Of a stretch of 64,000 nucleotides of DNA, positions 1 to 64,000 are shown piece by piece (the first letter of the stretch is position 1; each line of letters starts with the position of its first letter). A program made the translations under genes and the position numbers. This DNA comes from Alphaproteobacteria bacterium (lineage in GTDB: Bacteria > Pseudomonadota > Alphaproteobacteria > JAVJVX01). The notes below the pieces were generated by a model, which saw only the letters and a list, made by a program, of their open reading frames with translations, had not been told where the DNA came from and made no database searches. Location: NCBI GenBank assembly GCA_040220875.1, contig JAVJVX010000005.1:248001-312000 (forward strand). Direction: 5' to 3'.

Positions 1-1597
1 CCTCGTAATTCCCCTCGAACCATTCGACCAGGCTGTCGCCCTCGAAAGCGAGGATATGGGTGGCGATCCGGTCGAGAAACCAGCGGTCATGGCTGATGAT
101 GACGGCGCAGCCCGGGAAATCACCGAGCGCCAGCTCCAGCGCTCTCAGCGTGTCCACATCGAGATCGTTGGTGGGCTCGTCCAGGAGCAGGACATTCGCC
201 CCTTCTTTCAGCATTTTGGCGAGATGCACCCGGTTGCGCTCCCCGCCCGAAAGCTGGCCCACCTTCTTTTGCTGATCAGCGCCACGGAAGTTGAAGGCAC
301 CGCAATAGGCGCGGCTTTGCACCGTGCGATCACCGAGTTCAATTTCGTCGTCACCGCCAGAGATTTCCTCCCACACCGTGGCAGAATCCTTGAGCGTATC
401 GCGGCTCTGATCGACATAGCCCAGTCGGACCGTCTCGCCGATCCTGAGGGTACCGGAATCCGGCTTCTCCTGGCCCACGATCATCCGGAACAGCGTCGTC
501 TTGCCGGCACCGTTGGGCCCGATCACGCCGACGATGCCGCCGGGCGGCAGGCGGAAGCTCAGGTCGTCGATCAGAAGCTGGTTCCCGAAGCCCTTGCGCA
601 GATGCTCGGCCTCGATCACCTTGTCACCCAGACGCGGCCCCGGCGGAATGCGGATCTGCGCCGGCCCACCGCTCTTTTCCTTGCTTTTCGCGACCAACTC
701 CTCATAGGCGTTGATGCGCGCCTTGCTCTTGGCGCGCCGGGCCTGCGGTGTCTGGCGAATCCATTCCAGCTCCCGCGCGAGGGTGCGTTGCCGGGCGCTT
801 TCCTCCTTCTCTTCCTGTGCCAGACGTTTCTGCTTCTGCTCCACCCAGGCCGAGTAATTGCCTTCGAACGGGATCCCCTCGCCCCGATCCAGCTCCAGAA
901 TCCAGCCCGCCACGTTATCCAGAAAATAGCGGTCATGGGTGACGGCCACGACCGTCCCCTCATATTCGTCGAGAAAACGCTCCAGCCAAGCCACTGATTC
1001 CGCGTCCAGATGGTTGGTCGGCTCGTCCAGCAACAGCATATCCGGCTTTTGCAGCAGAAGGCGGCAGAGTGCGACCCGGCGGCGTTCGCCGCCCGAAAGC
1101 TTCGTCACGTCCGCATCCGGCGGCGGGCAGCGAAGCGCATCCATTGCAATATCGACCTGGCGCTGAAGATCCCACACGTTCGCCGCCTCGATCTTCTCCT
1201 GAATCTCGGCCTGTTCCTCGATCAGCGCCTGCATCTCGTCGTCGCTCATTTCCTCCGCGAAACGCGCGCTCACCGCCTCGAACCTGTCGAGGAGCGCCTT
1301 GGCCTCGGCAACACCCTCGAGGACATTCTCTTCCACCGTCTTTTCGGGATCGAGATCGGGCTCCTGCGACAGATAGCCCACCCGCACGCCATCGGCCGCC
1401 CAGGCCTCGCCCGAGAACTCGGTCTCGATGCCGGCCATGATCTTCAACAGTGTGGATTTCCCCGCGCCGTTCAGGCCCAGCACGCCGATCTTGGCCCCCG
1501 GCAGGAAAGAGAGCCAGATGTCCTTGAGAACCTGCCGACCCCCCGGATAGGTCTTCGACAGGCCCTTCATCACGTAAATATACTGGTGGGACGCCAC
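1..1597 (-). CDS. ettA: Energy-dependent translational throttle protein EttA (ABC-F ATPase), 3' end cut by window edge
   Basis: This is a soluble ABC-F protein with two ATPase domains and no membrane segments. EttA binds the ribosomal E site and gates the first peptide bond according to ATP/ADP. The first domain has Walker [10 protein letters not shown], signature [12 protein letters not shown] and Walker [12 protein letters not shown]. The linker is Arg/Glu-rich, as in EttA. The second domain has [22 protein letters not shown] and [11 protein letters not shown]. The start is a GTG ([15 protein letters not shown]) with GGAG about 7 bases upstream. About 532 codons are visible of the usual 550-560, so only the C-terminal tail is missing. 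The product start [13 protein letters not shown] is typical of EttA rather than Uup or other ABC-F proteins. Confidence 0.95.
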
Positions 1598-1837
1598 GTA
1601 AATACTCCGATTGGGTTGTGCGGTCTTTTGGCCCCGCGTTCTAACCCATCGGCTGCCCCGCTGGCGAGGGCTTATCTCGGAAGCGCGGCCCGGAGGACGG
1701 CCTCGGGACCGAGCGCCGGGCGCGTGGCCTTGCGCGGCGACTGACGCCGGCCGGATTTGGAGAGAAACCCTCGGAACCGCCAGGGCGCGCCCTGGCACGG
1801 ATAAGACCGTTTCAATCCGCCCGTCCGCGCGCGGAGC

Positions 1838-2590
1838 TCAGGGAAGTTCGGGCGCCTCCGCCAGGTCCAGCCTGACCCCGCTGAGTGCCATGAGACGGTC
1901 GAGGTCGTGAATCCGAACCCGGCGGGCCGTGTAATCGAGACACCCCTCGTCCCGGAGGGCCTTCAGCGTCCGGCTGACATGGACCTTGGTCAGGCCGAGA
2001 ATTTCGCCGATCAGCTCGTGGGTAAGCGGGCAGAAAAATTCCTCGTCCCGCACCTGGCCCACCTAGCGAAGACGAAGATAAAGATCGAGAATGAGGGAGG
2101 CCAGCGCCCCCTTGGCGAATTGCATGCCGGCCAGATCGATCCGCCACAGCATTCGCCGAAATACCGATCCGACCAGGCGGCCGATCGAGTCGCCGCCGCT
2201 CCTGTCGTCGGCGAGCGCGGCGCGAAGGCCCCGGTTATCGAACTCGCAGACAGTCGCCGCGGTCAGCGTCCTCACCGTGAATTCGGCCTTTTCCGTGAAC
2301 AGCGTGTGATAGCTGATCGATTCGCCGGGCAGCCGCGTGTCGATGACGCGCCGGCGGCCATCCATGCCGCGCGTGTACGCGACAGCCCAGCCCGATACCA
2401 GCAGCATCAGGCTGGCGCCCGGCTGCCCTTCGCGCAGGACGGTTTCCCGCGGCCCGAACTGCCGGATCGATACCCAGGCCGGGTGCCCTTCGGGCTGGCC
2501 GGCTGCCGGGCAATAGCCATGCACGCGGTTGACCGCGCAGGTGGCACAGGGCAGATCGCTCCGTATGTCGACTGGCGGGCCCCCGTTCAT
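1838..2590 (-). pseudogene. Crp/Fnr-family transcriptional regulator interrupted by an in-frame TAG
   Basis: The N-terminal part has a Cys cluster (CATCAVNRVHGYC) followed by a cyclic-nucleotide-type beta-roll (VSGWAVAYTRGMDGRRR). The C-terminal part is a Crp-type helix-turn-helix (LTHELIGEILGLTKVHVSRTL). Both are in one frame, but a TAG at 2063-2065 stops translation inside the dimerisation helix, just before the conserved Val-Gly (LYLRLR-stop-VGQVRD). I chose the ATG at 2590 because AGGAAAG lies 5-6 bases upstream; an earlier in-frame ATG at 2713 has no clear ribosome site. Full length would be about 250 residues, normal for the family. The gene may be inactivated or contain a sequencing error. 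The HTH half alone could restart at the GTG right after the stop, but would lack its sensor. Confidence 0.75.
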
Positions 2591-3191
2591 GATCTTTCCT
2601 CGAGGCGTCTCGCATCCGCGACGCCCGGGAAAGTCCGTCGCCGGATCCTGTCCCGTTGCCGACCGAGCCTGCCGGCCATTTGACGGATCACCTGGTTGCA
2701 CGATGTTACGCATATCGGGGGATATACGTAGCTGGCGCGTGACCGGATTTCATATTCTGGCGAGCAAGCCATGGGATTTCCGAAATTGTTCCTGTTCCAA
2801 TGCCGGTCCGGCGAATTGTCGCGGGCCCCAACAAGACCGGCCTGTACGCAGAAAAAGGATATCCGACCGATCATTGGTAACTACGCGTAATACGCGAATA
2901 TATTTCAAAAATGTAAAATCCCGGAAAATGGTAATCAAAAGTCGACAACATTTGTCGTGTTTTGAAAAATGCACAAATTCCTAGGGATAAGAAGATATGC
3001 CTGTGCCGAATCGGGGCGGAACGGCCTGCGATCGTCTGCAATTTTACCGGGTATTAAGGAAAATCCCTGACACTCTGTCCCACGTTGGAACGAAGGCGGG
3101 GTTCCGAAGGACCGCTCCGCCCGACGGGCGCTGGCTTCAGCCGCATACGGCGGCGTGCGCCGGGCCCATCACCTAATTGGGGAAAACAGGA
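2591..3191. other. 600-bp intergenic region between divergent crp-like pseudogene and chemoreceptor gene
   Basis: I see no convincing gene here. The stretch from about 2870 to 2990 is markedly AT-rich for this genome and probably holds promoters for one or both flanking genes. It contains the short inverted repeat CGACAA-CAT-TTGTCG (2943-2957), a plausible operator. The open frames crossing the region have no recognisable motif and unusual codon use. Confidence 0.5.
2943..2957. promoter_or_regulatory. Inverted repeat, candidate operator
   Basis: CGACAA and TTGTCG form a perfect 6-bp inverted repeat around a 3-base centre, in the AT-rich part of the region upstream of the chemoreceptor. It is the size of a small dimeric regulator site. 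It does not match the Fnr consensus TTGAT-N4-ATCAA, so I cannot name the regulator. Confidence 0.3.
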
Positions 3192-4829
3192 ATGTTGAAA
3201 ATGAAATCGCGCTCGGATGTCTCGCGTGAGGCAGAGGGGCAGAAGGAACGCCTGCAAGACGTTGCGCAGGCCGGCGCCCAGCCAGCGAATTTGCGGGCTG
3301 AGCGCGATCGCCTTCAGCAGATGGTCGATGGCATGCCGATCAATGTGGTCATGTGCGACCTGGATGATTTTCGGATCATCTATGCCAACCCCGCCAGTAT
3401 CCGGACCCTGCAGAAGCTCGAGCATCTCCTGCCCTGCAAGGCGGACGAGCTCATGGGGCAGAGCATCGATATCTTCCACAAGCACCCGGAACACCAGCGC
3501 AAGCTGCTGGCCGACCCGAAGAATCTGCCGCATTCGGCAGTCATTCAGCTCGGCGACGAATATCTCGATCTTCTGGTGACACCGATCCTGAATGATGAGG
3601 GCGATTATATCGGCCCGATGCTGACCTGGAATGTCGTGACCGAAAAGGTCAAGGCGGACAGGGACGTCAGTCAGCTGAAGGACATGGTCCAGAACATGCC
3701 GATCAACGTGATCATGTGCGATCCGGTTGATTTCAAGATCAATTATCTTAATCGGACGAGCATCGAGACGCTCCGCAGCATCGAACGCCTCCTGCCCTGC
3801 AAGGCGGACGAGCTCATGGGGCAGAGCATCGATATCTTCCACAAGCACCCGGAACACCAGCGCAAGCTGCTGGCCGATCCGAAGAACCTGCCCCACAGGG
3901 CGACGATTAAGCTGGGCGAGGAATCTCTCGATCTCCTGGTCACCGCCATCATCGACCAGAACGGCAATTACATCGGCCCGATGCTGACCTGGACCGTCGT
4001 GACGAGCCAGGTCAATCTGGCGAGCCGGGTCAGCGACGTGGTGGAATCGGTCGCAAAGGCAACCGGCAATCTCAAGAGCCTCGCCACCGGCATGTCGGCC
4101 AACGCCGAAGAGACCAACAAGCAGGCGGCCAGTGTGGCAGCCGCGAGCGAGCAGGCATCCGCCAACGTCGAGACCGTGGCGGCGGCGGCCGAGGAGCTCT
4201 CGAAATCCATCGAGGAGATCAGCCGCCTCGTGAACGAATCGAGCAAGACATCACTCGAAGCGACGGAAGCGGCGGAGCATTCCAACACCACCGTGCAAAG
4301 CCTGGCGAGCGCGGCCCAGAAGATCGGCGAGATCGTGGACCTGATTCGCGACATCGCCGGACAGACCAATCTGCTGGCGCTGAATGCGACGATCGAGGCC
4401 GCCCGTGCCGGCGAAGCCGGTAAGGGCTTCGCCGTCGTGGCCAGCGAGGTGAAGAGCCTGGCCAACCAGACCGCCAAGGCGACGGAAGAAATCGAGTCGC
4501 AGATCGCGGAGATTCAGGGCACCACAGAGCAGGTGGTCACCGCCATCGGGCAGATCAAGGAGACGAGCATCGCGAACCGCGAGGCGTCGACCTCCATTGC
4601 CTCGGCCATCGAGGAGCAGAATGCCGCGACCCAGGAGATTGCCCGGAATGCTCAGGAAGCATCGACCGGCGTTCAGGAAGTCTCCAACAACATCAGCGGC
4701 GTCACCCAGGCCGCATCGGAGACGGGAACGGCCGCCGCGCAGGTGACGACAGAATCCGATCAGCTCTCCATTGAGGCCGAGAACCTGAAAAGGGAAATCC
4801 AGGCCTTCATCGAATCCATGGGCAAGTAA
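3192..4829 (+). CDS. Soluble methyl-accepting chemotaxis protein with two tandem PAS domains
   Basis: About 545 residues with no signal peptide or membrane segment, so this is a cytoplasmic chemoreceptor or energy/redox sensor. PAS domain 1 spans about residues 35-150 and PAS domain 2 about 156-271. Both contain the identical segment [19 protein letters not shown]. From about residue 275 there is a long coiled-coil signalling domain with the conserved hairpin tip [20 protein letters not shown], which contacts CheA/CheW. There is no HAMP domain and no C-terminal CheR pentapeptide (it ends FIESMGK). No che genes are nearby. Start: ATG at 3192 or 3201; AGGA is well placed for 3201. The family is certain, the ligand unknown. 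Confidence 0.93.
3426..3514 (+). repeat. 89-bp perfect direct repeat, copy 1 (PAS 1)
   Basis: This stretch is identical at every base to 3789-3877. The offset is 363 bp, exactly 121 codons, so the copies fall at equivalent positions of the two PAS domains. The sequence on either side is clearly diverged. Confidence 0.9.
3789..3877 (+). repeat. 89-bp perfect direct repeat, copy 2 (PAS 2)
   Basis: Second copy of the repeat at 3426-3514, in frame within PAS domain 2 of the chemoreceptor. Silent positions are also identical, which points to recent duplication or gene conversion rather than protein-level selection alone. Confidence 0.9.
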
Positions 4830-4863
4830 CACCGACGCCCGATTTCTTTTTTCCCGCAACTGG

Positions 4864-4897
4864 ATCCGGGGCCGGCATGTCCGGCCCCGGATTTTTT
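4864..4897 (+). terminator. Intrinsic terminator of the chemoreceptor gene
   Basis: A perfect 12-bp GC-rich stem (ATCCGGGGCCGG / CCGGCCCCGGAT) with a 5-base loop is followed by six T residues. It lies 35 bases after the chemoreceptor stop codon. Confidence 0.9.
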
Positions 4898-4974
4898 GCG
4901 CGCGGCGGCCGGCCCGGCGCCAAGATCGCGATCGGAGCGGCGCGCTCGTATGGACGCGTGGAATCGGGGTTTGT

Positions 4975-5919
4975 ATGGTAGCGGCCATGATCGTCCCGAG
5001 CCTTCCGCGTCCGGGGCGCCGCCATTCCGTATTTCAGCCGCCCCGCGGCCGGAAGCGGGGGTCAGCGCTCCTGTTCTTTCTCGCCGCCTCGCCCGCCCTG
5101 GCCCAGGCACCGCTCCTGCCCTCGAGCGGATACCCGGGCGGCGCCTCCCCGCCAGGTTCTCAGCCGCCGGCCGCGCCGCCGGCCCCCGCATCACCGCAAT
5201 CGGGACCGATCCGGACGTCCGCGCCCGCGCCCGCGCCCGCCACCCCGGACGCCCCGCAGGACGAAGCGACTTCCGCTTCCCCCTGGTCGGGCGCTATCGA
5301 ACTGGGCGCCAGCCAGTCGACCGGCAACACGGAGGAACAGGATCTTTCGACCAGACTGTCGCTCACCTACGACAAGAAACGGTGGCGCCATCAGGGGCTT
5401 GTCGAATTTTTCCTTTCGACGGAGGACAACGATCTGACCGAAAACGAACTGACGGTCCGGCTCGAATCGGACTATCGGTTGACGGAAAGATTCTTCGGCT
5501 TTGCCGCGGTGGAATACGAGGATGACAGGTTTAGCGGGTTCGATTATCGGGTGACCGCCAATCCCGGCATTGGCTATGCGGTGATCCTGCCCAAGCCTGT
5601 ATCATGGGAGCTTCGCGCCGGGCCTGGTTACCGGTTTTCAAAGGTTGCGGGGACGGGCAAGACCGAGACCGAGGTGATCGGGCGCGCCGAGAGCACTTTC
5701 AAATGGGACATCACGCCAACGGCGACGTTTACCAACCGTCTCGAGGCGGTGACCGGCGAGGAGCGAACGACCTCCACGGCCGAGACGGCGTTATCCACGC
5801 GGATCAATCAGGCGCTGCGTCTCAAGCTGAGCTTCAAGGCCGACCATGATTCCAACGTGCCGGCCGGAACGGAGAAGCTGGACACCAAGACGATCGTCTC
5901 GGTCGCCTACGAGTTCTGA
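4975..5919 (+). CDS. DUF481 (YdiY-like) outer-membrane beta-barrel protein
   Basis: A 314-residue exported protein. Residues 1-44 are a long signal peptide with an arginine-rich N region, a hydrophobic core (ALLFFLAASPALA) and a probable cut after Ala-Gln-Ala. A Pro/Ala-rich spacer follows to about residue 105. The rest is a DUF481 domain starting WSGAIELGASQSTGNTEEQD and rich in alternating beta strands. It ends in Phe (SVAYEF), the usual outer-membrane insertion signal. Family members are annotated as salt-induced outer-membrane proteins of unknown role. The Pro-rich spacer may cross part of the periplasm. The gene is monocistronic, between two terminators. Confidence 0.85.
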   Translation: MVAAMIVPSLPRPGRRHSVFQPPRGRKRGSALLFFLAASPALAQAPLLPSSGYPGGASPPGSQPPAAPPAPASPQSGPIRTSAPAPAPATPDAPQDEATSASPWSGAIELGASQSTGNTEEQDLSTRLSLTYDKKRWRHQGLVEFFLSTEDNDLTENELTVRLESDYRLTERFFGFAAVEYEDDRFSGFDYRVTANPGIGYAVILPKPVSWELRAGPGYRFSKVAGTGKTETEVIGRAESTFKWDITPTATFTNRLEAVTGEERTTSTAETALSTRINQALRLKLSFKADHDSNVPAGTEKLDTKTIVSVAYEF

Positions 5920-5939
5920 CGTCCCACGCTTGCCGGAAT

Positions 5940-5972
5940 AAAAAATCGCCCGCCTCCGTGATGAGGCGGGCG
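5940..5972 (-). terminator. Intrinsic terminator of the cold-shock gene (probably bidirectional)
   Basis: A 10-bp stem CGCCCGCCTC / GAGGCGGGCG with a 6-base loop. Read on the minus strand it is followed by a run of T after the csp stop. It also lies 20 bases past the DUF481 stop, so it may serve both convergent genes. Confidence 0.85.
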
Positions 5973-5998
5973 ACTGGATCAAGCCGGAACCGCGGCGC

Positions 5999-6208
5999 TT
6001 AGTCCATCAAGGACAGCTTTTCAGCGGCCTGTTTGCCGTTGCGGCCCATCTGGAGTTCGTATTGAACTTTCTGGCCTTCGCGCAGGTCGTCGAGGCCGGC
6101 CTGCTCAACCGCCGAAATATGCACGAATGCATCGGCCGAGCCGTCCTCCGGCTGAATGAATCCATAACCCTTGGTCCGGTTAAACCATTTAACTGTACCG
6201 ACTGCCAT
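5999..6208 (-). CDS. CspA-family cold-shock protein
   Basis: A 69-residue single cold-shock domain, the normal family length. It starts MAVGTVKWFN and carries the RNA-binding motifs KGYGFI and AFVHIS. Such proteins bind single-stranded RNA/DNA and melt mRNA structure. I chose the ATG at 6208 because AAGGAG lies 7 bases upstream and every family member starts there; an upstream in-frame start would add an unrelated 11 residues. It has its own terminator. A long GC-rich region lies upstream, where a regulatory 5' leader would be expected for this class. Confidence 0.95.
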   Translation of the reverse strand: MAVGTVKWFNRTKGYGFIQPEDGSADAFVHISAVEQAGLDDLREGQKVQYELQMGRNGKQAAEKLSLMD

Positions 6209-6549
6209 CGTCGTCTCCTTAACAAGTGATGATCTGGCCACCCCCGGATCGGCACCGAAGGCGGCGAATTAGCCTCAACACTGTCCTAGAGCAACGAACC
6301 TGGTCGGTATGACCCGGTGTATAACCCGTGGGCGTTCGAGACCTAACCTGTCACGTATACCGGGAAGCCAGATAAACGCAAGCGGATTCAGACGATCGTC
6401 GCGCTCAGGGCAGGCGCGTACGGGCGCCCGGGTAGGGACGCCCGGGTCGCCCTCGACCGCCCGGGCATCGAGATCGGGTATAATTATTTGGGATTATGCC
6501 GTTTTTTCCGCACCGGCCGGAACGGGGCGACTCGGGCAGCATTTCTGCC
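6209..6549. other. 341-bp region upstream of csp, no gene seen
   Basis: This stretch lies between the stop of the dehalogenase-like gene (6550) and the csp start, both on the minus strand. It likely holds the csp promoter and 5' leader, and several CCCGGG-containing short repeats around 6425-6475 that could fold. I found no convincing -35/-10 pair; a TTATAC element on the minus strand at 6319-6324 is a weak -10 candidate. Confidence 0.4.
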
Positions 6550-7707
6550 CTACCCGGCGCCGCGCGCCGCCCGCCCGGGCGGCTCGTCGCGCCCAAGGGG
6601 CAAGTGGTGCTGCGGGTCGATTTTCATCGCCCGGCGCCGTTCGTAGACCGCCGCCGCCAGCCCCTCCCTCGGCAGGCCCTGGATCATGAAGCCGGCCTCA
6701 CCCTTGCCCTCGACATAGTTGCGCCAGCCCTCTTCCCGGCTCTCCGGTTTCTCGACATAGGCCCAGGGCTCCTGAAGCCCCGCCTTCAACTCCTCGCGCC
6801 ATTCCCCGAGATCGATCCCCTTGATCGTCTCCACAAAGGTTTTCTTGTAGCGCCCATCAAACCCGCGGGCATTGAACGGGCAAACCTCGAGACAGATTCC
6901 GCAAGCATTGTAGCTGCCCCAATAGGGCGCGCACGCCGCCGTATCGACAACCCATTTCGTAATGCCGCGCACCTCTTCCTTCTGGTGGGAAATGGCGTCG
7001 CCCGGGCAATAGGTGACACACATGTTGCAATTGGCGCAAAGGTCCTCGACACCGTGATTTTCGACCGAGTCTCGCGCCGCCGGCAAATCCGTGGTGACCG
7101 CCGCCACGCGAAACGAACAGCCGAGCTCCCGGTTGATCAACGAGCCGTGCTTGCCCAGCTCGCCCAGACCGGCGGCCCGGGCGTGAGGCAGCATGTTGAT
7201 CTGTTCGAACCGCAAGCTGTGAGCACGGGCCGGGTAGCCCTGTTCGCGAATATAAGCGCCGAGCCGGGTGGCGATGGCACCGGCCTCGGCATAGACCCGG
7301 AGCACTTCGCGCACATGGCGGGGCGTCGCGCCAAAGCGAATCTCGTCATATTCCATGGGAACCGCGATCATGACCACATTGGCATGCGGTACATCATGGC
7401 CCTTATAGACGTGAAACGGGTCCAGTCCGGTGATGCCCACCAGCGTCGCACCAAGCGCCCTGGCCTTTTCCTTGATGTCGCGGGCCGCCGCTTCGGGACT
7501 GTCATAGGCGGTCTTGGTCTCGTTGACGGGCCCGTCCACATCGAGCACGCATTCAATCGTCTTCTGATCGTGGCGGACCGCTTCCTCGTCGTAAGGGCCC
7601 GAGAAAATATCGTATCCGAAACTGCGAACGACCTGGGTCGGCTCGACGTATTCCAGATCCGGGCTGTTCCATTCGGGGATAACACGACTGCGGGATTCTT
7701 CGGCCAT
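6550..7707 (-). CDS. Reductive dehalogenase-like (RdhA/QueG-type) double 4Fe-4S protein, paralogue 1
   Basis: A 385-residue protein. The N-terminal half resembles the corrinoid-binding fold of RdhA/QueG (ALGATLVGITGLDPFHVYKG; AAGLGELGKHGSLINRELG). Near residue 222 it has a ferredoxin-type cluster motif CANCNMCVTYCPGDAI, and near residue 268 a second one, CGICLEVCP. It has no twin-arginine signal, no membrane-anchor partner and no fused flavin/ferredoxin reductase domain, so it is not a classical respiratory dehalogenase. RdhA-type sequence around the GLGELGK and TDLP motifs fits better than the tRNA enzyme QueG. Start ATG at 7707 with GGGAGGAG upstream. A second copy lies at 20629-21639. The substrate is unknown; cobalamin-dependent reductive chemistry is inferred. 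Confidence 0.75.
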   Translation of the reverse strand: MAEESRSRVIPEWNSPDLEYVEPTQVVRSFGYDIFSGPYDEEAVRHDQKTIECVLDVDGPVNETKTAYDSPEAAARDIKEKARALGATLVGITGLDPFHVYKGHDVPHANVVMIAVPMEYDEIRFGATPRHVREVLRVYAEAGAIATRLGAYIREQGYPARAHSLRFEQINMLPHARAAGLGELGKHGSLINRELGCSFRVAAVTTDLPAARDSVENHGVEDLCANCNMCVTYCPGDAISHQKEEVRGITKWVVDTAACAPYWGSYNACGICLEVCPFNARGFDGRYKKTFVETIKGIDLGEWREELKAGLQEPWAYVEKPESREEGWRNYVEGKGEAGFMIQGLPREGLAAAVYERRRAMKIDPQHHLPLGRDEPPGRAARGAG

Positions 7708-7797
7708 GGTCTCCTCCCTTTTGTCCGTCCATCGCGCCTGGTCCGGCAGTCTAGAGATCCGGACTGGGGACTGAAAGGGGCGCCCGGCGGGCCGCGC

Positions 7798-8538
7798 TCA
7801 CGGCGTCCAGTCGAAATACTCGAGATGGTCGCGTAAATGGCTTGTGCTCGGAAAGCGGCGGCAGATCAGGTCCCGGCGCAGGCCCCGGCAGATGGCCTTG
7901 ATTTCGGGCGGCTGATTGCGGTAGTGGCGCCGCCCGCCGGTCATTTCATAGAGAAGCGTGACGAGCTGGAACAGATCCTCGAGCCGCCTGTCCGGGTTCG
8001 AGCGCCCATAGTTGAAGAAATCCACCACCTTGAGATCGAAGAAAATGCCGCGCGGATGCACCATGATGTTTTCGGTGTGGAGATCGCCATGATATTCGCC
8101 GCTCAGGTGAATCTGCTCGATTCCCGAAACGAGTCCGTGCAGAAGGTGAAGCGCCTTGAAGCTCGGCAGCCGCCGGCCCGGATGAGCGGTGATGAAGTTC
8201 TGCAGCAGCATGCCGTCGACATATTCGCTGATCAGGCAGGTCACCGGTACGCCCTGGAACAGCACCGTCTCGGCATGGTGATACTGAATGACAATGGGAC
8301 AGTGGCGCAGCCGTTCGAGCTTGATCGCGTAGCTGCGGGCCTCCCGGTCCTTCAGGTTGCGATGCGGAAAGAAAAGCTTTGCCGCGCGCGGCAGACCCGT
8401 TCTGATCTCCGAAACGCGGTAAACCTCCCCCTCGTACCCGCGTCCGAGAAACTCCTCGACGACATACTTGCCGCCGATCACCCGCCCGATGGGCAGCCGG
8501 AATCTGGTAATCCTGGGTTTGGCGAGGCGGCGCGTCAT
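7798..8538 (-). CDS. Small eukaryotic-type protein kinase domain protein
   Basis: A 246-residue stand-alone kinase fold. The glycine loop is LGRGYEGEVYRV (about residues 31-42) and the likely ATP-binding lysine is in RAAKLFFP. The catalytic loop is HGDLHTENIMV (Asp near residue 151) and the metal-binding Asp is in VVDFFNYG, where the usual DFG has become DFF. The His-Gly-Asp version of HRD is common in phosphotransferase-like kinases of the RIO/aminoglycoside type. There is no transmembrane or sensor domain. It lies 90 bases upstream of the dehalogenase-like gene on the same strand, so cotranscription is possible. Substrate unknown. Confidence 0.75.
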   Translation of the reverse strand: MTRRLAKPRITRFRLPIGRVIGGKYVVEEFLGRGYEGEVYRVSEIRTGLPRAAKLFFPHRNLKDREARSYAIKLERLRHCPIVIQYHHAETVLFQGVPVTCLISEYVDGMLLQNFITAHPGRRLPSFKALHLLHGLVSGIEQIHLSGEYHGDLHTENIMVHPRGIFFDLKVVDFFNYGRSNPDRRLEDLFQLVTLLYEMTGGRRHYRNQPPEIKAICRGLRRDLICRRFPSTSHLRDHLEYFDWTP

Positions 8539-8807
8539 GGGCCAAGACTTACGTCCGGAGCGGGAAAAAGACTAGGGTAAAGCACGGGCACCGGCCCGGC
8601 CTGGCCCGCCCCCGGCGCTGGCCGGCCTGGCCCCGCCGGCGGCAGGTTTCCGGAGAATTTCGGGGCTCGCCCCGGTACCCTCCGGCGGGTCCTTACCCCG
8701 TCACAATTTTACATCTAGACTTGTCCCGTCAAGGGGTGCTCGCAGCACGGGTGCCCCGGGAGCGCATCCTCACATCAGACAATCATTGAGTCAGGGGGAA
8801 ACAAATC

Positions 8808-9269
8808 ATGGCTGAGGTCCCACCCGAAGAACGGCCGGGCAGCCGGCCGAGAAGCAAGAACGCGGCTGTCGCCACGGCGGGCGGCACGCTGGGTTCGTTA
8901 TACGGCGTCTCTTACGGTGCAACTCATTCGGTCCAGATATCCGCCGCTGTGCCGGAACTTATCCAGGGCACCTTGCTGACGGCGAGCGAGGCGGGCGCCG
9001 TCGCGGCCGCACCGGCCGCGGTGGCCGGCGTCGTCGGCGCCATCGCCGGCGCCAAGGTCGAGGACGAGGTGACGGCGCGCACGGGCAGCCGGGCCGCGGG
9101 CGTCGCGGCCGGCACCGGGGCCGGCGTGGTCGCCGGCGCGATCGTCGGCGGCATCATCGGCACCTTAGTCTTTCCCGGTGCCGGCACGGCCGGCGGCGCG
9201 GTACTGGGCGCGAAGATCGGCGCCGTCGCGGGCGGCATCGGCGGGCTGATCGGCGGCCTCTGGGACTAG
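8808..9269 (+). CDS. Glycine-zipper hypothetical protein
   Basis: A 153-residue protein with a charged N-terminus (about 20 residues) and then repeated small-residue stretches such as GAGVVAGAIVGGIIGT and AKIGAVAGGIGGLIGG. These are typical of glycine-zipper helices that pack in or on membranes. There is no clear cleavable signal peptide. A ribosome site, GGGGGAA, lies about 8 bases before the ATG. I recognise no catalytic motif. The sequence is too low in complexity to assign a function; colicin-like or channel-like proteins share this look without common ancestry. Confidence 0.6.
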   Translation: MAEVPPEERPGSRPRSKNAAVATAGGTLGSLYGVSYGATHSVQISAAVPELIQGTLLTASEAGAVAAAPAAVAGVVGAIAGAKVEDEVTARTGSRAAGVAAGTGAGVVAGAIVGGIIGTLVFPGAGTAGGAVLGAKIGAVAGGIGGLIGGLWD

Positions 9270-9281
9270 CACACCGGGCCC

Positions 9282-9317
9282 GCGGGGGGCGGACTGGCAC
9301 ACCCGCCCGCCCCCCGC
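9282..9317 (+). terminator. GC-rich hairpin after the glycine-zipper gene
   Basis: The 10-bp arms GCGGGGGGCG and CGCCCCCCGC lie just after the stop at 9269. No T-run follows, so termination here is uncertain; it could also be an mRNA-stabilising hairpin. Confidence 0.35.
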
Positions 9318-9353
9318 TTCTGGCACCCATCCTGGAGCGAGGAGGACAAACCT

Positions 9354-9755
9354 ATGCCTGATCCCATGGAACGCCAGCGAGTGCGCGGCGGCGCGGGTGT
9401 CTGGAACCCGGTCAGGAATTGCTGGGAGTTTACGGATATCTACTGGGAGGCAGGGTTCCCGCTCGACCTCGAGTGGTTGAGTGATGACTGCTTCATCAGC
9501 CGGGTCGAGATGACGCTGTGGATCCAGGTCAGTTGCCTCGTCCGGGGCAAGAGCGGCGAACTGGAACTGATCGAACGCCGGCGGGAATCGTCGCGCTCCT
9601 ACATTCTGGCCGAGCGCCATTGCCGGCCGGGCCCGGAAGGGGAATGGGACGAAACGGCGGAAGAGGCCTGGGTGGAGAACGCCGGCACCGAACATCCGGT
9701 CCACGAAAGCTGGGACGTCGACGGCGAGTTCTGGAAGAGCGCCGACAACGATTAG
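9354..9755 (+). CDS. Hypothetical protein, acidic and Trp-rich
   Basis: A 133-residue soluble protein with no signal peptide or membrane segment. It is rich in Trp, Glu and Asp, with stretches such as [20 protein letters not shown] and [20 protein letters not shown]. An excellent ribosome site (GAGGAGGA) lies 7 bases before the ATG, and codon use matches neighbouring genes, so I consider it real. Its stop codon overlaps the ureG stop from the opposite strand by 4 bases. I recognise no family. Confidence 0.65.
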
Positions 9756-10381
9756 CCAAGCCCGCCCTGCTCCCGGATGAAGGCGGCCACTTTGTGGACG
9801 CCCTCATCATTCCTGATCTGGGCAAAAAGATACGGCCGGTCGCCGCGCATCCGGGCGGAATCCCGGTCCATCACTTCGAGTGACGCGCCTACCAGCGGGG
9901 CAAGATCCGTCTTGTTGATAACGAGCAGATCGGATCGCGTGATGCCCGGCCCGCCCTTGCGCGGAATCTTGTCTCCGGCCGAGACGTCGATAACGTAGAT
10001 CGTCAGATCCGCCAGTTCGGGCGAGAACGTCGCCGCCAGATTGTCTCCACCCGATTCAATCAGAATGAGGTCGAGGTCCGGAACCCGCAGCTTCATGTCT
10101 TCAACGGCAGCCAGGTTGATCGACGCATCCTCGCGGATCGCGGTATGCGGACAGCCGCCAGTCTCGATCCCGACGATCCGATCCGCCGGCAAGGCCGTGT
10201 GACGCAACAGGAACTCGGCATCCTCGCGCGTGTAAATGTCGTTGGTAATGGCCGCAACCGACAGATTGTCGCGAAATTCGCGACACAGCGCCAGCGTCAG
10301 CGCTGTCTTGCCCGAGCCAACCGGGCCGCCGATACCGACGCGCAAGGGACCGTGGGGAGATTTCATGCCTGCCATACTCAT
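9752..10381 (-). CDS. ureG: Urease accessory GTPase UreG
   Basis: A 209-residue SIMIBI-class GTPase that powers nickel delivery to urease. The P-loop is GGPVGSGKT near the N-terminus. [15 protein letters not shown] is the UreG signature, [12 protein letters not shown] contains the conserved Cys-Pro-His nickel site, and NKTDL gives guanine specificity. It is the last gene of the urease operon and overlaps the ureF stop by 4 bases. The N-terminus has no His-rich tail; that function sits in UreE here. Confidence 0.97.
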
Positions 10382-11031
10382 GAGCGGAACAACCTCGTGT
10401 GCTGTGTTTCGTGACGCATCGACGCGATATCAGCACCAAAGGCGACACCGCCCAGATCGTCGGGGTCAGCCGCGATCGCACGATCCGCGATCCCGGCCAC
10501 CAGTGGCGCCAACCGGGCAATGACGCGCTGGCCATCGGTCTGGCCGAGCGGCACGAGTCGCACCGCAGCGGAGACGAGATTCTGGGCCCAGGCATGAAGG
10601 TATAGCGAGAGGCTCTCCTCCAGCCCGGCCCCCACGATCCGCGCCGCGCGCGCCACTGCCACCGGGTAGGCGGCGGGACCGAGTTCGATCCCCCAGGCGT
10701 CGCTGACGACCCGCGCGAATGCGGCGCCCTGGGCCATGGTTTCGAGCCGGCGTTCCGAACTTGGGCAGAGGGCGGCAGCCAGAGATGAGATCTCGTCGCT
10801 GGCCGGCGCGCGCCAGGCGGCAGCGAACAGTACCGCATCCGACCAGCCGGCCCCCGCTGCCAGGCAATCGGCGAGAAATTGGTAGAGACTGTCGCCATCG
10901 CCGATATCCCCGCTTTCGACCAGCCACTCTATTCCGTGGGAATAGCTGTAGGCGCCGACCGGGCAGGACGGGGACAGCCAGGAAACAAGCGTCAGAAGTG
11001 CCACGGGATCAGTCGGTGACGGCATGGCCAT
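10378..11031 (-). CDS. ureF: Urease accessory protein UreF
   Basis: About 217 residues, the usual size. Characteristic segments are [20 protein letters not shown] near the start and the helical body with [20 protein letters not shown]. UreF bridges UreD/UreH and UreG and gates GTP-dependent nickel transfer. The frame stays open further upstream, but those codons lie inside the His-rich 3' end of ureE. The ATG at 11031 (or 11025) fits the family start, so ureF begins within ureE and is probably translationally coupled to it. Confidence 0.93.
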
Positions 11032-11506
11032 GCCCGTGATCGTGCCCATGATCGTGCCCATGATCGTGCCCGTGTATACGCCCCAGCCCGTAGGCGCCGC
11101 CTTCGGGCGTGAAGGGCGCGTCGGCATGTTCAAGGCGCGCGCCGAGACGTCGCAAGAGACCATCCAGAACATGATCCTCCCGAAGAACAAGGAAATCTGC
11201 GCCTATCTGACATGGCGTGTGACGATTGCCGATGTGCCAGGCGAGACGCGCAAGCGCTTCGGGGCTGTCGGCGCGGACCAGGGTCACGCGCTCGGGCGCA
11301 GCACGCACCAAGATCGCCGCGCCATCCTCCGTGATGAGGTGATCGCCTGCCGCCAGGCTGACCGTTTCGGCCAGATCGACGAGGCATTGCGAGCCATTGT
11401 CGAGGGTGAGCGATTTCCGGCGCAGGAACCGACCGTCATAGTCCAGCGTGACTGTAGTTGCCGGCGGGCCGCCCGTTCCGCCACGATCGATTTTACGTGC
11501 GATCAT
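11009..11506 (-). CDS. ureE: Urease nickel metallochaperone UreE with His-rich tail
   Basis: A 165-residue nickel chaperone. The N-terminal peptide-binding domain is followed by a metal-binding domain containing AWHIGNRHTPCQI, with the conserved nickel-binding His in GNRH. The C-terminus ends in [16 protein letters not shown], a tail known in several UreE proteins to hold extra nickel. The DNA of this tail is a short tandem repeat (coding His-Asp-His-Gly units) and also contains the ureF start, so copy-number change here would alter both genes. Confidence 0.95.
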   Translation of the reverse strand: MIARKIDRGGTGGPPATTVTLDYDGRFLRRKSLTLDNGSQCLVDLAETVSLAAGDHLITEDGAAILVRAAPERVTLVRADSPEALARLAWHIGNRHTPCQIGADFLVLREDHVLDGLLRRLGARLEHADAPFTPEGGAYGLGRIHGHDHGHDHGHDHGHGHAVTD

Positions 11507-11514
11507 TCCACCAC

Positions 11515-13224
11515 CTAGTACAGAAAATACCGCTGCGCCATCGGCAGAACTTCAGCCGGCGGGCAGGTCAGCAGAACACCATCGGCGCGCACCTCGTAGG
11601 TTTCGGGATCCACCTCGATCACCGGCAGGGCGTCGTTGAGCTTCATATCGGCCTTGGACAACCGGCGCAGGTCGCGAACCGGGACCACGGTCTTGGCCAG
11701 GCCCAGCCGGCTGCCAATCCCATCGGCCGCGGCGGCGGCGGAAACGAAACTCACGCCCGTCGCCGTCCGCGCCCGGCCGAAACTGCCGAACATGGGACGG
11801 TAATGAACCGGCCCTGGTGTCGGGATGGAAGCATTGGGGTCACCCATGGGCGCGGCCGCGATCATGCCGCCGATCAGGATCAGGTCCGGTTTGACCCCGA
11901 AGAAGACGGGATCCCAAAGCACGAGATCGGCCCGCTTTCCTACCTCGACCGATCCCACCTCGTGGGCGATACCTTGGGCAATGGCCGGATTGATGGTGTA
12001 TTTGGCGATATAGCGTCGGGCGCGAAAATTATCGTTTCCGGCCGAGTCCTCCGGCAGCGGGCCGCGCTGACGCTTCATCTTGTCCGCCGTTTGCCAGGTG
12101 CGGATAAGAACTTCACCGACCCGCCCCATCGCCTGGGAATCGGATGCGATGATGGAAAACGCCCCGAGATCGTGGAGGATGTCTTCGGCCGCGATGGTTT
12201 CCTTACGGATGCGGCTTTCGGCGAAGGCGATATCTTCCGGTATTGACGGATCGAGATGGTGACACACCATCAGCATGTCGAGATGCTCCTCGATGGTATT
12301 CACCGTATAGGGCCGGGTCGGGTTGGTCGAGCTGGGCAGCACATTGGGCTGGCCGCACACGCGGATGATATCGGGTGCATGGCCGCCGCCGGCGCCCTCG
12401 GTGTGAAAAGTGTGGATGGTCCGACCCTTGAATGCGTCGATCGTCACCTCGACGAATCCGGACTCGTTCAGCGTATCGGTGTGAATCATCACCTGGATGT
12501 CGTGGTCGTCGGCGACGGACAGGCAGTTGTCAATTGCCGCCGGTGTGGTCCCCCAGTCCTCATGAAGTTTGAGCGCCAGGGCCCCGGCGCGCACCTGCTC
12601 TTCAAGCGGCCCGGGAAGGCTCGCATTGCCCTTGCCGGCGAAGCCCAGATTCATCGGAAAACTGTCGGCCGCCTGCAACATACGCCCGATATGCCAGGGT
12701 CCCGGCGTGCAAGTGGTCGCGTTGGTCCCCGTGGCCGGGCCGGTGCCGCCACCCAGCATGGTGGTCACGCCCGACATCAGCGCTTCCTCGATCTGCTGCG
12801 GCGCGATGAAATGGATGTGACAGTCGATTCCACCGGCCGTGAGAATCTTTCCCTCCCCCGCGATGGCCTCCGTGCCGGGGCCGATAACGATATCGACATT
12901 GTCCTGGATATCGGGATTGCCCGCCTTGCCGAGCGCGACGATCCGCCCGTCGCGCAACCCCACATCCGCCTTGAAAACGCCGGACCAGTCCAGGATCACC
13001 GCATTGGTGATGACGGTATCCACGGCACCATCGGCCCGGGATGCCTGCGACTGACCCATTCCGTCGCGAATGACCTTCCCGCCGCCAAATTTGACTTCCT
13101 CGCCGGGATGGGCTGCGTCGTGCTCGATCTCGATGAAGAGATCCGTATCGGCGAGGCGCACACGGTCGCCCGTGCCAGGGCCATACATGGCCGCATAATC
13201 GCGCCGTGACAGTCGGTACGCCAT
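11515..13224 (-). CDS. ureC: Urease subunit alpha UreC
   Basis: The 569-residue catalytic subunit, which hydrolyses urea to ammonia and carbamate. The metal ligands are all visible: [10 protein letters not shown] gives the His-x-His pair, [11 protein letters not shown] the lysine to be carbamylated, and [10 protein letters not shown] plus [15 protein letters not shown] further His ligands. The active-site flap is [20 protein letters not shown] and the Asp ligand lies in [12 protein letters not shown]. The true start is the ATG at 13224, which overlaps the ureB TGA by one base (TGATG). Length and motifs are normal, so the enzyme should be active. Confidence 0.98.
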
Positions 13225-13541
13225 CAAAGGTCCCCCGAAATATCGCCCGAAATATCGCCATGAAAGCCGAACACACGCCGGGCACCCGCAAACGGGACGA
13301 GATTAACCTCGCGCGTCTGGCCGGGCTCGAAGCGTACGGCCGTACCGGCCGGAATATCGAGCCGCTGGCCGCGCGCCGCCGCACGATCGAAGGCAAGGGC
13401 GGGATTAGTTTCAGCAAAATGATAGTGCGAGCCCACCTGCACGGGCCTGTCCCCGGTATTGGCAACGCGAAGCGTGGTCACGGCCCGGCCCGGATTGAGC
13501 ACCACCTCGCCTTCTGCCGGCAGGATTTCGCCCGGGATCAT
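13224..13541 (-). CDS. ureB: Urease subunit beta UreB
   Basis: A 105-residue small structural subunit with the canonical core [20 protein letters not shown] and [16 protein letters not shown]. It begins [13 protein letters not shown], as in nearly all UreB proteins. The start codon overlaps the stop of the small membrane-peptide gene upstream (ATGA). The C-terminal tail [11 protein letters not shown] contains a 12-base tandem duplication, which looks recent and harmless. Confidence 0.97.
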
Positions 13542-13699
13542 CGACCGCGCCCGCGCCTGATGAAGACGGCAGCCCCGACCGCCAGGACAAGCGCGATGAA
13601 GATCCCTTCAATACCGTGCGGGTGGGCATGCGATATGGCTTCCTGATGCGCCACGGCGGCGGTTGGCAGAACAGTCAGCAAAGCGCAAAGCAATCTCAT
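13538..13699 (-). CDS. 53-residue His-rich membrane peptide between ureA and ureB
   Basis: The product reads [17 protein letters not shown] (signal-like), [15 protein letters not shown] (short His-rich segment with four His), [15 protein letters not shown] (membrane helix) and RRGRGR (basic cytoplasmic end). GAGG lies 7 bases before the ATG at 13699. An alternative start at 13714 overlaps the ureA stop as ATGA. The stop overlaps the ureB start as ATGA, so the gene is locked between ureA and ureB by translational coupling. A membrane-anchored His-rich peptide inside a nickel-enzyme operon suggests a nickel-related or envelope role; that is inference. I recognise no family, though rhizobial urease operons also hold small unassigned genes. 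Confidence 0.7.
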
Positions 13700-13710
13700 C
13701 GGGCACCTCA

Positions 13711-14013
13711 TCATCTTACGGGTGTATGAACGGTGACCAGCTTGACCCCGTCGGGAAAGGTCGCTTCAACCTGAACGTCGCGGATCATCTCTGCGACGCC
13801 TTCCATGACCTGATCACGAGTCACCACATGCGCGCCCTCGTCCATGAGTTCGGCGACGGAGCGGCCGTCGCGCGCGCCCTCGATCACGAAGTCCGAGATC
13901 AGCGCAACCGTTTCCGGGTGGTTCAGCCTGACTCCGCGCTCCAGTCGCCTTCGGGCGACCAGGGCGGCCATCGAGATCAGCAGCTTGTCTTTTTCCCGAG
14001 GGGTCAGGCGCAT
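13711..14013 (-). CDS. ureA: Urease subunit gamma UreA
   Basis: A 100-residue structural subunit starting [20 protein letters not shown], with the conserved core [20 protein letters not shown] and [14 protein letters not shown]. It forms the trimer-of-heterotrimers with UreB and UreC. It follows ureD by 12 bases. Length and sequence are entirely typical. Confidence 0.97.
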
Positions 14014-14025
14014 GGGCCCTCCAAG

Positions 14026-14847
14026 TCAGAGACTCCAGACACGCGGCAGGGGCCGGCCGGTGATGACCGGCAGCAGACGGCTCAAGTCGCCGCGCAGCGT
14101 TTCCGCATCCGGCGCGAGAAGCCGCAGGACCAGCGTGCCCTCCACAACACTCGCCCCTCCCCTGCCCGCCGCCGTCGTCAGCATTTCACGCACCTCGTCC
14201 AAGTCCGCCTGCCTGATCGCCCCATGGGCCACGACGGTGGCATAGGCCCGGTTGTCGCCGAGGAGGGCGTGATCGGCCAGCCGGTCCCAGTCCTTGAGGC
14301 GCGTGGCGTCGGCAAACACCAGTCTCCCGCTGCAATAAACACGCCAGTCATCGCGCAACTCGCCCCGCGTTACACGCTCGCCCATCCGGTCCCGGCCCAG
14401 CATGACAGCCTCAAGCCCGACGAAGTGCGCATCGGGCGCCAGATCGACCCGCAAATTACGATGCAGCACCGCCCCATCAAACACGATCGTCTCCTGCGGC
14501 AGCCAGTGAAGGGTAGCGCCGGCCGCGACATCAAGCCGGACCGCCACCCTCGTGGCCCCCGACCCGGCCCGGTAGATCCGCTCCGCCGCCTGGCTCGAGA
14601 GGGATAGCGCGGCGCCCGGCCCGGCTTCGGCCGAATGCGCGAGCCGATCGCCGCCGGTGAGGCCGCCAGCCGTGTTGATCTGAACCGCTTCCAGAAACGC
14701 GTCGCGCGCCGAAGGCAGGCGCAGCTTGCAGGCTCCCGCCTGATGCAGCCGGGCCAAGACCGTCCTGCCCGTTGGTCCGTCGGCCACGGCCCTGAGATGG
14801 CTTTTCCCCACCGTCCGCTCGAACACTGTCGGGTCTTGTACGGCCAT
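14026..14847 (-). CDS. ureD: Urease accessory protein UreD (UreH)
   Basis: A 273-residue accessory protein, first gene of the urease operon. Typical segments are AVQINTAGGLTGGDRL, YRAGSGATRVAVRLDVAAGA, LHWLPQETIVFDGA and GRDRMGER. UreD binds apo-urease and forms the tunnel through which nickel passes from UreF/UreG. The start ATG at 14847 has GGAA about 6 bases upstream. The operon promoter should lie in 14850-15020; I see no clear NtrC/sigma-54 site (GG-N10-GC) there, so nitrogen control is not evident. Confidence 0.95.
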   Translation of the reverse strand: MAVQDPTVFERTVGKSHLRAVADGPTGRTVLARLHQAGACKLRLPSARDAFLEAVQINTAGGLTGGDRLAHSAEAGPGAALSLSSQAAERIYRAGSGATRVAVRLDVAAGATLHWLPQETIVFDGAVLHRNLRVDLAPDAHFVGLEAVMLGRDRMGERVTRGELRDDWRVYCSGRLVFADATRLKDWDRLADHALLGDNRAYATVVAHGAIRQADLDEVREMLTTAAGRGGASVVEGTLVLRLLAPDAETLRGDLSRLLPVITGRPLPRVWSL

Positions 14848-15028
14848 TCGCTGTTCCGCGGGAGAGACTGCAAATCAGCCCCGCCGTGCTGAGAAGATCG
14901 GGAGATCGAAGGGCGAAGTAAGGCCGCCAAGGGAGTGCGGGTCAAGAATTGGTTCCGGCCGGTGACGACGCTGCCTCTCAATTCGGCACCTGAACGGGAG
15001 GATGCGCAAAAACCGGGCATTTCCCGAT

Positions 15029-15694
15029 CTATTTGGACGCCGCGGCCTCCCGGACCGCCTCCAGATCGCGGGCAAGATCGGCCCGTACGAGGGCCGTGAC
15101 GAGCCGGGGGAACTGCTTCTTGGGCACGAGACGGGCGAGTTCTCGGGGCCGGGCCGGCAGACCCAGGGGCTGCGCGGCCGCGCATGCCTTCCGGTCCGCA
15201 AAGGGGTAGAGCTCGTCCCAGGCAAGCTGCATCTCGCGAAAGAAAATATCTGCCCCCACATCGCCGATGCCCTTGAAGGCCTTGAGGCGGCGGCGCTCCT
15301 CGGCCGGATCCTCGCCGGCCGCCCGGCGCAGGCGGCGCAGGTCACCCTTGTATTCCGACAGTAGCCACGCGGTACTGTCGGCCAGCATTCGAGCCGTGCT
15401 TTCGTCATAACGGGCATAGCCGGCGCGGTTGAGCACGCGGACCCGCTCGCGCCACGTGCTCGCCGCCATGGCCTGAGGCGTGCGCCAGCCGGCGTGCGCC
15501 AGGGCCCGCGCCGCCGCGATGGCCTGGCCGGCCGAGATCCGTGCGCTCATCAGAAGCGCGGCGCAAAGCCAGCGAAAAAGCGGAGATGGCTTGTTGCGGC
15601 CGAGGTCCAGACCCAACTCTTCCGAGAAAGTCCGCCCGTGACGCTCAAGCAGGACGGTAACGAGGCGTTTCCGTTTAGCGGTGCTGACGGTCAT
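15029..15694 (-). CDS. HhH-GPD-like DNA glycosylase-fold protein without Fe-S cluster
   Basis: A 221-residue helical protein. Around residue 140 it has a helix-hairpin-helix-like element, LKAFKGIGDVGADIFFREMQ, followed by WDELYPFADRKA, where an Asp is placed as in base-excision glycosylases of the EndoIII/AlkA superfamily. The C-terminal four-cysteine cluster of EndoIII/MutY is absent. It is probably a divergent DNA-repair or DNA-binding protein; catalytic activity cannot be judged from sequence alone. The gene stands alone between ureD and the SigF cluster. Confidence 0.55.
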   Translation of the reverse strand: MTVSTAKRKRLVTVLLERHGRTFSEELGLDLGRNKPSPLFRWLCAALLMSARISAGQAIAAARALAHAGWRTPQAMAASTWRERVRVLNRAGYARYDESTARMLADSTAWLLSEYKGDLRRLRRAAGEDPAEERRRLKAFKGIGDVGADIFFREMQLAWDELYPFADRKACAAAQPLGLPARPRELARLVPKKQFPRLVTALVRADLARDLEAVREAAASK

Positions 15695-15797
15695 GAAGGC
15701 CCCCGCGGCGGCTGGCTGACACTGCCTTGTGCCACGGGTGCCGGCAGGCGTCCTTGACCTGCGTTAATCCGAATTGGGGTGCCGGCGGCGATTTTCG

Positions 15798-16517
15798 TCA
15801 GGAAATGCCCTGACGCTGATTGCGCAGGGCTTCGCCGAGTGGCGTCTGCAGGTCGATGCGGATTTCGGAAACCACGTTGAGGTCCCTGTCCTCCCAGATA
15901 TTTTCCCCGGGCCGTGCTGCGCGCCAGTCGGCGGCAATGCGGTCGCGCTCCTCGAGAAGAGAATGGATCTGCGGCCGGAAAGCCCGAAGCAATGCCGAAA
16001 TCCAGCGATTGACCGGCCAGGAAGGCCGCGCATGGGCGATCTCGAAGCGATGCAGCAGGCGCTTCACCTTATCCGCCCCGTACCAGCGACCGCCCGTCAC
16101 CCAGAGGTTGCTGGTGAAAAGCCGGAAGGGATAGCCGAACTCGTCCATGGAGATCCCGACAAGGTGACACAGATCCTCGTCCGCCCCCTCGGCGTGGGCC
16201 ACCGGCTTGAACCCTTCGATCGTGCCCGAGTCGCGCACGAAGGTGTGAAAGTGTCCGTGCTCGCCCTCGACCCGATCCTCCACCGGATGCGCGTGGTAGT
16301 AATACTGGGCGTGCGTCTGCTCGTCATAGACGTCGTTTTCCGGGTAGTGATCCCATTCGTAAAAGGCGTCATTGCCCTTGAGCAACTCGCCCACGATGTT
16401 GTCCCCGGTTCTGGCCAGAATGGCGTGCCAAAAAAGGCTTTCGCGCAGCCAGGCGGCGGGCGGCGCGGACTCGTCGGGGGAGGGCTGGATGAGAAGATTG
16501 TCGGCCCAGTTCATCAT
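15798..16517 (-). CDS. Uncharacterised His/Tyr-rich protein, third gene of the sigF-nrsF operon (DUF6969-like?)
   Basis: A 239-residue soluble protein without signal peptide. Its central motif HYPENDVYDEQTHAQYYYHAH is followed by EGEHGHFHTFVR and AHAEGADEDLCHLVGIS. These clusters of His, Asp and Glu look like metal ligands or an active site. The start ATG at 16517 overlaps the nrsF stop (ATGATGA), so it is coupled to the anti-sigma gene. I believe it belongs to a domain-of-unknown-function family found in alphaproteobacteria (possibly DUF6969) but cannot confirm the number. Its place in a sigma/anti-sigma operon suggests a role in the same stress response as the divergent Cys-repeat protein. 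Confidence 0.7.
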   Translation of the reverse strand: MMNWADNLLIQPSPDESAPPAAWLRESLFWHAILARTGDNIVGELLKGNDAFYEWDHYPENDVYDEQTHAQYYYHAHPVEDRVEGEHGHFHTFVRDSGTIEGFKPVAHAEGADEDLCHLVGISMDEFGYPFRLFTSNLWVTGGRWYGADKVKRLLHRFEIAHARPSWPVNRWISALLRAFRPQIHSLLEERDRIAADWRAARPGENIWEDRDLNVVSEIRIDLQTPLGEALRNQRQGIS

Positions 16518-17173
16518 CGCCGGTGCAGAGATGCCAGAGCCATGCTGCCTGCAGCAAACAACGCCACGGTCCCGAACTGCCAGACGAGCACCATGATGCC
16601 CGTGTCGTGCTCGTGAAAGAGCCTGAGACCGGCCGCGCCCAGCGCCGCCACAGCCAGGATGCCGAGTCCGGCCGTCACCGGCGGGTCGAACACATGCCCC
16701 CGGTGAAGCAACCAGCCCATCAGGACCCCCGGGGCAAGGCCTACCAGCGCGATGCCCGGAAAACACATGAAGTCGATATGGAGTGCCAGGCCGGCCGGCC
16801 CGAGCGAAACCCAGTCCTGCCAGCATCCCCGGCCCAGCAGGGCCAACCACAGGGCGAGCGGCACAAGCGGCATGAAAAGTTCGTAGCGCGGGCGGCCGGG
16901 CACGACCGAGCAGAAGGCCGCCGTGGCGGCGAAGATCGCCGTCATCAGGGCGGCCGCGACCTCGAACAGAAATCGGCTATCCTGCAATTGCGCGCCAAGG
17001 TCGGGACGCAGACCGAACAGCCAGACCACGATCGCCACAGCCGGCAGGGAAAGCGCGAGCCATGCGAGGAGCCGGGCATGCGGGGGCGACAGCCGACGCA
17101 CGGGGCGGGCATCGTCGACCAGCGTCGTGATCAGGCTCTCCGTGCTCGTATATTCCGTGCTCTTGCTTCTCAT
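16514..17173 (-). CDS. nrsF: NrsF (DUF1109) family anti-sigma factor, six-helix membrane protein
   Basis: A 219-residue inner-membrane protein with a short cytoplasmic N-terminus and about six hydrophobic helices, for example LLAWLALSLPAVAIVVWLFG. NrsF proteins hold SigF inactive at the membrane, and conserved cysteines are needed for release. Cysteines are seen here in AAFCSVVPG, LGRGCWQDW and DFMCFPGIAL. The start overlaps the sigma-factor stop (ATGA). Gene order and fold match the Caulobacter sigF-nrsF pair, which responds to metal and oxidative stress. Confidence 0.88.
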   Translation of the reverse strand: MRSKSTEYTSTESLITTLVDDARPVRRLSPPHARLLAWLALSLPAVAIVVWLFGLRPDLGAQLQDSRFLFEVAAALMTAIFAATAAFCSVVPGRPRYELFMPLVPLALWLALLGRGCWQDWVSLGPAGLALHIDFMCFPGIALVGLAPGVLMGWLLHRGHVFDPPVTAGLGILAVAALGAAGLRLFHEHDTGIMVLVWQFGTVALFAAGSMALASLHRR

Positions 17174-17754
17174 TGCTCCCGCTCCGAGACGTCGCCGGCC
17201 GAAAGCCGCAGACGCAGAGTCTTGATCCCTCGGTGAACCGCCACCTTGAGCGCCGAGATGCTCACCCCGCTGGCACGCGACGCCTCGGCAAAGGTCATTT
17301 CCCGTATCTTGACCAGCTCGATCGCCTGGCGCTGCCGACGGGGCAAGGTGGCAATTACCTGGCGCAGTTTCCCGGGATCGCCGTAGGGCGAATCCTCTTC
17401 CCTCGCCTCCCTATTCGCCTGGGAGATGGAAAAGGTTTCAGTTTCGGGCACCTCGGCCACGGGATCGGTCGGATCGCGGCGATGGCGGCGCCCTGCATCG
17501 AGCAGACGATGGCGGGCAATGGCGGCGAGCCAGGGTTCGAAAGGCCGCGCCGGGTCATAGGTACGACGCGCGCGATGAAGGGAGATCAGGATCTCCTGAA
17601 CAAGGTCTTCCTGTCCGTCAGGCCGGGACCAGCGCCGGCCCACATAGCGCCGCAGCCAGGGCAGCACCCCCTCCAGCAGTTGCCCGTAGGCCGCGCGGTC
17701 GCCGTTCTGGGCACGGCGCATAAGGTCGCGCCATTCATCGTTAAATTCCGCCAT
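17170..17754 (-). CDS. sigF: ECF sigma factor, SigF (ECF16-like)
   Basis: About 194 residues. Region 2 is visible in DGQEDLVQEILISLHRARRTY and FEPWLAAIARHRLLDAGR. Region 4 is the HTH TFAEASRASGVSISALKVAV followed by HRGIKTLR. The acid-rich linker (PETETFSISQANREAREEDS) is longer than average. Two in-frame starts, at 17754 and 17763, are possible. Next to an nrsF gene it is most probably a SigF orthologue. I found no GTAACC-N16-CGAA site reading toward this operon, so it may not be autoregulated through that motif. Confidence 0.9.
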   Translation of the reverse strand: MAEFNDEWRDLMRRAQNGDRAAYGQLLEGVLPWLRRYVGRRWSRPDGQEDLVQEILISLHRARRTYDPARPFEPWLAAIARHRLLDAGRRHRRDPTDPVAEVPETETFSISQANREAREEDSPYGDPGKLRQVIATLPRRQRQAIELVKIREMTFAEASRASGVSISALKVAVHRGIKTLRLRLSAGDVSEREQ

Positions 17755-17851
17755 GACCCCCATTCCGACCGCGCCTGTCCGGCGCGGGCGCGACCCTCTT
17801 TGAACCGGCCGGACACCCCGTCATCGTGCCAGCCGGCGGCCAGCCGCCAAT

Positions 17852-17877
17852 GTAACCTTTCCCGGCGCGGTGACGAA
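17852..17877 (+). promoter_or_regulatory. Candidate SigF promoter upstream of the NPC-repeat/P460 gene
   Basis: GTAACC (17852-17857), 16 bases, then CGAA (17874-17877). From memory this matches the motif reported for Caulobacter SigF (GTAACC-N16-CGAA). It lies 141 bases before the start codon at 18019, on the correct strand, and in the divergent region next to the sigF gene itself. Confidence 0.7.
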
Positions 17878-18018
17878 GAACAATACGGAAGATCACTTCC
17901 GGGGCCGGATGACCGGGCCGCCCGCTCGCGCGGCGCCTTCCGAGCCTTTCGGCAAAAAGCGGCAAATGTGTGACCGGATATTTCATGACCAGAAATTCGA
18001 CAACGGGGAGCCAGATAA

Positions 18019-19089
18019 ATGCGCAAACTCAGTAGGTCCGTTTCAGTCGGCCTGTTCACAGCTGCCGCGACGCTTGGCGGGGCCGGGCTGGTGGCGGCCA
18101 ATCCCTGTGCTGTCCGCGGTAGCGGCAAGCGGGGCTGCCAGGCAGCGAGCTGCCGGGCCAATCCGTGCAAGGCGGGCAATCCTTGCGGGGCCCGCGCCGC
18201 TTGCGGCGCCAAGAATCCCTGCGGCGCCAAAAATCCCTGCGGCGCCAAGAACCCCTGCGGGGCCAAGAATCCCTGTGGCGCCAAGAATCCCTGCGGGGCA
18301 GGAAATCCGTGCAACCCCTGCAACCCCTGCAACCCGTGCGCGGGGGCCATGGCGCCGGCCAGCGAGAAATGCGTTGTGCCCCGTCTGGCCAAGGCCAATC
18401 CTTGTGCAGCCAAAAACCCCTGCGCCGCGAAGCGCGGGTGCGGCCCCTGCGGTGCGAAGAAAGGTTGCGCCGCCAAGAACCCCTGCGCTGCCAAGAATCC
18501 CTGCGCCGCCAAGAATCCCTGCGCTGCCAAGAACCCCTGCGGCGCTGGCAATCCTTGCAATCCGTGCAATCCCTGCGCGGGCGCCGGCGGGGCGGAAATC
18601 TCCTCGGCCGAAGCGGTGGCGGCCTATGATTGCGTCAAGCCGGAGTTGAAAGCGGGCTACGCCAAATCCGGGCTTGCGGTCGCCCGGGACTATCAGGGCT
18701 GGGCCAAGTACAATACGGTGCCCTACGAATCCGGGACTCACGGCTCGCGTTACGTCAACAACTACGCAAACGCGACCGCCAAGAACTACGGGAAATTCGA
18801 AGAGTCGGGCACGATGCCCGAAGGCTCGTTCCTGGCCAAGGACAGCATCCTGGCCGATGAAGCGGGCAAGGTGCGGCTCGGCCCGCTTTTCCTGATGGAA
18901 AAGATGGAGGCCGGGTTCAATGGCGATACCTTCGACTGGCGCTACACGATGGTCATGCCCGATGGCGCCATCGTTGGGACGACCAACGGGGACGGCCACA
19001 ACAACGTCCAGTTCTGCGTGGATTGTCACAATCTTCAGGAACAACAGGACGCCATGTGGTTCCTGCCGGAAGAATTCCGCCAGAACTGA
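18019..19089 (+). CDS. Exported Asn-Pro-Cys repeat protein with C-terminal cytochrome P460-like haem domain
   Basis: A 356-residue periplasmic protein. Signal peptide: residues 1-26, ending GGAGLVA. Residues 27-190 are low-complexity and hold 21 NPC motifs, mostly as GAKNPC or AAKNPC six-residue units plus NPC triplets, in two blocks. I count 28 Cys in this part. Residues 195-356 resemble cytochrome P460/c'-beta proteins: WAKYNTVPYESGTHGSRYVN, TMPEGSFLAKDS, and the C-terminal haem c motif FCVDCH. GGGAG precedes the ATG and a SigF-type site lies 141 bases upstream. Many Cys at fixed spacing suggests metal (copper, zinc) binding or thiol buffering; P460 domains bind NO or oxidise hydroxylamine. 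Both uses are inferred here. The fusion is the most unusual protein in the window. Confidence 0.85.
   Translation: MRKLSRSVSVGLFTAAATLGGAGLVAANPCAVRGSGKRGCQAASCRANPCKAGNPCGARAACGAKNPCGAKNPCGAKNPCGAKNPCGAKNPCGAGNPCNPCNPCNPCAGAMAPASEKCVVPRLAKANPCAAKNPCAAKRGCGPCGAKKGCAAKNPCAAKNPCAAKNPCAAKNPCGAGNPCNPCNPCAGAGGAEISSAEAVAAYDCVKPELKAGYAKSGLAVARDYQGWAKYNTVPYESGTHGSRYVNNYANATAKNYGKFEESGTMPEGSFLAKDSILADEAGKVRLGPLFLMEKMEAGFNGDTFDWRYTMVMPDGAIVGTTNGDGHNNVQFCVDCHNLQEQQDAMWFLPEEFRQN
18094..18590 (+). repeat. Degenerate 18-base and 9-base tandem repeats encoding (K/G)NPC units
   Basis: Two arrays inside the gene at 18019: about 18205-18342 (five GCCAAGAATCCCTGCGGC-type units, then four NPC units) and about 18400-18580 (KNPC units, then three NPC units). 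They differ mostly at silent positions (AAT/AAC, CCC, TGC/TGT), so the protein pattern is conserved more strictly than the DNA. Unit length is a multiple of three, so gain or loss keeps the frame. Confidence 0.85.
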
Positions 19090-19137
19090 TTTCGACCGCC
19101 CCTAGGCGCCGCCGCCATCCCCGCCTAAAGTCGGCAA

Positions 19138-19162
19138 TCAGGGGGATCACTGATCCCCCTGA
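19138..19162 (+). repeat. Perfect 12-bp inverted repeat between the P460 gene and the AhpD-like gene
   Basis: The arms TCAGGGGGATCA and TGATCCCCCTGA are separated by one base, 49 bases after the P460 gene stop and 88 bases before the next start. No T-run follows. It could be an mRNA-stabilising or attenuating hairpin that lets the first gene be expressed more than the next two, or an operator. Confidence 0.6.
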
Positions 19163-19249
19163 GCGCACCCGCGCGCGGATCAGTCAGCCGGCCGGCCATG
19201 CGCCGCTCATCACTCGCCAACCCCTGCCGTAACCAGAGGATCCACGACC

Positions 19250-19795
19250 ATGACCTATTTTCCGTCCATGCCCGATGCTTCACTCATCCATTTCATGCGC
19301 CGCTATCCGCAATATGCCGAGCCGCTTCATCATTTCGTCGAAGCGGCGCTGCGCGCGCCGAACGGCGAATTGTCACCGGCCGAACGCGAGATGATTTTCG
19401 CTTATGTGTCAGGCCTGAACGGCTGCCAGTTCTGCCATGCAGCGCATACCGGCGTGGCGGAGGAAATGGGGTATCCCAAGGGTGAGATCAGCAATCTCCT
19501 CGAAGATTCCGGCCTCGCCGGTGCGTCGGCAAAAATGCGCCCGATCCTCGAATATGCGGCCAAGCTGACCGAGGATCCGACGTCTGTGGGAAAAGGCGAT
19601 ATTCAGGCGGTTCTCGACGCCGGATGGAGCGAGGATACCATGATGAACGTTGTCATGATCTGCGGTGCGGCCAATCTCTTCAATCGCTGGATCGAGGGGT
19701 GCGGCGTGAAGGCAAACCCGCAACATGTGAACGCCGGCATCAAGGCGCTCGCGCAGGGTGGCTATCTGGATATCATGGAAGCCGCCAAGGCCTGA
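19250..19795 (+). CDS. AhpD-like (carboxymuconolactone decarboxylase superfamily) peroxidase-related protein
   Basis: A 181-residue all-helical protein. The segment EREMIFAYVSGLNGCQFCHAAH has the Glu, Cys-x-x-Cys and His arrangement of AhpD, in which the Cys pair cycles between thiol and disulfide to reduce peroxides. It is cytoplasmic, with no signal peptide. AGAGGATC lies 10 bases before the ATG. It follows the NPC-repeat/P460 gene by 160 bases and precedes a flavodoxin-like gene by 48, so it is likely in the SigF-linked operon. That position supports a role in oxidative or electrophile defence. Confidence 0.82.
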   Translation: MTYFPSMPDASLIHFMRRYPQYAEPLHHFVEAALRAPNGELSPAEREMIFAYVSGLNGCQFCHAAHTGVAEEMGYPKGEISNLLEDSGLAGASAKMRPILEYAAKLTEDPTSVGKGDIQAVLDAGWSEDTMMNVVMICGAANLFNRWIEGCGVKANPQHVNAGIKALAQGGYLDIMEAAKA

Positions 19796-19843
19796 CGACG
19801 GAGCCGAACCAGATACCCAGGATATCCACCCGCGGAGGTCCGA

Positions 19844-20590
19844 ATGACGTTGAACGAAAAACAGGCTGCATTATGCGAGGGGCACGGGTTTGACTTCTCG
19901 GGTCTTTCGGCGCTTTTCCTCAACTGCACCCTCAAGCCCAGCGGCACGCTGTCCCACACGGAAACACTCATGTCGGTTTCGGCCGAGATCATGACACGCA
20001 ACGGCGTCGCGGTCGAAATGTTGCGGCCCGTGGATTTCGATCTGGCGCCCGGTGTTTACCCCGATATGCGCGAGCACGGATTTGCCACCGATGACTGGCC
20101 CGACCTCAGCCGCAAGGTTCTCGCGGCCGATATTCTGGTCGTCGGCACGCCGATCTGGCTGGGCGAGGAAAGCTCGGTCTGCCGTCGGCTGATCGAGCGG
20201 CTTTACAGCGAATCGGGCCGGCTGAACGAGGCCGGGCAATACATCTATTACGGGCGGGTGGCCGGCGCGGTGGTCACTGGCAATGAAGACGGCGTCAAGC
20301 ATTGCGCGATGACCCTGTTCTACGCCCTGCAGCATCTCGGATATTCCATTCCTCCCCAGGCGGATGCCGGCTGGATCGGCGAGGCGGGGCCGGGCCCCTC
20401 CTATGGCGATGCGGGGTCGGGCGGGCCCGAGAACGACTTCACCCAGCGCAACATTACCTTCATGAGCTGGAATCTGATGCACATGGCCAGCCTGCTGCGC
20501 CGGGCGGGCGGCATCCCCGCCCATGGCAACCAGCGAGCCGAATGGGACGCAGGCTGCCGGTTCGACCACCCCAACCCGGATTACCGCTGA
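19844..20590 (+). CDS. NADPH-dependent FMN reductase / flavodoxin-fold protein
   Basis: A 248-residue flavodoxin-like protein. ALFLNCTLKPSGTLSHTETLM is the phosphate-binding loop for FMN, and ADILVVGTPIWLGEESSVCR the conserved TPIW segment next to the flavin. VAGAVVTGNEDGVKHCAMTL is the third binding stretch. It would reduce flavins or quinones with NAD(P)H. Third gene of the proposed SigF operon, 48 bases after the AhpD-like gene and convergent with the dehalogenase-like gene. It may supply electrons to the AhpD-like protein, but there is no direct evidence. Confidence 0.8.
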   Translation: MTLNEKQAALCEGHGFDFSGLSALFLNCTLKPSGTLSHTETLMSVSAEIMTRNGVAVEMLRPVDFDLAPGVYPDMREHGFATDDWPDLSRKVLAADILVVGTPIWLGEESSVCRRLIERLYSESGRLNEAGQYIYYGRVAGAVVTGNEDGVKHCAMTLFYALQHLGYSIPPQADAGWIGEAGPGPSYGDAGSGGPENDFTQRNITFMSWNLMHMASLLRRAGGIPAHGNQRAEWDAGCRFDHPNPDYR

Positions 20591-20628
20591 GCCACCGGTG
20601 CCTTTGACCGCATCGGGGCAGGCGCGGG

Positions 20629-21639
20629 TCATTCCGCGGCGAGCGCCTGTTTTTTCAGCATTTTCTGCGCCAGCTTGGGCCCCACGCCCGGCCGGCTCCA
20701 GGGGCAGACCGCGAGGCAGATGCCGCAGCCCTGCGAATCATTGAAATAGGCGACGCATTTGTCGAAATCGACATACCATTTTTTCTCGCCCCTGACCCAT
20801 TGCTTGGCGTCATAGATAGCGTCGGGCGGACAGTTCCTGCGGCAAAGCTGGCAGCTGGCGCAAAATTCATCGACGCCAAAGTGATCCGCCCCGTCCTGGG
20901 CCAGCGGCATATCGGTCAGCACATAGGCAAGTCGGAAATTAGCGCCCAGTTCGCGGTTGATGATCGAGCCATGTTTGCCGAGTTCTCCCAGCCCCGCCGC
21001 CAGAGCGGGCGGAATCAGGCTGATCGCGCCCGCCATCGGCCCGCAATTGCCCTCGGCCGTGAATCCCATCCCGCGAATGTGGTCGGCGAGACGACGTGCG
21101 GTGTGAGTGCCATGGTTGTAAACATCGATAATGTGCGCACCACCGATCGAATCGACACCACGATCCACGATCCGCATCAGCTTGGCGTGATCCATCCGGA
21201 CGCCGAGCATCACGATCGAGGGGTAATTCGGGTAAGTGTCGTAGCCCTCGAACACATATTCGTCGCGCATCGCCGTGATGCCGACGATGTCGGCCCCGTT
21301 GGCAAGTGCGAACGCCTTGATCGCCGTCGCGTTGGCCGACGGCCCGCTGTCGGATTTTTCGTCGCTGATGGGCGCGGGTGGCCTCTTTTCGAGCCGCGCC
21401 TGGTGGCGCATCGATGGCCAGTAACGACGGTTGGGCAGAAGCCGCAGATAAAAGAAGTTCTGCAGCCGCTCGTGGACGACCTTCACGGCCTTGTGATGGT
21501 AGATTGGCGTGGGCCGCCGTTTCGCGGGCTCGCCCAGACCGTTGATGGTATTGCCCGACGCCATGGGGCGCAGCAGCCTGTGCATCAGTGAGGGCTGGAA
21601 CCCCCCGTCCCTGTCACGCCGGCTGGAGAATACACCCAT
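20629..21639 (-). CDS. Reductive dehalogenase-like (RdhA/QueG-type) double 4Fe-4S protein, paralogue 2
   Basis: A 336-residue paralogue of the protein at 6550-7707. The shared core includes ALAAGLGELGKHGSIINREL, the first cluster CASCQLCRRNCPPDAI (near residue 258) and the second CGICLAVCPW (near residue 302). It has a different, basic N-terminal extension of about 95 residues (LQNFFYLRLLPNRRYWPSMR) that the first copy lacks, and no twin-arginine motif. The start ATG at 21639 has GGAG 9 bases upstream. It is divergent from the DUF3179 gene and convergent with the SigF-linked operon. Corrinoid dependence and substrate are unproven. Confidence 0.75.
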   Translation of the reverse strand: MGVFSSRRDRDGGFQPSLMHRLLRPMASGNTINGLGEPAKRRPTPIYHHKAVKVVHERLQNFFYLRLLPNRRYWPSMRHQARLEKRPPAPISDEKSDSGPSANATAIKAFALANGADIVGITAMRDEYVFEGYDTYPNYPSIVMLGVRMDHAKLMRIVDRGVDSIGGAHIIDVYNHGTHTARRLADHIRGMGFTAEGNCGPMAGAISLIPPALAAGLGELGKHGSIINRELGANFRLAYVLTDMPLAQDGADHFGVDEFCASCQLCRRNCPPDAIYDAKQWVRGEKKWYVDFDKCVAYFNDSQGCGICLAVCPWSRPGVGPKLAQKMLKKQALAAE

Positions 21640-21788
21640 CTACTTCCGCTCCCTGTTTCCTCTGCCGCCCGTCAGGGCCGGGCGGATTTTTTTTCAATTT
21701 CGCGCCGAGCCCCATGCGGCTCCGGCGGACCCGCAAAATCTAGCGCGAAAATCCCTCGCCTCAAAGCAACCGGGGGCGAAAGAGGCGC

Positions 21789-21814
21789 GTAACCTTTCAC
21801 CCTTCGGCGGCGAA
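21789..21814 (+). promoter_or_regulatory. Second candidate SigF promoter, upstream of DUF3179 gene
   Basis: GTAACC (21789-21794), 16 bases, CGAA (21811-21814), the same layout as the site at 17852. The first four spacer bases (TTTC) are also the same. It lies 142 bases before the DUF3179 start, nearly the same distance as at the first site. Confidence 0.7.
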
Positions 21815-21866
21815 TTACTCCGGTAGAGGGCCGCCTTCCGGGCAATGGTGGAGCGGCGGGAATACC

Positions 21867-21918
21867 GGAGCCGGGCACTGGAGCCGGGCACTGGAGCCGG
21901 GCACCGGAGCCGGGCACC
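21867..21918 (+). repeat. Four tandem 13-base repeats in the DUF3179 leader
   Basis: The unit GGAGCCGGGCAC(T/C) occurs four times head to tail; copies differ only at the last base. The unit is not a multiple of three and lies between the SigF-type promoter and the start codon. Confidence 0.9.
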
Positions 21919-21955
21919 GGGCCAAAAACGGATCGGGACGGAAACTGATCGGCGC

Positions 21956-22966
21956 ATGACACGACTTCTAAACCTTTTCCTGGTTGTGGCTTTTTTCGGC
22001 CTGACTCTCACGTCCCTGCCGCTCGCGGCGCGCGAAGGGCCGCGAGAATGGTTTTCGGAATGGCCGAACACGGATTTCTCCAGGCATGCGGTCGATTTTG
22101 ACGAAATCATCTCGGGCGGACCGCCGCGGGGCGGGATCCCGGCGATCATGGAGCCCCATTTCAAGCCGGCGGGCGAGCTTCTCGCATTGACCGAACAGGA
22201 GCCCGTCATCGGTCTCCAGATCGAGGGCGACTGGCGCGCCTACCCGCTGCGCATTCTCATGCGCCACGAGATCGTCAACGATATCGTCGCGGGCCGGCCC
22301 GTCGCAGTGACCTACTGCCCGCTCTGCAACTCCGCCGTGGTTTTCGACCGCCGGCTCGACGGACAGGTGCTGACCTTCAACACCACCGGCAAGCTTCGTC
22401 ATTCCGATATGGTCATGTTCGATCTCGAGACCGAAAGCTGGTGGCAGCAATTCACGGGCAAGGGAATCGTTGGCGAGCTTACCGACGCGACCCTGACCAA
22501 ACTGCCGGCCCGGCTCGAGTCCTTCGCCCTTTTCAAGGAGCGCGCAGCGGCGGCAGGCGCAACGGACCCCAAGGTCCTGGTGCCGACGCCCGGCCACGAC
22601 ATTTTCCGCTCCTACGGCCGCAACCCCTATGTCGGTTACGACAAGATGTCGCGTCCGCCGCTTTACGACGGGTCCCTGCCGGAGGGGATCGAACCCCTGG
22701 CACGGGTCGTCGTCATCGGTGATGAGGCCTGGCCGATGCAGCGTGTGCGCGAGCACGGGCCCATCCGGCATGGCGATCTGATCATCAGCTGGCGGGCGGG
22801 CCAGCGCTCCGTCCTCGATACACGCGACATCAGCCGCGGGCGTGAGGTCGGCAACATCATCGTGCAACGCGAAACCTCAAACGGGCTCGAGGATGTCGTC
22901 CACGACGTCAGCTTCGCCTTCGCGTTTCATGCCTTCAACCCGGAGGGGACGCTGCATCTGAAATGA
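21956..22966 (+). CDS. DUF3179 domain exported protein
   Basis: A 336-residue protein with an N-terminal signal (MTRLLNLFLVVAFFGLTLTSLPLAA) and a DUF3179 domain. Characteristic segments are ALTEQEPVIGLQIEGDWRAYPLRIL, VTYCPLCNSAVVFDR with a Cys-x-x-Cys pair, and ESWWQQFTGKGIVGEL. The function of the family is unknown; the Cys pair and Trp/His-rich core suggest metal or redox chemistry in the periplasm. I chose the ATG at 21956 because the signal peptide begins there; an upstream in-frame ATG would read through the 13-base repeats. A SigF-type promoter lies 142 bases upstream. Confidence 0.85.
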   Translation: MTRLLNLFLVVAFFGLTLTSLPLAAREGPREWFSEWPNTDFSRHAVDFDEIISGGPPRGGIPAIMEPHFKPAGELLALTEQEPVIGLQIEGDWRAYPLRILMRHEIVNDIVAGRPVAVTYCPLCNSAVVFDRRLDGQVLTFNTTGKLRHSDMVMFDLETESWWQQFTGKGIVGELTDATLTKLPARLESFALFKERAAAAGATDPKVLVPTPGHDIFRSYGRNPYVGYDKMSRPPLYDGSLPEGIEPLARVVVIGDEAWPMQRVREHGPIRHGDLIISWRAGQRSVLDTRDISRGREVGNIIVQRETSNGLEDVVHDVSFAFAFHAFNPEGTLHLK

Positions 22967-23030
22967 TGGCGCCCGGGGCGTCCGGCCATCCCACCCGGCC
23001 GCATTCCCCACTGTTACCCCATGGGGCCCT

Positions 23031-23104
23031 GTCAGGTGGTCCTCCTCAGCCCCCTAGACCTGACGTGCCCCGGTCCTCCGCGACAGACAAAGTCGCGGAG
23101 GACC
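23031..23104 (+). repeat. Two adjacent stem-loops after the DUF3179 gene
   Basis: GTCAGGT (23031-23037) pairs with ACCTGAC (23058-23064). GGTCCTCCGCGAC (23072-23084) pairs perfectly with GTCGCGGAGGACC (23092-23104) around a 7-base loop, with further TGCCCC/GGGGGCA pairing outside. No T-run follows. It may terminate DUF3179 transcription or be a structured RNA or REP-type element. Confidence 0.6.
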
Positions 23105-23167
23105 ACGGGGGCAACTCCCAAGCGCCGTCGCGCGACGCCCTGGCTGAACGTGTGAAGAGCAAGGGGC

Positions 23168-23244
23168 TGGTGGGCCCGGCAGGACTCGAACCTGCGACAA
23201 CACCGTTATGAGCGGCGTGTTCTAACCAGCTGAACTACGGGCCC
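23168..23244 (-). tRNA. tRNA with CAU anticodon (tRNA-Ile2 or elongator Met)
   Basis: All arms fold on the minus strand. The acceptor GGGCCCG pairs with CGGGCCC; the D-arm is GTTCAGCTGGTTAGAAC; the anticodon stem is CGCCG/CGGTG with loop CTCATAA; the T-arm is GCAGG-TTCGAGT-CCTGC. Discriminator A and an encoded CCA are present. The GC-rich GGGCCC acceptor and CTCATAA loop look more like the lysidine-modified tRNA-Ile2 than elongator Met, but sequence alone does not settle it. It lies 74 bases downstream of rpoD. Confidence 0.85.
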
Positions 23245-23318
23245 GACAGCCGACAGGCGGCGGGACGCACTATAGCAAGGCGCGTCCGGCCTGAAAGGCA
23301 AAAGGCGGCGAGACGCCC

Positions 23319-25289
<1,971 letters not shown>

Positions 25290-25402
25290 GGGCTCGTCGT
25301 TACTCCGCATGAACGGGTTGCCGGGGCCTGGGCCCCGCCTGATTGGCCGGTTAGCGGGCCGGCGCCCGAGAGCCCGAAAATCCGTGGCCGGGCGGGACGC
25401 GG

Positions 25403-27256
25403 TCAGAAAGCACCGCCGCCCTCGTCCTCGTTGCCGTCACGGGCCAGTTCCTCCTCTTTTTGAGCGAGAAAGCGGCTCCAGCTTTCCTCACTCATATCCT
25501 CGGCCAGGTCGCGCTCCATCGCCGCTCGCTCCTCGGCCGACATCTCGCGCCGATACCGCGCCAGTGTGTCCCGGAAGCCGGAAACGGCCTCCTCGGGACT
25601 GGCTTCAGGCCGGGCGAAAAAGGCGTGTCGGTAGAGGTCGGGCGCCAGCAGCTGGTCAACCAGGGCCGCCAGGTTTCTGGTCCTCAGATGGTCCTTCAAC
25701 CCTTCAGAATCAATATCCGGATGGAGGCTGGCCACGTTTATGACCTCCTGGCGAAGCCTGTCAAGCTGGCCGTCGGCGAAGCCAAGCGTTCCCAGCTCCT
25801 CGGCCACCTCGTCCATGATCGAGAGATGGTTGACCAGGGTAGCCAGGAGGATCCGCTGACGCAGGCGGGCCGCATCCAGCCGGGTCCGGGTTCCTTCGCC
25901 CGCATTGGGGCCCCAATCCAGCCCGAAATCGCGGTCCTGGCGCCATTTTTTGCCGCCGCGCCCGGCCAGACCACCCGATTTTCGCGTTTTTTCGCCGAAA
26001 AACTGCCGCGAAAGGCGGAAGAACGCGTCCCGATAGTGACGCCGCACGGCCGGATCGGCGATCTGGCGGGTGATCTCCTCGAGGCGCTGATCGAGGCGCG
26101 CGCGACGCTCGGGCGTCTCGAAGCGGCGGTCGGCCGTTTCCATGGCCCAGAGCTGATCGACCAGCGGCCGGGCCTCGGTGATAAGGGCGCGCATGGCCGC
26201 CGGCCCCGCCGTCTGGATCAGACTGTCCGGGTCCTCGCCCGCCGGCAGATAGGCGAAGCGCAGGGAATACCCGGGCGCAAGCAGCGCCAGCGCGCGCTCC
26301 GCCGCGCGGGCCGCCGCGCGCTGGCCGGCCGCATCGCCATCGAAACACAGGACCGGTTCGGGCGCGCCCCGCCAGAGAAGCCGCAGGTGATCCTCGGTCA
26401 GGGCCGTGCCCAGCGGCGCCACCGCGGCGCGAAATCCCGCCTGGCTCAGCGCGATCACATCCATATAGCCTTCGGCGACGATGATCTCGCCCGTGTCATA
26501 AGCCGCCTTGCGCGCGGGGCCGAGCCCGTAGAGCACGCGCGACTTGTGGAAGAGCGGCGTTTCGGGGGAGTTGAGATATTTGGGCTTGCCGTCGCCGAGC
26601 GTGCGACCGCCAAAACCGATGACCCGGCCGCGCACGTCGGTAATGGGAAAGATGATCCGGTCGCGGAAGCGATCGTAAAGTGTCCCGTCATGATCTGAGC
26701 GGCCGACGAGCCCGGCCTCGATCATGATGTTTTCAGGGACATTCGCTTTCCTGAGTTCCTCGTACAGCGCGCCCCGGCGATCCGGGGCGAAGCCCAGGTG
26801 AAACCTGGCTGCCACCTCGCCCGAGACGCCGCGCGCCTTCAGATAGGCGACGGCGGCGGTCCCCCCGGGCGCGCGAAGCTGCGCCTTGAAATAGGCGGTC
26901 GCGATCTCGAGCGCCCCCAGCAGGGTCTGGCGCTTTTCCCCGGCCTCCTGATCTTCCCGGCTCCCCGCCGGAACCTCGAGACCCGCTGCCTGCGCCAGTT
27001 TTTCGAGGGCATCGCGAAAGGCCAGCCCCTCGGTCCGCATGACGAATTCGAGCGCGTCGCCCGATGCCCCGCAGCCGAAACAGTGGAACACGCCTTTCTC
27101 GTCATTGACCCAGAAAGAGGGTGTCTTCTCCTGGTGAAACGGGCACAGCCCCGTCAGTTCGCGGCCCTTCTTGGTCAGGGCCACGTGCCGGCCGACTACA
27201 TCGGACAGCCGGGTTCGCGTCTTGAGTTCTTCCAGAAACTCGGGCGGGAATGCCAT
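25403..27256 (-). CDS. dnaG: DNA primase DnaG
   Basis: A 617-residue replication primase. The N-terminal zinc finger is in [16 protein letters not shown] and [13 protein letters not shown]. The Toprim catalytic core includes [20 protein letters not shown] and [13 protein letters not shown] with the acidic metal-binding residues. The C-terminal third is the helicase-binding domain. It lies 114 bases upstream of rpoD, forming the macromolecular synthesis cluster with yqeY in place of rpsU, the arrangement I know from alphaproteobacteria. Confidence 0.98.
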
Positions 27257-27323
27257 CCTGCCGCCACTGCCTCCCCAAAACCGCCGGACGCCCCTGAAGG
27301 TCCGGCCGCGTTAATCCGGCCGG

Positions 27324-27779
27324 TCAGCTCCCCAGTGCCTTTTTCGCCGCCCCGCTGGCCGCCCCCATATCCATCCGGCCCGCATAGCGTTCCTTCAGGA
27401 CGCCCATGACCTTGCCCATATCCTTGAGGCTGCCGGCGCCGGTTTCGGTAACCGCCTCGGCCACCGCCGCCTGAATTTCGGACTGGCTCATTTGCGCCGG
27501 CAGGAATCGGCGGATGACCTCGATTTCGCCCTGCTCCTGGGCCACCAGGTCGGCGCGCCCGCCCTTCTCGTAGGCGGCGATGCTCTCGTGGCGCTGCTTG
27601 ATCATCTTCTGCAACAGGTCGAGAATCTGCTCGTCCGAAATGCCCTCGGCATTGCCGTCGCTGCGCACCGCGATGTCGCGGTCCTTGATCGCGGCGAGGA
27701 TCAGGCGGAGCGTGGAGACCGAACGCGAATCCTTGGATTTGAGCGCGGTCTTGAGCGCCTCGTTCAATTCTTTGCGCAT
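27324..27779 (-). CDS. yqeY: GatB/YqeY domain protein
   Basis: A 151-residue protein starting MRKELNEALKTALKSKDS, with the family segments RLILAAIKDRDIA, LLQKMIKQRHESIAAYEKGG and AGRMDMGAASGAAKKALG. The domain is shared with the tail of the Glu/Asp-tRNA amidotransferase subunit GatB and is thought to bind tRNA; the function of the stand-alone protein is unclear. It is the first gene of the dnaG-rpoD cluster, 67 bases upstream of dnaG and divergent from carA. Confidence 0.93.
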   Translation of the reverse strand: MRKELNEALKTALKSKDSRSVSTLRLILAAIKDRDIAVRSDGNAEGISDEQILDLLQKMIKQRHESIAAYEKGGRADLVAQEQGEIEVIRRFLPAQMSQSEIQAAVAEAVTETGAGSLKDMGKVMGVLKERYAGRMDMGAASGAAKKALGS

Positions 27780-27922
27780 GAGCCTGACATAGGAAACCCG
27801 GGAAAAATGCCAAGGCGTGCCCTGGCGAGGAGGAGGACCCTATCCCAAAGCCCGGTCTGGGGCAATGGCGTTGGTGTTATGTAAAACATTGGAATAAAAG
27901 CGTTTTTCTTGCCATATCGGGG

Positions 27923-27951
27923 TTGACGGCGGCATATGTTTTGCTTAGAAA
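27923..27951 (+). promoter_or_regulatory. Sigma-70-type promoter of carAB
   Basis: TTGACG (27923-27928), a 17-base spacer, and TAGAAA (27946-27951) lie in an AT-rich stretch about 60 bases before the carA start. The -35 is near consensus; the -10 is weaker. It is the only obvious promoter in the yqeY-carA divergent region. Confidence 0.55.
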
Positions 27952-28013
27952 CGCCGAAATCCGACGGAGGGTCATTCGCCCTCCCTCAACCCGCGATCGA
28001 GGAACACCATTTC

Positions 28014-29192
28014 ATGCCCCACTCCCCCGCAGAAACGCGGCCGGGTAAGGGCCCGGCTGAGGGCGCGACGGGGGTATTGGTTCTCGAAGACGGGACGGTC
28101 TTTTGGGGCACCGGCTTCGGCAAGCCGGGCGAGGCGGTGGGCGAGCTCTGTTTCAACACCGCCATGACCGGCTATCAGGAAATTCTGAGCGACCCCTCCT
28201 ACGCCGCCCAGATCATCACCTTCACCTTCCCTCATATCGGCAATGTCGGCACCAATGACGAGGATATTGAGGCGACGACCCCCTGGGCGCGCGGGCTGGT
28301 GGTGCGGGCCGATGTGCGCGAGCCGTCGAACTACCGCGCGCTCCGCCATCTCGACCCGTGGCTGCTCTCTCACGGGCTCGTGGGGCTGGCCGGGATCGAC
28401 ACCCGCCGGCTCACCCGCCGGCTCCGGGACGAAGGGGCGGCCAATGGCGTCGTCTGCCACGCGCCGGACGGCGACTTCGATCTCGACAGGCTCACCGGCA
28501 TCGCGCGCGCCTGGCCCGGGCTCAAGGGTATGGACCTGGCCCGCGACGTGACCACCCGGCAGACCTACGAATGGCGCGAGACACAGTGGCGCTGGAACGA
28601 GGGTTATGGCCGGCAGGAAGCGCCCCGGCACCATGTGGTGGCGATCGATTACGGCGTAAAACGCAATATCCTGCGCTGCCTTGCCTCCCTTGGCTGTCGC
28701 GTCACCGTGGTGCCGGCCACGACGGCGACCGAGGATGTGATGGCGCTCGCGCCGGACGGCATCTTTCTCTCGAACGGACCGGGCGATCCGGCGGCGACAG
28801 GGCAATATGCCGTGCCCGAGATACGCAAGCTGCTCGATACCGGCAAGCCCGTCTTCGGTATCTGTCTCGGCCACCAGATGCTGGCCCTGGCACTGGGGGC
28901 GACAACCGAGAAAATGCATCACGGGCATCGCGGCGCCAATCATCCGATCAAGAACCTCGCCACCGGCCGGGTCGAAATCACGAGCCAGAACCATGGCTTC
29001 GTCGTCGCCAGGGACAGCCTGCCCGAGGGCGTGGACGCCACCCACATCTCGCTTTTCGACGGCACGCTCGCCGGCCTCGCGCTCAGGGACCGTCCCGTGT
29101 TTTCCGTCCAGTACCATCCCGAAGCCTCGCCCGGCCCGCAGGACAGCCGATACCTGTTCGAAAATTTCATTCGCGCGATGGATCAGTCCTGA
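28014..29192 (+). CDS. carA: Carbamoyl-phosphate synthase small subunit CarA
   Basis: A 392-residue glutamine amidotransferase subunit. The N-terminal CPSase domain ([20 protein letters not shown]) is followed by the class I amidotransferase domain with the nucleophile in [16 protein letters not shown] and the His-Glu pair in [13 protein letters not shown]. It supplies ammonia to CarB for arginine and pyrimidine synthesis. I chose the ATG at 28014 (MPHSPAETR) with GAGG about 11 bases upstream. It overlaps the carB start by one base (TGATG). Confidence 0.97.
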
Positions 29193-32100
29193 TGCCCAGG
29201 CGGACCGACATTCAATCGATCCTGATCATCGGCGCCGGCCCCATCATCATCGGCCAGGCCTGCGAATTCGATTACTCCGGCACACAGGCCTGCAAGGCGC
29301 TGCGCGAGGACGGCTACCGGATCATCCTGGTCAATTCCAACCCGGCCACGATCATGACCGATCCTGACATGGCGGACGCGACCTATGTGGAGCCCATCAC
29401 ACCCGAGATCGTCGCCCGGATCATCGAAAAGGAGCGCCCGGACGCCCTGTTGCCCACGATGGGCGGGCAGACGGCGCTCAATACCGCTCTCTCGCTCTAC
29501 CAGGACGGAACCCTCGATCGCTACGGCGTCGAACTTATCGGTGCAAATCAGACCGCGATCGAGATGGCCGAGGATCGCCAGCTCTTTCGCGAGGCCATGA
29601 CGCGTATCGGACTGGAGTCACCGCGCGCCAGGGTCGTGCATTCACTCGACGACGCGATGGCGGCGCTCGATCAGATCGGGCTGCCGGCGATCATCCGGCC
29701 CAGCTACACGTTGGGCGGCACCGGCGGAGGCATCGCCTATAACCGGGACGAATACCGCGAGATCGTCCGAGGTGGCCTCGACGCATCGCCGGTCACCGAG
29801 GTGCTGGTGGAGGAATCGGTCCTCGGCTGGAAGGAGTTCGAGATGGAAGTCGTCCGCGACAAGGCGGACAACTGCATCATCGTCTGCTCGATCGAGAATG
29901 TTGACCCGATGGGCATTCACACAGGCGACAGCATAACTGTGGCGCCGGCGCTGACCCTGACGGACAAGGAATACCAGATCATGCGCAACGCCTCGATCGC
30001 GGTGCTGCGCGAGATCGGCGTCGATACCGGTGGTTCCAACGTCCAGTTTGCCGTCGACCCCGCAAGCGGGCGGCTCGTCGTGATCGAGATGAACCCGCGC
30101 GTCTCGCGTTCCTCGGCACTCGCCAGCAAGGCCACGGGCTTTCCCATCGCCAAGGTGGCGGCCCGGCTGGCGGTCGGCTACACGCTGGACGAGCTGGACA
30201 ACGACATCACCGGGGTCACCCCCGCCTCCTTCGAGCCATCGATCGATTACGTCGTCACCAAGATCCCGCGGTTCGCTTTCGAGAAATTCCGTGGTGCCAA
30301 GCCCTTGCTCACCACCTCGATGAAATCGGTGGGCGAAGCAATGGCGATCGGGCGCAATTTTGCCGAATCTTTGCAGAAAGCGCTGCGATCACTCGAAACC
30401 GGGCTGACCGGCTTGAATGAAATCGAGATCCCCGGTGCGGCGGGTGATGATGGCAAGGATGCGATCCGCGCCGCCCTCGGCCGGCCCACACCGGACCGGC
30501 TTCTGGTTGCGGCCCAGGCCCTGCGCGCCGGGCTCGACATTGACGAGGTGCACGCCGCCTGCCGGATCGACCCGTGGTTCCTTGGCCAGATCGCCGATAT
30601 CGTGGCTCTCGAAAAATCGGTTCGCCAGGATGGCCTGCCCGCGACGGCGGCCGGGCTTCGCCGGCTCAAGAAAATGGGCTTCGGAGATGCCCGTCTGGCC
30701 GAGCTTTCGGGCATACCCGTCGCCGAGGTCGTCCGTCGCCGTCATGCGGCCGGCGTCACGCCTGTCTACAAGCGTATCGACACCTGCGCGGCCGAGTTCC
30801 CGTCCCTGACCCCGTACATGTATTCCGCCTATGAGGGCGATGACGTCAGCCCGGCCGAATGCGAGTCGGCCCCGACCGAACGCGACAAGGTCATCATTCT
30901 GGGCGGTGGCCCCAACCGTATCGGCCAGGGAATCGAGTTTGACTATTGCTGCGTGCACGCGGTCTTCGCGCTGCGCGAGGCGGGGTTCGAGACCATCATG
31001 GTCAACTGCAATCCGGAAACAGTCTCGACCGATTACGATACGTCCGACCGCCTTTATTTCGAGCCGCTGACGGAAGAGGACGTGATCGAGCTCGCGCGCC
31101 TGGAACAGAGCCGGGGCACGCTCCGGGGCGTGATCGTGCAGTTCGGCGGCCAGACGCCTCTCAAACTGGCGCAGGCCTTGGAAGACGCCGACATCCCCAT
31201 CCTTGGCACCTCGCCCGACGCGATTGACCTGGCCGAAGATCGCGAGCGGTTCCAGGGACTCCTCACCCGCATCGGCCTCAAGCAGCCCAGAAACGCGATC
31301 GCCTCCAGCGAAGCGGACGCCATCGCGAAGGCGGATAAAGTGGGATATCCGGTCGTCATCCGCCCGTCTTACGTGCTGGGCGGCCGGGCCATGGAAATCG
31401 TCCACGACGAGGCGGGGCTCAAGACCTACATGGCGGAAGCGGTCAAGGTCTCGGGCGACGATCCGGTTCTGATCGACACTTTTCTGCAGGACGCGATCGA
31501 GGTGGATGTCGACGCCATCAGCGACGGCGAGCGGGTTTTCGTCGCCGGCATTATGGAACATATCGAGGAGGCGGGTATCCATTCGGGCGACTCGGCCTGT
31601 TCGCTCCCGCCCCACTCGCTCCCGCCGGCAATCATCGAGGCGCTTGAGGAGCAAACCCGCAAGCTTGCCCTGGCCCTCAATGTGGTGGGGCTGATGAACG
31701 TACAGTTTGCGGTCAAGGGCGGGGACATCTTCATCCTCGAGGCGAACCCGCGGGCGAGCCGGACCGTGCCTTTTGTCGCCAAGGCCACCGGCAAGCCCAT
31801 CGCCAAGATCGCCGCCCGCGTCATGGCCGGCGAAACCCTTGACGGATTCGATATTCAACCCGTGCCGGGCAAGCACATCGCCGTCAAGGAAGCCGTGTTC
31901 CCGTTTGCCCGGTTCCCCGGCGTGGACATCATCCTCGGCCCCGAAATGAAATCGACGGGTGAGGTGATGGGAATAGATACGGACTTCGCCCGCGCGTTCG
32001 CCAAATCGCAGCTTGGCAGCGGCGTGCGCCTGCCGGAATCCGGCACGGCCTTTGTCTCGGTGCGCGACCACGACAAGACTGCGAGCATCGTGCTCGCCCA

Positions 32101-32458
32101 AAACCTGGCCGAGCTGGGCTTTAATCTGATTGCGACACGCGGCACCGCCCGTGTCCTGAAAGCGGCCGGTCTTACCGTGACGGAAGTGAACAAGGTGCTG
32201 GAGGGCCGGCCGCATATCGTGGACGCCATGATCAGCGGCGATGTGCAACTCGTCTTCAACACCACCGAGGGCGCGCAGGCAATCGCCGACAGCTTCTCGC
32301 TCCGCCGCACGGCCCTGACCCACAAGATCCCCTATTACACCACGATGGCGGGCGCCCTTGCCGCGGCCGAGGCAATCCGGGCACTGAAAAAGGGACAACT
32401 CGACGTCGCCCCGTTGCAGTCCTTTTTTTCCGCTGGCCCATCCCCTAAAACGGTCTAG
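29192..32458 (+). CDS. carB: Carbamoyl-phosphate synthase large subunit CarB
   Basis: A 1088-residue enzyme with two homologous ATP-grasp halves. The first begins [20 protein letters not shown] and contains [10 protein letters not shown] and [14 protein letters not shown]. The second begins [20 protein letters not shown] and contains [14 protein letters not shown]. The last about 130 residues are the MGS-type allosteric domain ([27 protein letters not shown]), which in relatives binds UMP and ornithine. The ATG at 29192 overlaps the carA stop. Length and motifs are typical. Confidence 0.98.
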
Positions 32459-32553
32459 GTCATTACCAGCCCAAATGGCAGCACAAGCTCAAGCGGCTGC
32501 GGGGGATCGCGGGACGGCTTGCACCCGGCTGCAGCCTGTAGGAAAATCGCGCC

Positions 32554-33030
32554 ATGAAAAAGATACCCATGACCCCGGGCGGGCTGGAACGTCTGCGCCG
32601 GGAACTCGACCACCTGAAAAACACGGAACGCCACGAGATCATCAAGGCGATCGCGTCGGCGCGCGAGCACGGCGACCTTTCCGAAAACGCTGAATATCAT
32701 GCCGCCCGAGAACGCCAGAGTTTCGTCGAGGGCCGCGTGGCGGAGCTCGAAGACGTCATCAGCCGGGCAGAAGTCATCGACGTCTCGAAACTCTCGGGCG
32801 AAACGGTGACCTTCGGCACGACTGTCGTCGTTTACGACGAGGACGCGGACAAGGAGGTGACCTACCAGATCGTCGGACCGCACGAGGCCGATGCGGGCCA
32901 GGGCCGACTGTCGGTCGATTCGCCCATCGCGAAGGCGCTGATCGGGCGATCCGTCGGTGATATTTCCGACGTCACCACGCCCGGCGGCAGCAAGAGCTAC
33001 GAAGTCGTTTCCATCGAGATCACGCGCTAG
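32554..33030 (+). CDS. greA: Transcription elongation factor GreA
   Basis: A 158-residue protein. The N-terminal coiled coil has HGDLSENAEYHAARERQSF with the acidic tip that enters the RNA polymerase secondary channel and stimulates transcript cleavage. The C-terminal FKBP-like domain includes IAKALIGRSVGDISDVTTPGG. It lies 95 bases downstream of carB. The start is MKKIPMTPGGLERL, typical for the family. Confidence 0.97.
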   Translation: MKKIPMTPGGLERLRRELDHLKNTERHEIIKAIASAREHGDLSENAEYHAARERQSFVEGRVAELEDVISRAEVIDVSKLSGETVTFGTTVVVYDEDADKEVTYQIVGPHEADAGQGRLSVDSPIAKALIGRSVGDISDVTTPGGSKSYEVVSIEITR

Positions 33031-33056
33031 CGGCGCCGGGACAAGCCAGCGGCGTG

Positions 33057-33608
33057 TCAGCCCTTTTCCGCCAGGACGGGAACACCCGGCTTGGCCTTCG
33101 ACTGGCGAATGGTGAGCGCCGATTTGACATGGGCTACATTCTTCGCGGGGGTGAGCTTTTCAGTGATGAAGCGCTGATAGGCATCCCAGTCGGCCGCAAC
33201 CACCTTCAGGATGAAATCGATCTCCCCCGCCAGCATGTAGCATTCCCGGACATTGGGCCATTGGCCGACCATCTCCTCAAAGGCCACGAGATCGGACTCC
33301 GCCTGGCTGTCGAGGCCGACCAGCGCGAAGACTGTCACACCAAAGCCCAAAAGCTCGGGATTAATGTCGGCATGAAACCCGCGGACGAATCCTTCCCGCG
33401 CCAGCGCCCGGACCCGTCGGAGGCAGGGGGGCGGCGAGATTCCGGCTCTCTTGGCCAGATCCACGTTGGTGATGCGCCCGTTTTCCTGCAACTCGTGCAA
33501 CAGCCGACGGTCGATCCGGTCAAGGCGCACCTTGCCCTTTTTGCCGCTTTTGTCTGGATTCCCCGGCGATTTGCGGACAGGCGCAGGGCGCGTCTCGGGC
33601 TTGGGCAT
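33057..33608 (-). CDS. Lrp/AsnC-family transcriptional regulator
   Basis: About 183 residues. A basic Pro/Lys-rich leader of some 25 residues precedes the HTH (IDRRLLHELQENGRITNVDL, GISPPPCLRRVRALAREGFV) and the RAM domain (YMLAGEIDFILKVVAADWDA), which binds amino acids and forms octamers. I chose the ATG at 33608 because GGAAAGG lies 5 bases upstream. The gene is convergent with greA and divergent from the ELM1-like gene, so neither neighbour clearly names its target. Confidence 0.92.
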   Translation of the reverse strand: MPKPETRPAPVRKSPGNPDKSGKKGKVRLDRIDRRLLHELQENGRITNVDLAKRAGISPPPCLRRVRALAREGFVRGFHADINPELLGFGVTVFALVGLDSQAESDLVAFEEMVGQWPNVRECYMLAGEIDFILKVVAADWDAYQRFITEKLTPAKNVAHVKSALTIRQSKAKPGVPVLAEKG

Positions 33609-33706
33609 GAGATCCTTTCCGGACGATGTGATTTCCGTCCACCGCGAAATAATATTACCCAAAACGCCCGCCGGAAAGCGCTATCGTGACGCGGGGAGAA
33701 GAGCCG

Positions 33707-34714
33707 ATGCCGAAAACCTGCTGGATTTTGAGCGAAGGCCTCGCCGGCACCGAGAACCAGTGCGTCGGCCTGGCTGAACGCCTGGGCCTCCCCGTGACCG
33801 TCAAACGTCTCGCCATCGCCGCACCCTGGCGCCACCTGCCGCTTTTTCTCTGGCCCAATCCATTGACGCTGCTCGCACACGCGTCCGATCCCCTGAGCCC
33901 GCCCTGGCCCGACCTGATCATCGCGGCCGGACGCAAAATGGCGCCCGTCGCCCTGGCGCTTCGGGCAAAGGCGGCCAAAGAGGCCGGCACGCCACCCTTT
34001 ACCGTCTTCATCCAGACGCCGCCGGTGGCGCCGCACCATTTCGATGTTGTGATCGCGCCGGCGCACGACCGGCTCAAGGGAAGGAATGTGATCCGGACGC
34101 GCGGCGCACTTACCCGCGTCACCGATGAGAAGCTCGCTCGCGAGGCGGCCGGTTTCGCTCTCAGCGAGACCGGGAAACGCCTCGCGGAATTGCCGGCGCC
34201 GCGCGTCGCCGTGCTGGTGGGTGGCCCCAACCGGCGCCATAAAATGACGCCCGACGCCATGGCCGCGCTCGGCACCCGGTTGCGCGATGCCGCCAGCCGC
34301 CAGAGGGCCAGTCTGCTCGTCACCACCTCGCGCCGGACGGGACCGCTGAATGTCGCCGCCCTGGCCGATGCGCTCGCGGGATTTGGCAATCTGATTTTCT
34401 GGGATGGCACCAGGCAAGGCGACGACGCGGCCGGGCGCGGTCCCAATCCCTATTTTGCCTTTCTCGCGGCGGCCGATGTCATCGTCGTGACCCCGGATTC
34501 GGTTTCCATGGCCTCGGAAGCGGTCGCGACCGGCAAGCCGGTCTATGTGGCCGATTTGCCCGGCGGATCGACGAAATTCGAGCGGTTTCACCAAAGCCTC
34601 GCCGCTGCCGGTGCCACCCGGCCGTTCCTCGGCAGCTTCCAGCGCTGGGACTATCCGCGGTTCGACGATACGGCCGAAGCGGCGCAGCGGGTGCGGGAAA
34701 TGGCCGGGCTCTGA
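33707..34714 (+). CDS. ELM1-like (mitochondrial fission ELM1 family) protein
   Basis: A 335-residue protein. It begins MPKTCWILSEGLAGTENQCV and contains PPFTVFIQTPPV, HFDVVIAPAHDRL and LVGGPNRRHKM, ending with a glycosyltransferase-like stretch, DVIVVTPDSVSMASEAVATG. Alphaproteobacterial members are related to plant ELM1 and have a nucleotide-sugar-transferase-type fold; their bacterial function is not established. GGGGAGAAG lies about 8 bases before the ATG. It has no signal peptide. Confidence 0.82.
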   Translation: MPKTCWILSEGLAGTENQCVGLAERLGLPVTVKRLAIAAPWRHLPLFLWPNPLTLLAHASDPLSPPWPDLIIAAGRKMAPVALALRAKAAKEAGTPPFTVFIQTPPVAPHHFDVVIAPAHDRLKGRNVIRTRGALTRVTDEKLAREAAGFALSETGKRLAELPAPRVAVLVGGPNRRHKMTPDAMAALGTRLRDAASRQRASLLVTTSRRTGPLNVAALADALAGFGNLIFWDGTRQGDDAAGRGPNPYFAFLAAADVIVVTPDSVSMASEAVATGKPVYVADLPGGSTKFERFHQSLAAAGATRPFLGSFQRWDYPRFDDTAEAAQRVREMAGL

Positions 34715-34820
34715 CGCCCTTCGGGGAAAGAAGCGCGGAAATATTTTGACCGCGGCGCCCCCGCATGCCCTGAATCACTCTCCGCAGACGCAACCGCCAC
34801 CAGCCCGGAAGGAGAGCCCC

Positions 34821-35417
34821 ATGCCGACCCCGCATCTGCCCCGAGTCCCCCGCAAGGCCATGCCCGCCCATCTGCAAAAGCTCTGGGACGTCGGCATGGA
34901 ACGCACGGGCGAGGCCACCGTAATCGAGGTCTTTGCCAATGCGCCCGAGTTGCTGGACTGGTATTTCGACGATTTCTACCAGGGGATCTTCTACAAGGGA
35001 CGTGTCGATGTGCGATCCAAGGAGATCCTGCGCCTCAAGCTGTCGAAGCAGCACGGATGTTTCTTCTGCAACCGCAATAACACAGTGGATTGTCTCGCCG
35101 CCGGTATCACACAAGAACAGATAGATTCGATCCAGGACCCGTCGCCCGCAATATTCAGCGACAAGGATCTCGCCATTATCGAGTTGGCCGATCAGATGAT
35201 GCTGCAGAACATGTCGGGCGAGCTGACAGGCGATCTTTACAATCAACTACGCGCCCATTTCGACGACGCGCAGATCGTCGAGCTGGGCTTCGTCTCCGCC
35301 ATCCTTACCGGCGTCGCCAAATGGATCTTCGTCTACGACATGGTGACCCGGGAGGAAACCTGCCCGGTCTCCCGCGCCCCCGCGCCCGAAAAATCCTCGG
35401 CGCCGGCCCGCGCCTGA
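34821..35417 (+). CDS. Carboxymuconolactone decarboxylase-like (AhpD superfamily) protein
   Basis: A 198-residue helical protein. KEILRLKLSKQHGCFFCNRN carries the Glu plus Cys-x-x-Cys pair of the superfamily, but the usual His four residues on is Asn-Thr here, so peroxidase chemistry of the AhpD type is doubtful. GGAAGGAG lies 7 bases before the ATG at 34821. It lies about 110 bases upstream of trxB, a possible thiol-redox partner. The family call is firm, the reaction unknown. Confidence 0.78.
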   Translation: MPTPHLPRVPRKAMPAHLQKLWDVGMERTGEATVIEVFANAPELLDWYFDDFYQGIFYKGRVDVRSKEILRLKLSKQHGCFFCNRNNTVDCLAAGITQEQIDSIQDPSPAIFSDKDLAIIELADQMMLQNMSGELTGDLYNQLRAHFDDAQIVELGFVSAILTGVAKWIFVYDMVTREETCPVSRAPAPEKSSAPARA

Positions 35418-35527
35418 CCCGCCCCGGAGCGGGCTTGTCGGGCCGGCATCGAGGGCTTATCAAAGTGACGATGGGCCCGGCCAGTTCGAGGCCCGTGCGC
35501 GAACCGCCACCGAGAGAGAACCAGCCC

Positions 35528-36493
35528 ATGAGCGATCCCCTCCATTCCAAGGTCCTGATCATTGGCAGCGGCCCGGCCGGCTATACGGCGGCCATCTACA
35601 CCGCCCGCGCGGCACTCAAGCCGCGCCTCGTCGCCGGGATGCAGCCGGGCGGTCAGATGACGATCACCACCGATGTGGAGAACTATCCCGGTTTCGCCGA
35701 GGTCATACAGGGCCCCTGGCTGATGGACCAGATGAAAGCCCAGGCCGAGCATGTCGGGACCGAGATGATAAGCGACCTGATTACGGAGGTGGATTTCACC
35801 GGGCGCCCGTTTCGCGCCACCGGGGACAGTGGGCGGATCTACAGTGCCGATTCGGTCATCATCGCCACCGGCGCCCAGGCGAAATGGCTGGGGGTGAAGG
35901 GTGAAGACCGGTTCATGGGTTTTGGCGTCTCGGCCTGCGCCACCTGCGACGGATTTTTCTTCCGCGAGCGCGAGGTGCTCGTGGTGGGCGGCGGCAACAC
36001 GGCGGTCGAGGAAGCCCTCTACCTCACCAATCACGCCGCGAAAGTGACGGTCATCCATCGCCGGGACAGCTTCCGGGCCGAAAAGATTTTACAGGAACGG
36101 CTGCTCAAGAACCCTAAGATCACCGTCATCTGGGATACGGTCCTCGAGGAGATCACGGGCGAGGACAACCCGCCCGGCGTCACGGCCGCCCTCCTGAAAA
36201 ACGTCAAGACCGGCGAAGTCCGGGAACTGAAAGTGGATGGCGTCTTCGTCGCCATCGGCCACAAGCCGTCGACCGACGTTTTCCTCGGCAAGGTGGCGAT
36301 GGATGGCGACGGATATATCAAAACAGCGCCCGACAGCACGGCGACCGACATCCCGGGCGTGTTCGCGGCCGGCGACGTGAAGGACAAGATCTATCGCCAG
36401 GCGGTCACGGCGGCAGGGATGGGCTGCATGGCGGCGCTCGAGGCGGAGAAATTCATCGCCGAACGCGAGGATGCCCGCGAGGCGGCCGAATAG
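35528..36493 (+). CDS. trxB: Thioredoxin reductase TrxB
   Basis: A 321-residue FAD/NADPH enzyme. The FAD-binding segment is VLIIGSGPAGYTAAIYTARA, the redox-active Cys pair is CATCDGFF, and the NADPH-binding site is EVLVVGGGNTAVEEALYL. The C-terminal FAD segment is TDIPGVFAAGDVKDKIYRQA. It reduces thioredoxin for cytoplasmic thiol balance. I chose the ATG at 35528 (MSDPLHSKV). Convergent with msrP, separated by 26 bases. Confidence 0.97.
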   Translation: MSDPLHSKVLIIGSGPAGYTAAIYTARAALKPRLVAGMQPGGQMTITTDVENYPGFAEVIQGPWLMDQMKAQAEHVGTEMISDLITEVDFTGRPFRATGDSGRIYSADSVIIATGAQAKWLGVKGEDRFMGFGVSACATCDGFFFREREVLVVGGGNTAVEEALYLTNHAAKVTVIHRRDSFRAEKILQERLLKNPKITVIWDTVLEEITGEDNPPGVTAALLKNVKTGEVRELKVDGVFVAIGHKPSTDVFLGKVAMDGDGYIKTAPDSTATDIPGVFAAGDVKDKIYRQAVTAAGMGCMAALEAEKFIAEREDAREAAE

Positions 36494-36519
36494 GGCTCCG
36501 GCCGCTCACAGCGGCCGGG

Positions 36520-37497
36520 TTACCTGAACAGGGCCTCCCCTTCGACCCCTTTATAGAGTTCGGCAACGAACGCGCCGTAGCCATTGTAAAGCTGCGTCGG
36601 TACCCGCCTGTCAGTGCCCAGGACGCGCTCGGTCGCCTGGCTCCAGCGCGGATGGGCCACTTCCGGGTTCACATTGGCCCAGAATCCGTACTCCTTGGGC
36701 TGGATCGCCTGCCACATGGAGACGGGACGCTTGTCCGTGAAGGTGAAGCGCACGATCGATTTGATCGATTTAAAGCCATATTTCCACGGCACCGCCAGAC
36801 GCAGCGGCGCACCGTTCTGCTTGGGAACCGGCTTGCCATAGAGACCGGTGACGAGGAAGGCGAGCTCGTTGGTCGCTTCGGCCATTGTGAGCCCCTCGGT
36901 ATAAGGCCAGGGATACCAGGGCTCGCGCTGGCCGGGCGCGATAGCCGGGTCGTGAAACGTCTGCATCGCGACATATCTGGCCGATCCCAGCGGCCGGGCC
37001 AGCGCCACCAGGTCCCGGAAAGGGAATCCTGACCACGGCACCACCATGGACCATGCCTCGACGCACCGATGGCGGTAAACGCGCTCCTCGAGTGTCATTC
37101 TGGACAGCAACTCGTCGATGCCGATCTCGAAGGGTTTTTCCACCAGCCCGTCGATGGCCACCGTCCAGGGACGGATCTCGAGCGCCTCGGCGGCCCGATA
37201 GATGCGCTTGTGGGAACCGAATTCGTAAAAATTATTGTATTGGGTGGCGTAGCTGGCCGGTGTGACCTCGCGGCTGTACTCGTAGCGCATGTTGCGGGCG
37301 ACGGGGTAGAGCTTGGCCGACGGATCCGCCGCCCAGGCCGGGCCCGGCCGGAGCGCGGTGGCGAGGCCTGTGCCGGCCCCGGCCAGCAGAGGCACGGCCG
37401 CCATCGCCTTGAGCAGGCGGCGCCGGTCGAGATAGACGCCTTCCGGTGTCACCTCGGCTTCGGGCAGGTTCCAGGGACGCGTTTTTCGGATCAGCAT
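36520..37497 (-). CDS. msrP: Periplasmic protein-methionine-sulfoxide reductase catalytic subunit MsrP (YedY)
   Basis: A 325-residue molybdopterin enzyme exported by the Tat system; the signal carries DRRRLLKAMAAVPLLAGAG. The SUOX-type fold shows NNFYEFGSHKRIYR, the cofactor-binding Cys in YRHRCVEAWSMVVPW, and PYTEGLTMAEATNELAFL. It repairs oxidised Met in envelope proteins. GAGGAG lies 8 bases before the ATG at 37497. No msrQ haem partner is adjacent, so it would need a distant msrQ or another electron donor. The molybdopterin genes at 48-50.6 kb serve its cofactor. Confidence 0.95.
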   Translation of the reverse strand: MLIRKTRPWNLPEAEVTPEGVYLDRRRLLKAMAAVPLLAGAGTGLATALRPGPAWAADPSAKLYPVARNMRYEYSREVTPASYATQYNNFYEFGSHKRIYRAAEALEIRPWTVAIDGLVEKPFEIGIDELLSRMTLEERVYRHRCVEAWSMVVPWSGFPFRDLVALARPLGSARYVAMQTFHDPAIAPGQREPWYPWPYTEGLTMAEATNELAFLVTGLYGKPVPKQNGAPLRLAVPWKYGFKSIKSIVRFTFTDKRPVSMWQAIQPKEYGFWANVNPEVAHPRWSQATERVLGTDRRVPTQLYNGYGAFVAELYKGVEGEALFR

Positions 37498-37612
37498 GGC
37501 CGGCTCCTCCAGGCAAAGCCTTACGCCGGATCGGGCCGTTCCACAATTCACAGCCCGTTGAGGGCGCGCCGCGGATGACCCGGGACGGAAGCTGCGCCAG
37601 CGAGCGACCGCC

Positions 37613-41191
<3,579 letters not shown>

Positions 41192-41202
41192 GATATCCCG
41201 CT

Positions 41203-42885
41203 TCAGGGCGTATCCTCCATCCGCTCCCCGCGAAACGTGCTGACCGCTTTCTGCGCCACGTCATCCGCCACGCCGCAGGACGTCATCACGGTTTCGGCCA
41301 GCCGCAAACTTGCCTCGAAGGTTTCGGGCACGCTGTCCGTCGCGCCGACCGCCATCAGCCGCCGGCTGTGGAAACGGTCGCGCGCGCGGGTGAAGATCGC
41401 CAGCTTCGGGAATCGCCAGCGCAGCATTGCGACAAAACGTTCGAGCGTATGGGTCCGGTCAAGGGTGACGACGATCGCCCGCGCCCGCTCGGCACCCACC
41501 GCGCGCAGCACATCGGGGCGCATGGCGTCCCCGAAATAGACCGGCTGGCCCCGTTGCCGGGCGAGGCGGACGTCGGAGGCGTCCACGTCAAGGGCAATGA
41601 CCGGGATTTTCTGATCCGCCAGCAACTGCGTCACGGTGTGACCCACCCGGCCGAACCCGGCGACGATGACGTGATCCGAGAGATCGGCCGTCTCGGTTTC
41701 GAGATCGTCGAGGCCGGGTTCCAGCCGCCGGTCGAGATCCCCGCCGAGGCGCTGGCCGAGCTGATCGAGAAATGGCGTCACGGCCATGGTGGCGGCGATC
41801 GTGAGGATCGCGAACTGGGCGACCGGACCCGGCAGGACGCCGAGCGACAGGGCGAGGCCAAAAAGGATAAAGCCGAATTCGCCGGCCTGCGACAGGGTGA
41901 AGCCGAGACGCATGGCGAGGCCGCCGGTAACGCCCGTCAGCCGGGCAAGCACGAAGATCAGCGCGGCCTTGACGGCCAGCAGCGTGAGAATGCCGAGCAC
42001 AAAGATCAGCGGTTCCGCCAGGGCGGGGCCGGGATCGACGCGCATGCCGACACTGACAAAGAACACGGCCATGAGAATCCCGCGCACGGGCTCCACGTCG
42101 GCCTCGATACTGTGGCGGTATTCGGTGTCCGCCAGCAGCACGCCCGCGAGAAAGGCGCCCAGGATCATGGACAACCCGACCGCGTCGGCCAGCCAGCTCA
42201 CACCGAGGACAATCACAAGTGTGGCCGCGATCATGACTTCCGTACTGCGGCCCTGCGCCACCACGCGCAGCACCCGGGGCACCAGCAAGCGGCCCGCCAG
42301 CACGATTGCGAGCAGCGCGGCGGCGGCGGCGGCGAGGTCGACCCAGAGATTGGCCGACATCGCGCCATCACCGCCGACCATCTGGACGGCGATCACGAAC
42401 GGCACCACGGCGAGGTCCTGCACCAGCAGAATGGCGATCGCGATACGCCCGAAGCGCAGGAAAATCTCGCCCCGCTCGGACAGCATCAGCGCGACCAGCG
42501 CGGTCGAGGACAGGCAGAAGCCTGCGCCCAGGATCAACGCCGTCACCGGATCGGTGCCGATCAGCCAAAGCCCGGCGGCAATCACACCGAGCGTCACGAA
42601 AATCTGCAGCAGGCCAAGCGCCAGCACAGCCGGCGGGATCGTTCGCAACCGGGTGAGCGACAATTCGAGGCCGACCGCGAATAACAGGAACACCACCCCA
42701 AGCTCGGCCAGCCAGTGAATGACATGACTGTCCTGCACCAGGGCGAAACCGTAGGGGCCGATGGCGAGCCCGGCCGCCAGATACCCCAGAATCGGGGCGA
42801 GGTTGAGCCGGCGGGCCACCGGCACCACGAAGGCAATGGCCGCCAGGAAAATGATGACTTGAAGGAGGGCGTGATCGGCGGACAT
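41203..42885 (-). CDS. Kef-type CPA2 cation:proton antiporter with TrkA-N domain
   Basis: A 560-residue membrane protein. About twelve helices span residues 1-380, including the antiporter core RLNLAPILGYLAAGLAIGPY and LGAGFCLSSTALVALMLSERG. A cytoplasmic RCK/TrkA-N NAD-binding domain follows (HVIVAGFGRVGHTVTQLLAD). KefB/KefC relatives export potassium when glutathione adducts bind during electrophile stress; whether this one is glutathione-gated cannot be read from sequence. The ATG at 42885 fits the first helix; no KefF/KefG partner is next to it. Confidence 0.9.
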   Translation of the reverse strand: MSADHALLQVIIFLAAIAFVVPVARRLNLAPILGYLAAGLAIGPYGFALVQDSHVIHWLAELGVVFLLFAVGLELSLTRLRTIPPAVLALGLLQIFVTLGVIAAGLWLIGTDPVTALILGAGFCLSSTALVALMLSERGEIFLRFGRIAIAILLVQDLAVVPFVIAVQMVGGDGAMSANLWVDLAAAAAALLAIVLAGRLLVPRVLRVVAQGRSTEVMIAATLVIVLGVSWLADAVGLSMILGAFLAGVLLADTEYRHSIEADVEPVRGILMAVFFVSVGMRVDPGPALAEPLIFVLGILTLLAVKAALIFVLARLTGVTGGLAMRLGFTLSQAGEFGFILFGLALSLGVLPGPVAQFAILTIAATMAVTPFLDQLGQRLGGDLDRRLEPGLDDLETETADLSDHVIVAGFGRVGHTVTQLLADQKIPVIALDVDASDVRLARQRGQPVYFGDAMRPDVLRAVGAERARAIVVTLDRTHTLERFVAMLRWRFPKLAIFTRARDRFHSRRLMAVGATDSVPETFEASLRLAETVMTSCGVADDVAQKAVSTFRGERMEDTP

Positions 42886-43115
42886 GACTGCTCGAGACGT
42901 GACAACGGGAGCCGGAGTTTCCGACGCCCACTCGCGCAAAGCAAGCACGGGTGGCCGCCTATGGCCCTTGCCCGGCTTGCGTGCTACACCGGGCGCCGAA
43001 CGAGATCACGCCACGAAAACGGGCGCATGAATTCAGTCTCCACGCGCCTTCCCTCGTCCGGGGCCACGCCCGAACGCCTCGCCGCTGCCACACGCTCGGA
43101 GCCGGTCGGCCGACC

Positions 43116-44108
43116 ATGAACGATTTTTTCCTTCCCGCGCTGATGACCGCCGGCGGCCTCGCCCTTCTGGTCGCCAGCGGCGAATACCTCGTCAAGGGAG
43201 CCGTCAATCTTGCCCGCCAGCTCAATGTCTCACCCGCCTTCATCGGGCTGACCGTCGTCGCGTTCGGAACATCCGCGCCCGAGCTTTTCGTCAGCGTCGA
43301 TGCCGCGCTCTCGGGGGTGCCGGGGCTCGCGGTCGGCAACGTGGTCGGGTCCAATATCGCCAATATCCTGCTCATTCTGGGCCTTACGGCGCTGGTCTAC
43401 CCGATCCGCCATGATCGCCGCACCCTGCGCCGTGACAGCCTCGCGCTCCTCGGCGCCGTGTTCCTCCTTCTCGCGCTCGGCGCCAGGGGCGACGTTCCGA
43501 CGCTTGCCGGCGTCGCGATGGTGGCGCTGATCACCGCCTATCTCGCCTATTCCTACTTGCGCGATGCGCGCGACGACGAAATCAGCCGTCATCTTCATGA
43601 GGAGGAAGCGGCCGAGATCAGGCCGATGCCGGGCGGCCTGCCTGCCATCCTGGCTGCGGTTGTTTTGGGCCTGATCGGCCTCTTTCTCGGCGCCCGGCTG
43701 CTCGTCACCGGCGCGAGCGACATGGCCCGGTTTTTCGGCGTTTCGGATGCGGTTATCGGCCTGACCGTCGTCGCGGTGGGCACCTCCCTGCCCGAACTGG
43801 CCGCCAGTGCGGTGGCGGCCCGGCGCAAGCAGGCCGATGTGGCCCTCGCCAATGTTCTCGGCTCCAATCTGATGAATATTCTCCTGATCCTCGGCCTGGC
43901 CGGCGCCGTCGCCCCCTTGCCGATCGACCCGAAATTCATGGCCATCGATCTGTGGGTCCTGCTCGGGGCGACGGTTGTGTTGCTGGCGGTCATGGATACC
44001 AAAAATGGCATTACCCGCCTGACGGGTTGTGCCTTTCTGGCGACATATGCTGTCTACATCATGGGACAGTTTCTCGATCTGTTCCCGTCGGGCCGGTCCG
44101 GGTTGTGA
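43116..44108 (+). CDS. CaCA-family calcium/sodium antiporter (YrbG-like)
   Basis: A 330-residue protein with about ten membrane helices and two inverted alpha-repeats: GLTVVAFGTSAPELFVSVDA with NVVGSNIANILLILG, and GLTVVAVGTSLPELAASAVA with NVLGSNLMNILLILG. These carry the Glu and Asn that coordinate calcium. A charged cytoplasmic loop (DARDDEISRHLHEEEAAEIR) separates the halves. The ATG at 43116 begins MNDFFLPALMTAGG. Monocistronic and divergent from the Kef-type gene. Confidence 0.93.
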   Translation: MNDFFLPALMTAGGLALLVASGEYLVKGAVNLARQLNVSPAFIGLTVVAFGTSAPELFVSVDAALSGVPGLAVGNVVGSNIANILLILGLTALVYPIRHDRRTLRRDSLALLGAVFLLLALGARGDVPTLAGVAMVALITAYLAYSYLRDARDDEISRHLHEEEAAEIRPMPGGLPAILAAVVLGLIGLFLGARLLVTGASDMARFFGVSDAVIGLTVVAVGTSLPELAASAVAARRKQADVALANVLGSNLMNILLILGLAGAVAPLPIDPKFMAIDLWVLLGATVVLLAVMDTKNGITRLTGCAFLATYAVYIMGQFLDLFPSGRSGL

Positions 44109-44210
44109 CACAAGAATCACAAGACCGGCGGATGTACGTGATAGGTTCTCACCAACACTGACCGGCCCGTTGAAGGCTTAAACGTTAACGGCGAACCCCC
44201 TACGGCGACG

Positions 44211-45017
44211 ATGACCTCATCCGATACTTCCAGCGCCAGCCAGGGCGCACCTGACTTTCCCCTGCCCCGGCGCGCCCTGGTAACCGGGGCGGCCCGGCGC
44301 CTTGGCCGGGAAATCGCGCTCACCCTCGCGCGCGCCGGCTGGGATGTGGCGATCCATTTTCACAAGGCTGCCGCAGAAGCCGCCGGGCTGGCGGAGGAGA
44401 TCGCCGGCCTTGGCCGGCGCGCTGCGGTATTGCAGGCGGATCTGAGCGATCCGGCGCAATGCGCCCGGCTTGTGCCGGATGCCGGGCACGAACTGGGTCC
44501 GCTCGGTTGTCTCGTCAACAACGCCTCGCTCTTCGCCTGGGATACGCCGGCCGATCTCGACCGCGAAATGTGGAACGCCCATCTGGAGACGAATCTGAGC
44601 GCGCCGGTTTTCCTGACCCAGGCCTTCGCCCGCCAGCTCGGCCCCGAGGCGGGCGGTGCCGTCATCAACATGCTGGATCAGCGCGTCTGGAACCTGACGC
44701 CCTATTTCACCTCCTATACCGCGAGCAAGGCGGCGCTTTGGGCCATGACCCAAAGTCTGGCCCTGGCGCTGGCGCCCCGCATCCGCGTGAACGGGATCGG
44801 GCCGGGCCCGACCCTGCCGAGTGCCCGGCAAAGCACCGACGATTTCGAGCGCCAGTGGCGCAAAGTGCCCCTCGAACGCCCGACGGACCCGGCCGAGATC
44901 GGGCGGGCCGTCCGCTTCATCCTCGAGACCCCGTCGATGACAGGGCAAATGATCGCGCTCGATGGTGGCCAGCACCTGGGCTGGCGCCAGCCCATCGGGC
45001 CCACGCCGGAAGAGTAA
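44211..45017 (+). CDS. SDR-family oxidoreductase, pteridine-reductase-like
   Basis: A 268-residue short-chain dehydrogenase. The NAD(P) motif RALVTGAARRLGREIALTLA includes the TG-x3-RxG form seen in FolM/PTR1 pteridine reductases. Other motifs are VNNASLF, and the catalytic Tyr-x3-Lys in FTSYTASKAAL, with MLDQRVWNLTPYF before it. It ends with the cofactor-domain segment SMTGQMIALDGGQHLGWR. A dihydrofolate or dihydrobiopterin reductase role is likely from the motif but not proven. GC-rich upstream; no operon partner. Confidence 0.82.
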   Translation: MTSSDTSSASQGAPDFPLPRRALVTGAARRLGREIALTLARAGWDVAIHFHKAAAEAAGLAEEIAGLGRRAAVLQADLSDPAQCARLVPDAGHELGPLGCLVNNASLFAWDTPADLDREMWNAHLETNLSAPVFLTQAFARQLGPEAGGAVINMLDQRVWNLTPYFTSYTASKAALWAMTQSLALALAPRIRVNGIGPGPTLPSARQSTDDFERQWRKVPLERPTDPAEIGRAVRFILETPSMTGQMIALDGGQHLGWRQPIGPTPEE

Positions 45018-45215
45018 GTGCCGGGCCGGGGCGCGGTTTCGGCCGAAATACGCCAGAAATGGGACGATTCATGAAAGTTGTGCACAAGCTGTCGCAAAAT
45101 GCGAAAACCTGACTGCCCGACGCAGCCAAATTTAACCCTTTGATTTGGATCACGGGCTTGCGAAATAATCATCCTTATATTCCAATGACTTGGTTTTTGT
45201 GCCCAAAAAATATGC

Positions 45216-45234
45216 AAAGCTTCACGAAAGCTTT
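45216..45234. repeat. Short inverted repeat in the uvrC upstream region
   Basis: AAAGCTT (45216-45222) and AAGCTTT (45228-45234) pair around a 5-base loop. It could be a hairpin in an uvrC leader transcript or an operator. No regulator can be named. Confidence 0.4.
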
Positions 45235-45279
45235 ACACCTGCGGCAGACAAGCCCGCGGAAGCGGTTCAATCAACAACC

Positions 45280-45301
45280 TTATCCACATATTTCGTGGAT
45301 A
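45280..45301. promoter_or_regulatory. DnaA-box-like site within an inverted repeat
   Basis: TTATCCACA is a perfect match to the classical DnaA box. TATCCAC (45281-45287) and GTGGATA (45295-45301) form a 7-bp inverted repeat, so a second, weaker box lies on the other strand. DnaA may regulate uvrC, or the site may titrate DnaA. Confidence 0.45.
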
Positions 45302-45392
45302 TGTCCGGACGGTGACGGAATTCCTCCGTTTTTGACCGAGACCTGACGCTAAACTCACCTTTGCCCGACCGTTCGAGCCTGAGCCGGATCCC

Positions 45393-47390
45393 ATGCCACG
45401 CGCCCAACGCCCCGACCGGATCACCAACCCGCCCGAGCAATCGGCCGACCGCTCATCGGAGGAAAGCCGGTCGGCGCGCCGCGGCATATCCGGTACCCCA
45501 ACGACGGCCGCGAGCCTGGCGAGCGGAATCGCGGTGATCCGCGACCAGTTGCGGCTGCTGCCGCGCCAGCCGGGCGTCTATCGCATGGTGGATGAGCGGG
45601 GCGAAATTCTTTACGTCGGCAAGGCGCGCAGTCTGAAGAACCGGGTCGCCAGCTACACCCGGCCCGACGGACTGACCGTGCGTCTCCGGCGTATGGTCGC
45701 CGCGACCCGGAAGCTCGAGGTCATCACGACCCAGACCGAGGCCGAGGCGCTGCTGCTGGAAGCGAACCTGATCAAGCGCTTTCTGCCGCCATTCAACGTG
45801 CTGCTGCGTGATGACAAATCCTTTCCCTACATCCTGATCTCCACGGATCACGACTGGCCGCAACTGACCAAACACCGGGGCGCCAAGCGCCGCGAGGGCC
45901 ATTATTTCGGTCCCTTCGCGTCGGCCAGTGCGGTCAACCACACCCTGGCCACGCTGGAGCGCGCGTTTTTGCTGCGCTCGTGTAATGACACCGTGTTTGC
46001 CTCGCGCAAACGCCCCTGCCTCCTCTACCAGGTCAAACGGTGTGCCGCGCCCTGCGTCGACCGCATCGACCAGGGCGATTACGCGGTGCTGGTGCGCGAG
46101 GCACGTGACTTTCTGCAGGGGCGCAACCAGGATATCCAGCAACGCCTCGCGGCGCGCATGCAGGCAGCGAGCGATGCCCAGAATTTCGAGGAGGCGGCGG
46201 TCTACCGCGACCGGATACGCGCGCTGTCGCAGATTCAGGCCCGCCAGACGATCAACGTGCCGGGGCTGGACGATGCCGATGTGATCGCCGCGCACAGCGC
46301 TGGCGGCCAGGCCTGCGTGCAGGTCTTTTTCTTCCGCGGCGGGCACAATTACGGCAACCGCGCCTATTACCCGAGCCACACCAAGGATGTCGATCTGACG
46401 GAGGTGCTGGGCGCCTTTATCGGCCAGTTTTACGCGGCGCGCCCGGCGCCCAGGCTGGTATTGCTCAGCCACCAGGTGGAAAACCAGTCGGTCATCGCGG
46501 ATGCGCTGTCGCTGAAGATGGAGCGCCGCGTGCGGATCCGCGCGCCCAAGGCCGGCGCGTTCCGCAAGCCGGTCACTCACGCCCTGAAAAACGCGCGCGA
46601 CGCCCTGGCCCGGCGCCTGTCCGAGAGCGCCAGCCAGCGCCGGCTTCTCGAGGGTGTCGCCGAAGTCTTCGCCCTCGACGGGCCGCCCACGCGGATCGAG
46701 GTTTATGACAACAGCCACGTGCAGGGGACCCATGCCGTGGGCGCGATGATTGTGGCGGGGCCGGACGGATTCCTTAAAAACGCCTACCGCAAGTTCGACA
46801 TCAAGACGGCGGGGAAGCGCGGAGAACCCAATGCACCGGGCCGGATCACGCCAGGCGACGATTACGGCATGATGCGCGAGGTGCTGACCCGGCGCTTTTC
46901 CCGTGCCCAGAAGGAAGACCCGGACCGCACCCGCGGGCAGTGGCCAGATCTGGTGCTGATCGACGGGGGCAAGGGGCAGTTGAACGTGGCGGAGGAGGTT
47001 CTGGATGAGTTGGGCATCGACGACGTGCCGCTCGTTGCCATCGCCAAGGGGCCGGAGCGCGACGCCGGGCGCGAGTCCTTTCATCGGCCGGGCAGAGCAC
47101 CCGTTAGCTTGCCGGAGCGCGACCCGGTCCTCTATTTTCTGCAGCGATTGCGGGACGAGGCGCATCGTTTTGCCATAGGTGCCCATCGCGGCAAACGCAG
47201 CAGTGCCATCGGCCGTTCGCTGCTGGACGAGGTCCCCGGTATCGGCCCCCGACGCAAGCGGGCGCTGCTGCATCATTTCGGCTCGGCGCGCAATGTGGCC
47301 AATGCCGGGCTGGTCGATCTGGAAGCGGCGGAGGGCATCAGCAAATCGGTGGCGCAAAAGATTTACGATCACTTTCATAGCGAGGCATAG
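45393..47390 (+). CDS. uvrC: Excinuclease ABC subunit C UvrC
   Basis: A 665-residue repair nuclease. After a 45-residue polar leader comes the GIY-YIG-type N-terminal nuclease (LPRQPGVYRMVDERGEILYV, GKARSLKNRVASY), a Cys-rich segment (CLLYQVKRCAAPCVD), the UVR motif, the C-terminal RNase H-like nuclease (IEVYDNSHVQGTHAVGAMIV) and a double HhH (LLDEVPGIGPRRKRALLHHF). It incises DNA on both sides of the lesion with UvrB. pgsA follows 78 bases after, as in many alphaproteobacteria. Confidence 0.97.
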   Translation: MPRAQRPDRITNPPEQSADRSSEESRSARRGISGTPTTAASLASGIAVIRDQLRLLPRQPGVYRMVDERGEILYVGKARSLKNRVASYTRPDGLTVRLRRMVAATRKLEVITTQTEAEALLLEANLIKRFLPPFNVLLRDDKSFPYILISTDHDWPQLTKHRGAKRREGHYFGPFASASAVNHTLATLERAFLLRSCNDTVFASRKRPCLLYQVKRCAAPCVDRIDQGDYAVLVREARDFLQGRNQDIQQRLAARMQAASDAQNFEEAAVYRDRIRALSQIQARQTINVPGLDDADVIAAHSAGGQACVQVFFFRGGHNYGNRAYYPSHTKDVDLTEVLGAFIGQFYAARPAPRLVLLSHQVENQSVIADALSLKMERRVRIRAPKAGAFRKPVTHALKNARDALARRLSESASQRRLLEGVAEVFALDGPPTRIEVYDNSHVQGTHAVGAMIVAGPDGFLKNAYRKFDIKTAGKRGEPNAPGRITPGDDYGMMREVLTRRFSRAQKEDPDRTRGQWPDLVLIDGGKGQLNVAEEVLDELGIDDVPLVAIAKGPERDAGRESFHRPGRAPVSLPERDPVLYFLQRLRDEAHRFAIGAHRGKRSSAIGRSLLDEVPGIGPRRKRALLHHFGSARNVANAGLVDLEAAEGISKSVAQKIYDHFHSEA

Positions 47391-47468
47391 GACTTTCCGA
47401 CTAGACTGGCGGGTACCGTCAAGACCCGCCCGAACCCGGCTCCGTAGCGCCAGACAGAGTTGCCGATC

Positions 47469-48026
47469 ATGATCACGAGCCTTCCCAATCTCCTGACTTT
47501 GTCGCGGATCGCGGCGATTCCTGTGATCATCGCCCTTCTGTTTCTGGACGGACACACCGCGCGCTGGATCGCGCTTGCCGTCTACATCACCGCCGGCGTC
47601 ACGGATTTTTTCGATGGCTATATCGCGCGCAGCCAGCAGGCGGTCTCGGCGCTGGGCCGGTTTCTCGACCCCATCGCCGACAAGCTGATGGTGATCTCGG
47701 TTCTGTTCATGCTGGTGGCCAAGAGCGGGATCACGGGCTGGGTCATCCTGCCTGCCCTTGTGATCGTCTGCCGCGAGGTGCTGGTCTCGGGGTTGCGCGA
47801 ATATCTGGCGGAACTGCGGGTGAGCGTGCCGGTCAGCCAACTCGCCAAATGGAAAACCGCGATCCAGATGACCGCGATCGGGATCCTGATCGTGGGCGAG
47901 GCGGCGGCCTGGCTGCTGCCGGCACAGCTTATCGGCGAAATCGGGCTCTGGGTTGCGGCAGCGCTGACGCTTCTGACCGGCTATGATTACATGCGCGTCG
48001 GACTTCGGCACATGACGCAGGGCTAA
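47469..48026 (+). CDS. pgsA: CDP-diacylglycerol-glycerol-3-phosphate 3-phosphatidyltransferase PgsA
   Basis: A 185-residue inner-membrane enzyme of phosphatidylglycerol synthesis. The CDP-alcohol phosphotransferase motif is intact: TDFFDGYIARSQQAVSALGR followed by FLDPIADKL, giving the Asp residues that bind metal. About five hydrophobic helices follow. The ATG at 47469 (MITSLPNLLTLSR) is the usual family start. Three bases separate its stop from mobB, so it probably heads the mobB-moeA-moaDE operon. Confidence 0.95.
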   Translation: MITSLPNLLTLSRIAAIPVIIALLFLDGHTARWIALAVYITAGVTDFFDGYIARSQQAVSALGRFLDPIADKLMVISVLFMLVAKSGITGWVILPALVIVCREVLVSGLREYLAELRVSVPVSQLAKWKTAIQMTAIGILIVGEAAAWLLPAQLIGEIGLWVAAALTLLTGYDYMRVGLRHMTQG

Positions 48027-48029
48027 GCG

Positions 48030-48569
48030 ATGAAGGTTCTGGGCCTGGCGGGCTGGAGCGGCAGCGGAAAAACCACCCTGCTCGGGACGCTCATCCCCGC
48101 CCTGAAGGCGCGGGGACTTTCCGTATCCACGATCAAGCACGCCCATCGGCACTTCGAAATCGATCATCCCGGCAAGGACAGTTTCGCCCATCGCGAGGCC
48201 GGGGCGGGCGAGGTGCTGATCGCCTCGGGCGGGCGCTGGGCGCTGATGCACGAACCGGACCCGGCGGCCTGCCCGGCCGGTGAACCAGGGCTCGGCGATC
48301 TCCTGGAAAAGCTGTCGCCCGTCGACCTCGTTCTCCTCGAAGGATTTCGCGGGCCGGCTCACCACCACCCCAAGATCGAGGTGCACCGCCAGGCGAACGG
48401 CAAGCCGTTCCTGTTTCCCGATGACCCCCGTATCGAGGCGCTGGTCTCCGACGGGCCGCCGCCTGACTGCGCCCTCCCGATCTTTGACCCCGACGATCCG
48501 GCCCCGCTGGCGGATTTCATCTGCGCCCGTTTCGGCGTCGATCACGGGGCACGGCCCGGACGGATATAG
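48030..48569 (+). CDS. mobB: Molybdopterin-guanine dinucleotide biosynthesis adaptor MobB
   Basis: A 179-residue GTP-binding protein. Walker A is GWSGSGKTTLLGTL, with STIKHAHRHFEIDHPGKDS and the distal LLEGFRGPAHHHPKIEVHR. It assists MobA in making the guanine-dinucleotide form of the molybdenum cofactor. Three bases after pgsA and six before moeA, clearly in one operon. Confidence 0.93.
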   Translation: MKVLGLAGWSGSGKTTLLGTLIPALKARGLSVSTIKHAHRHFEIDHPGKDSFAHREAGAGEVLIASGGRWALMHEPDPAACPAGEPGLGDLLEKLSPVDLVLLEGFRGPAHHHPKIEVHRQANGKPFLFPDDPRIEALVSDGPPPDCALPIFDPDDPAPLADFICARFGVDHGARPGRI

Positions 48570-48575
48570 GCAGAA

Positions 48576-49850
48576 ATGGCACAGGGGCCCGATGATCGGA
48601 ACGCGGCAACGGACGGGCTCCTGCGCCTGGAGACGGCGCACGCCCAGTTGCGGGACTGGCTGAGCGCAAGGGCGCCCATCGCCGGCTCAACGGAGTGTCC
48701 CCTCGCGGCCTGCCGTGGCCGGTTTCTCGCCACCGATCTTGTCGCCCGCCGCGACGTGCCGCCCCATGACAACGCCGCCGTCGACGGCTATGCGGTTCAC
48801 TTTGCCGATCTGGCGCCGGATGGCCCGACCACCCTGCCGGTTGCGGGGCGCGCGGCGGCCGGCCATCCTTTCGGCGACACGCCGCCACCCCGAACGGCGA
48901 TCCGCATCTTTACAGGCGCGCCCCTGCCGCCGGGTCTGGACACAGTCTTTGCCGAGGAAACCTGCCATGCGACGGGCGGCACCGTGACCCTGCCAGCGCC
49001 TGGCGCACCCGGGGCCAATTGCCGGGCGCGGGGCGAGGACGTGCGCAAGGGCGAGATCCTGCTGACTCAGGGCCGCCGCCTGCGCCCGCAGGAGATCGGT
49101 CTCGCCGCGGGAAACGGGCTGAGCGCGCTGCCGGTCTATCGCCGATTGCGCGCTGCGATCTTCTCCACCGGGGACGAGGTCACCGCCCCCGGCGGCGATC
49201 TTCGTCCGGGAGCGATCTATGACAGCAACCGCCCGATGCTGCACGCTCTTCTCGAAAGCAACGGTCTCGAGGTCAGCGATCTCGGCATCGTGGCCGACGA
49301 GCAGTCGGCACTCGGGAACGCGATCGACCGCGCGCTCGAAGACCATGACGTGATCCTCTCGTCAGGCGGCATGTCCACGGGCGAAGAGGATCACGTGCGC
49401 CGGGCAGTGGCGGAGCGCGGCCGGATCCTGTTCTGGCGCCTCGCGATCCGGCCCGGCCGGCCGGTCGCATTTGGCGAGATCAGGGATGGCGACCGGATGG
49501 TGCCGTTTATCGGCCTGCCGGGCAATCCGGTCGCGGCCATGGTGACTTTTCTGCACCTGGCGGCCCCCGTGCTGGCGCGGCTCGGCGGCGGGCAGCCGGA
49601 ACCGCCACTGCGCATTCCGGTGCGCGCCGATTTTGCCTACCGGAAAAAACCCGGCCGGCGGGAATGGCTGCGCGTACATGTCGGCCCCGACCGGTCGGGC
49701 GCACCCGGAGCCCGTCTTTATCCCGAAAGCGGCTCGGGCATTCTCTCCTCGCTCGTCTTCGCCAACGGGCTCGTCGAGCTGGCGGAGGAAAGCGCCGGCG
49801 TTGAGCCGGGCGAGATGGTCGATTTCCTGCCCTTCCCCGAGACAGGATAG
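48576..49850 (+). CDS. moeA: Molybdopterin molybdenumtransferase MoeA
   Basis: A 424-residue enzyme that inserts molybdate into adenylated molybdopterin. Seen: DVPPHDNAAVDGYAV, FSTGDEVTAPGGDLRPG, YDSNRPML, the active-site SSGGMSTGEEDHVRRA and FIGLPGNPVAAMVTF. All four domains are present and the length is normal. In operon with mobB upstream and moaD-moaE downstream. Confidence 0.96.
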   Translation: MAQGPDDRNAATDGLLRLETAHAQLRDWLSARAPIAGSTECPLAACRGRFLATDLVARRDVPPHDNAAVDGYAVHFADLAPDGPTTLPVAGRAAAGHPFGDTPPPRTAIRIFTGAPLPPGLDTVFAEETCHATGGTVTLPAPGAPGANCRARGEDVRKGEILLTQGRRLRPQEIGLAAGNGLSALPVYRRLRAAIFSTGDEVTAPGGDLRPGAIYDSNRPMLHALLESNGLEVSDLGIVADEQSALGNAIDRALEDHDVILSSGGMSTGEEDHVRRAVAERGRILFWRLAIRPGRPVAFGEIRDGDRMVPFIGLPGNPVAAMVTFLHLAAPVLARLGGGQPEPPLRIPVRADFAYRKKPGRREWLRVHVGPDRSGAPGARLYPESGSGILSSLVFANGLVELAEESAGVEPGEMVDFLPFPETG

Positions 49851-49889
49851 GTCTTGGGGACGTCCTGCCGCGTGCGCTAGGATTTGGCC

Positions 49890-50141
49890 ATGCAAATCCT
49901 GTATTTCGCCTGGGTGGCAGATCGCGTCGGATGTCGCGAGGAAGAGATCGCGCCGCCCGCCACGGTCACCACCGTGGGCAGCCTCCTCGACTTTCTGGCC
50001 GGGTTGAGCCCGGCTCATGCCCACGCCCTCGGCGACAGGGCGGTCATACGCGTCGCCGTCAATCACGACTTCGCGGCCGCCGATCATCCGGTGACGGCTG
50101 GGGACGAGATCGCGGTGTTCCCCCCCGTCACGGGCGGGTGA
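49890..50141 (+). CDS. moaD: Molybdopterin synthase small subunit MoaD
   Basis: An 83-residue ubiquitin-fold sulfur carrier beginning MQILYFAWVADRVG and ending in Gly-Gly (PPVTGG), the residue pair that is thiocarboxylated. It donates sulfur to cyclic pyranopterin monophosphate in complex with MoaE. I chose the ATG at 49890; two codons upstream is another in-frame start. Confidence 0.95.
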   Translation: MQILYFAWVADRVGCREEEIAPPATVTTVGSLLDFLAGLSPAHAHALGDRAVIRVAVNHDFAAADHPVTAGDEIAVFPPVTGG

Positions 50142-50149
50142 GCGGTGCG

Positions 50150-50617
50150 ATGATCCGGGTCCAGACAGAAGACTTCGACATCGGCGAGGAAATCGACCGA
50201 TTGAGCGCCGGTCGGCCCGAGGTCGGGGCCGTCGTCAGTTTCACCGGGCTGGTCCGCGCGCGCGAGAGTGTCGGGGACGAGCCGGTCACCGCCATCACCC
50301 TCGATCATTACCCGGCCATGAGCCGGGCGAAACTGGAAGAGATCGAGGCCGAGGCGCGCCGGCGATGGGCGCTCGCCGATTGTCTCGTCATTCACCGCTA
50401 TGGCCGGCTCCTGCCGGGCGAACGGATCGTTCTGGTCGTGACACTGGCCCCTCATCGTGCCGACGCATTCGCGGCGGCCAGCTTTCTGATGGACTGGCTC
50501 AAGACCCGGGCGCCGTTCTGGAAGCTTGAAGAGACCGCGACGGGCAAGCGCTGGGTCGGGGCAGCGGCCACCGACGACGCGGCCGCCCGGCGCTGGGGAA
50601 CGGCCGCGGAGGATTAG
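50150..50617 (+). CDS. moaE: Molybdopterin synthase catalytic subunit MoaE
   Basis: A 155-residue enzyme. Motifs: GAVVSFTGLVRARE, the conserved LDHYPAMSRAKLEEIE, IHRYGRLLPGE, and the C-terminal FWKLEETATGKRWV with the catalytic lysine. The ATG at 50150 lies 8 bases after the moaD stop. It completes the cofactor pathway genes here; moaA and moaC are not in this window. Confidence 0.96.
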   Translation: MIRVQTEDFDIGEEIDRLSAGRPEVGAVVSFTGLVRARESVGDEPVTAITLDHYPAMSRAKLEEIEAEARRRWALADCLVIHRYGRLLPGERIVLVVTLAPHRADAFAAASFLMDWLKTRAPFWKLEETATGKRWVGAAATDDAAARRWGTAAED

Positions 50618-50642
50618 AGCCGGCGCCTGCAAGTGGCCGGCG

Positions 50643-51545
50643 CTATTCGGCCGCGCTGACTGCCTCGGCCGGGGCGGCGCGCACGAGCGCATCGTAATCC
50701 GCCGCCAGCGTGCGGGTGATCTCGCCGACGGTGAATTCCCGGTCGTCGATCGCGGCGATGGGCGTGACTTCGACGGCCGAGCCGGTGATGAATATCTCGC
50801 TGGTCCGGTCAAGCTCTTCCGGCATGAGCACGCGCTCCACCACCTCGTAGCCCCGCTTGCGTGCCAGGCCGATGACGGTGCGCCGCGTGATACCGTCCAG
50901 AAAGCAATCCGGGACGGGGGTATGGATCACGCCCTCCTGCACCAGGAAGATGTTGGCCCCCGTCGTCTCGGCGATCCGCCCACGCCAGTCCAGCATCAGC
51001 GCGTCCGCAAATCCCTTCGCCTCGGCCGCGTGCTTGGACAAAGTGCAAATCATGTACAGGCCCGCCGCCTTGGTCTTGGCCGGGGCCGTGCGCGGATCGG
51101 GCCGACAGTAATCGGCCCAGGTGATGCGAATCCCTTTGAGCCGGGCTTCCGGCGTGAAATAATTCGGCCAGGGCCAGGCCGCAATGGCCAGATGAATGCG
51201 GGCCTGCTGCGCCGAAACCGCCATCATTTCACTGCCCCGCCAGGCCGCCGGCCGCACATAGCCGTCCACGATTCCCTGTTCCTTCACGACCTGGCAGCAG
51301 GCGGCGTCGATCTCCTCGATGGAAAAGGGCAGTTCGAAGCCGAGAGTACGTGCACCGTTCGCGAGCCGCTCCGTATGCTCGCGCAATTTGAAGATGCGCC
51401 CGTTATAGACGCGCTCGCCCTCGAACACACAGCTCGCGTAATGGAGACCGTGGCTCAGGAAATGGAGCTTGGCGTCCCGCCAGGGGACCAGCGCGCCGTC
51501 GAACCAGATGACGCCGTCGCGATCGTCAAAGGGGATGATCGACAT
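50643..51545 (-). CDS. ilvE: Branched-chain amino acid aminotransferase IlvE
   Basis: A 300-residue class IV PLP aminotransferase. Seen: HFLSHGLHYASCVFEGERVY, FKLREHTERL, the PLP lysine region AGLYMICTLSKHAAEAKGFA, and LMLDWRGRIAETTGANIFLV. It makes Val, Leu and Ile from their keto acids. Convergent with moaE and divergent from the MarR gene. Length is normal. Confidence 0.95.
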   Translation of the reverse strand: MSIIPFDDRDGVIWFDGALVPWRDAKLHFLSHGLHYASCVFEGERVYNGRIFKLREHTERLANGARTLGFELPFSIEEIDAACCQVVKEQGIVDGYVRPAAWRGSEMMAVSAQQARIHLAIAAWPWPNYFTPEARLKGIRITWADYCRPDPRTAPAKTKAAGLYMICTLSKHAAEAKGFADALMLDWRGRIAETTGANIFLVQEGVIHTPVPDCFLDGITRRTVIGLARKRGYEVVERVLMPEELDRTSEIFITGSAVEVTPIAAIDDREFTVGEITRTLAADYDALVRAAPAEAVSAAE

Positions 51546-51694
51546 GGTGGATCATTTCCTCGCGCCAAATTGCGCCCGAAATCAACAACATATTCAAAGG
51601 CCCCGAACCGGTGGCCGATGGCCGATGCGTTACCCCGGTATAAAAGCGCGAGAATCCGGTTGCGTCTCTGGCGCTTCGGGTGAATTATGGCAGC

Positions 51695-52180
51695 ATGGCT
51701 GACTTAAAATCCGGAGTCAATCCTCTCTTCCTCCGTGAGGAGGACCTGCGCCAGGGCATGGAACTGCTGTTCTATGCCTACCGGGATTTCACGGCCGAAC
51801 CCGATGATATGCTGGCCGAATTCGGCTTTGGCCGGGCGCATCACCGGGTCATCTATTTCGTCGGGCGCAACCCGTCGATCAGCGTCTCGGAACTCCTAGG
51901 AATCCTCAAGATCACCAAGCAGAGTCTGTCGCGCGTTCTGGGTCAGTTGGTCGAAGGCGGCTTCATTTCCGCCCGCCAGGGCGAGAACGACCGGCGCCAG
52001 CGTCTTCTCGACCTGACGCAAAAGGGGACCGAACTCGAACGCCGCCTGTCGGAGAACCAGCGCGCCCGGATCGCGCGCGCCTACCGAGCTGCCGGCGCGG
52101 AGGCGGTTGAAGGATTTCGAAAAGTGCTTCTGGGCATCATCAACGATGCCGATCGGAGCCGGCTGGATGACGACGACTGA
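51695..52180 (+). CDS. petP: MarR-family regulator (PetP-like)
   Basis: A 161-residue winged-helix protein. The DNA-binding domain is RVIYFVGRNPSISVSELLGI, TKQSLSRVLGQLVEGGFISA and QGENDRRQRLLDLT. It is followed at 17 bases by an OmpR-type response regulator, the petP-petR arrangement first seen in Rhodobacter capsulatus upstream of cytochrome bc1 genes; no petABC genes are near here. The ATG at 51695 (MADLKSG) is preferred; an in-frame GTG at 51680 is possible. Confidence 0.85.
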   Translation: MADLKSGVNPLFLREEDLRQGMELLFYAYRDFTAEPDDMLAEFGFGRAHHRVIYFVGRNPSISVSELLGILKITKQSLSRVLGQLVEGGFISARQGENDRRQRLLDLTQKGTELERRLSENQRARIARAYRAAGAEAVEGFRKVLLGIINDADRSRLDDDD

Positions 52181-52197
52181 GTGCTGGCGGCGCGAAG

Positions 52198-52884
52198 ATG
52201 GATAAGCGGCCGCATATTCTGGTGGTCGATGACGACACGCGCCTGCGCGACCTTCTGACGACATTTTTGAAAGAAAACGGTTTTCGCGTGACGGCGGCCG
52301 GGGATGCCGGGGATGCGCGTGAGAAGCTCGAGTCGCTGGATTTCGACCTCCTTGTCCTCGACGTGATGATGCCGGGCGAAACCGGGCTCGAACTCACCCG
52401 GTCGCTGCGCCAGTCCAGCAATGTGCCGATCCTCATGCTCACGGCGCTCGGGGAGACTGACGACCGAATCCACGGCATCGAAACCGGGGCCGACGACTAT
52501 TTGCCCAAACCCTTCGAGCCGCGCGAACTGGTGGTGCGACTCAATGCGATCCTGCGCCGGTCCATGCGGCCACTGCCGGGCGGCGACAGGGTCCGTTTCG
52601 GGCCTTACGAGTTCGATCTGTCGCGGGGCGAACTTCGCGACAGCGCGGCCAGTATCTACCTGACGACGGCCGAGCTCGCGATGATGACGGCGCTGGTGCG
52701 CCGGGCCAACGCCGCGCTTTCGCGCGAGGAACTTGCCGCGGCGGCGGGCATGGCGGGAAACCCGCGCAGCGTCGACGTCCAGATCACGCGCCTCAGGCGC
52801 AAGATTGAGGATGATCCGAAAACACCCGTATATTTACAGACCGTGCGCGGCAGGGGCTATGTTCTGAGGGCGGACACGACATAG
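52198..52884 (+). CDS. petR: OmpR-family response regulator (PetR-like)
   Basis: A 228-residue two-domain regulator. The receiver has the acid pair VVDDDTRLRD, phospho-acceptor Asp in LVLDVMMPGETGLE, and Lys in DDYLPKPFEPREL. The OmpR winged helix follows with YLTTAELAMMTALVRRANAA and SVDVQITRLRRKIEDDPK. It lies between the MarR gene and a histidine kinase, probably one operon. Confidence 0.93.
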   Translation: MDKRPHILVVDDDTRLRDLLTTFLKENGFRVTAAGDAGDAREKLESLDFDLLVLDVMMPGETGLELTRSLRQSSNVPILMLTALGETDDRIHGIETGADDYLPKPFEPRELVVRLNAILRRSMRPLPGGDRVRFGPYEFDLSRGELRDSAASIYLTTAELAMMTALVRRANAALSREELAAAAGMAGNPRSVDVQITRLRRKIEDDPKTPVYLQTVRGRGYVLRADTT

Positions 52885-52918
52885 GAACAGGCGGGAACCG
52901 CCAGACGGGCAGAAACGG

Positions 52919-54223
52919 ATGCTCAAGAGATTTCTACCCCGGACACTGCTGGGGCGCTTCATTCTGATCATCGTCACGCCGCTCGTCCTGCTGCAGGCGG
53001 TCACGGCTGTCGTGTTCTACGAACGGCACTGGCGCACGATCCAGCGTTACCAGACCGGTGCCCTGGCGGGCGAGGTGGCGATGCTGACCCATCTCCTGGA
53101 GCGCGATGCGACGGCCGAGACACAAAACTGGATTGGCGCCCGGGCGCTCAAGGATTTCAACCTGGTGGCCGTGTTCAACCCGGGCGATACCCTCGACGTC
53201 ACGCGCGACAGGGGCGACGGCAGTATCGAGAGCGACCTTCGCCAGGCGCTGCTCAACCGGCTCAACCGGCCTTTCCGCCTCGATATCGACTGGCAGGAGG
53301 AACGCGTGCGGATCAACGTCGCCACCAGCGGCGGCGTGCTCGCAGTGGAGGCGCCACTCAAGCGCGTCTTCAGCTCCACGACCTATATTTTCATTCTCTG
53401 GATGGTGGGGGCGGCGGTCGTCCTGCTCGTCGTAGCCCTGGCGTTCCTGCGCAACCAGATCCGCCCGGTGAAGCGGCTGGCCACCGCCATGGACGAGTTC
53501 GGCAAGGGCCGCGACGTGTCCCCGTTAAAGCCCCAGGGCGCAACCGAGGTGCGCCAGGCGGGGACCGCCTTCGGGCGCATGCAGGCCCGGATCGGCCGTC
53601 AAATCACCCAGCGGACGGAGATGCTGGCCGGCGTGTCCCACGATCTGAAAACCGTGCTGACCCGGATGCGGCTCCAGGTCGCCATGCTGGGTGACAAGCC
53701 CGGCAGCAAGGACCTTTCCAAGGATATTCGCGACATGGAGGTCATGCTCGAAGGTTATCTCGCCTTCGCGCGCGGCGCCGGCGGCGAGGCGACACGCGAT
53801 GTGCGCCTCGGTCCGCTCCTGGCCGAGGCGGTGGAGGATGCCGGACGCGACGGCCGCAAGATCAATCTCGAGATTGTTCGCGATATCACATTGCCGGTGC
53901 GGCCGAACGCGCTCAAACGCTGTGTTCTCAACCTGATCCACAACGCCCGCGACCATGCCGAAAATATCTGGGTCCGCCTCGACCGCAGCCGCGATTCGGT
54001 CGAGATTACCGTCGATGACGACGGCCCCGGCATTCCGGCCCACCAGCGCGAGGAGGTCTTCCGCCCCTTCGCCCGCGCCGATCGCTCGCGCAATCTCGAC
54101 CGCGGCGGCGTCGGCCTGGGCCTTACGATCGCGCGTGATGTGGCGCGCAATCACGGCGGCGATCTCACTCTGGCCGAAGCGCCGCGAGGCGGGCTTCGGG
54201 CCGTGATCCGCCTGCCGGTCTAG
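52919..54223 (+). CDS. EnvZ-type sensor histidine kinase
   Basis: A 434-residue inner-membrane kinase. Membrane helix 1 (FILIIVTPLVLLQAVTAVVF, about residues 13-32), a periplasmic sensor of about 115 residues, helix 2 (IFILWMVGAAVVLLVVALAF), HAMP, then the H-box AGVSHDLKTVLTRMRL with the phospho-acceptor His. The ATP domain has NLIHNARDHA, VDDDGPGIPAHQ, FRPFARADRSR and GGVGLGLTIARD. Partner of the upstream response regulator by adjacency (34 bases). The signal is unknown. Confidence 0.93.
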   Translation: MLKRFLPRTLLGRFILIIVTPLVLLQAVTAVVFYERHWRTIQRYQTGALAGEVAMLTHLLERDATAETQNWIGARALKDFNLVAVFNPGDTLDVTRDRGDGSIESDLRQALLNRLNRPFRLDIDWQEERVRINVATSGGVLAVEAPLKRVFSSTTYIFILWMVGAAVVLLVVALAFLRNQIRPVKRLATAMDEFGKGRDVSPLKPQGATEVRQAGTAFGRMQARIGRQITQRTEMLAGVSHDLKTVLTRMRLQVAMLGDKPGSKDLSKDIRDMEVMLEGYLAFARGAGGEATRDVRLGPLLAEAVEDAGRDGRKINLEIVRDITLPVRPNALKRCVLNLIHNARDHAENIWVRLDRSRDSVEITVDDDGPGIPAHQREEVFRPFARADRSRNLDRGGVGLGLTIARDVARNHGGDLTLAEAPRGGLRAVIRLPV

Positions 54224-54242
54224 CGGCGCAGGAAATCGGGCC

Positions 54243-54275
54243 AAAAAAAAGGACCGCCCGATCGGGGCGGCCCTT
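54243..54275 (-). terminator. Intrinsic terminator of the phasin gene
   Basis: On the minus strand a stem of CCGCCCC/GGGCGG type extended by AAGG/CCTT (one mismatch) is followed by eight T residues. It lies 38 bases after the phasin stop and 20 bases after the convergent kinase stop, and may serve both. Confidence 0.8.
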
Positions 54276-54312
54276 CTGTCGTCGGGGGGAGACCGGGATT
54301 TGGCCCCGGCCG

Positions 54313-54747
54313 TTAGGCCGCCTGGTTTTCCTTGGCGGCCAGGTCGGAGAGTTCGTCGATGTTTTCGTTGATACGGCTCGTCACGACCTTGAACGAGTCG
54401 GCATTCGCCTTGCTGACGATGTTGGAAATCTCGTTGAAATTATCGATCGATTTCTCGAAGTTTTCCTTGGCGATGGCCTTCTGCTTGCTGATCTGGCCTT
54501 CGACGGATTGCTCCTGGCTGAGGTCCTGGAAGGCCGAGGTCAGGGAGTTGAAGCTGTTGCGCATGAATTCGGTCTGAACCTTGGCGGCGTCCTGAAATGC
54601 CTTCACGGCGAGGCCGTTGGCTTTCTGCATCGTGTCGAGGTTCTTCTTCATCACGGCCAGAGCGGCTTCGTAGTCAACGCCCGGCGTCTTGTAGGCGCTG
54701 AACATCCGCGTGAACTCGTTGTCGAATATGTTCTTGGACTGATCCAT
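54313..54747 (-). CDS. Phasin family protein
   Basis: A 144-residue amphipathic helical protein, rich in Lys, Glu, Asn and Ala with almost no Cys or Trp. Typical segments are AVMKKNLDTMQKANGLAVKA and FNEISNIVSKANADSFKVVT. Phasins coat polyhydroxybutyrate granules. The upstream region holds two TGC-N3-GCA elements, the kind of site bound by the PHB-sensing repressor PhaR in Paracoccus, which supports the call. No pha synthesis genes are in the window. It has its own terminator and AT-rich promoter region. Confidence 0.88.
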   Translation of the reverse strand: MDQSKNIFDNEFTRMFSAYKTPGVDYEAALAVMKKNLDTMQKANGLAVKAFQDAAKVQTEFMRNSFNSLTSAFQDLSQEQSVEGQISKQKAIAKENFEKSIDNFNEISNIVSKANADSFKVVTSRINENIDELSDLAAKENQAA

Positions 54748-54834
54748 CTGCTGTCTCCATTCTGGATTTGCTGTTTCGGCGCGTGCTCGGGTCCGCGTCC
54801 TGCTGCCTGTCCCGGCGCTGCCCGATCGGGGTTA

Positions 54835-54913
54835 TGCTGCAATGCACAATCTCTTCACGGCACTAATTTAGGAATAATCTCAGCCTCGTCAAGGATTATT
54901 TTGCATTGCAGCA
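54835..54913. promoter_or_regulatory. Inverted pair of TGC-N3-GCA elements, candidate PhaR operators
   Basis: TGCTGCAATGCA (54835-54846) and its exact reverse complement TGCATTGCAGCA (54902-54913) flank an AT-rich stretch. Each contains TGC-N3-GCA. Between them AATAATC (54873-54879) and GATTATT (54894-54900) form another inverted repeat. The element lies 88-166 bases upstream of the phasin start. Confidence 0.55.
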
Positions 54914-54987
54914 AAATAATCATAATAACGAAATATTTCTTTATATATCAGATATTTAGAAATTTCGCGCTTGCACTGAGGCCGGCC

Positions 54988-55830
54988 CTAATCGGCAAGA
55001 TCGCGCGACCGCCCGGCTGCGGCCGCCACCGCGCGCGCGAGAAGCGGGCCAAGCCCGTCGGAAGCCGCCAGCACGCCGAGAGCCGCTTCCGTCGTCCCGC
55101 CGGGGCTGGTCACGTTCCGACGCAGGACGGCCGGCGCCGCGTCCGTTTCCGCCAGAAGCGCGGCCGCGCCCGTCACCGTCTCGCGGGCGAGGCTCTGGGC
55201 GATCTCGGCCGGCAGGCCTTCGGCGATCCCTGCTTCGGCGAGGCATTCGGTCAGCAGGAAAACATAGGCGGGCCCGCTTCCCGAGATCGCCGTGACCGCG
55301 TCCATCTGGCCCTCGTCCTCCAGCCAGAGACATCGCCCGGCAGGCCGGAGCAGGTCCTCGGCCAGGGATTTCTGCGCCGCCGTCACCCCGGGCGCGGCAA
55401 CCAGCGCCGTGATCCCGCGGCCGATCGCGGCCGGGGTATTGGGCATGGCGCGAATGACGGAGGCGTCTGCGCCGAGATGCCGGGTCAGGAAGTCGAGAGT
55501 CTTGCCGGCCGCGATCGAGAGGCAGAGCGTCCCCGTCCGGCCGGCGAGAACGGCATAATCGGGCAGGACCCGGGCCAGGGCATCAGGCTTGACGGCAAAG
55601 ACGATTGCGCCGAAGCGTGCCTCGGGCGGCAGCGCGTCGGGCCCGGCATGACAGGTGACGCCGCTGGCCCGGATTGCAGCCGAAGGCCGGGGTTCGATGA
55701 CGTGCAGGTGCCCCGCCGGCCGGCCGGTGCGGATCCAGCCTTCGAGCAGGGCGCCACCCATTCGGCCGGCACCTACCAGAAGCACGTCGTTTGCGATGTC
55801 CGCCCCCGCTTTCGCTTGCCGCCCGGCCAA
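54988..55830 (-). CDS. proC: Pyrroline-5-carboxylate reductase ProC
   Basis: A 280-residue NAD(P)H enzyme, last step of proline synthesis. The Rossmann motif is VLLVGAGRMGGALLEGWI, followed by FGAIVFAVKPDALARVLPD, RAMPNTPAAIGRGITALVA and the signature SGSGPAYVFLLTECLAEAGI with VTSPGGTTEAALGVL. It probably starts at a TTG (55830) just after a GGCGG; a GTG at 55785 is an alternative. 16 bases after the YbjN gene, a pairing common in alphaproteobacteria. Confidence 0.94.
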   Translation of the reverse strand: MAGRQAKAGADIANDVLLVGAGRMGGALLEGWIRTGRPAGHLHVIEPRPSAAIRASGVTCHAGPDALPPEARFGAIVFAVKPDALARVLPDYAVLAGRTGTLCLSIAAGKTLDFLTRHLGADASVIRAMPNTPAAIGRGITALVAAPGVTAAQKSLAEDLLRPAGRCLWLEDEGQMDAVTAISGSGPAYVFLLTECLAEAGIAEGLPAEIAQSLARETVTGAAALLAETDAAPAVLRRNVTSPGGTTEAALGVLAASDGLGPLLARAVAAAAGRSRDLAD

Positions 55831-55846
55831 CCGCCTGGTGGCGTGA

Positions 55847-56350
55847 TCAGGCCGAACCTTCCGGTTCCAGCATGGCCGAGACCATGGCTTCCGCCGGACG
55901 CCGACCGCCCCAGATGACGAGCTGGAGCGCCGGATAATAGCGCTCGCATTCGGTTACAGCGATATCCATGAGGTCTTCCAACTGCTCGACACTGGCGCCA
56001 CGCATGCCGCGCAGCATCAGCGTGTGGCGAAACACGGGAATAGCCTCCTCCGAGCAAAGATTGAGGTGGCCCAGCCACAGCCGCTCGTTGGCCAGGCTGG
56101 TCAGTTCGAGTATATCGCCGCGCCGCTCAACCGGGACCTTCATGTCCATGGCGCAAGTGAACTGCATGGCGTGCAGGTCGCCCGCCCAGCAGAAGACCAG
56201 CCGGTAGTCGCACCACCGGCCGCCGATTTCGCCGACGAGCTCGTCTTCGCCCGTCCGGTCGAAGGGCCAGCTATTGGCGCATAAGATGTCTTCCAGCAAA
56301 TCCAGCGGGTTGACGGCGGAACCGCCCGCAAAATCGACGTCGAGCGTCAT
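55847..56350 (-). CDS. YbjN-domain protein
   Basis: A 167-residue cytoplasmic protein. Seen: NPLDLLEDILCANSWPFDRT, GRWCDYRLVFCWAGDLHAMQ, LTSLANERLWLGHLNL and the C-terminal ECERYYPALQLVIWGG. YbjN proteins resemble secretion-chaperone folds and affect stress and motility in enterics; the molecular function is unclear. AGGAG lies 6 bases before the ATG at 56350. Likely operon with proC downstream. Confidence 0.88.
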   Translation of the reverse strand: MTLDVDFAGGSAVNPLDLLEDILCANSWPFDRTGEDELVGEIGGRWCDYRLVFCWAGDLHAMQFTCAMDMKVPVERRGDILELTSLANERLWLGHLNLCSEEAIPVFRHTLMLRGMRGASVEQLEDLMDIAVTECERYYPALQLVIWGGRRPAEAMVSAMLEPEGSA

Positions 56351-56658
56351 GCGTGCTCCTCTCGGGAAAGGGCGACTTCGGGTGGGATCGCGGAGGCCGG
56401 TATCAGCAAGGCCGGTATTGAACCCGAGGGCACGCCCGCCATTCCGGCCGGATGACGGGCGGCCAAATCGCTGACCGGCCTGCCTTCGCAATTGCCCATG
56501 TCAGCTTCCCCCTCGCGTATGTGGTAGTAGGAACGCGTCTTCAACCACAAGATTTAGCGTGCCAGAAGCGGACTCTCCTTTCAAGAGGAGAGTGGCCGAG
56601 GGTCGGCAATTTCATGTGGACAGTTTTGCGGACGGTCGGTCGCGGCGTGGTTGCGCGC
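56351..56658. other. 308-bp region between YbjN and UbiK-like genes, no gene seen
   Basis: Both flanking genes are on the minus strand. The region holds an 8-bp hairpin (56572-56593) shortly after the UbiK-like stop and presumably the ybjN promoter. The open frames crossing it show no motif and poor codon use. Confidence 0.4.
56572..56593 (-). terminator. Hairpin downstream of the UbiK-like gene
   Basis: ACTCTCCT pairs with AGGAGAGT around a 6-base loop, 66 bases past the stop. No strong T-run follows, so it may be a weak terminator or a stabilising 3' stem. Confidence 0.4.
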
Positions 56659-56961
56659 TTAGTCTTGTGCCCGACCCGGGCCGGGTGGCACACCATCGCC
56701 CGTCGTCTCATGCGCCCCGGGTTCGTACCCTTCGAGCGCCGCCAGACGTTCGGCCAGACGCTCCTGTTCTTCACGCGCCCGGATCGCCATTTCGCGCACC
56801 GCCTCGAACTCGTCGCGGGTCACGAGGTCCATGCGCGTGAGAAGCGCCTCGATCCGTTCGCGCACCAGTGTATCGATTTCGCGACGCAGGCCCGCCAGCG
56901 CGCCCACCGCGTTGCCCCCCAGCCGGGCCAGATCGTCGATCAACCGATTGTCATTGCGCAT
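56659..56961 (-). CDS. ubiK: UbiK-like accessory factor (BMFP / DUF526)
   Basis: A 100-residue coiled-coil protein: MRNDNRLIDDLARLGGNAVG, then ALLTRMDLVTRDEFEAVREM and a leucine/arginine heptad region, the shape of the YqiC/UbiK family. In Escherichia coli UbiK supports aerobic ubiquinone synthesis; related proteins are fusogenic membrane-binding trimers. The tail after residue 80 is Gly/Pro-rich and likely disordered. Divergent from hldD. Confidence 0.8.
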   Translation of the reverse strand: MRNDNRLIDDLARLGGNAVGALAGLRREIDTLVRERIEALLTRMDLVTRDEFEAVREMAIRAREEQERLAERLAALEGYEPGAHETTGDGVPPGPGRAQD

Positions 56962-57078
56962 GTCATGCCTCGTCGCAGCGGCCGATAAGATGGCCTGCAC
57001 TATGTCTTCTCGCCCGCCGCCCGGCAAGAGCCGGGGCGCGTGCCGGGCGCGGAAACGATTGTGAAGGCGCAGCGCCAC

Positions 57079-57132
57079 CTTGCTTCGCCGCGGCTCCGCC
57101 GCCTACTTGCTTCACCGCGGCTCCGCCGCCTA
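57079..57132 (+). repeat. 27-bp direct repeat (two copies, one mismatch)
   Basis: CTTGCTTC(G/A)CCGCGGCTCC-type units at 57079-57105 and 57106-57132, directly head to tail, 65 bases upstream of hldD. Only one base differs. Confidence 0.85.
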
Positions 57133-57196
57133 TAAGGGACGCTGATCGGAGCGGCAGGGGGCCGCCGGTGTTTGCCTTGCAGGAGCGGAAGCTGAC

Positions 57197-58183
57197 ATGA
57201 TCCTGGTGACCGGCGGCGCCGGCTTTATCGGATCAACCCTCGTCGCGGCGCTGAACGCGGCCGGGCGCGGCGACATCGCGGTTTCCGACCGGCTGCGCCA
57301 CGGGCCGAAATGGCGAAATCTCGCCAAGCGAGAAATCAGAGATTTCATCTTTCCCGAGGACCTGCCGGCTTACCTGGCCGAGCGGGGCGCGGCGATCGAG
57401 GCGGTGCTGCATATGGGCGCCGTGTCGTCCACTACGGAGACCGACGCGGATCTCATCGTCAGAAGCAATTTTCAGCTTTCGGCCGCACTCTGGGATTTCT
57501 GCGCAGCACGGCAAATTCCGTTGATCTACGCCTCCTCGGCCGCGACCTATGGTGACGGCGGCGCCGGTTTCGACGATGACGGCTCGCCCGACGCGCTGGC
57601 CCGGCTGGCCCCGCTCAATGCCTACGGCTGGTCGAAACACGCCTTCGACCGCCGCATTGCCCGGCTTCTGGCCACGGGCGGACCGGCACCGCCGCAATGG
57701 GCGGGCCTCAAGTTCTTCAATGTTTACGGACCCAACGAATATCACAAGGGCGCGATGCAAAGCGTTGTCGCCCAGATATTTCCCAAAGCCCGGGCGGGCG
57801 AACCCTGCCGGCTGTTCCGTTCGCATCATCCCGATTATGCCGATGGCGGGCAGATGCGCGATTTCGTTCTGGTCGATGATTGTGTGAACGTGGTGCTCTG
57901 GCTGCTCGACAACCCGGGCGTCAGCGGCCTCTTCAACATGGGCACGGGCACACCCCGCAGTTTCGCCGACCTCGCAACGGCGGTATACCGGGCGCTCGGC
58001 CGCGACCCCGAGATCGAATTCATCGATACTCCCGCCAATATTCGCGATAAATATCAATACTATACCGCGGCAGAAATGGACCGGTTGCGGCAAGCCGGAT
58101 GCGATGTCCCTTTCACCACGCTGGAAGAAGGCGTTACGTTCTACGTATCGGAGTTTCTGAACACGGACGATCCGTATCGCTGA
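57197..58183 (+). CDS. hldD: ADP-L-glycero-D-manno-heptose 6-epimerase HldD
   Basis: A 328-residue SDR epimerase for the inner-core heptose of lipopolysaccharide. NADP loop MILVTGGAGFIGSTLVAAL, the family signature HMGAVSSTTETDADLI, catalytic Tyr-x3-Lys in NAYGWSKHAFDR, and FFNVYGPNEYHKGAMQSVV. It ends EFLNTDDPYR. No other heptose genes are adjacent. Length and motifs are typical. Confidence 0.95.
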   Translation: MILVTGGAGFIGSTLVAALNAAGRGDIAVSDRLRHGPKWRNLAKREIRDFIFPEDLPAYLAERGAAIEAVLHMGAVSSTTETDADLIVRSNFQLSAALWDFCAARQIPLIYASSAATYGDGGAGFDDDGSPDALARLAPLNAYGWSKHAFDRRIARLLATGGPAPPQWAGLKFFNVYGPNEYHKGAMQSVVAQIFPKARAGEPCRLFRSHHPDYADGGQMRDFVLVDDCVNVVLWLLDNPGVSGLFNMGTGTPRSFADLATAVYRALGRDPEIEFIDTPANIRDKYQYYTAAEMDRLRQAGCDVPFTTLEEGVTFYVSEFLNTDDPYR

Positions 58184-58258
58184 GCACCGGCCGGCCGAAG
58201 CAACAGGCTCCGGTTACGGAACACAGCGCAAGATCGTCAAGGAGAGGACCCGGTCGCC

Positions 58259-59062
58259 ATGACCCTGGCATTGCCCTTTCCCATGATTGATCCGGTCGCC
58301 CTCGAAGTGGGGCCGATTGTCATTCGCTGGTATGCCCTCGCTTACGTGATGGGCATTCTTCTCGGCTGGCGCTATGCGGTCCGGCTGACCGGCGAGACCC
58401 AGGGCCGACCCAGCCCTCGCCAGATAGATGATTTCGTTCTCTGGGTGACGCTGGGCATTATCCTGGGCGGCCGCCTCGGCTACGTGCTGTTCTACCAGGC
58501 CGACTACTACCTTACCCGGCCGCTCGAAATTCTGATGGTCTGGCAGGGCGGGATGTCCTTCCATGGCGGGCTTATCGGCGTTGTGATCACCATCATCTGG
58601 TTCGCGCTGCGAAATGCCATCAACATGTTCGTCCTTGCCGACATCGTGGCCAGCGTCGTGCCGATCGGCCTTTTCTTCGGCCGCCTCGCCAATTTCATCA
58701 ATGGAGAGCTTTATGGCCGGGTCAGCGACGTGCCATGGGCCATGGTGTTCCCCGGCGCCGGCGATCTGCCGCGCCATCCAAGCCAGCTCTATGAAGCCGC
58801 GCTCGAGGGCCTCCTTCTGTTCACATTGATCTGGATGGTTCGCCGCTTCACCCGCGCCAAGCATCGCCCCGGCGTGCTGACGGGCGTCTTTCTCCTGGGC
58901 TATGGCCTCGCCCGGTTCGCGGCCGAAATCTTCCGCGCGCCCGATGCCCATCTCGGCTTTCTCGCCTGGGGCGCGACAATGGGCCAGTTGCTGAGCCTGC
59001 CTCTCGTTCTGGTGGGGCTGATCTTCATCTTCTGGCGCCTGTCCTCGGCCCGCCCGGCATGA
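58259..59062 (+). CDS. lgt: Prolipoprotein diacylglyceryl transferase Lgt
   Basis: A 267-residue inner-membrane enzyme with about seven helices, which transfers diacylglyceryl from phosphatidylglycerol to the lipobox Cys of prolipoproteins. Seen: IVIRWYALAYVMGILLGWRY, LGIILGGRLGYVLFYQ, MSFHGGLIGVVI with the essential His, and the Lgt signature GRLANFINGELYGRVSDVPW. Stop overlaps the next start (ATGA), so it is coupled to midA-pgeF. Confidence 0.96.
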   Translation: MTLALPFPMIDPVALEVGPIVIRWYALAYVMGILLGWRYAVRLTGETQGRPSPRQIDDFVLWVTLGIILGGRLGYVLFYQADYYLTRPLEILMVWQGGMSFHGGLIGVVITIIWFALRNAINMFVLADIVASVVPIGLFFGRLANFINGELYGRVSDVPWAMVFPGAGDLPRHPSQLYEAALEGLLLFTLIWMVRRFTRAKHRPGVLTGVFLLGYGLARFAAEIFRAPDAHLGFLAWGATMGQLLSLPLVLVGLIFIFWRLSSARPA

Positions 59063-60207
59063 TCCGACACACGGCCAGCGTCAACCCGGCGCCGCCGCCG
59101 ACGCCGCTCGCCCGCCTGCTGGCCGCGCGGATCCGTGAGACTGGCCCGATGAGCCTGGCCGATTTCATGGCGGAAGCCCTCTTCCACCCGGCGCATGGCT
59201 ATTACACCAATGCGGAAATCTTCGGGCGCGCGGGGGATTTCACCACCGCACCCGAGATCAGCCAGATGTTCGGCGAACTCACGGGACTCTGGCTGGCCGC
59301 GCAATGGCTCGCGCAGGGCGCGCGCGACGCCCCGCAACTCATCGAGCTGGGCCCGGGCCGCGGCACGCTGATGGATGACATGTTGCGCGCGACACGCATC
59401 GTGCCCGAGTTCCAGGATAAGGCGACCGTCCATCTCGTCGAGGCCAGCCCCCGACTCCGCGACCGCCAACGTGAGACGCTCGCCGGTCACACGGGCCGCC
59501 TGGCGCTCCACTGGCACGACTCCCTGAGCGCGATCGACGAGGCGGCCGGGCCGCTATTTCTGATCGCCAACGAGTTCTTCGATGCCCTGCCGATCCACCA
59601 GTTCGAACTGACGCCGTCCGGCTGGCGCGAACGCATGGTCGGGCTGACGGACTCGGGGGACGGTTTCCGCTTCGGCCTCGCGCCGGGAGAAAGCCGGTTT
59701 GCGCCGCTGCTGCCGCCTGCGGAGGCTGCGAGAGCGGGCGGCGGGCCGACGCCGGTGATCGCGGAATTCTGCCCTGCGGCGGTGACAATTGGGGGCGATA
59801 TTGCGCGGCGAATCCGAAACGCCGGCGGTGCGGCGCTCATCATCGATTACGGATACGCGGCGCCGGCATTTGGCGACACGCTGCAGGCGGTCCGCCGGCA
59901 TGCCTTTGCCGACCCCCTCGCGACGCCGGGAGAGGCCGATATCACCGCCCATGTCGATTTTAGCCGTCTGGCCAGCGCAGCGGCGGCGGAAGGGGCGCGC
60001 GCGCTCGGCCCGGTGGGACAGGGCGCGTTTCTGGACCGGTTGGGATTGAGGGAACGGGCGGAGATTCTGGCAAAATCGGGCGATGCGGACGTGCTGGCCC
60101 AGGCCGACCGGCTTGCCGCACCCGGGGAAATGGGCACGCTGTTCCGGGCGCTGGCGATTTTACCCCCGGAAACCGCCGGCCCCGTCGCGGGATTCGAAAC
60201 ACCATGA
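59059..60207 (+). CDS. SAM-dependent methyltransferase of the MidA/NDUFAF7 family
   Basis: A 382-residue class I methyltransferase. Seen: GPMSLADFMAEALFHPAHGY, the SAM-binding LIELGPGRGTLMDDMLR, FLIANEFFDALPIHQFELT, ALIIDYGYAAP and TAHVDFSRLASAA. The human homologue methylates an arginine of complex I subunit NDUFS2; a similar role is possible here. Overlaps lgt upstream and pgeF downstream, so one transcript. Confidence 0.92.
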   Translation: MIRHTASVNPAPPPTPLARLLAARIRETGPMSLADFMAEALFHPAHGYYTNAEIFGRAGDFTTAPEISQMFGELTGLWLAAQWLAQGARDAPQLIELGPGRGTLMDDMLRATRIVPEFQDKATVHLVEASPRLRDRQRETLAGHTGRLALHWHDSLSAIDEAAGPLFLIANEFFDALPIHQFELTPSGWRERMVGLTDSGDGFRFGLAPGESRFAPLLPPAEAARAGGGPTPVIAEFCPAAVTIGGDIARRIRNAGGAALIIDYGYAAPAFGDTLQAVRRHAFADPLATPGEADITAHVDFSRLASAAAAEGARALGPVGQGAFLDRLGLRERAEILAKSGDADVLAQADRLAAPGEMGTLFRALAILPPETAGPVAGFETP

Positions 60208-60992
60208 CGGCCGCCGGCGCCGTCCTCCCCGCCCTCCAGGCCGAAGCCGGCGATCCACCGCCGCATGCGTTTTTCACGCGCCAGGGTGGCGTCAGCACCG
60301 GTTGTTTCGAGAGCCTCAATTGCGGCTTCGGCGCCGGCGACAGCACGACGGCGGTGGCCGAAAACCGCCGCCGGGCGGCGCGGACCCTGGGACTCGACGC
60401 CGAACGTCTGCTCACCTGCCGCCAGGTGCACGGCTCCCGGGTCGTCCGCGTCACCACCCCCTGGGACATAGCTGCGGCTCCCGAGGCCGACGGGCTTGCA
60501 ACCCGCACCCCCGGCTTGGCGCTGGGCGTGCTGACGGCCGATTGTGCGCCGGTCCTCTTCTGGGACCGGGCCGCCGGCGTCATCGGCGCGGCCCATGCCG
60601 GCTGGCAGGGAGCCCTTTCGGGCGTGCTTGAAGCGACGGTGGATGCCATGGTCGGGCTGGGTGCGGCGACGGCACGTATACGGGCTGTCATCGGCCCCTG
60701 CATCGGGCCGGACTCGTACGAAGTGGGGGCGGAGTTTTGTGAGCGGTTTCTCGTAGACGATCCTGCCAACACCCGGTTCTTCGGCCCCGCCCCCCGCCCG
60801 GGCCATCACCTGTTCGATCTGCCGGGCTACGGCCAGGCGCGCCTGGAAGCCGCCGGCCTTCCCGGCGTTGCCTGGACGGGCGGTGACACCCTCGCCGAAG
60901 CCTCGCGCTTTTTCAGCTATCGTCGGGAATGCCTCACGGGCGGCCGGGATTACGGCCGCGGCCTATCGGTGATCCGCCTGCCCGGGGACTGA
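60204..60992 (+). CDS. pgeF: Polyphenol oxidase / purine nucleoside phosphorylase family protein PgeF (YfiH)
   Basis: A 262-residue LACC1-type protein. Motifs: FFTRQGGVSTGCFESLNCGF, RQVHGSRVVR with a zinc-ligand His, LTADCAPVLFWDRAAGVIGA followed by AHAGWQGALSGVLE, and IGPCIGPDSYEVGAEF. Family members bind zinc and act on purine nucleosides; in E. coli the protein also affects peptidoglycan editing. The ATG overlaps the midA-like stop (ATGA). Confidence 0.93.
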   Translation: MTAAGAVLPALQAEAGDPPPHAFFTRQGGVSTGCFESLNCGFGAGDSTTAVAENRRRAARTLGLDAERLLTCRQVHGSRVVRVTTPWDIAAAPEADGLATRTPGLALGVLTADCAPVLFWDRAAGVIGAAHAGWQGALSGVLEATVDAMVGLGAATARIRAVIGPCIGPDSYEVGAEFCERFLVDDPANTRFFGPAPRPGHHLFDLPGYGQARLEAAGLPGVAWTGGDTLAEASRFFSYRRECLTGGRDYGRGLSVIRLPGD

Positions 60993-60996
60993 GCTC

Positions 60997-61065
60997 ATGC
61001 CGCATATGATTTTCTTTGTCCTGTTTCTCGTCCTGGCCCTCATGGCGGGCTGCCTTCTCGCCTGA
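60997..61065 (+). CDS. Possible 22-residue membrane/lipopeptide
   Basis: The frame MPHMIFFVLFLVLALMAGCLLA starts 4 bases after the pgeF stop. It is entirely hydrophobic and has a lipobox-like Met-Ala-Gly-Cys near the end. The ribosome site (GGGGA, 8 bases off) lies inside the pgeF end. It could be a real tiny membrane peptide or chance; too short to judge by codon use. If lipidated it would leave only a Cys-Leu-Leu-Ala product. Confidence 0.35.
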   Translation: MPHMIFFVLFLVLALMAGCLLA

Positions 61066-61068
61066 ACG

Positions 61069-61467
61069 TCAGGCGAACCACCAGCTTTCGGGCCGGGGAT
61101 GGGGTTCATTCCGGTTGATGTAGCGAAGCCCCGTGACGCAACGGACGATCCACCAGACATACAGGGCCAGACCGAGGAGGAAGCCGATCGCGATCCAAAT
61201 GGTGGCGACGGCAATGACGGCGGCGAGAAGGCCGATCCAGAAGGTCCGGATCTGAAACCGGAAATGGGTCTCGACCCAGGGCGGCGCGTCGCTCCGATAG
61301 ACATAGGCCACGATCACCCCTGCCAGGGTGACCAGAGGCACGACCAGACCGATCAGGAAAAGCAGGTAAACGAGATAAGCCGTCTTTTCGGTCCCGGGGT
61401 CGGGCGGTGTCTGGGGCGGCACCTGGGGCGGCACCTGGGGCGGGATCTGGGGCGGTATCTGGCTCAT
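61069..61467 (-). CDS. DUF4870-like inner-membrane protein with Pro-rich N-terminus
   Basis: A 132-residue protein. The N-terminus repeats PPQ(I/V/T) units (about 20 residues, encoded by short tandem repeats). Then AYLVYLLFLIGLVVPLVTLA and the DUF4870 segment WVETHFRFQIRTFWIGLLAA, a third helix (TIWIAIGFLLGLALYVWWIV) and a conserved end, GLRYINRNEPHPRPESWW. Function of the family is unknown. Convergent with pgeF. The start at 61467 has only a weak ribosome site. Confidence 0.8.
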   Translation of the reverse strand: MSQIPPQIPPQVPPQVPPQTPPDPGTEKTAYLVYLLFLIGLVVPLVTLAGVIVAYVYRSDAPPWVETHFRFQIRTFWIGLLAAVIAVATIWIAIGFLLGLALYVWWIVRCVTGLRYINRNEPHPRPESWWFA

Positions 61468-61791
61468 TGAGGGCTCTGGCGGTCCGTGCGGTCGTCCGGG
61501 GCTGGCCGGGAACACTATGCCACCGGCCCGACGCCGCGCCTAGGCGCCAGGGAGCCGCTGAAATTCCCGGTTTTCCAGGCAGGACCGGGGAAAGCCGTGA
61601 GCGTTTACACCGCCCGGCCGCCCTGTTACAGTCCGCGCGCGTTGGCCCCGGGGTAGGCGAAAAATAGCAGAAACAAGCGGTTTCCCAGACATCGCCACCG
61701 GCCACCGGACCGGTCGGCGCGACCTTCGGGCGGACCGTCGCAGGGGCCCGAGCCCAGCAGCACAGTCGAGGGCCGGAGCCCAGAGGCAGAC

Positions 61792-62727
61792 ATGAGAATA
61801 CTTTCCGGCAACAGCAACCGGCCTCTTGCGGACGCCATCTGCGCCTACTGCAACCTGCCCCAGACCAGGGCCACCATCCGGCGGTTCTCGGACGACGAGG
61901 TCTTCGTCGAAATCAACGAGAACGTGCGGGGCGAGGATGTATTCCTGGTCCAGAGCACCTCATATCCGGCCAATGACAACATGATGGAACTCCTCGTCAC
62001 GCTCGACGCGCTGAAGCGCGGCTCGGCCCGGCGCGTGACGGCGGTGGTTCCCTATTACGGCTACGCCCGCCAGGACCGGAAATCCGGCCCCCGGACGCCG
62101 ATTTCGGCCAAGCTGGTAGCCAATCTGATCACGGTGGCCGGCGCCAACCGGGTACTCACCATCGACCTCCATGCAGGCCAGATTCAGGGGTTTTTCGACA
62201 TTCCGACCGACAACCTCTTCGCCGCCCCGGTCTTCGTTAAGGACATCATCGAGACCTATGACGGGGCGGACCTGATGATGGTCTCCCCGGATGTCGGCGG
62301 GGTGGTGCGCGCCCGGGCCCTGGCAAAACGGCTTGACGCCGACCTCGCCATCATCGATAAGCGCCGGGAACGCGCCGGGGTGTCCGAAGTGATGAACATC
62401 ATCGGTGATGTCGAGGGCCGCGACTGCATCCTGGTGGACGATATCGTCGATTCCGCCGGAACGCTGTGCAACGCGGCCGAGGCCCTGATGAATGCCGGGG
62501 CTGCCACGGTGTCCGCCTATGTGACCCACGGGGTCCTCTCGGGGGGCGCGGTGGCCCGGGTGACGGCCTCTCCTCTCAAGAGTCTGGTGACCACGGACAG
62601 CATTCAGGCGACCGAAGCAGTGAGGGTCGCCCACAACATGCGCCAACTGTCCGTCGCGCCGCTCCTCGGCGAGGCGATACAGAGAATCAGCTCCGAACGC
62701 TCGGTATCGAGCCTGTTCGACGGATAA
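61792..62727 (+). CDS. prs: Ribose-phosphate pyrophosphokinase Prs
   Basis: A 311-residue enzyme making PRPP from ribose-5-phosphate and ATP. Seen: the flexible-loop segment [20 protein letters not shown], metal-binding [18 protein letters not shown] and the PRPP-binding loop [15 protein letters not shown]. Length is normal. It is followed 50 bases on by rplY and then pth, a conserved order. Confidence 0.97.
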
Positions 62728-62777
62728 CGCCCCGAGCGAATACGGGGTACGGGTAAGACGGCTTAAGGAGAAAGACA

Positions 62778-63446
62778 ATGGCCGAGTTGGGAACCATCAC
62801 GGGAACCGTGCGCGAACGCACCGGCAAGGGCGCGGCCCGTCAGGCGCGACGCGAGGGTCGCGTTCCGGGAGTGGTGTACGGGGGCGATGACGAGCCGTTG
62901 AGCATCGCGGTCGATCGCAACGTCCTCGAACGCGTATTGCACCAGCCCGGTTTCTTCGCCCGCCTGTTCGAGCTCAATGTCGGTAGCGACAAGATCAGCG
63001 TGCTGGCCCGCGACATCCAGTTGCATCCCGTGAACGAGGTCCCGCTGCATGTGGATTTCCTCCGGGTCGCCAAAGACGCGAAGATCGAAGTCGAGATTCC
63101 GGTGCACTTCCTGCGTGAGGAAGCGTCGCCCGGCCTCAAGCGCGGCGGCGTCCTCAACATCGTGCGTCATGAGGTGGAACTGCTCTGCCCGGCCAATGCG
63201 ATCCCCGAATTTCTCGAGGTGGACCTGACCGGACTCGAGATCGGCGACAGTGTGCATATCTCGAGCATTGCCCTGCCCGAGGGCGTGACGCCGACGATCA
63301 CCGACCGCGACTTTACCGTCGCCACCATCGCTGCCCCGACAGTACAGACCGAGGGCGAAGAGGCGGAGGAAGCCGCGGAGGCAGCCGAGGTCGCCGGCGG
63401 CGAAGAGGAAAAAGGTGGCGCGGCCGAAGGGGACGAGAAGGAATAA
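62778..63446 (+). CDS. rplY: 50S ribosomal protein L25/general stress protein Ctc
   Basis: A 222-residue long-form L25. The N-terminal 5S rRNA-binding domain (ERTGKGAARQARREGRVPGV, YGG, HVDFLRV) is followed by the TL5/CTC-type C-terminal domain (VDLTGLEIGDSVHISSIALP) and a Glu/Ala/Gly-rich acidic tail of about 35 residues. AAGGAG lies 9 bases before the ATG. Confidence 0.96.
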   Translation: MAELGTITGTVRERTGKGAARQARREGRVPGVVYGGDDEPLSIAVDRNVLERVLHQPGFFARLFELNVGSDKISVLARDIQLHPVNEVPLHVDFLRVAKDAKIEVEIPVHFLREEASPGLKRGGVLNIVRHEVELLCPANAIPEFLEVDLTGLEIGDSVHISSIALPEGVTPTITDRDFTVATIAAPTVQTEGEEAEEAAEAAEVAGGEEEKGGAAEGDEKE

Positions 63447-63472
63447 TCCCGCCCGGCCGCCTGGGGCAGATC

Positions 63473-64000
63473 ATGCGACTTGTGGCCGGTCTTGGAAATC
63501 CTGGCGGGCAGTATGCCGGCCACCGCCACAACATCGGCTTTATGGTGGCGGACCGGCTGGCCGAGGCCTACGGCTTCAGCAACTTCCGTGGCCGGTTTGA
63601 CGGCGAGGTCGCGGATGGCGTCATCGCCGGCGAGAAAATCGCGCTCCTGAAACCCCAGACCATGATGAACCTGTCCGGCCAGTCTGTGGGCGCGGCGCTG
63701 CGCTTCTTCAAACTCCAGCCTGAAAATCTCGTGGTGATCCACGACGAGCTGGACCTCGCCCCCGGCAAGGTCCGCGTCAAGTGCGGTGGCGGCGCCGGCG
63801 GACACAACGGGCTGAGGGATATCGACAGGGTGATCGGCCGCGAATATTGGCGAGTGCGCATCGGTATCGGACACCCCGGCGACAAAGGCCGGGTAACCGG
63901 TCACGTCCTGCGGAATTTTGACGAGGCGGAGGCGCTGTGGCGCGACGCGGTGATCGACGCCGTCGCCCGACATTTTCCGCTTATGGTGACGGGAGACGCA
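63473..64000 (+). CDS. pth: Peptidyl-tRNA hydrolase Pth, 3' end cut by window edge
   Basis: 176 codons are visible of about 190-200. It begins MRLVAGLGNPGGQYAGHRHN with the catalytic His in RHNIGFMV, and has ALLKPQTMMNLSGQSVGAAL, VIHDELDLAPGKVR and GGGAGGHNGLRDIDRVIGRE. It frees tRNA from prematurely released peptidyl-tRNA. Follows rplY by 26 bases. Confidence 0.96.
   Translation, partial: MRLVAGLGNPGGQYAGHRHNIGFMVADRLAEAYGFSNFRGRFDGEVADGVIAGEKIALLKPQTMMNLSGQSVGAALRFFKLQPENLVVIHDELDLAPGKVRVKCGGGAGGHNGLRDIDRVIGREYWRVRIGIGHPGDKGRVTGHVLRNFDEAEALWRDAVIDAVARHFPLMVTGDA

Follow-up and report, generated by a model that had tools for sequence, protein, structure and literature searches.

What is the function of an exported protein in which a chain of Asn-Pro-Cys (NPC) units, extremely rich in cysteine, is joined to a c-type heme domain of the cytochrome P460 family? 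The question is raised by a gene at positions 18019-19089 (forward strand) of the window, the 64,000-nucleotide stretch of an alphaproteobacterial contig that was analyzed. The answer developed here is that the protein looks like part of an undescribed stress-induced thiol system, which probably serves to trap toxic metals or other compounds that react with thiols. A survey of the relevant features is compiled in Table 1.

Table 1. Features of the array gene and its surroundings (window coordinates)
Feature	Position	Strand	Basis and remarks
DUF6969 gene	15798..16514	-	PF22308, 262.7 bits; third in the sigma-NrsF operon; recurrent partner
NrsF anti-sigma factor gene	16514..17173	-	PF06532, 80.3 bits; 4-base overlap with sigma gene
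ECF sigma factor gene	17170..17763	-	Sigma70_r2 and Sigma70_r4_2
SigF-type promoter motif GTAACC-N16-CGAA before array gene	17852..17877	+	exact match to Caulobacter SigF motif
Leader, signal-peptide-like, residues 1-27	18019..18099	+	sequence; leaders sequence-conserved in family, this copy diverged
First Cys array, residues 28-107	18100..18339	+	sequence; predicted disordered (AlphaFold)
CVVPRL motif, residues 118-123, N-terminal P460 strand	18370..18387	+	conserved in most array-P460 proteins; model
Second Cys array, residues 127-186	18397..18576	+	sequence; low pLDDT
Cytochrome P460 domain, residues 193-356	18595..19086	+	Pfam above cut-off; PDB fold matches 6hiu, 9hrk, 7ead, 7s5o, 2je2
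K274 at heme-crosslinking Lys position	18838..18840	+	81/82 relatives
CVDCH heme c attachment motif (CXXCH; within FCVDCH), residues 333-337	19015..19029	+	sequence
Second SigF-type promoter motif, before DUF3179 gene	21789..21814	+	motif search; genome-wide search agrees
Exported DUF3179 protein, CPLC motif, putative SigF regulon member	21956..22966	+	PF11376, 252.3 bits

Cysteine Arrays

The gene is a single intact reading frame with an ATG start, encoding 356 amino acids. The protein contains 21 NPC units and 31 cysteines, 28 of which reside in residues 27-192, mostly at distances of 6 or 3 residues from each other. The initial annotation, which had counted a 21-fold repeat and 28 cysteines in roughly 165 residues, is thereby confirmed (166 residues); shuffled versions of this segment held on average 0.5 and at most 4 NPC units. 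The units are written in seven codon spellings, hence fresh DNA expansion alone is excluded as their origin. The array holds 23 Lys and Arg residues against a single Asp or Glu. With pLDDT values of about 35-50 in an AlphaFold2 model built with 48 relatives, the arrays are predicted to be nearly structureless, in support of the basic, flexible, thiol-rich chain proposed earlier. The signal-peptide-like N-terminus passes directly into the array.

The cysteine repeat as such stands, its description as a single domain does not: by sequence and model, the region is composed of two arrays separated by the motif CVVPRL. This motif is modeled as a strand (114-119) and the start of a helix, in a block with pLDDT of about 91; it is assigned to the P460 domain, and the second array would consequently be a long insertion that separates the first main helix from a strand at the N-terminus. 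C118 of the motif and C205 either occur together or are jointly missing in the relatives inspected, which suggests a structural disulfide. C118, one of the 28 cysteines, is probably structural and not an array thiol, and the number of array thiols amounts to about 27-28. In five relatives (L020, L065, L076, L114, L116) an extra array is located within the P460 domain, in a hairpin right before GPLFxMEKM.

Heme Domain and Active Site

The C-terminal domain had been described as P460-like, and it passed the profile comparison: the family PF16694 (Cytochrome_P460) was matched with 29.5 bits (gathering cut-off 27), and no other Pfam family was found. Comparison of the AlphaFold2 model by Foldseek returned solved P460/c'-beta structures with probability 1.00 (6hiu, TMt 0.67) at sequence identities of 13-21%, and pLDDT values of the domain were mostly >90. 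The terminal FCVDCH noted before harbors the heme c motif, whose residues C333, C336 and H337 occur without exception across 82 relatives. H241 is an invariant histidine preceding the segment YVNNY.

In a profile alignment to solved chains, the column of K274 is occupied by Phe61 in TtCP-beta (Thermus) and by Met79 in NeCP-beta (Nitrosomonas); according to a 2025 review, Phe61 of TtCP-beta and a Met of NeCP-beta correspond to Lys70, the residue that forms the crosslink in NeP460 (PMC11928373). F291 aligns with Gly82 of TtCP-beta, where NeP460 has its catalytic carboxylate, Glu96, and NsP460, which also lacks the distal carboxylate, does not oxidize NH2OH (PMC11928373). Oxidation of NH2OH is not expected here because of the phenylalanine at this position. 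From an alignment at low identity, the heme is expected to be Lys-crosslinked, with a nonpolar pocket and without hydroxylamine oxidase activity. The earlier proposal that the heme may bind hydroxylamine is thus weakened: K274 is kept, but Phe replaces the catalytic carboxylate. If the function proposed below is right, P460 proteins incapable of hydroxylamine oxidation would have a wider role.

Sigma Factor Operon and Promoter Motifs

The genes for the ECF sigma factor, NrsF and DUF6969 overlap end to start (the ATG of DUF6969 overlaps the stop codon of NrsF) and form an operon divergent from the array gene. The sequence GTAACC-N16-CGAA, which is the Caulobacter SigF motif (PMC3511200), was found twice in the 64 kb, compared to 0.22 expected, and the rest of the genome holds just two more matches, both intragenic. 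In the three other loci that have the sigma gene nearby (L064, L066, L107), the array-P460 genes are likewise preceded by the exact motif. Genes and motif are both in place for control of the array gene by a SigF/NrsF system, as far as can be judged from sequence. In Caulobacter, SigF responds to chromate and cadmium, and two conserved cysteines are important for NrsF (PMC3511200); the SigF regulon includes DUF2282 genes, whose products count among the bufferins, a family of peptides that are exported and chelate copper (PMC3511200, PMC12452194). The exact motif was present in 3 of 75 array genes tested, and most array genes outside these four loci are devoid of it. A general occurrence of the motif among array genes is therefore not supported, and the other array loci appear to be regulated differently.

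The longest open reading frame for the DUF3179 gene begins at 21845; a 13-base tandem repeat (4.4 copies, 21864-21920) is located downstream of the second SigF-type site and ahead of the likely start. The array gene is followed, in the same orientation, by genes for AhpD/CMD-like and FMN-reductase-like proteins (19250-20590), neither of which was encountered next to array genes at other loci. Urease genes (alpha, beta and gamma subunits, UreD-like) are located a few kb upstream (11515-14847).

A rival reading is a sacrificial redox or reactive-species scavenger, in which the array thiols would be oxidized by HOCl, peroxide or NO, the latter delivered or made at the heme, and re-reduced by DUF3179-like proteins. 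Selenocysteine forms of DUF3179 with a UxxC/T redox motif are known, MsrA and MerA-like reductases are encoded near some array genes, and resistance to hypochlorous acid in Brucella is reported to be governed by an ECF/anti-sigma system (PMC8315932). On the other hand, reactive oxygen does not induce the SigF genes of Caulobacter (PMC3511200), and a dedicated reductase common to all loci examined was not found, which leaves this proposal unlikely.

Distribution and Variants of the Arrays

A strict DNA pattern for NPCxxxNPCxxxNPC was searched in 385 alphaproteobacterial genomes. It matched 35 of them, one out of frame (G231), leaving 34 array genomes, and the reversed control pattern gave 0 matches in the same set. 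Phylum-wide, 13 of 398 genomes matched, partly outside Alphaproteobacteria. Some arrays are fused to P460, others form small peptides that are exported or lipoprotein-like, and the two kinds are frequently neighbors of each other; the stand-alone peptides comprise 60-130 residues, are exported, and carry no heme domain. Two P460 relatives (L010, L014) have arrays of CGAC units, with 0 and 1 NPC, respectively. By these sequences, the conserved trait is cysteine density together with CxxC, and NPC is dispensable. A modification at every NPC, as had been considered, is weakened, and NPC-specific modification is disfavored as a candidate by the same CGAC arrays.

On the tree of P460 domains the presence of an array requires 5 changes, compared to a shuffled mean of 22.4 (one row in this count, L052, is probably mislabeled). 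The array would therefore be an ancient trait that was lost in some lineages, Kiloniella among them. Array-less P460 relatives were found in cultured Kiloniella species (L035, L056-L059), and in L035 and L057-L059 the gene is situated directly 3' of a formate-dehydrogenase-like two-gene cluster. The genome under study encodes a second exported array protein (L138:6944-7738; G000:C5 near 552 kb) whose short array of 3 NPC and additional SPC units precedes a BLH_phosphatase-like domain; it adjoins two YeeE/YedE-like membrane proteins.

Signal peptides are normally not conserved in sequence. When 5,489 open reading frames of the loci were searched with a profile built from residues 1-40 of array-P460 proteins, the matches were almost exclusively array proteins, including the stand-alone peptides L117, L129, L100, L108 and L120, which had not been used for training. 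The diverged leader of the window protein was missed by this profile, and some small array peptides bear a different leader type. As the family leader is conserved, unlike usual signal peptides, a partner may recognize it.

A Second Heme Fold

Array proteins of six additional genomes have, in place of P460, a SoxA-TsdA_cyt-c domain (PF21342, above the Pfam cut-off) (L174/L188, L177/L181, L178/L182, L179/L183, L180/L184, L186). Beyond CXXCH, one invariant cysteine is common to the six domains, and it aligns to a SoxA cysteine in 1h31 (E 4.6e-8). The window protein has no such domain in the Pfam search. Similar arrays are thus, by domain assignment, joined to two unrelated c-type heme folds, which is taken as the strongest hint that heme chemistry and array thiols act together. 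P460 and SoxA/TsdA-type fusions would render the effect of a c-type heme on neighboring thiols testable in one small protein.

These fusions speak for a heme-coupled sulfur carrier, the main rival of the reading favored below: the array thiols would take up sulfane sulfur or thiosulfonate generated by the c-type heme to which they are joined, as SoxA loads SoxY, and serve as a many-armed periplasmic sulfur store for the detoxification or oxidation of sulfide or thiosulfate. Thiosulfate is conjugated to thiols by hemes of the SoxA family (PMC4423706). Sulfur transporters of the YeeE/YedE type are encoded within 5 kb of 6 of the 48 P460-type and 7 of the 31 small array genes, and the pair next to the short-array BLH_phosphatase protein points in the same direction. 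The domain in the window protein, however, is P460 and not SoxA, sox genes were not seen beside the arrays, and the link to NrsF and SigF indicates metals. Furthermore, we know of no sulfur chemistry in P460 proteins. The sulfur carrier is accordingly possible, albeit doubtful.

Two other explanations were considered. The first is an ordinary hydroxylamine oxidase of the cytochrome P460 type, whose low-complexity linker would have no relevance. The fold and the crosslink lysine agree with it; the phenylalanine at the distal-carboxylate position does not, and the arrays are clustered on the tree, exist without P460 and are also found on another heme, so that it appears highly improbable. The second is a disulfide-crosslinked structural or surface polymer for which P460 is a passive anchor. 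Arrays of this basic, low-complexity kind are reminiscent of envelope proteins, and CdeC, with its 6-NPC repeat, forms disulfide-dependent lamellae (PMC7677010). Conserved residues for heme attachment and crosslink, the use of two heme folds, a stress promoter and small stand-alone forms argue against a polymer, which is regarded as very unlikely.

DUF6969 and Other Recurrent Neighbors

DUF6969 was present in 32 of the 34 array genomes compared to 57 of the 351 others (Fisher p 1e-20), and by family in 22/23 compared to 22/150 (p 1e-14), with shared ancestry not fully corrected in either comparison. Among 85 array genes, some at loci cut by contig ends, it was found within 5 kb of 26/48 P460-type, 4/6 SoxA-type and 19/31 small array genes, frequently as the adjacent gene, and it adjoins the CGAC array of L010 (G064:C182). 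The alignment shows invariant histidines at 56, 74, 76, 88, 90 and 117; D64 and others are also invariant. The structure model (pLDDT 88.5) had no PDB match with E < 0.3, nor was one obtained by profile, so that these comparisons do not place it with a known fold, and a search of the open literature retrieved no paper mentioning DUF6969. It is conceivable, if rather doubtful, that the arrays, joined on at least two occasions to unrelated c-type hemes, form a widespread system in which DUF6969, as a cytoplasmic metalloenzyme of new fold, would recognize the leader and the Cys units and modify the array ahead of export, the heme passing on electrons, sulfur or NO to it. Cys-rich proteins would then be modified by a route that does not need MNIO. 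For DUF6969, which lacks both a reported function and a known fold, this work would give a concrete hypothesis, a role as partner of Cys-array proteins.

Further recurrent neighbors within 5 kb of the 85 genes are an exported FGE-sulfatase-like protein, YeeE/YedE, cupredoxin-like proteins (5/48 P460-type, 7/31 small array genes) and DUF3179. FGE-sulfatase-like exported proteins with a conserved GCG[VI]CRxAARH are encoded divergently to array genes in L032, L038, L047, L062, L108, L117 and others; their two cysteines are presumably spaced unlike the copper-binding cysteines of formylglycine-generating enzyme (FGE). An FGE-type conversion of C-V-V-P-R by such a neighbor is disfavored, since CVVPRL is accounted for as a P460 strand, the motif differs from the C-x-P-x-R of FGE, and only 19/48 P460-type genes have an FGE-like gene nearby. 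In L104, L112, L113 and L186, the neighbors of array genes include a pyridine nucleotide-disulfide reductase that resembles MerA, together with a membrane protein of the TVP38-like type; the two are fused in L186, and the surrounding gene order is conserved in L104, L112 and L113.

Proposed Function

The reading we favor, while giving it somewhat less than an even chance in this specific form, is an exported polythiol buffer of the periplasm, induced by SigF/NrsF and coupled to a c-type heme, that would act against soft metals or stress by thiol-reactive compounds. From the sequence anatomy, the predicted fold, the conserved heme residues, the promoter motifs, the operon structure and the partner association, we infer the following course. 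Thiol-reactive stress, most likely by soft metals (Cu, Cd, chromate), would cause NrsF to let go of the ECF sigma factor, and the freed sigma factor would transcribe the array and DUF3179 genes from their GTAACC-N16-CGAA promoters. DUF6969, with its cytoplasmic, metal-enzyme-like character, may prepare or modify the array prior to export. The protein would be exported, heme c would be attached at CVDCH, and a Lys-crosslinked P460-type heme may be formed. The two disordered arrays could then offer about 27 thiols, largely as CxxC and C-x5-C pairs, for metal-thiolate clusters, while the fused heme might control whether the array, or what it carries, is oxidized or reduced, with DUF3179 (CPLC) as putative exported thiol-redox partner. 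The suggestion that the array-heme protein couples metal and redox sensing appears plausible.

The polythiol buffer is favored by the divergent sigma-NrsF-DUF6969 operon and the SigF motif before both the array and the DUF3179 gene. By analogy, the Caulobacter SigF regulon, with its chromate and cadmium response and its bufferin genes, points to metals. The arrays, predicted to be disordered, are dense in thiols and otherwise made of small residues, with CxxC kept even in the CGAC versions; heme-free array peptides exist, and cupredoxin-like genes are located nearby. There are also arguments against it. The MNIO enzyme of the bufferins is missing from this genome (no match to PF05114, which is matched in the control genome of Caulobacter), thus MNIO modification of the arrays is ruled out here. 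Cation binding is not favored by the strongly basic character of the array, the SigF motif is not general among array genes, and periplasmic thiols may simply be oxidized to disulfides. The sulfur-transporter neighbors and the SoxA-like second heme fold would fit sulfur chemistry better than a buffer. If this is correct, bacteria would have, under control of the SigF/NrsF stress system, a second family of buffers that are Cys-rich, exported and free of MNIO, here physically coupled to heme.

Comparison with Known Systems

Cytochromes P460/c'-beta (PF16694; NeP460, McP460, NsP460, TtCP-beta) share the fold, the CXXCH site and the lysine at the crosslink position with the window protein, which differs by two Cys arrays around the N-terminal strand, by Phe at the distal carboxylate, by H241 and by its low identity. 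The bufferins (DUF2282 and others) and MNIO offer a parallel in that an exported Cys-rich product is accompanied by a putative cytoplasmic metalloenzyme, and Buf1 clusters contain sigma-NrsF genes, as found here. Yet the window protein has a low-complexity array lacking a bufferin signature, a fused heme and DUF6969 as partner; as the genome contains no MNIO, it is not a bufferin. The Cys-ligated cytochromes SoxA/TsdA, with the carrier SoxYZ, offer a parallel through the SoxA/TsdA-type fusions of array relatives, with heme near a reactive cysteine, whereas the window protein has P460, and an array of many cysteines in cis would serve as carrier instead of the single cysteine of SoxY.

Metallothioneins are alike in thiol density, CxxC pairs and little structure in the metal-free state; in contrast, the window protein is predicted to be exported, fused to heme and strongly basic, and its metal binding is putative. 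CdeC from Clostridioides difficile is similar in the NPC repeat and the richness in cysteine, but it is a spore exosporium protein with only six NPC units and no heme, for which DUF6969 is not reported. A search of the open literature retrieved no report of the array-heme-DUF6969 set, nor of NPC arrays with heme. Judged by its sequence, the P460 domain is of a known kind, while the combination of array, heme and DUF6969 appears to be new.
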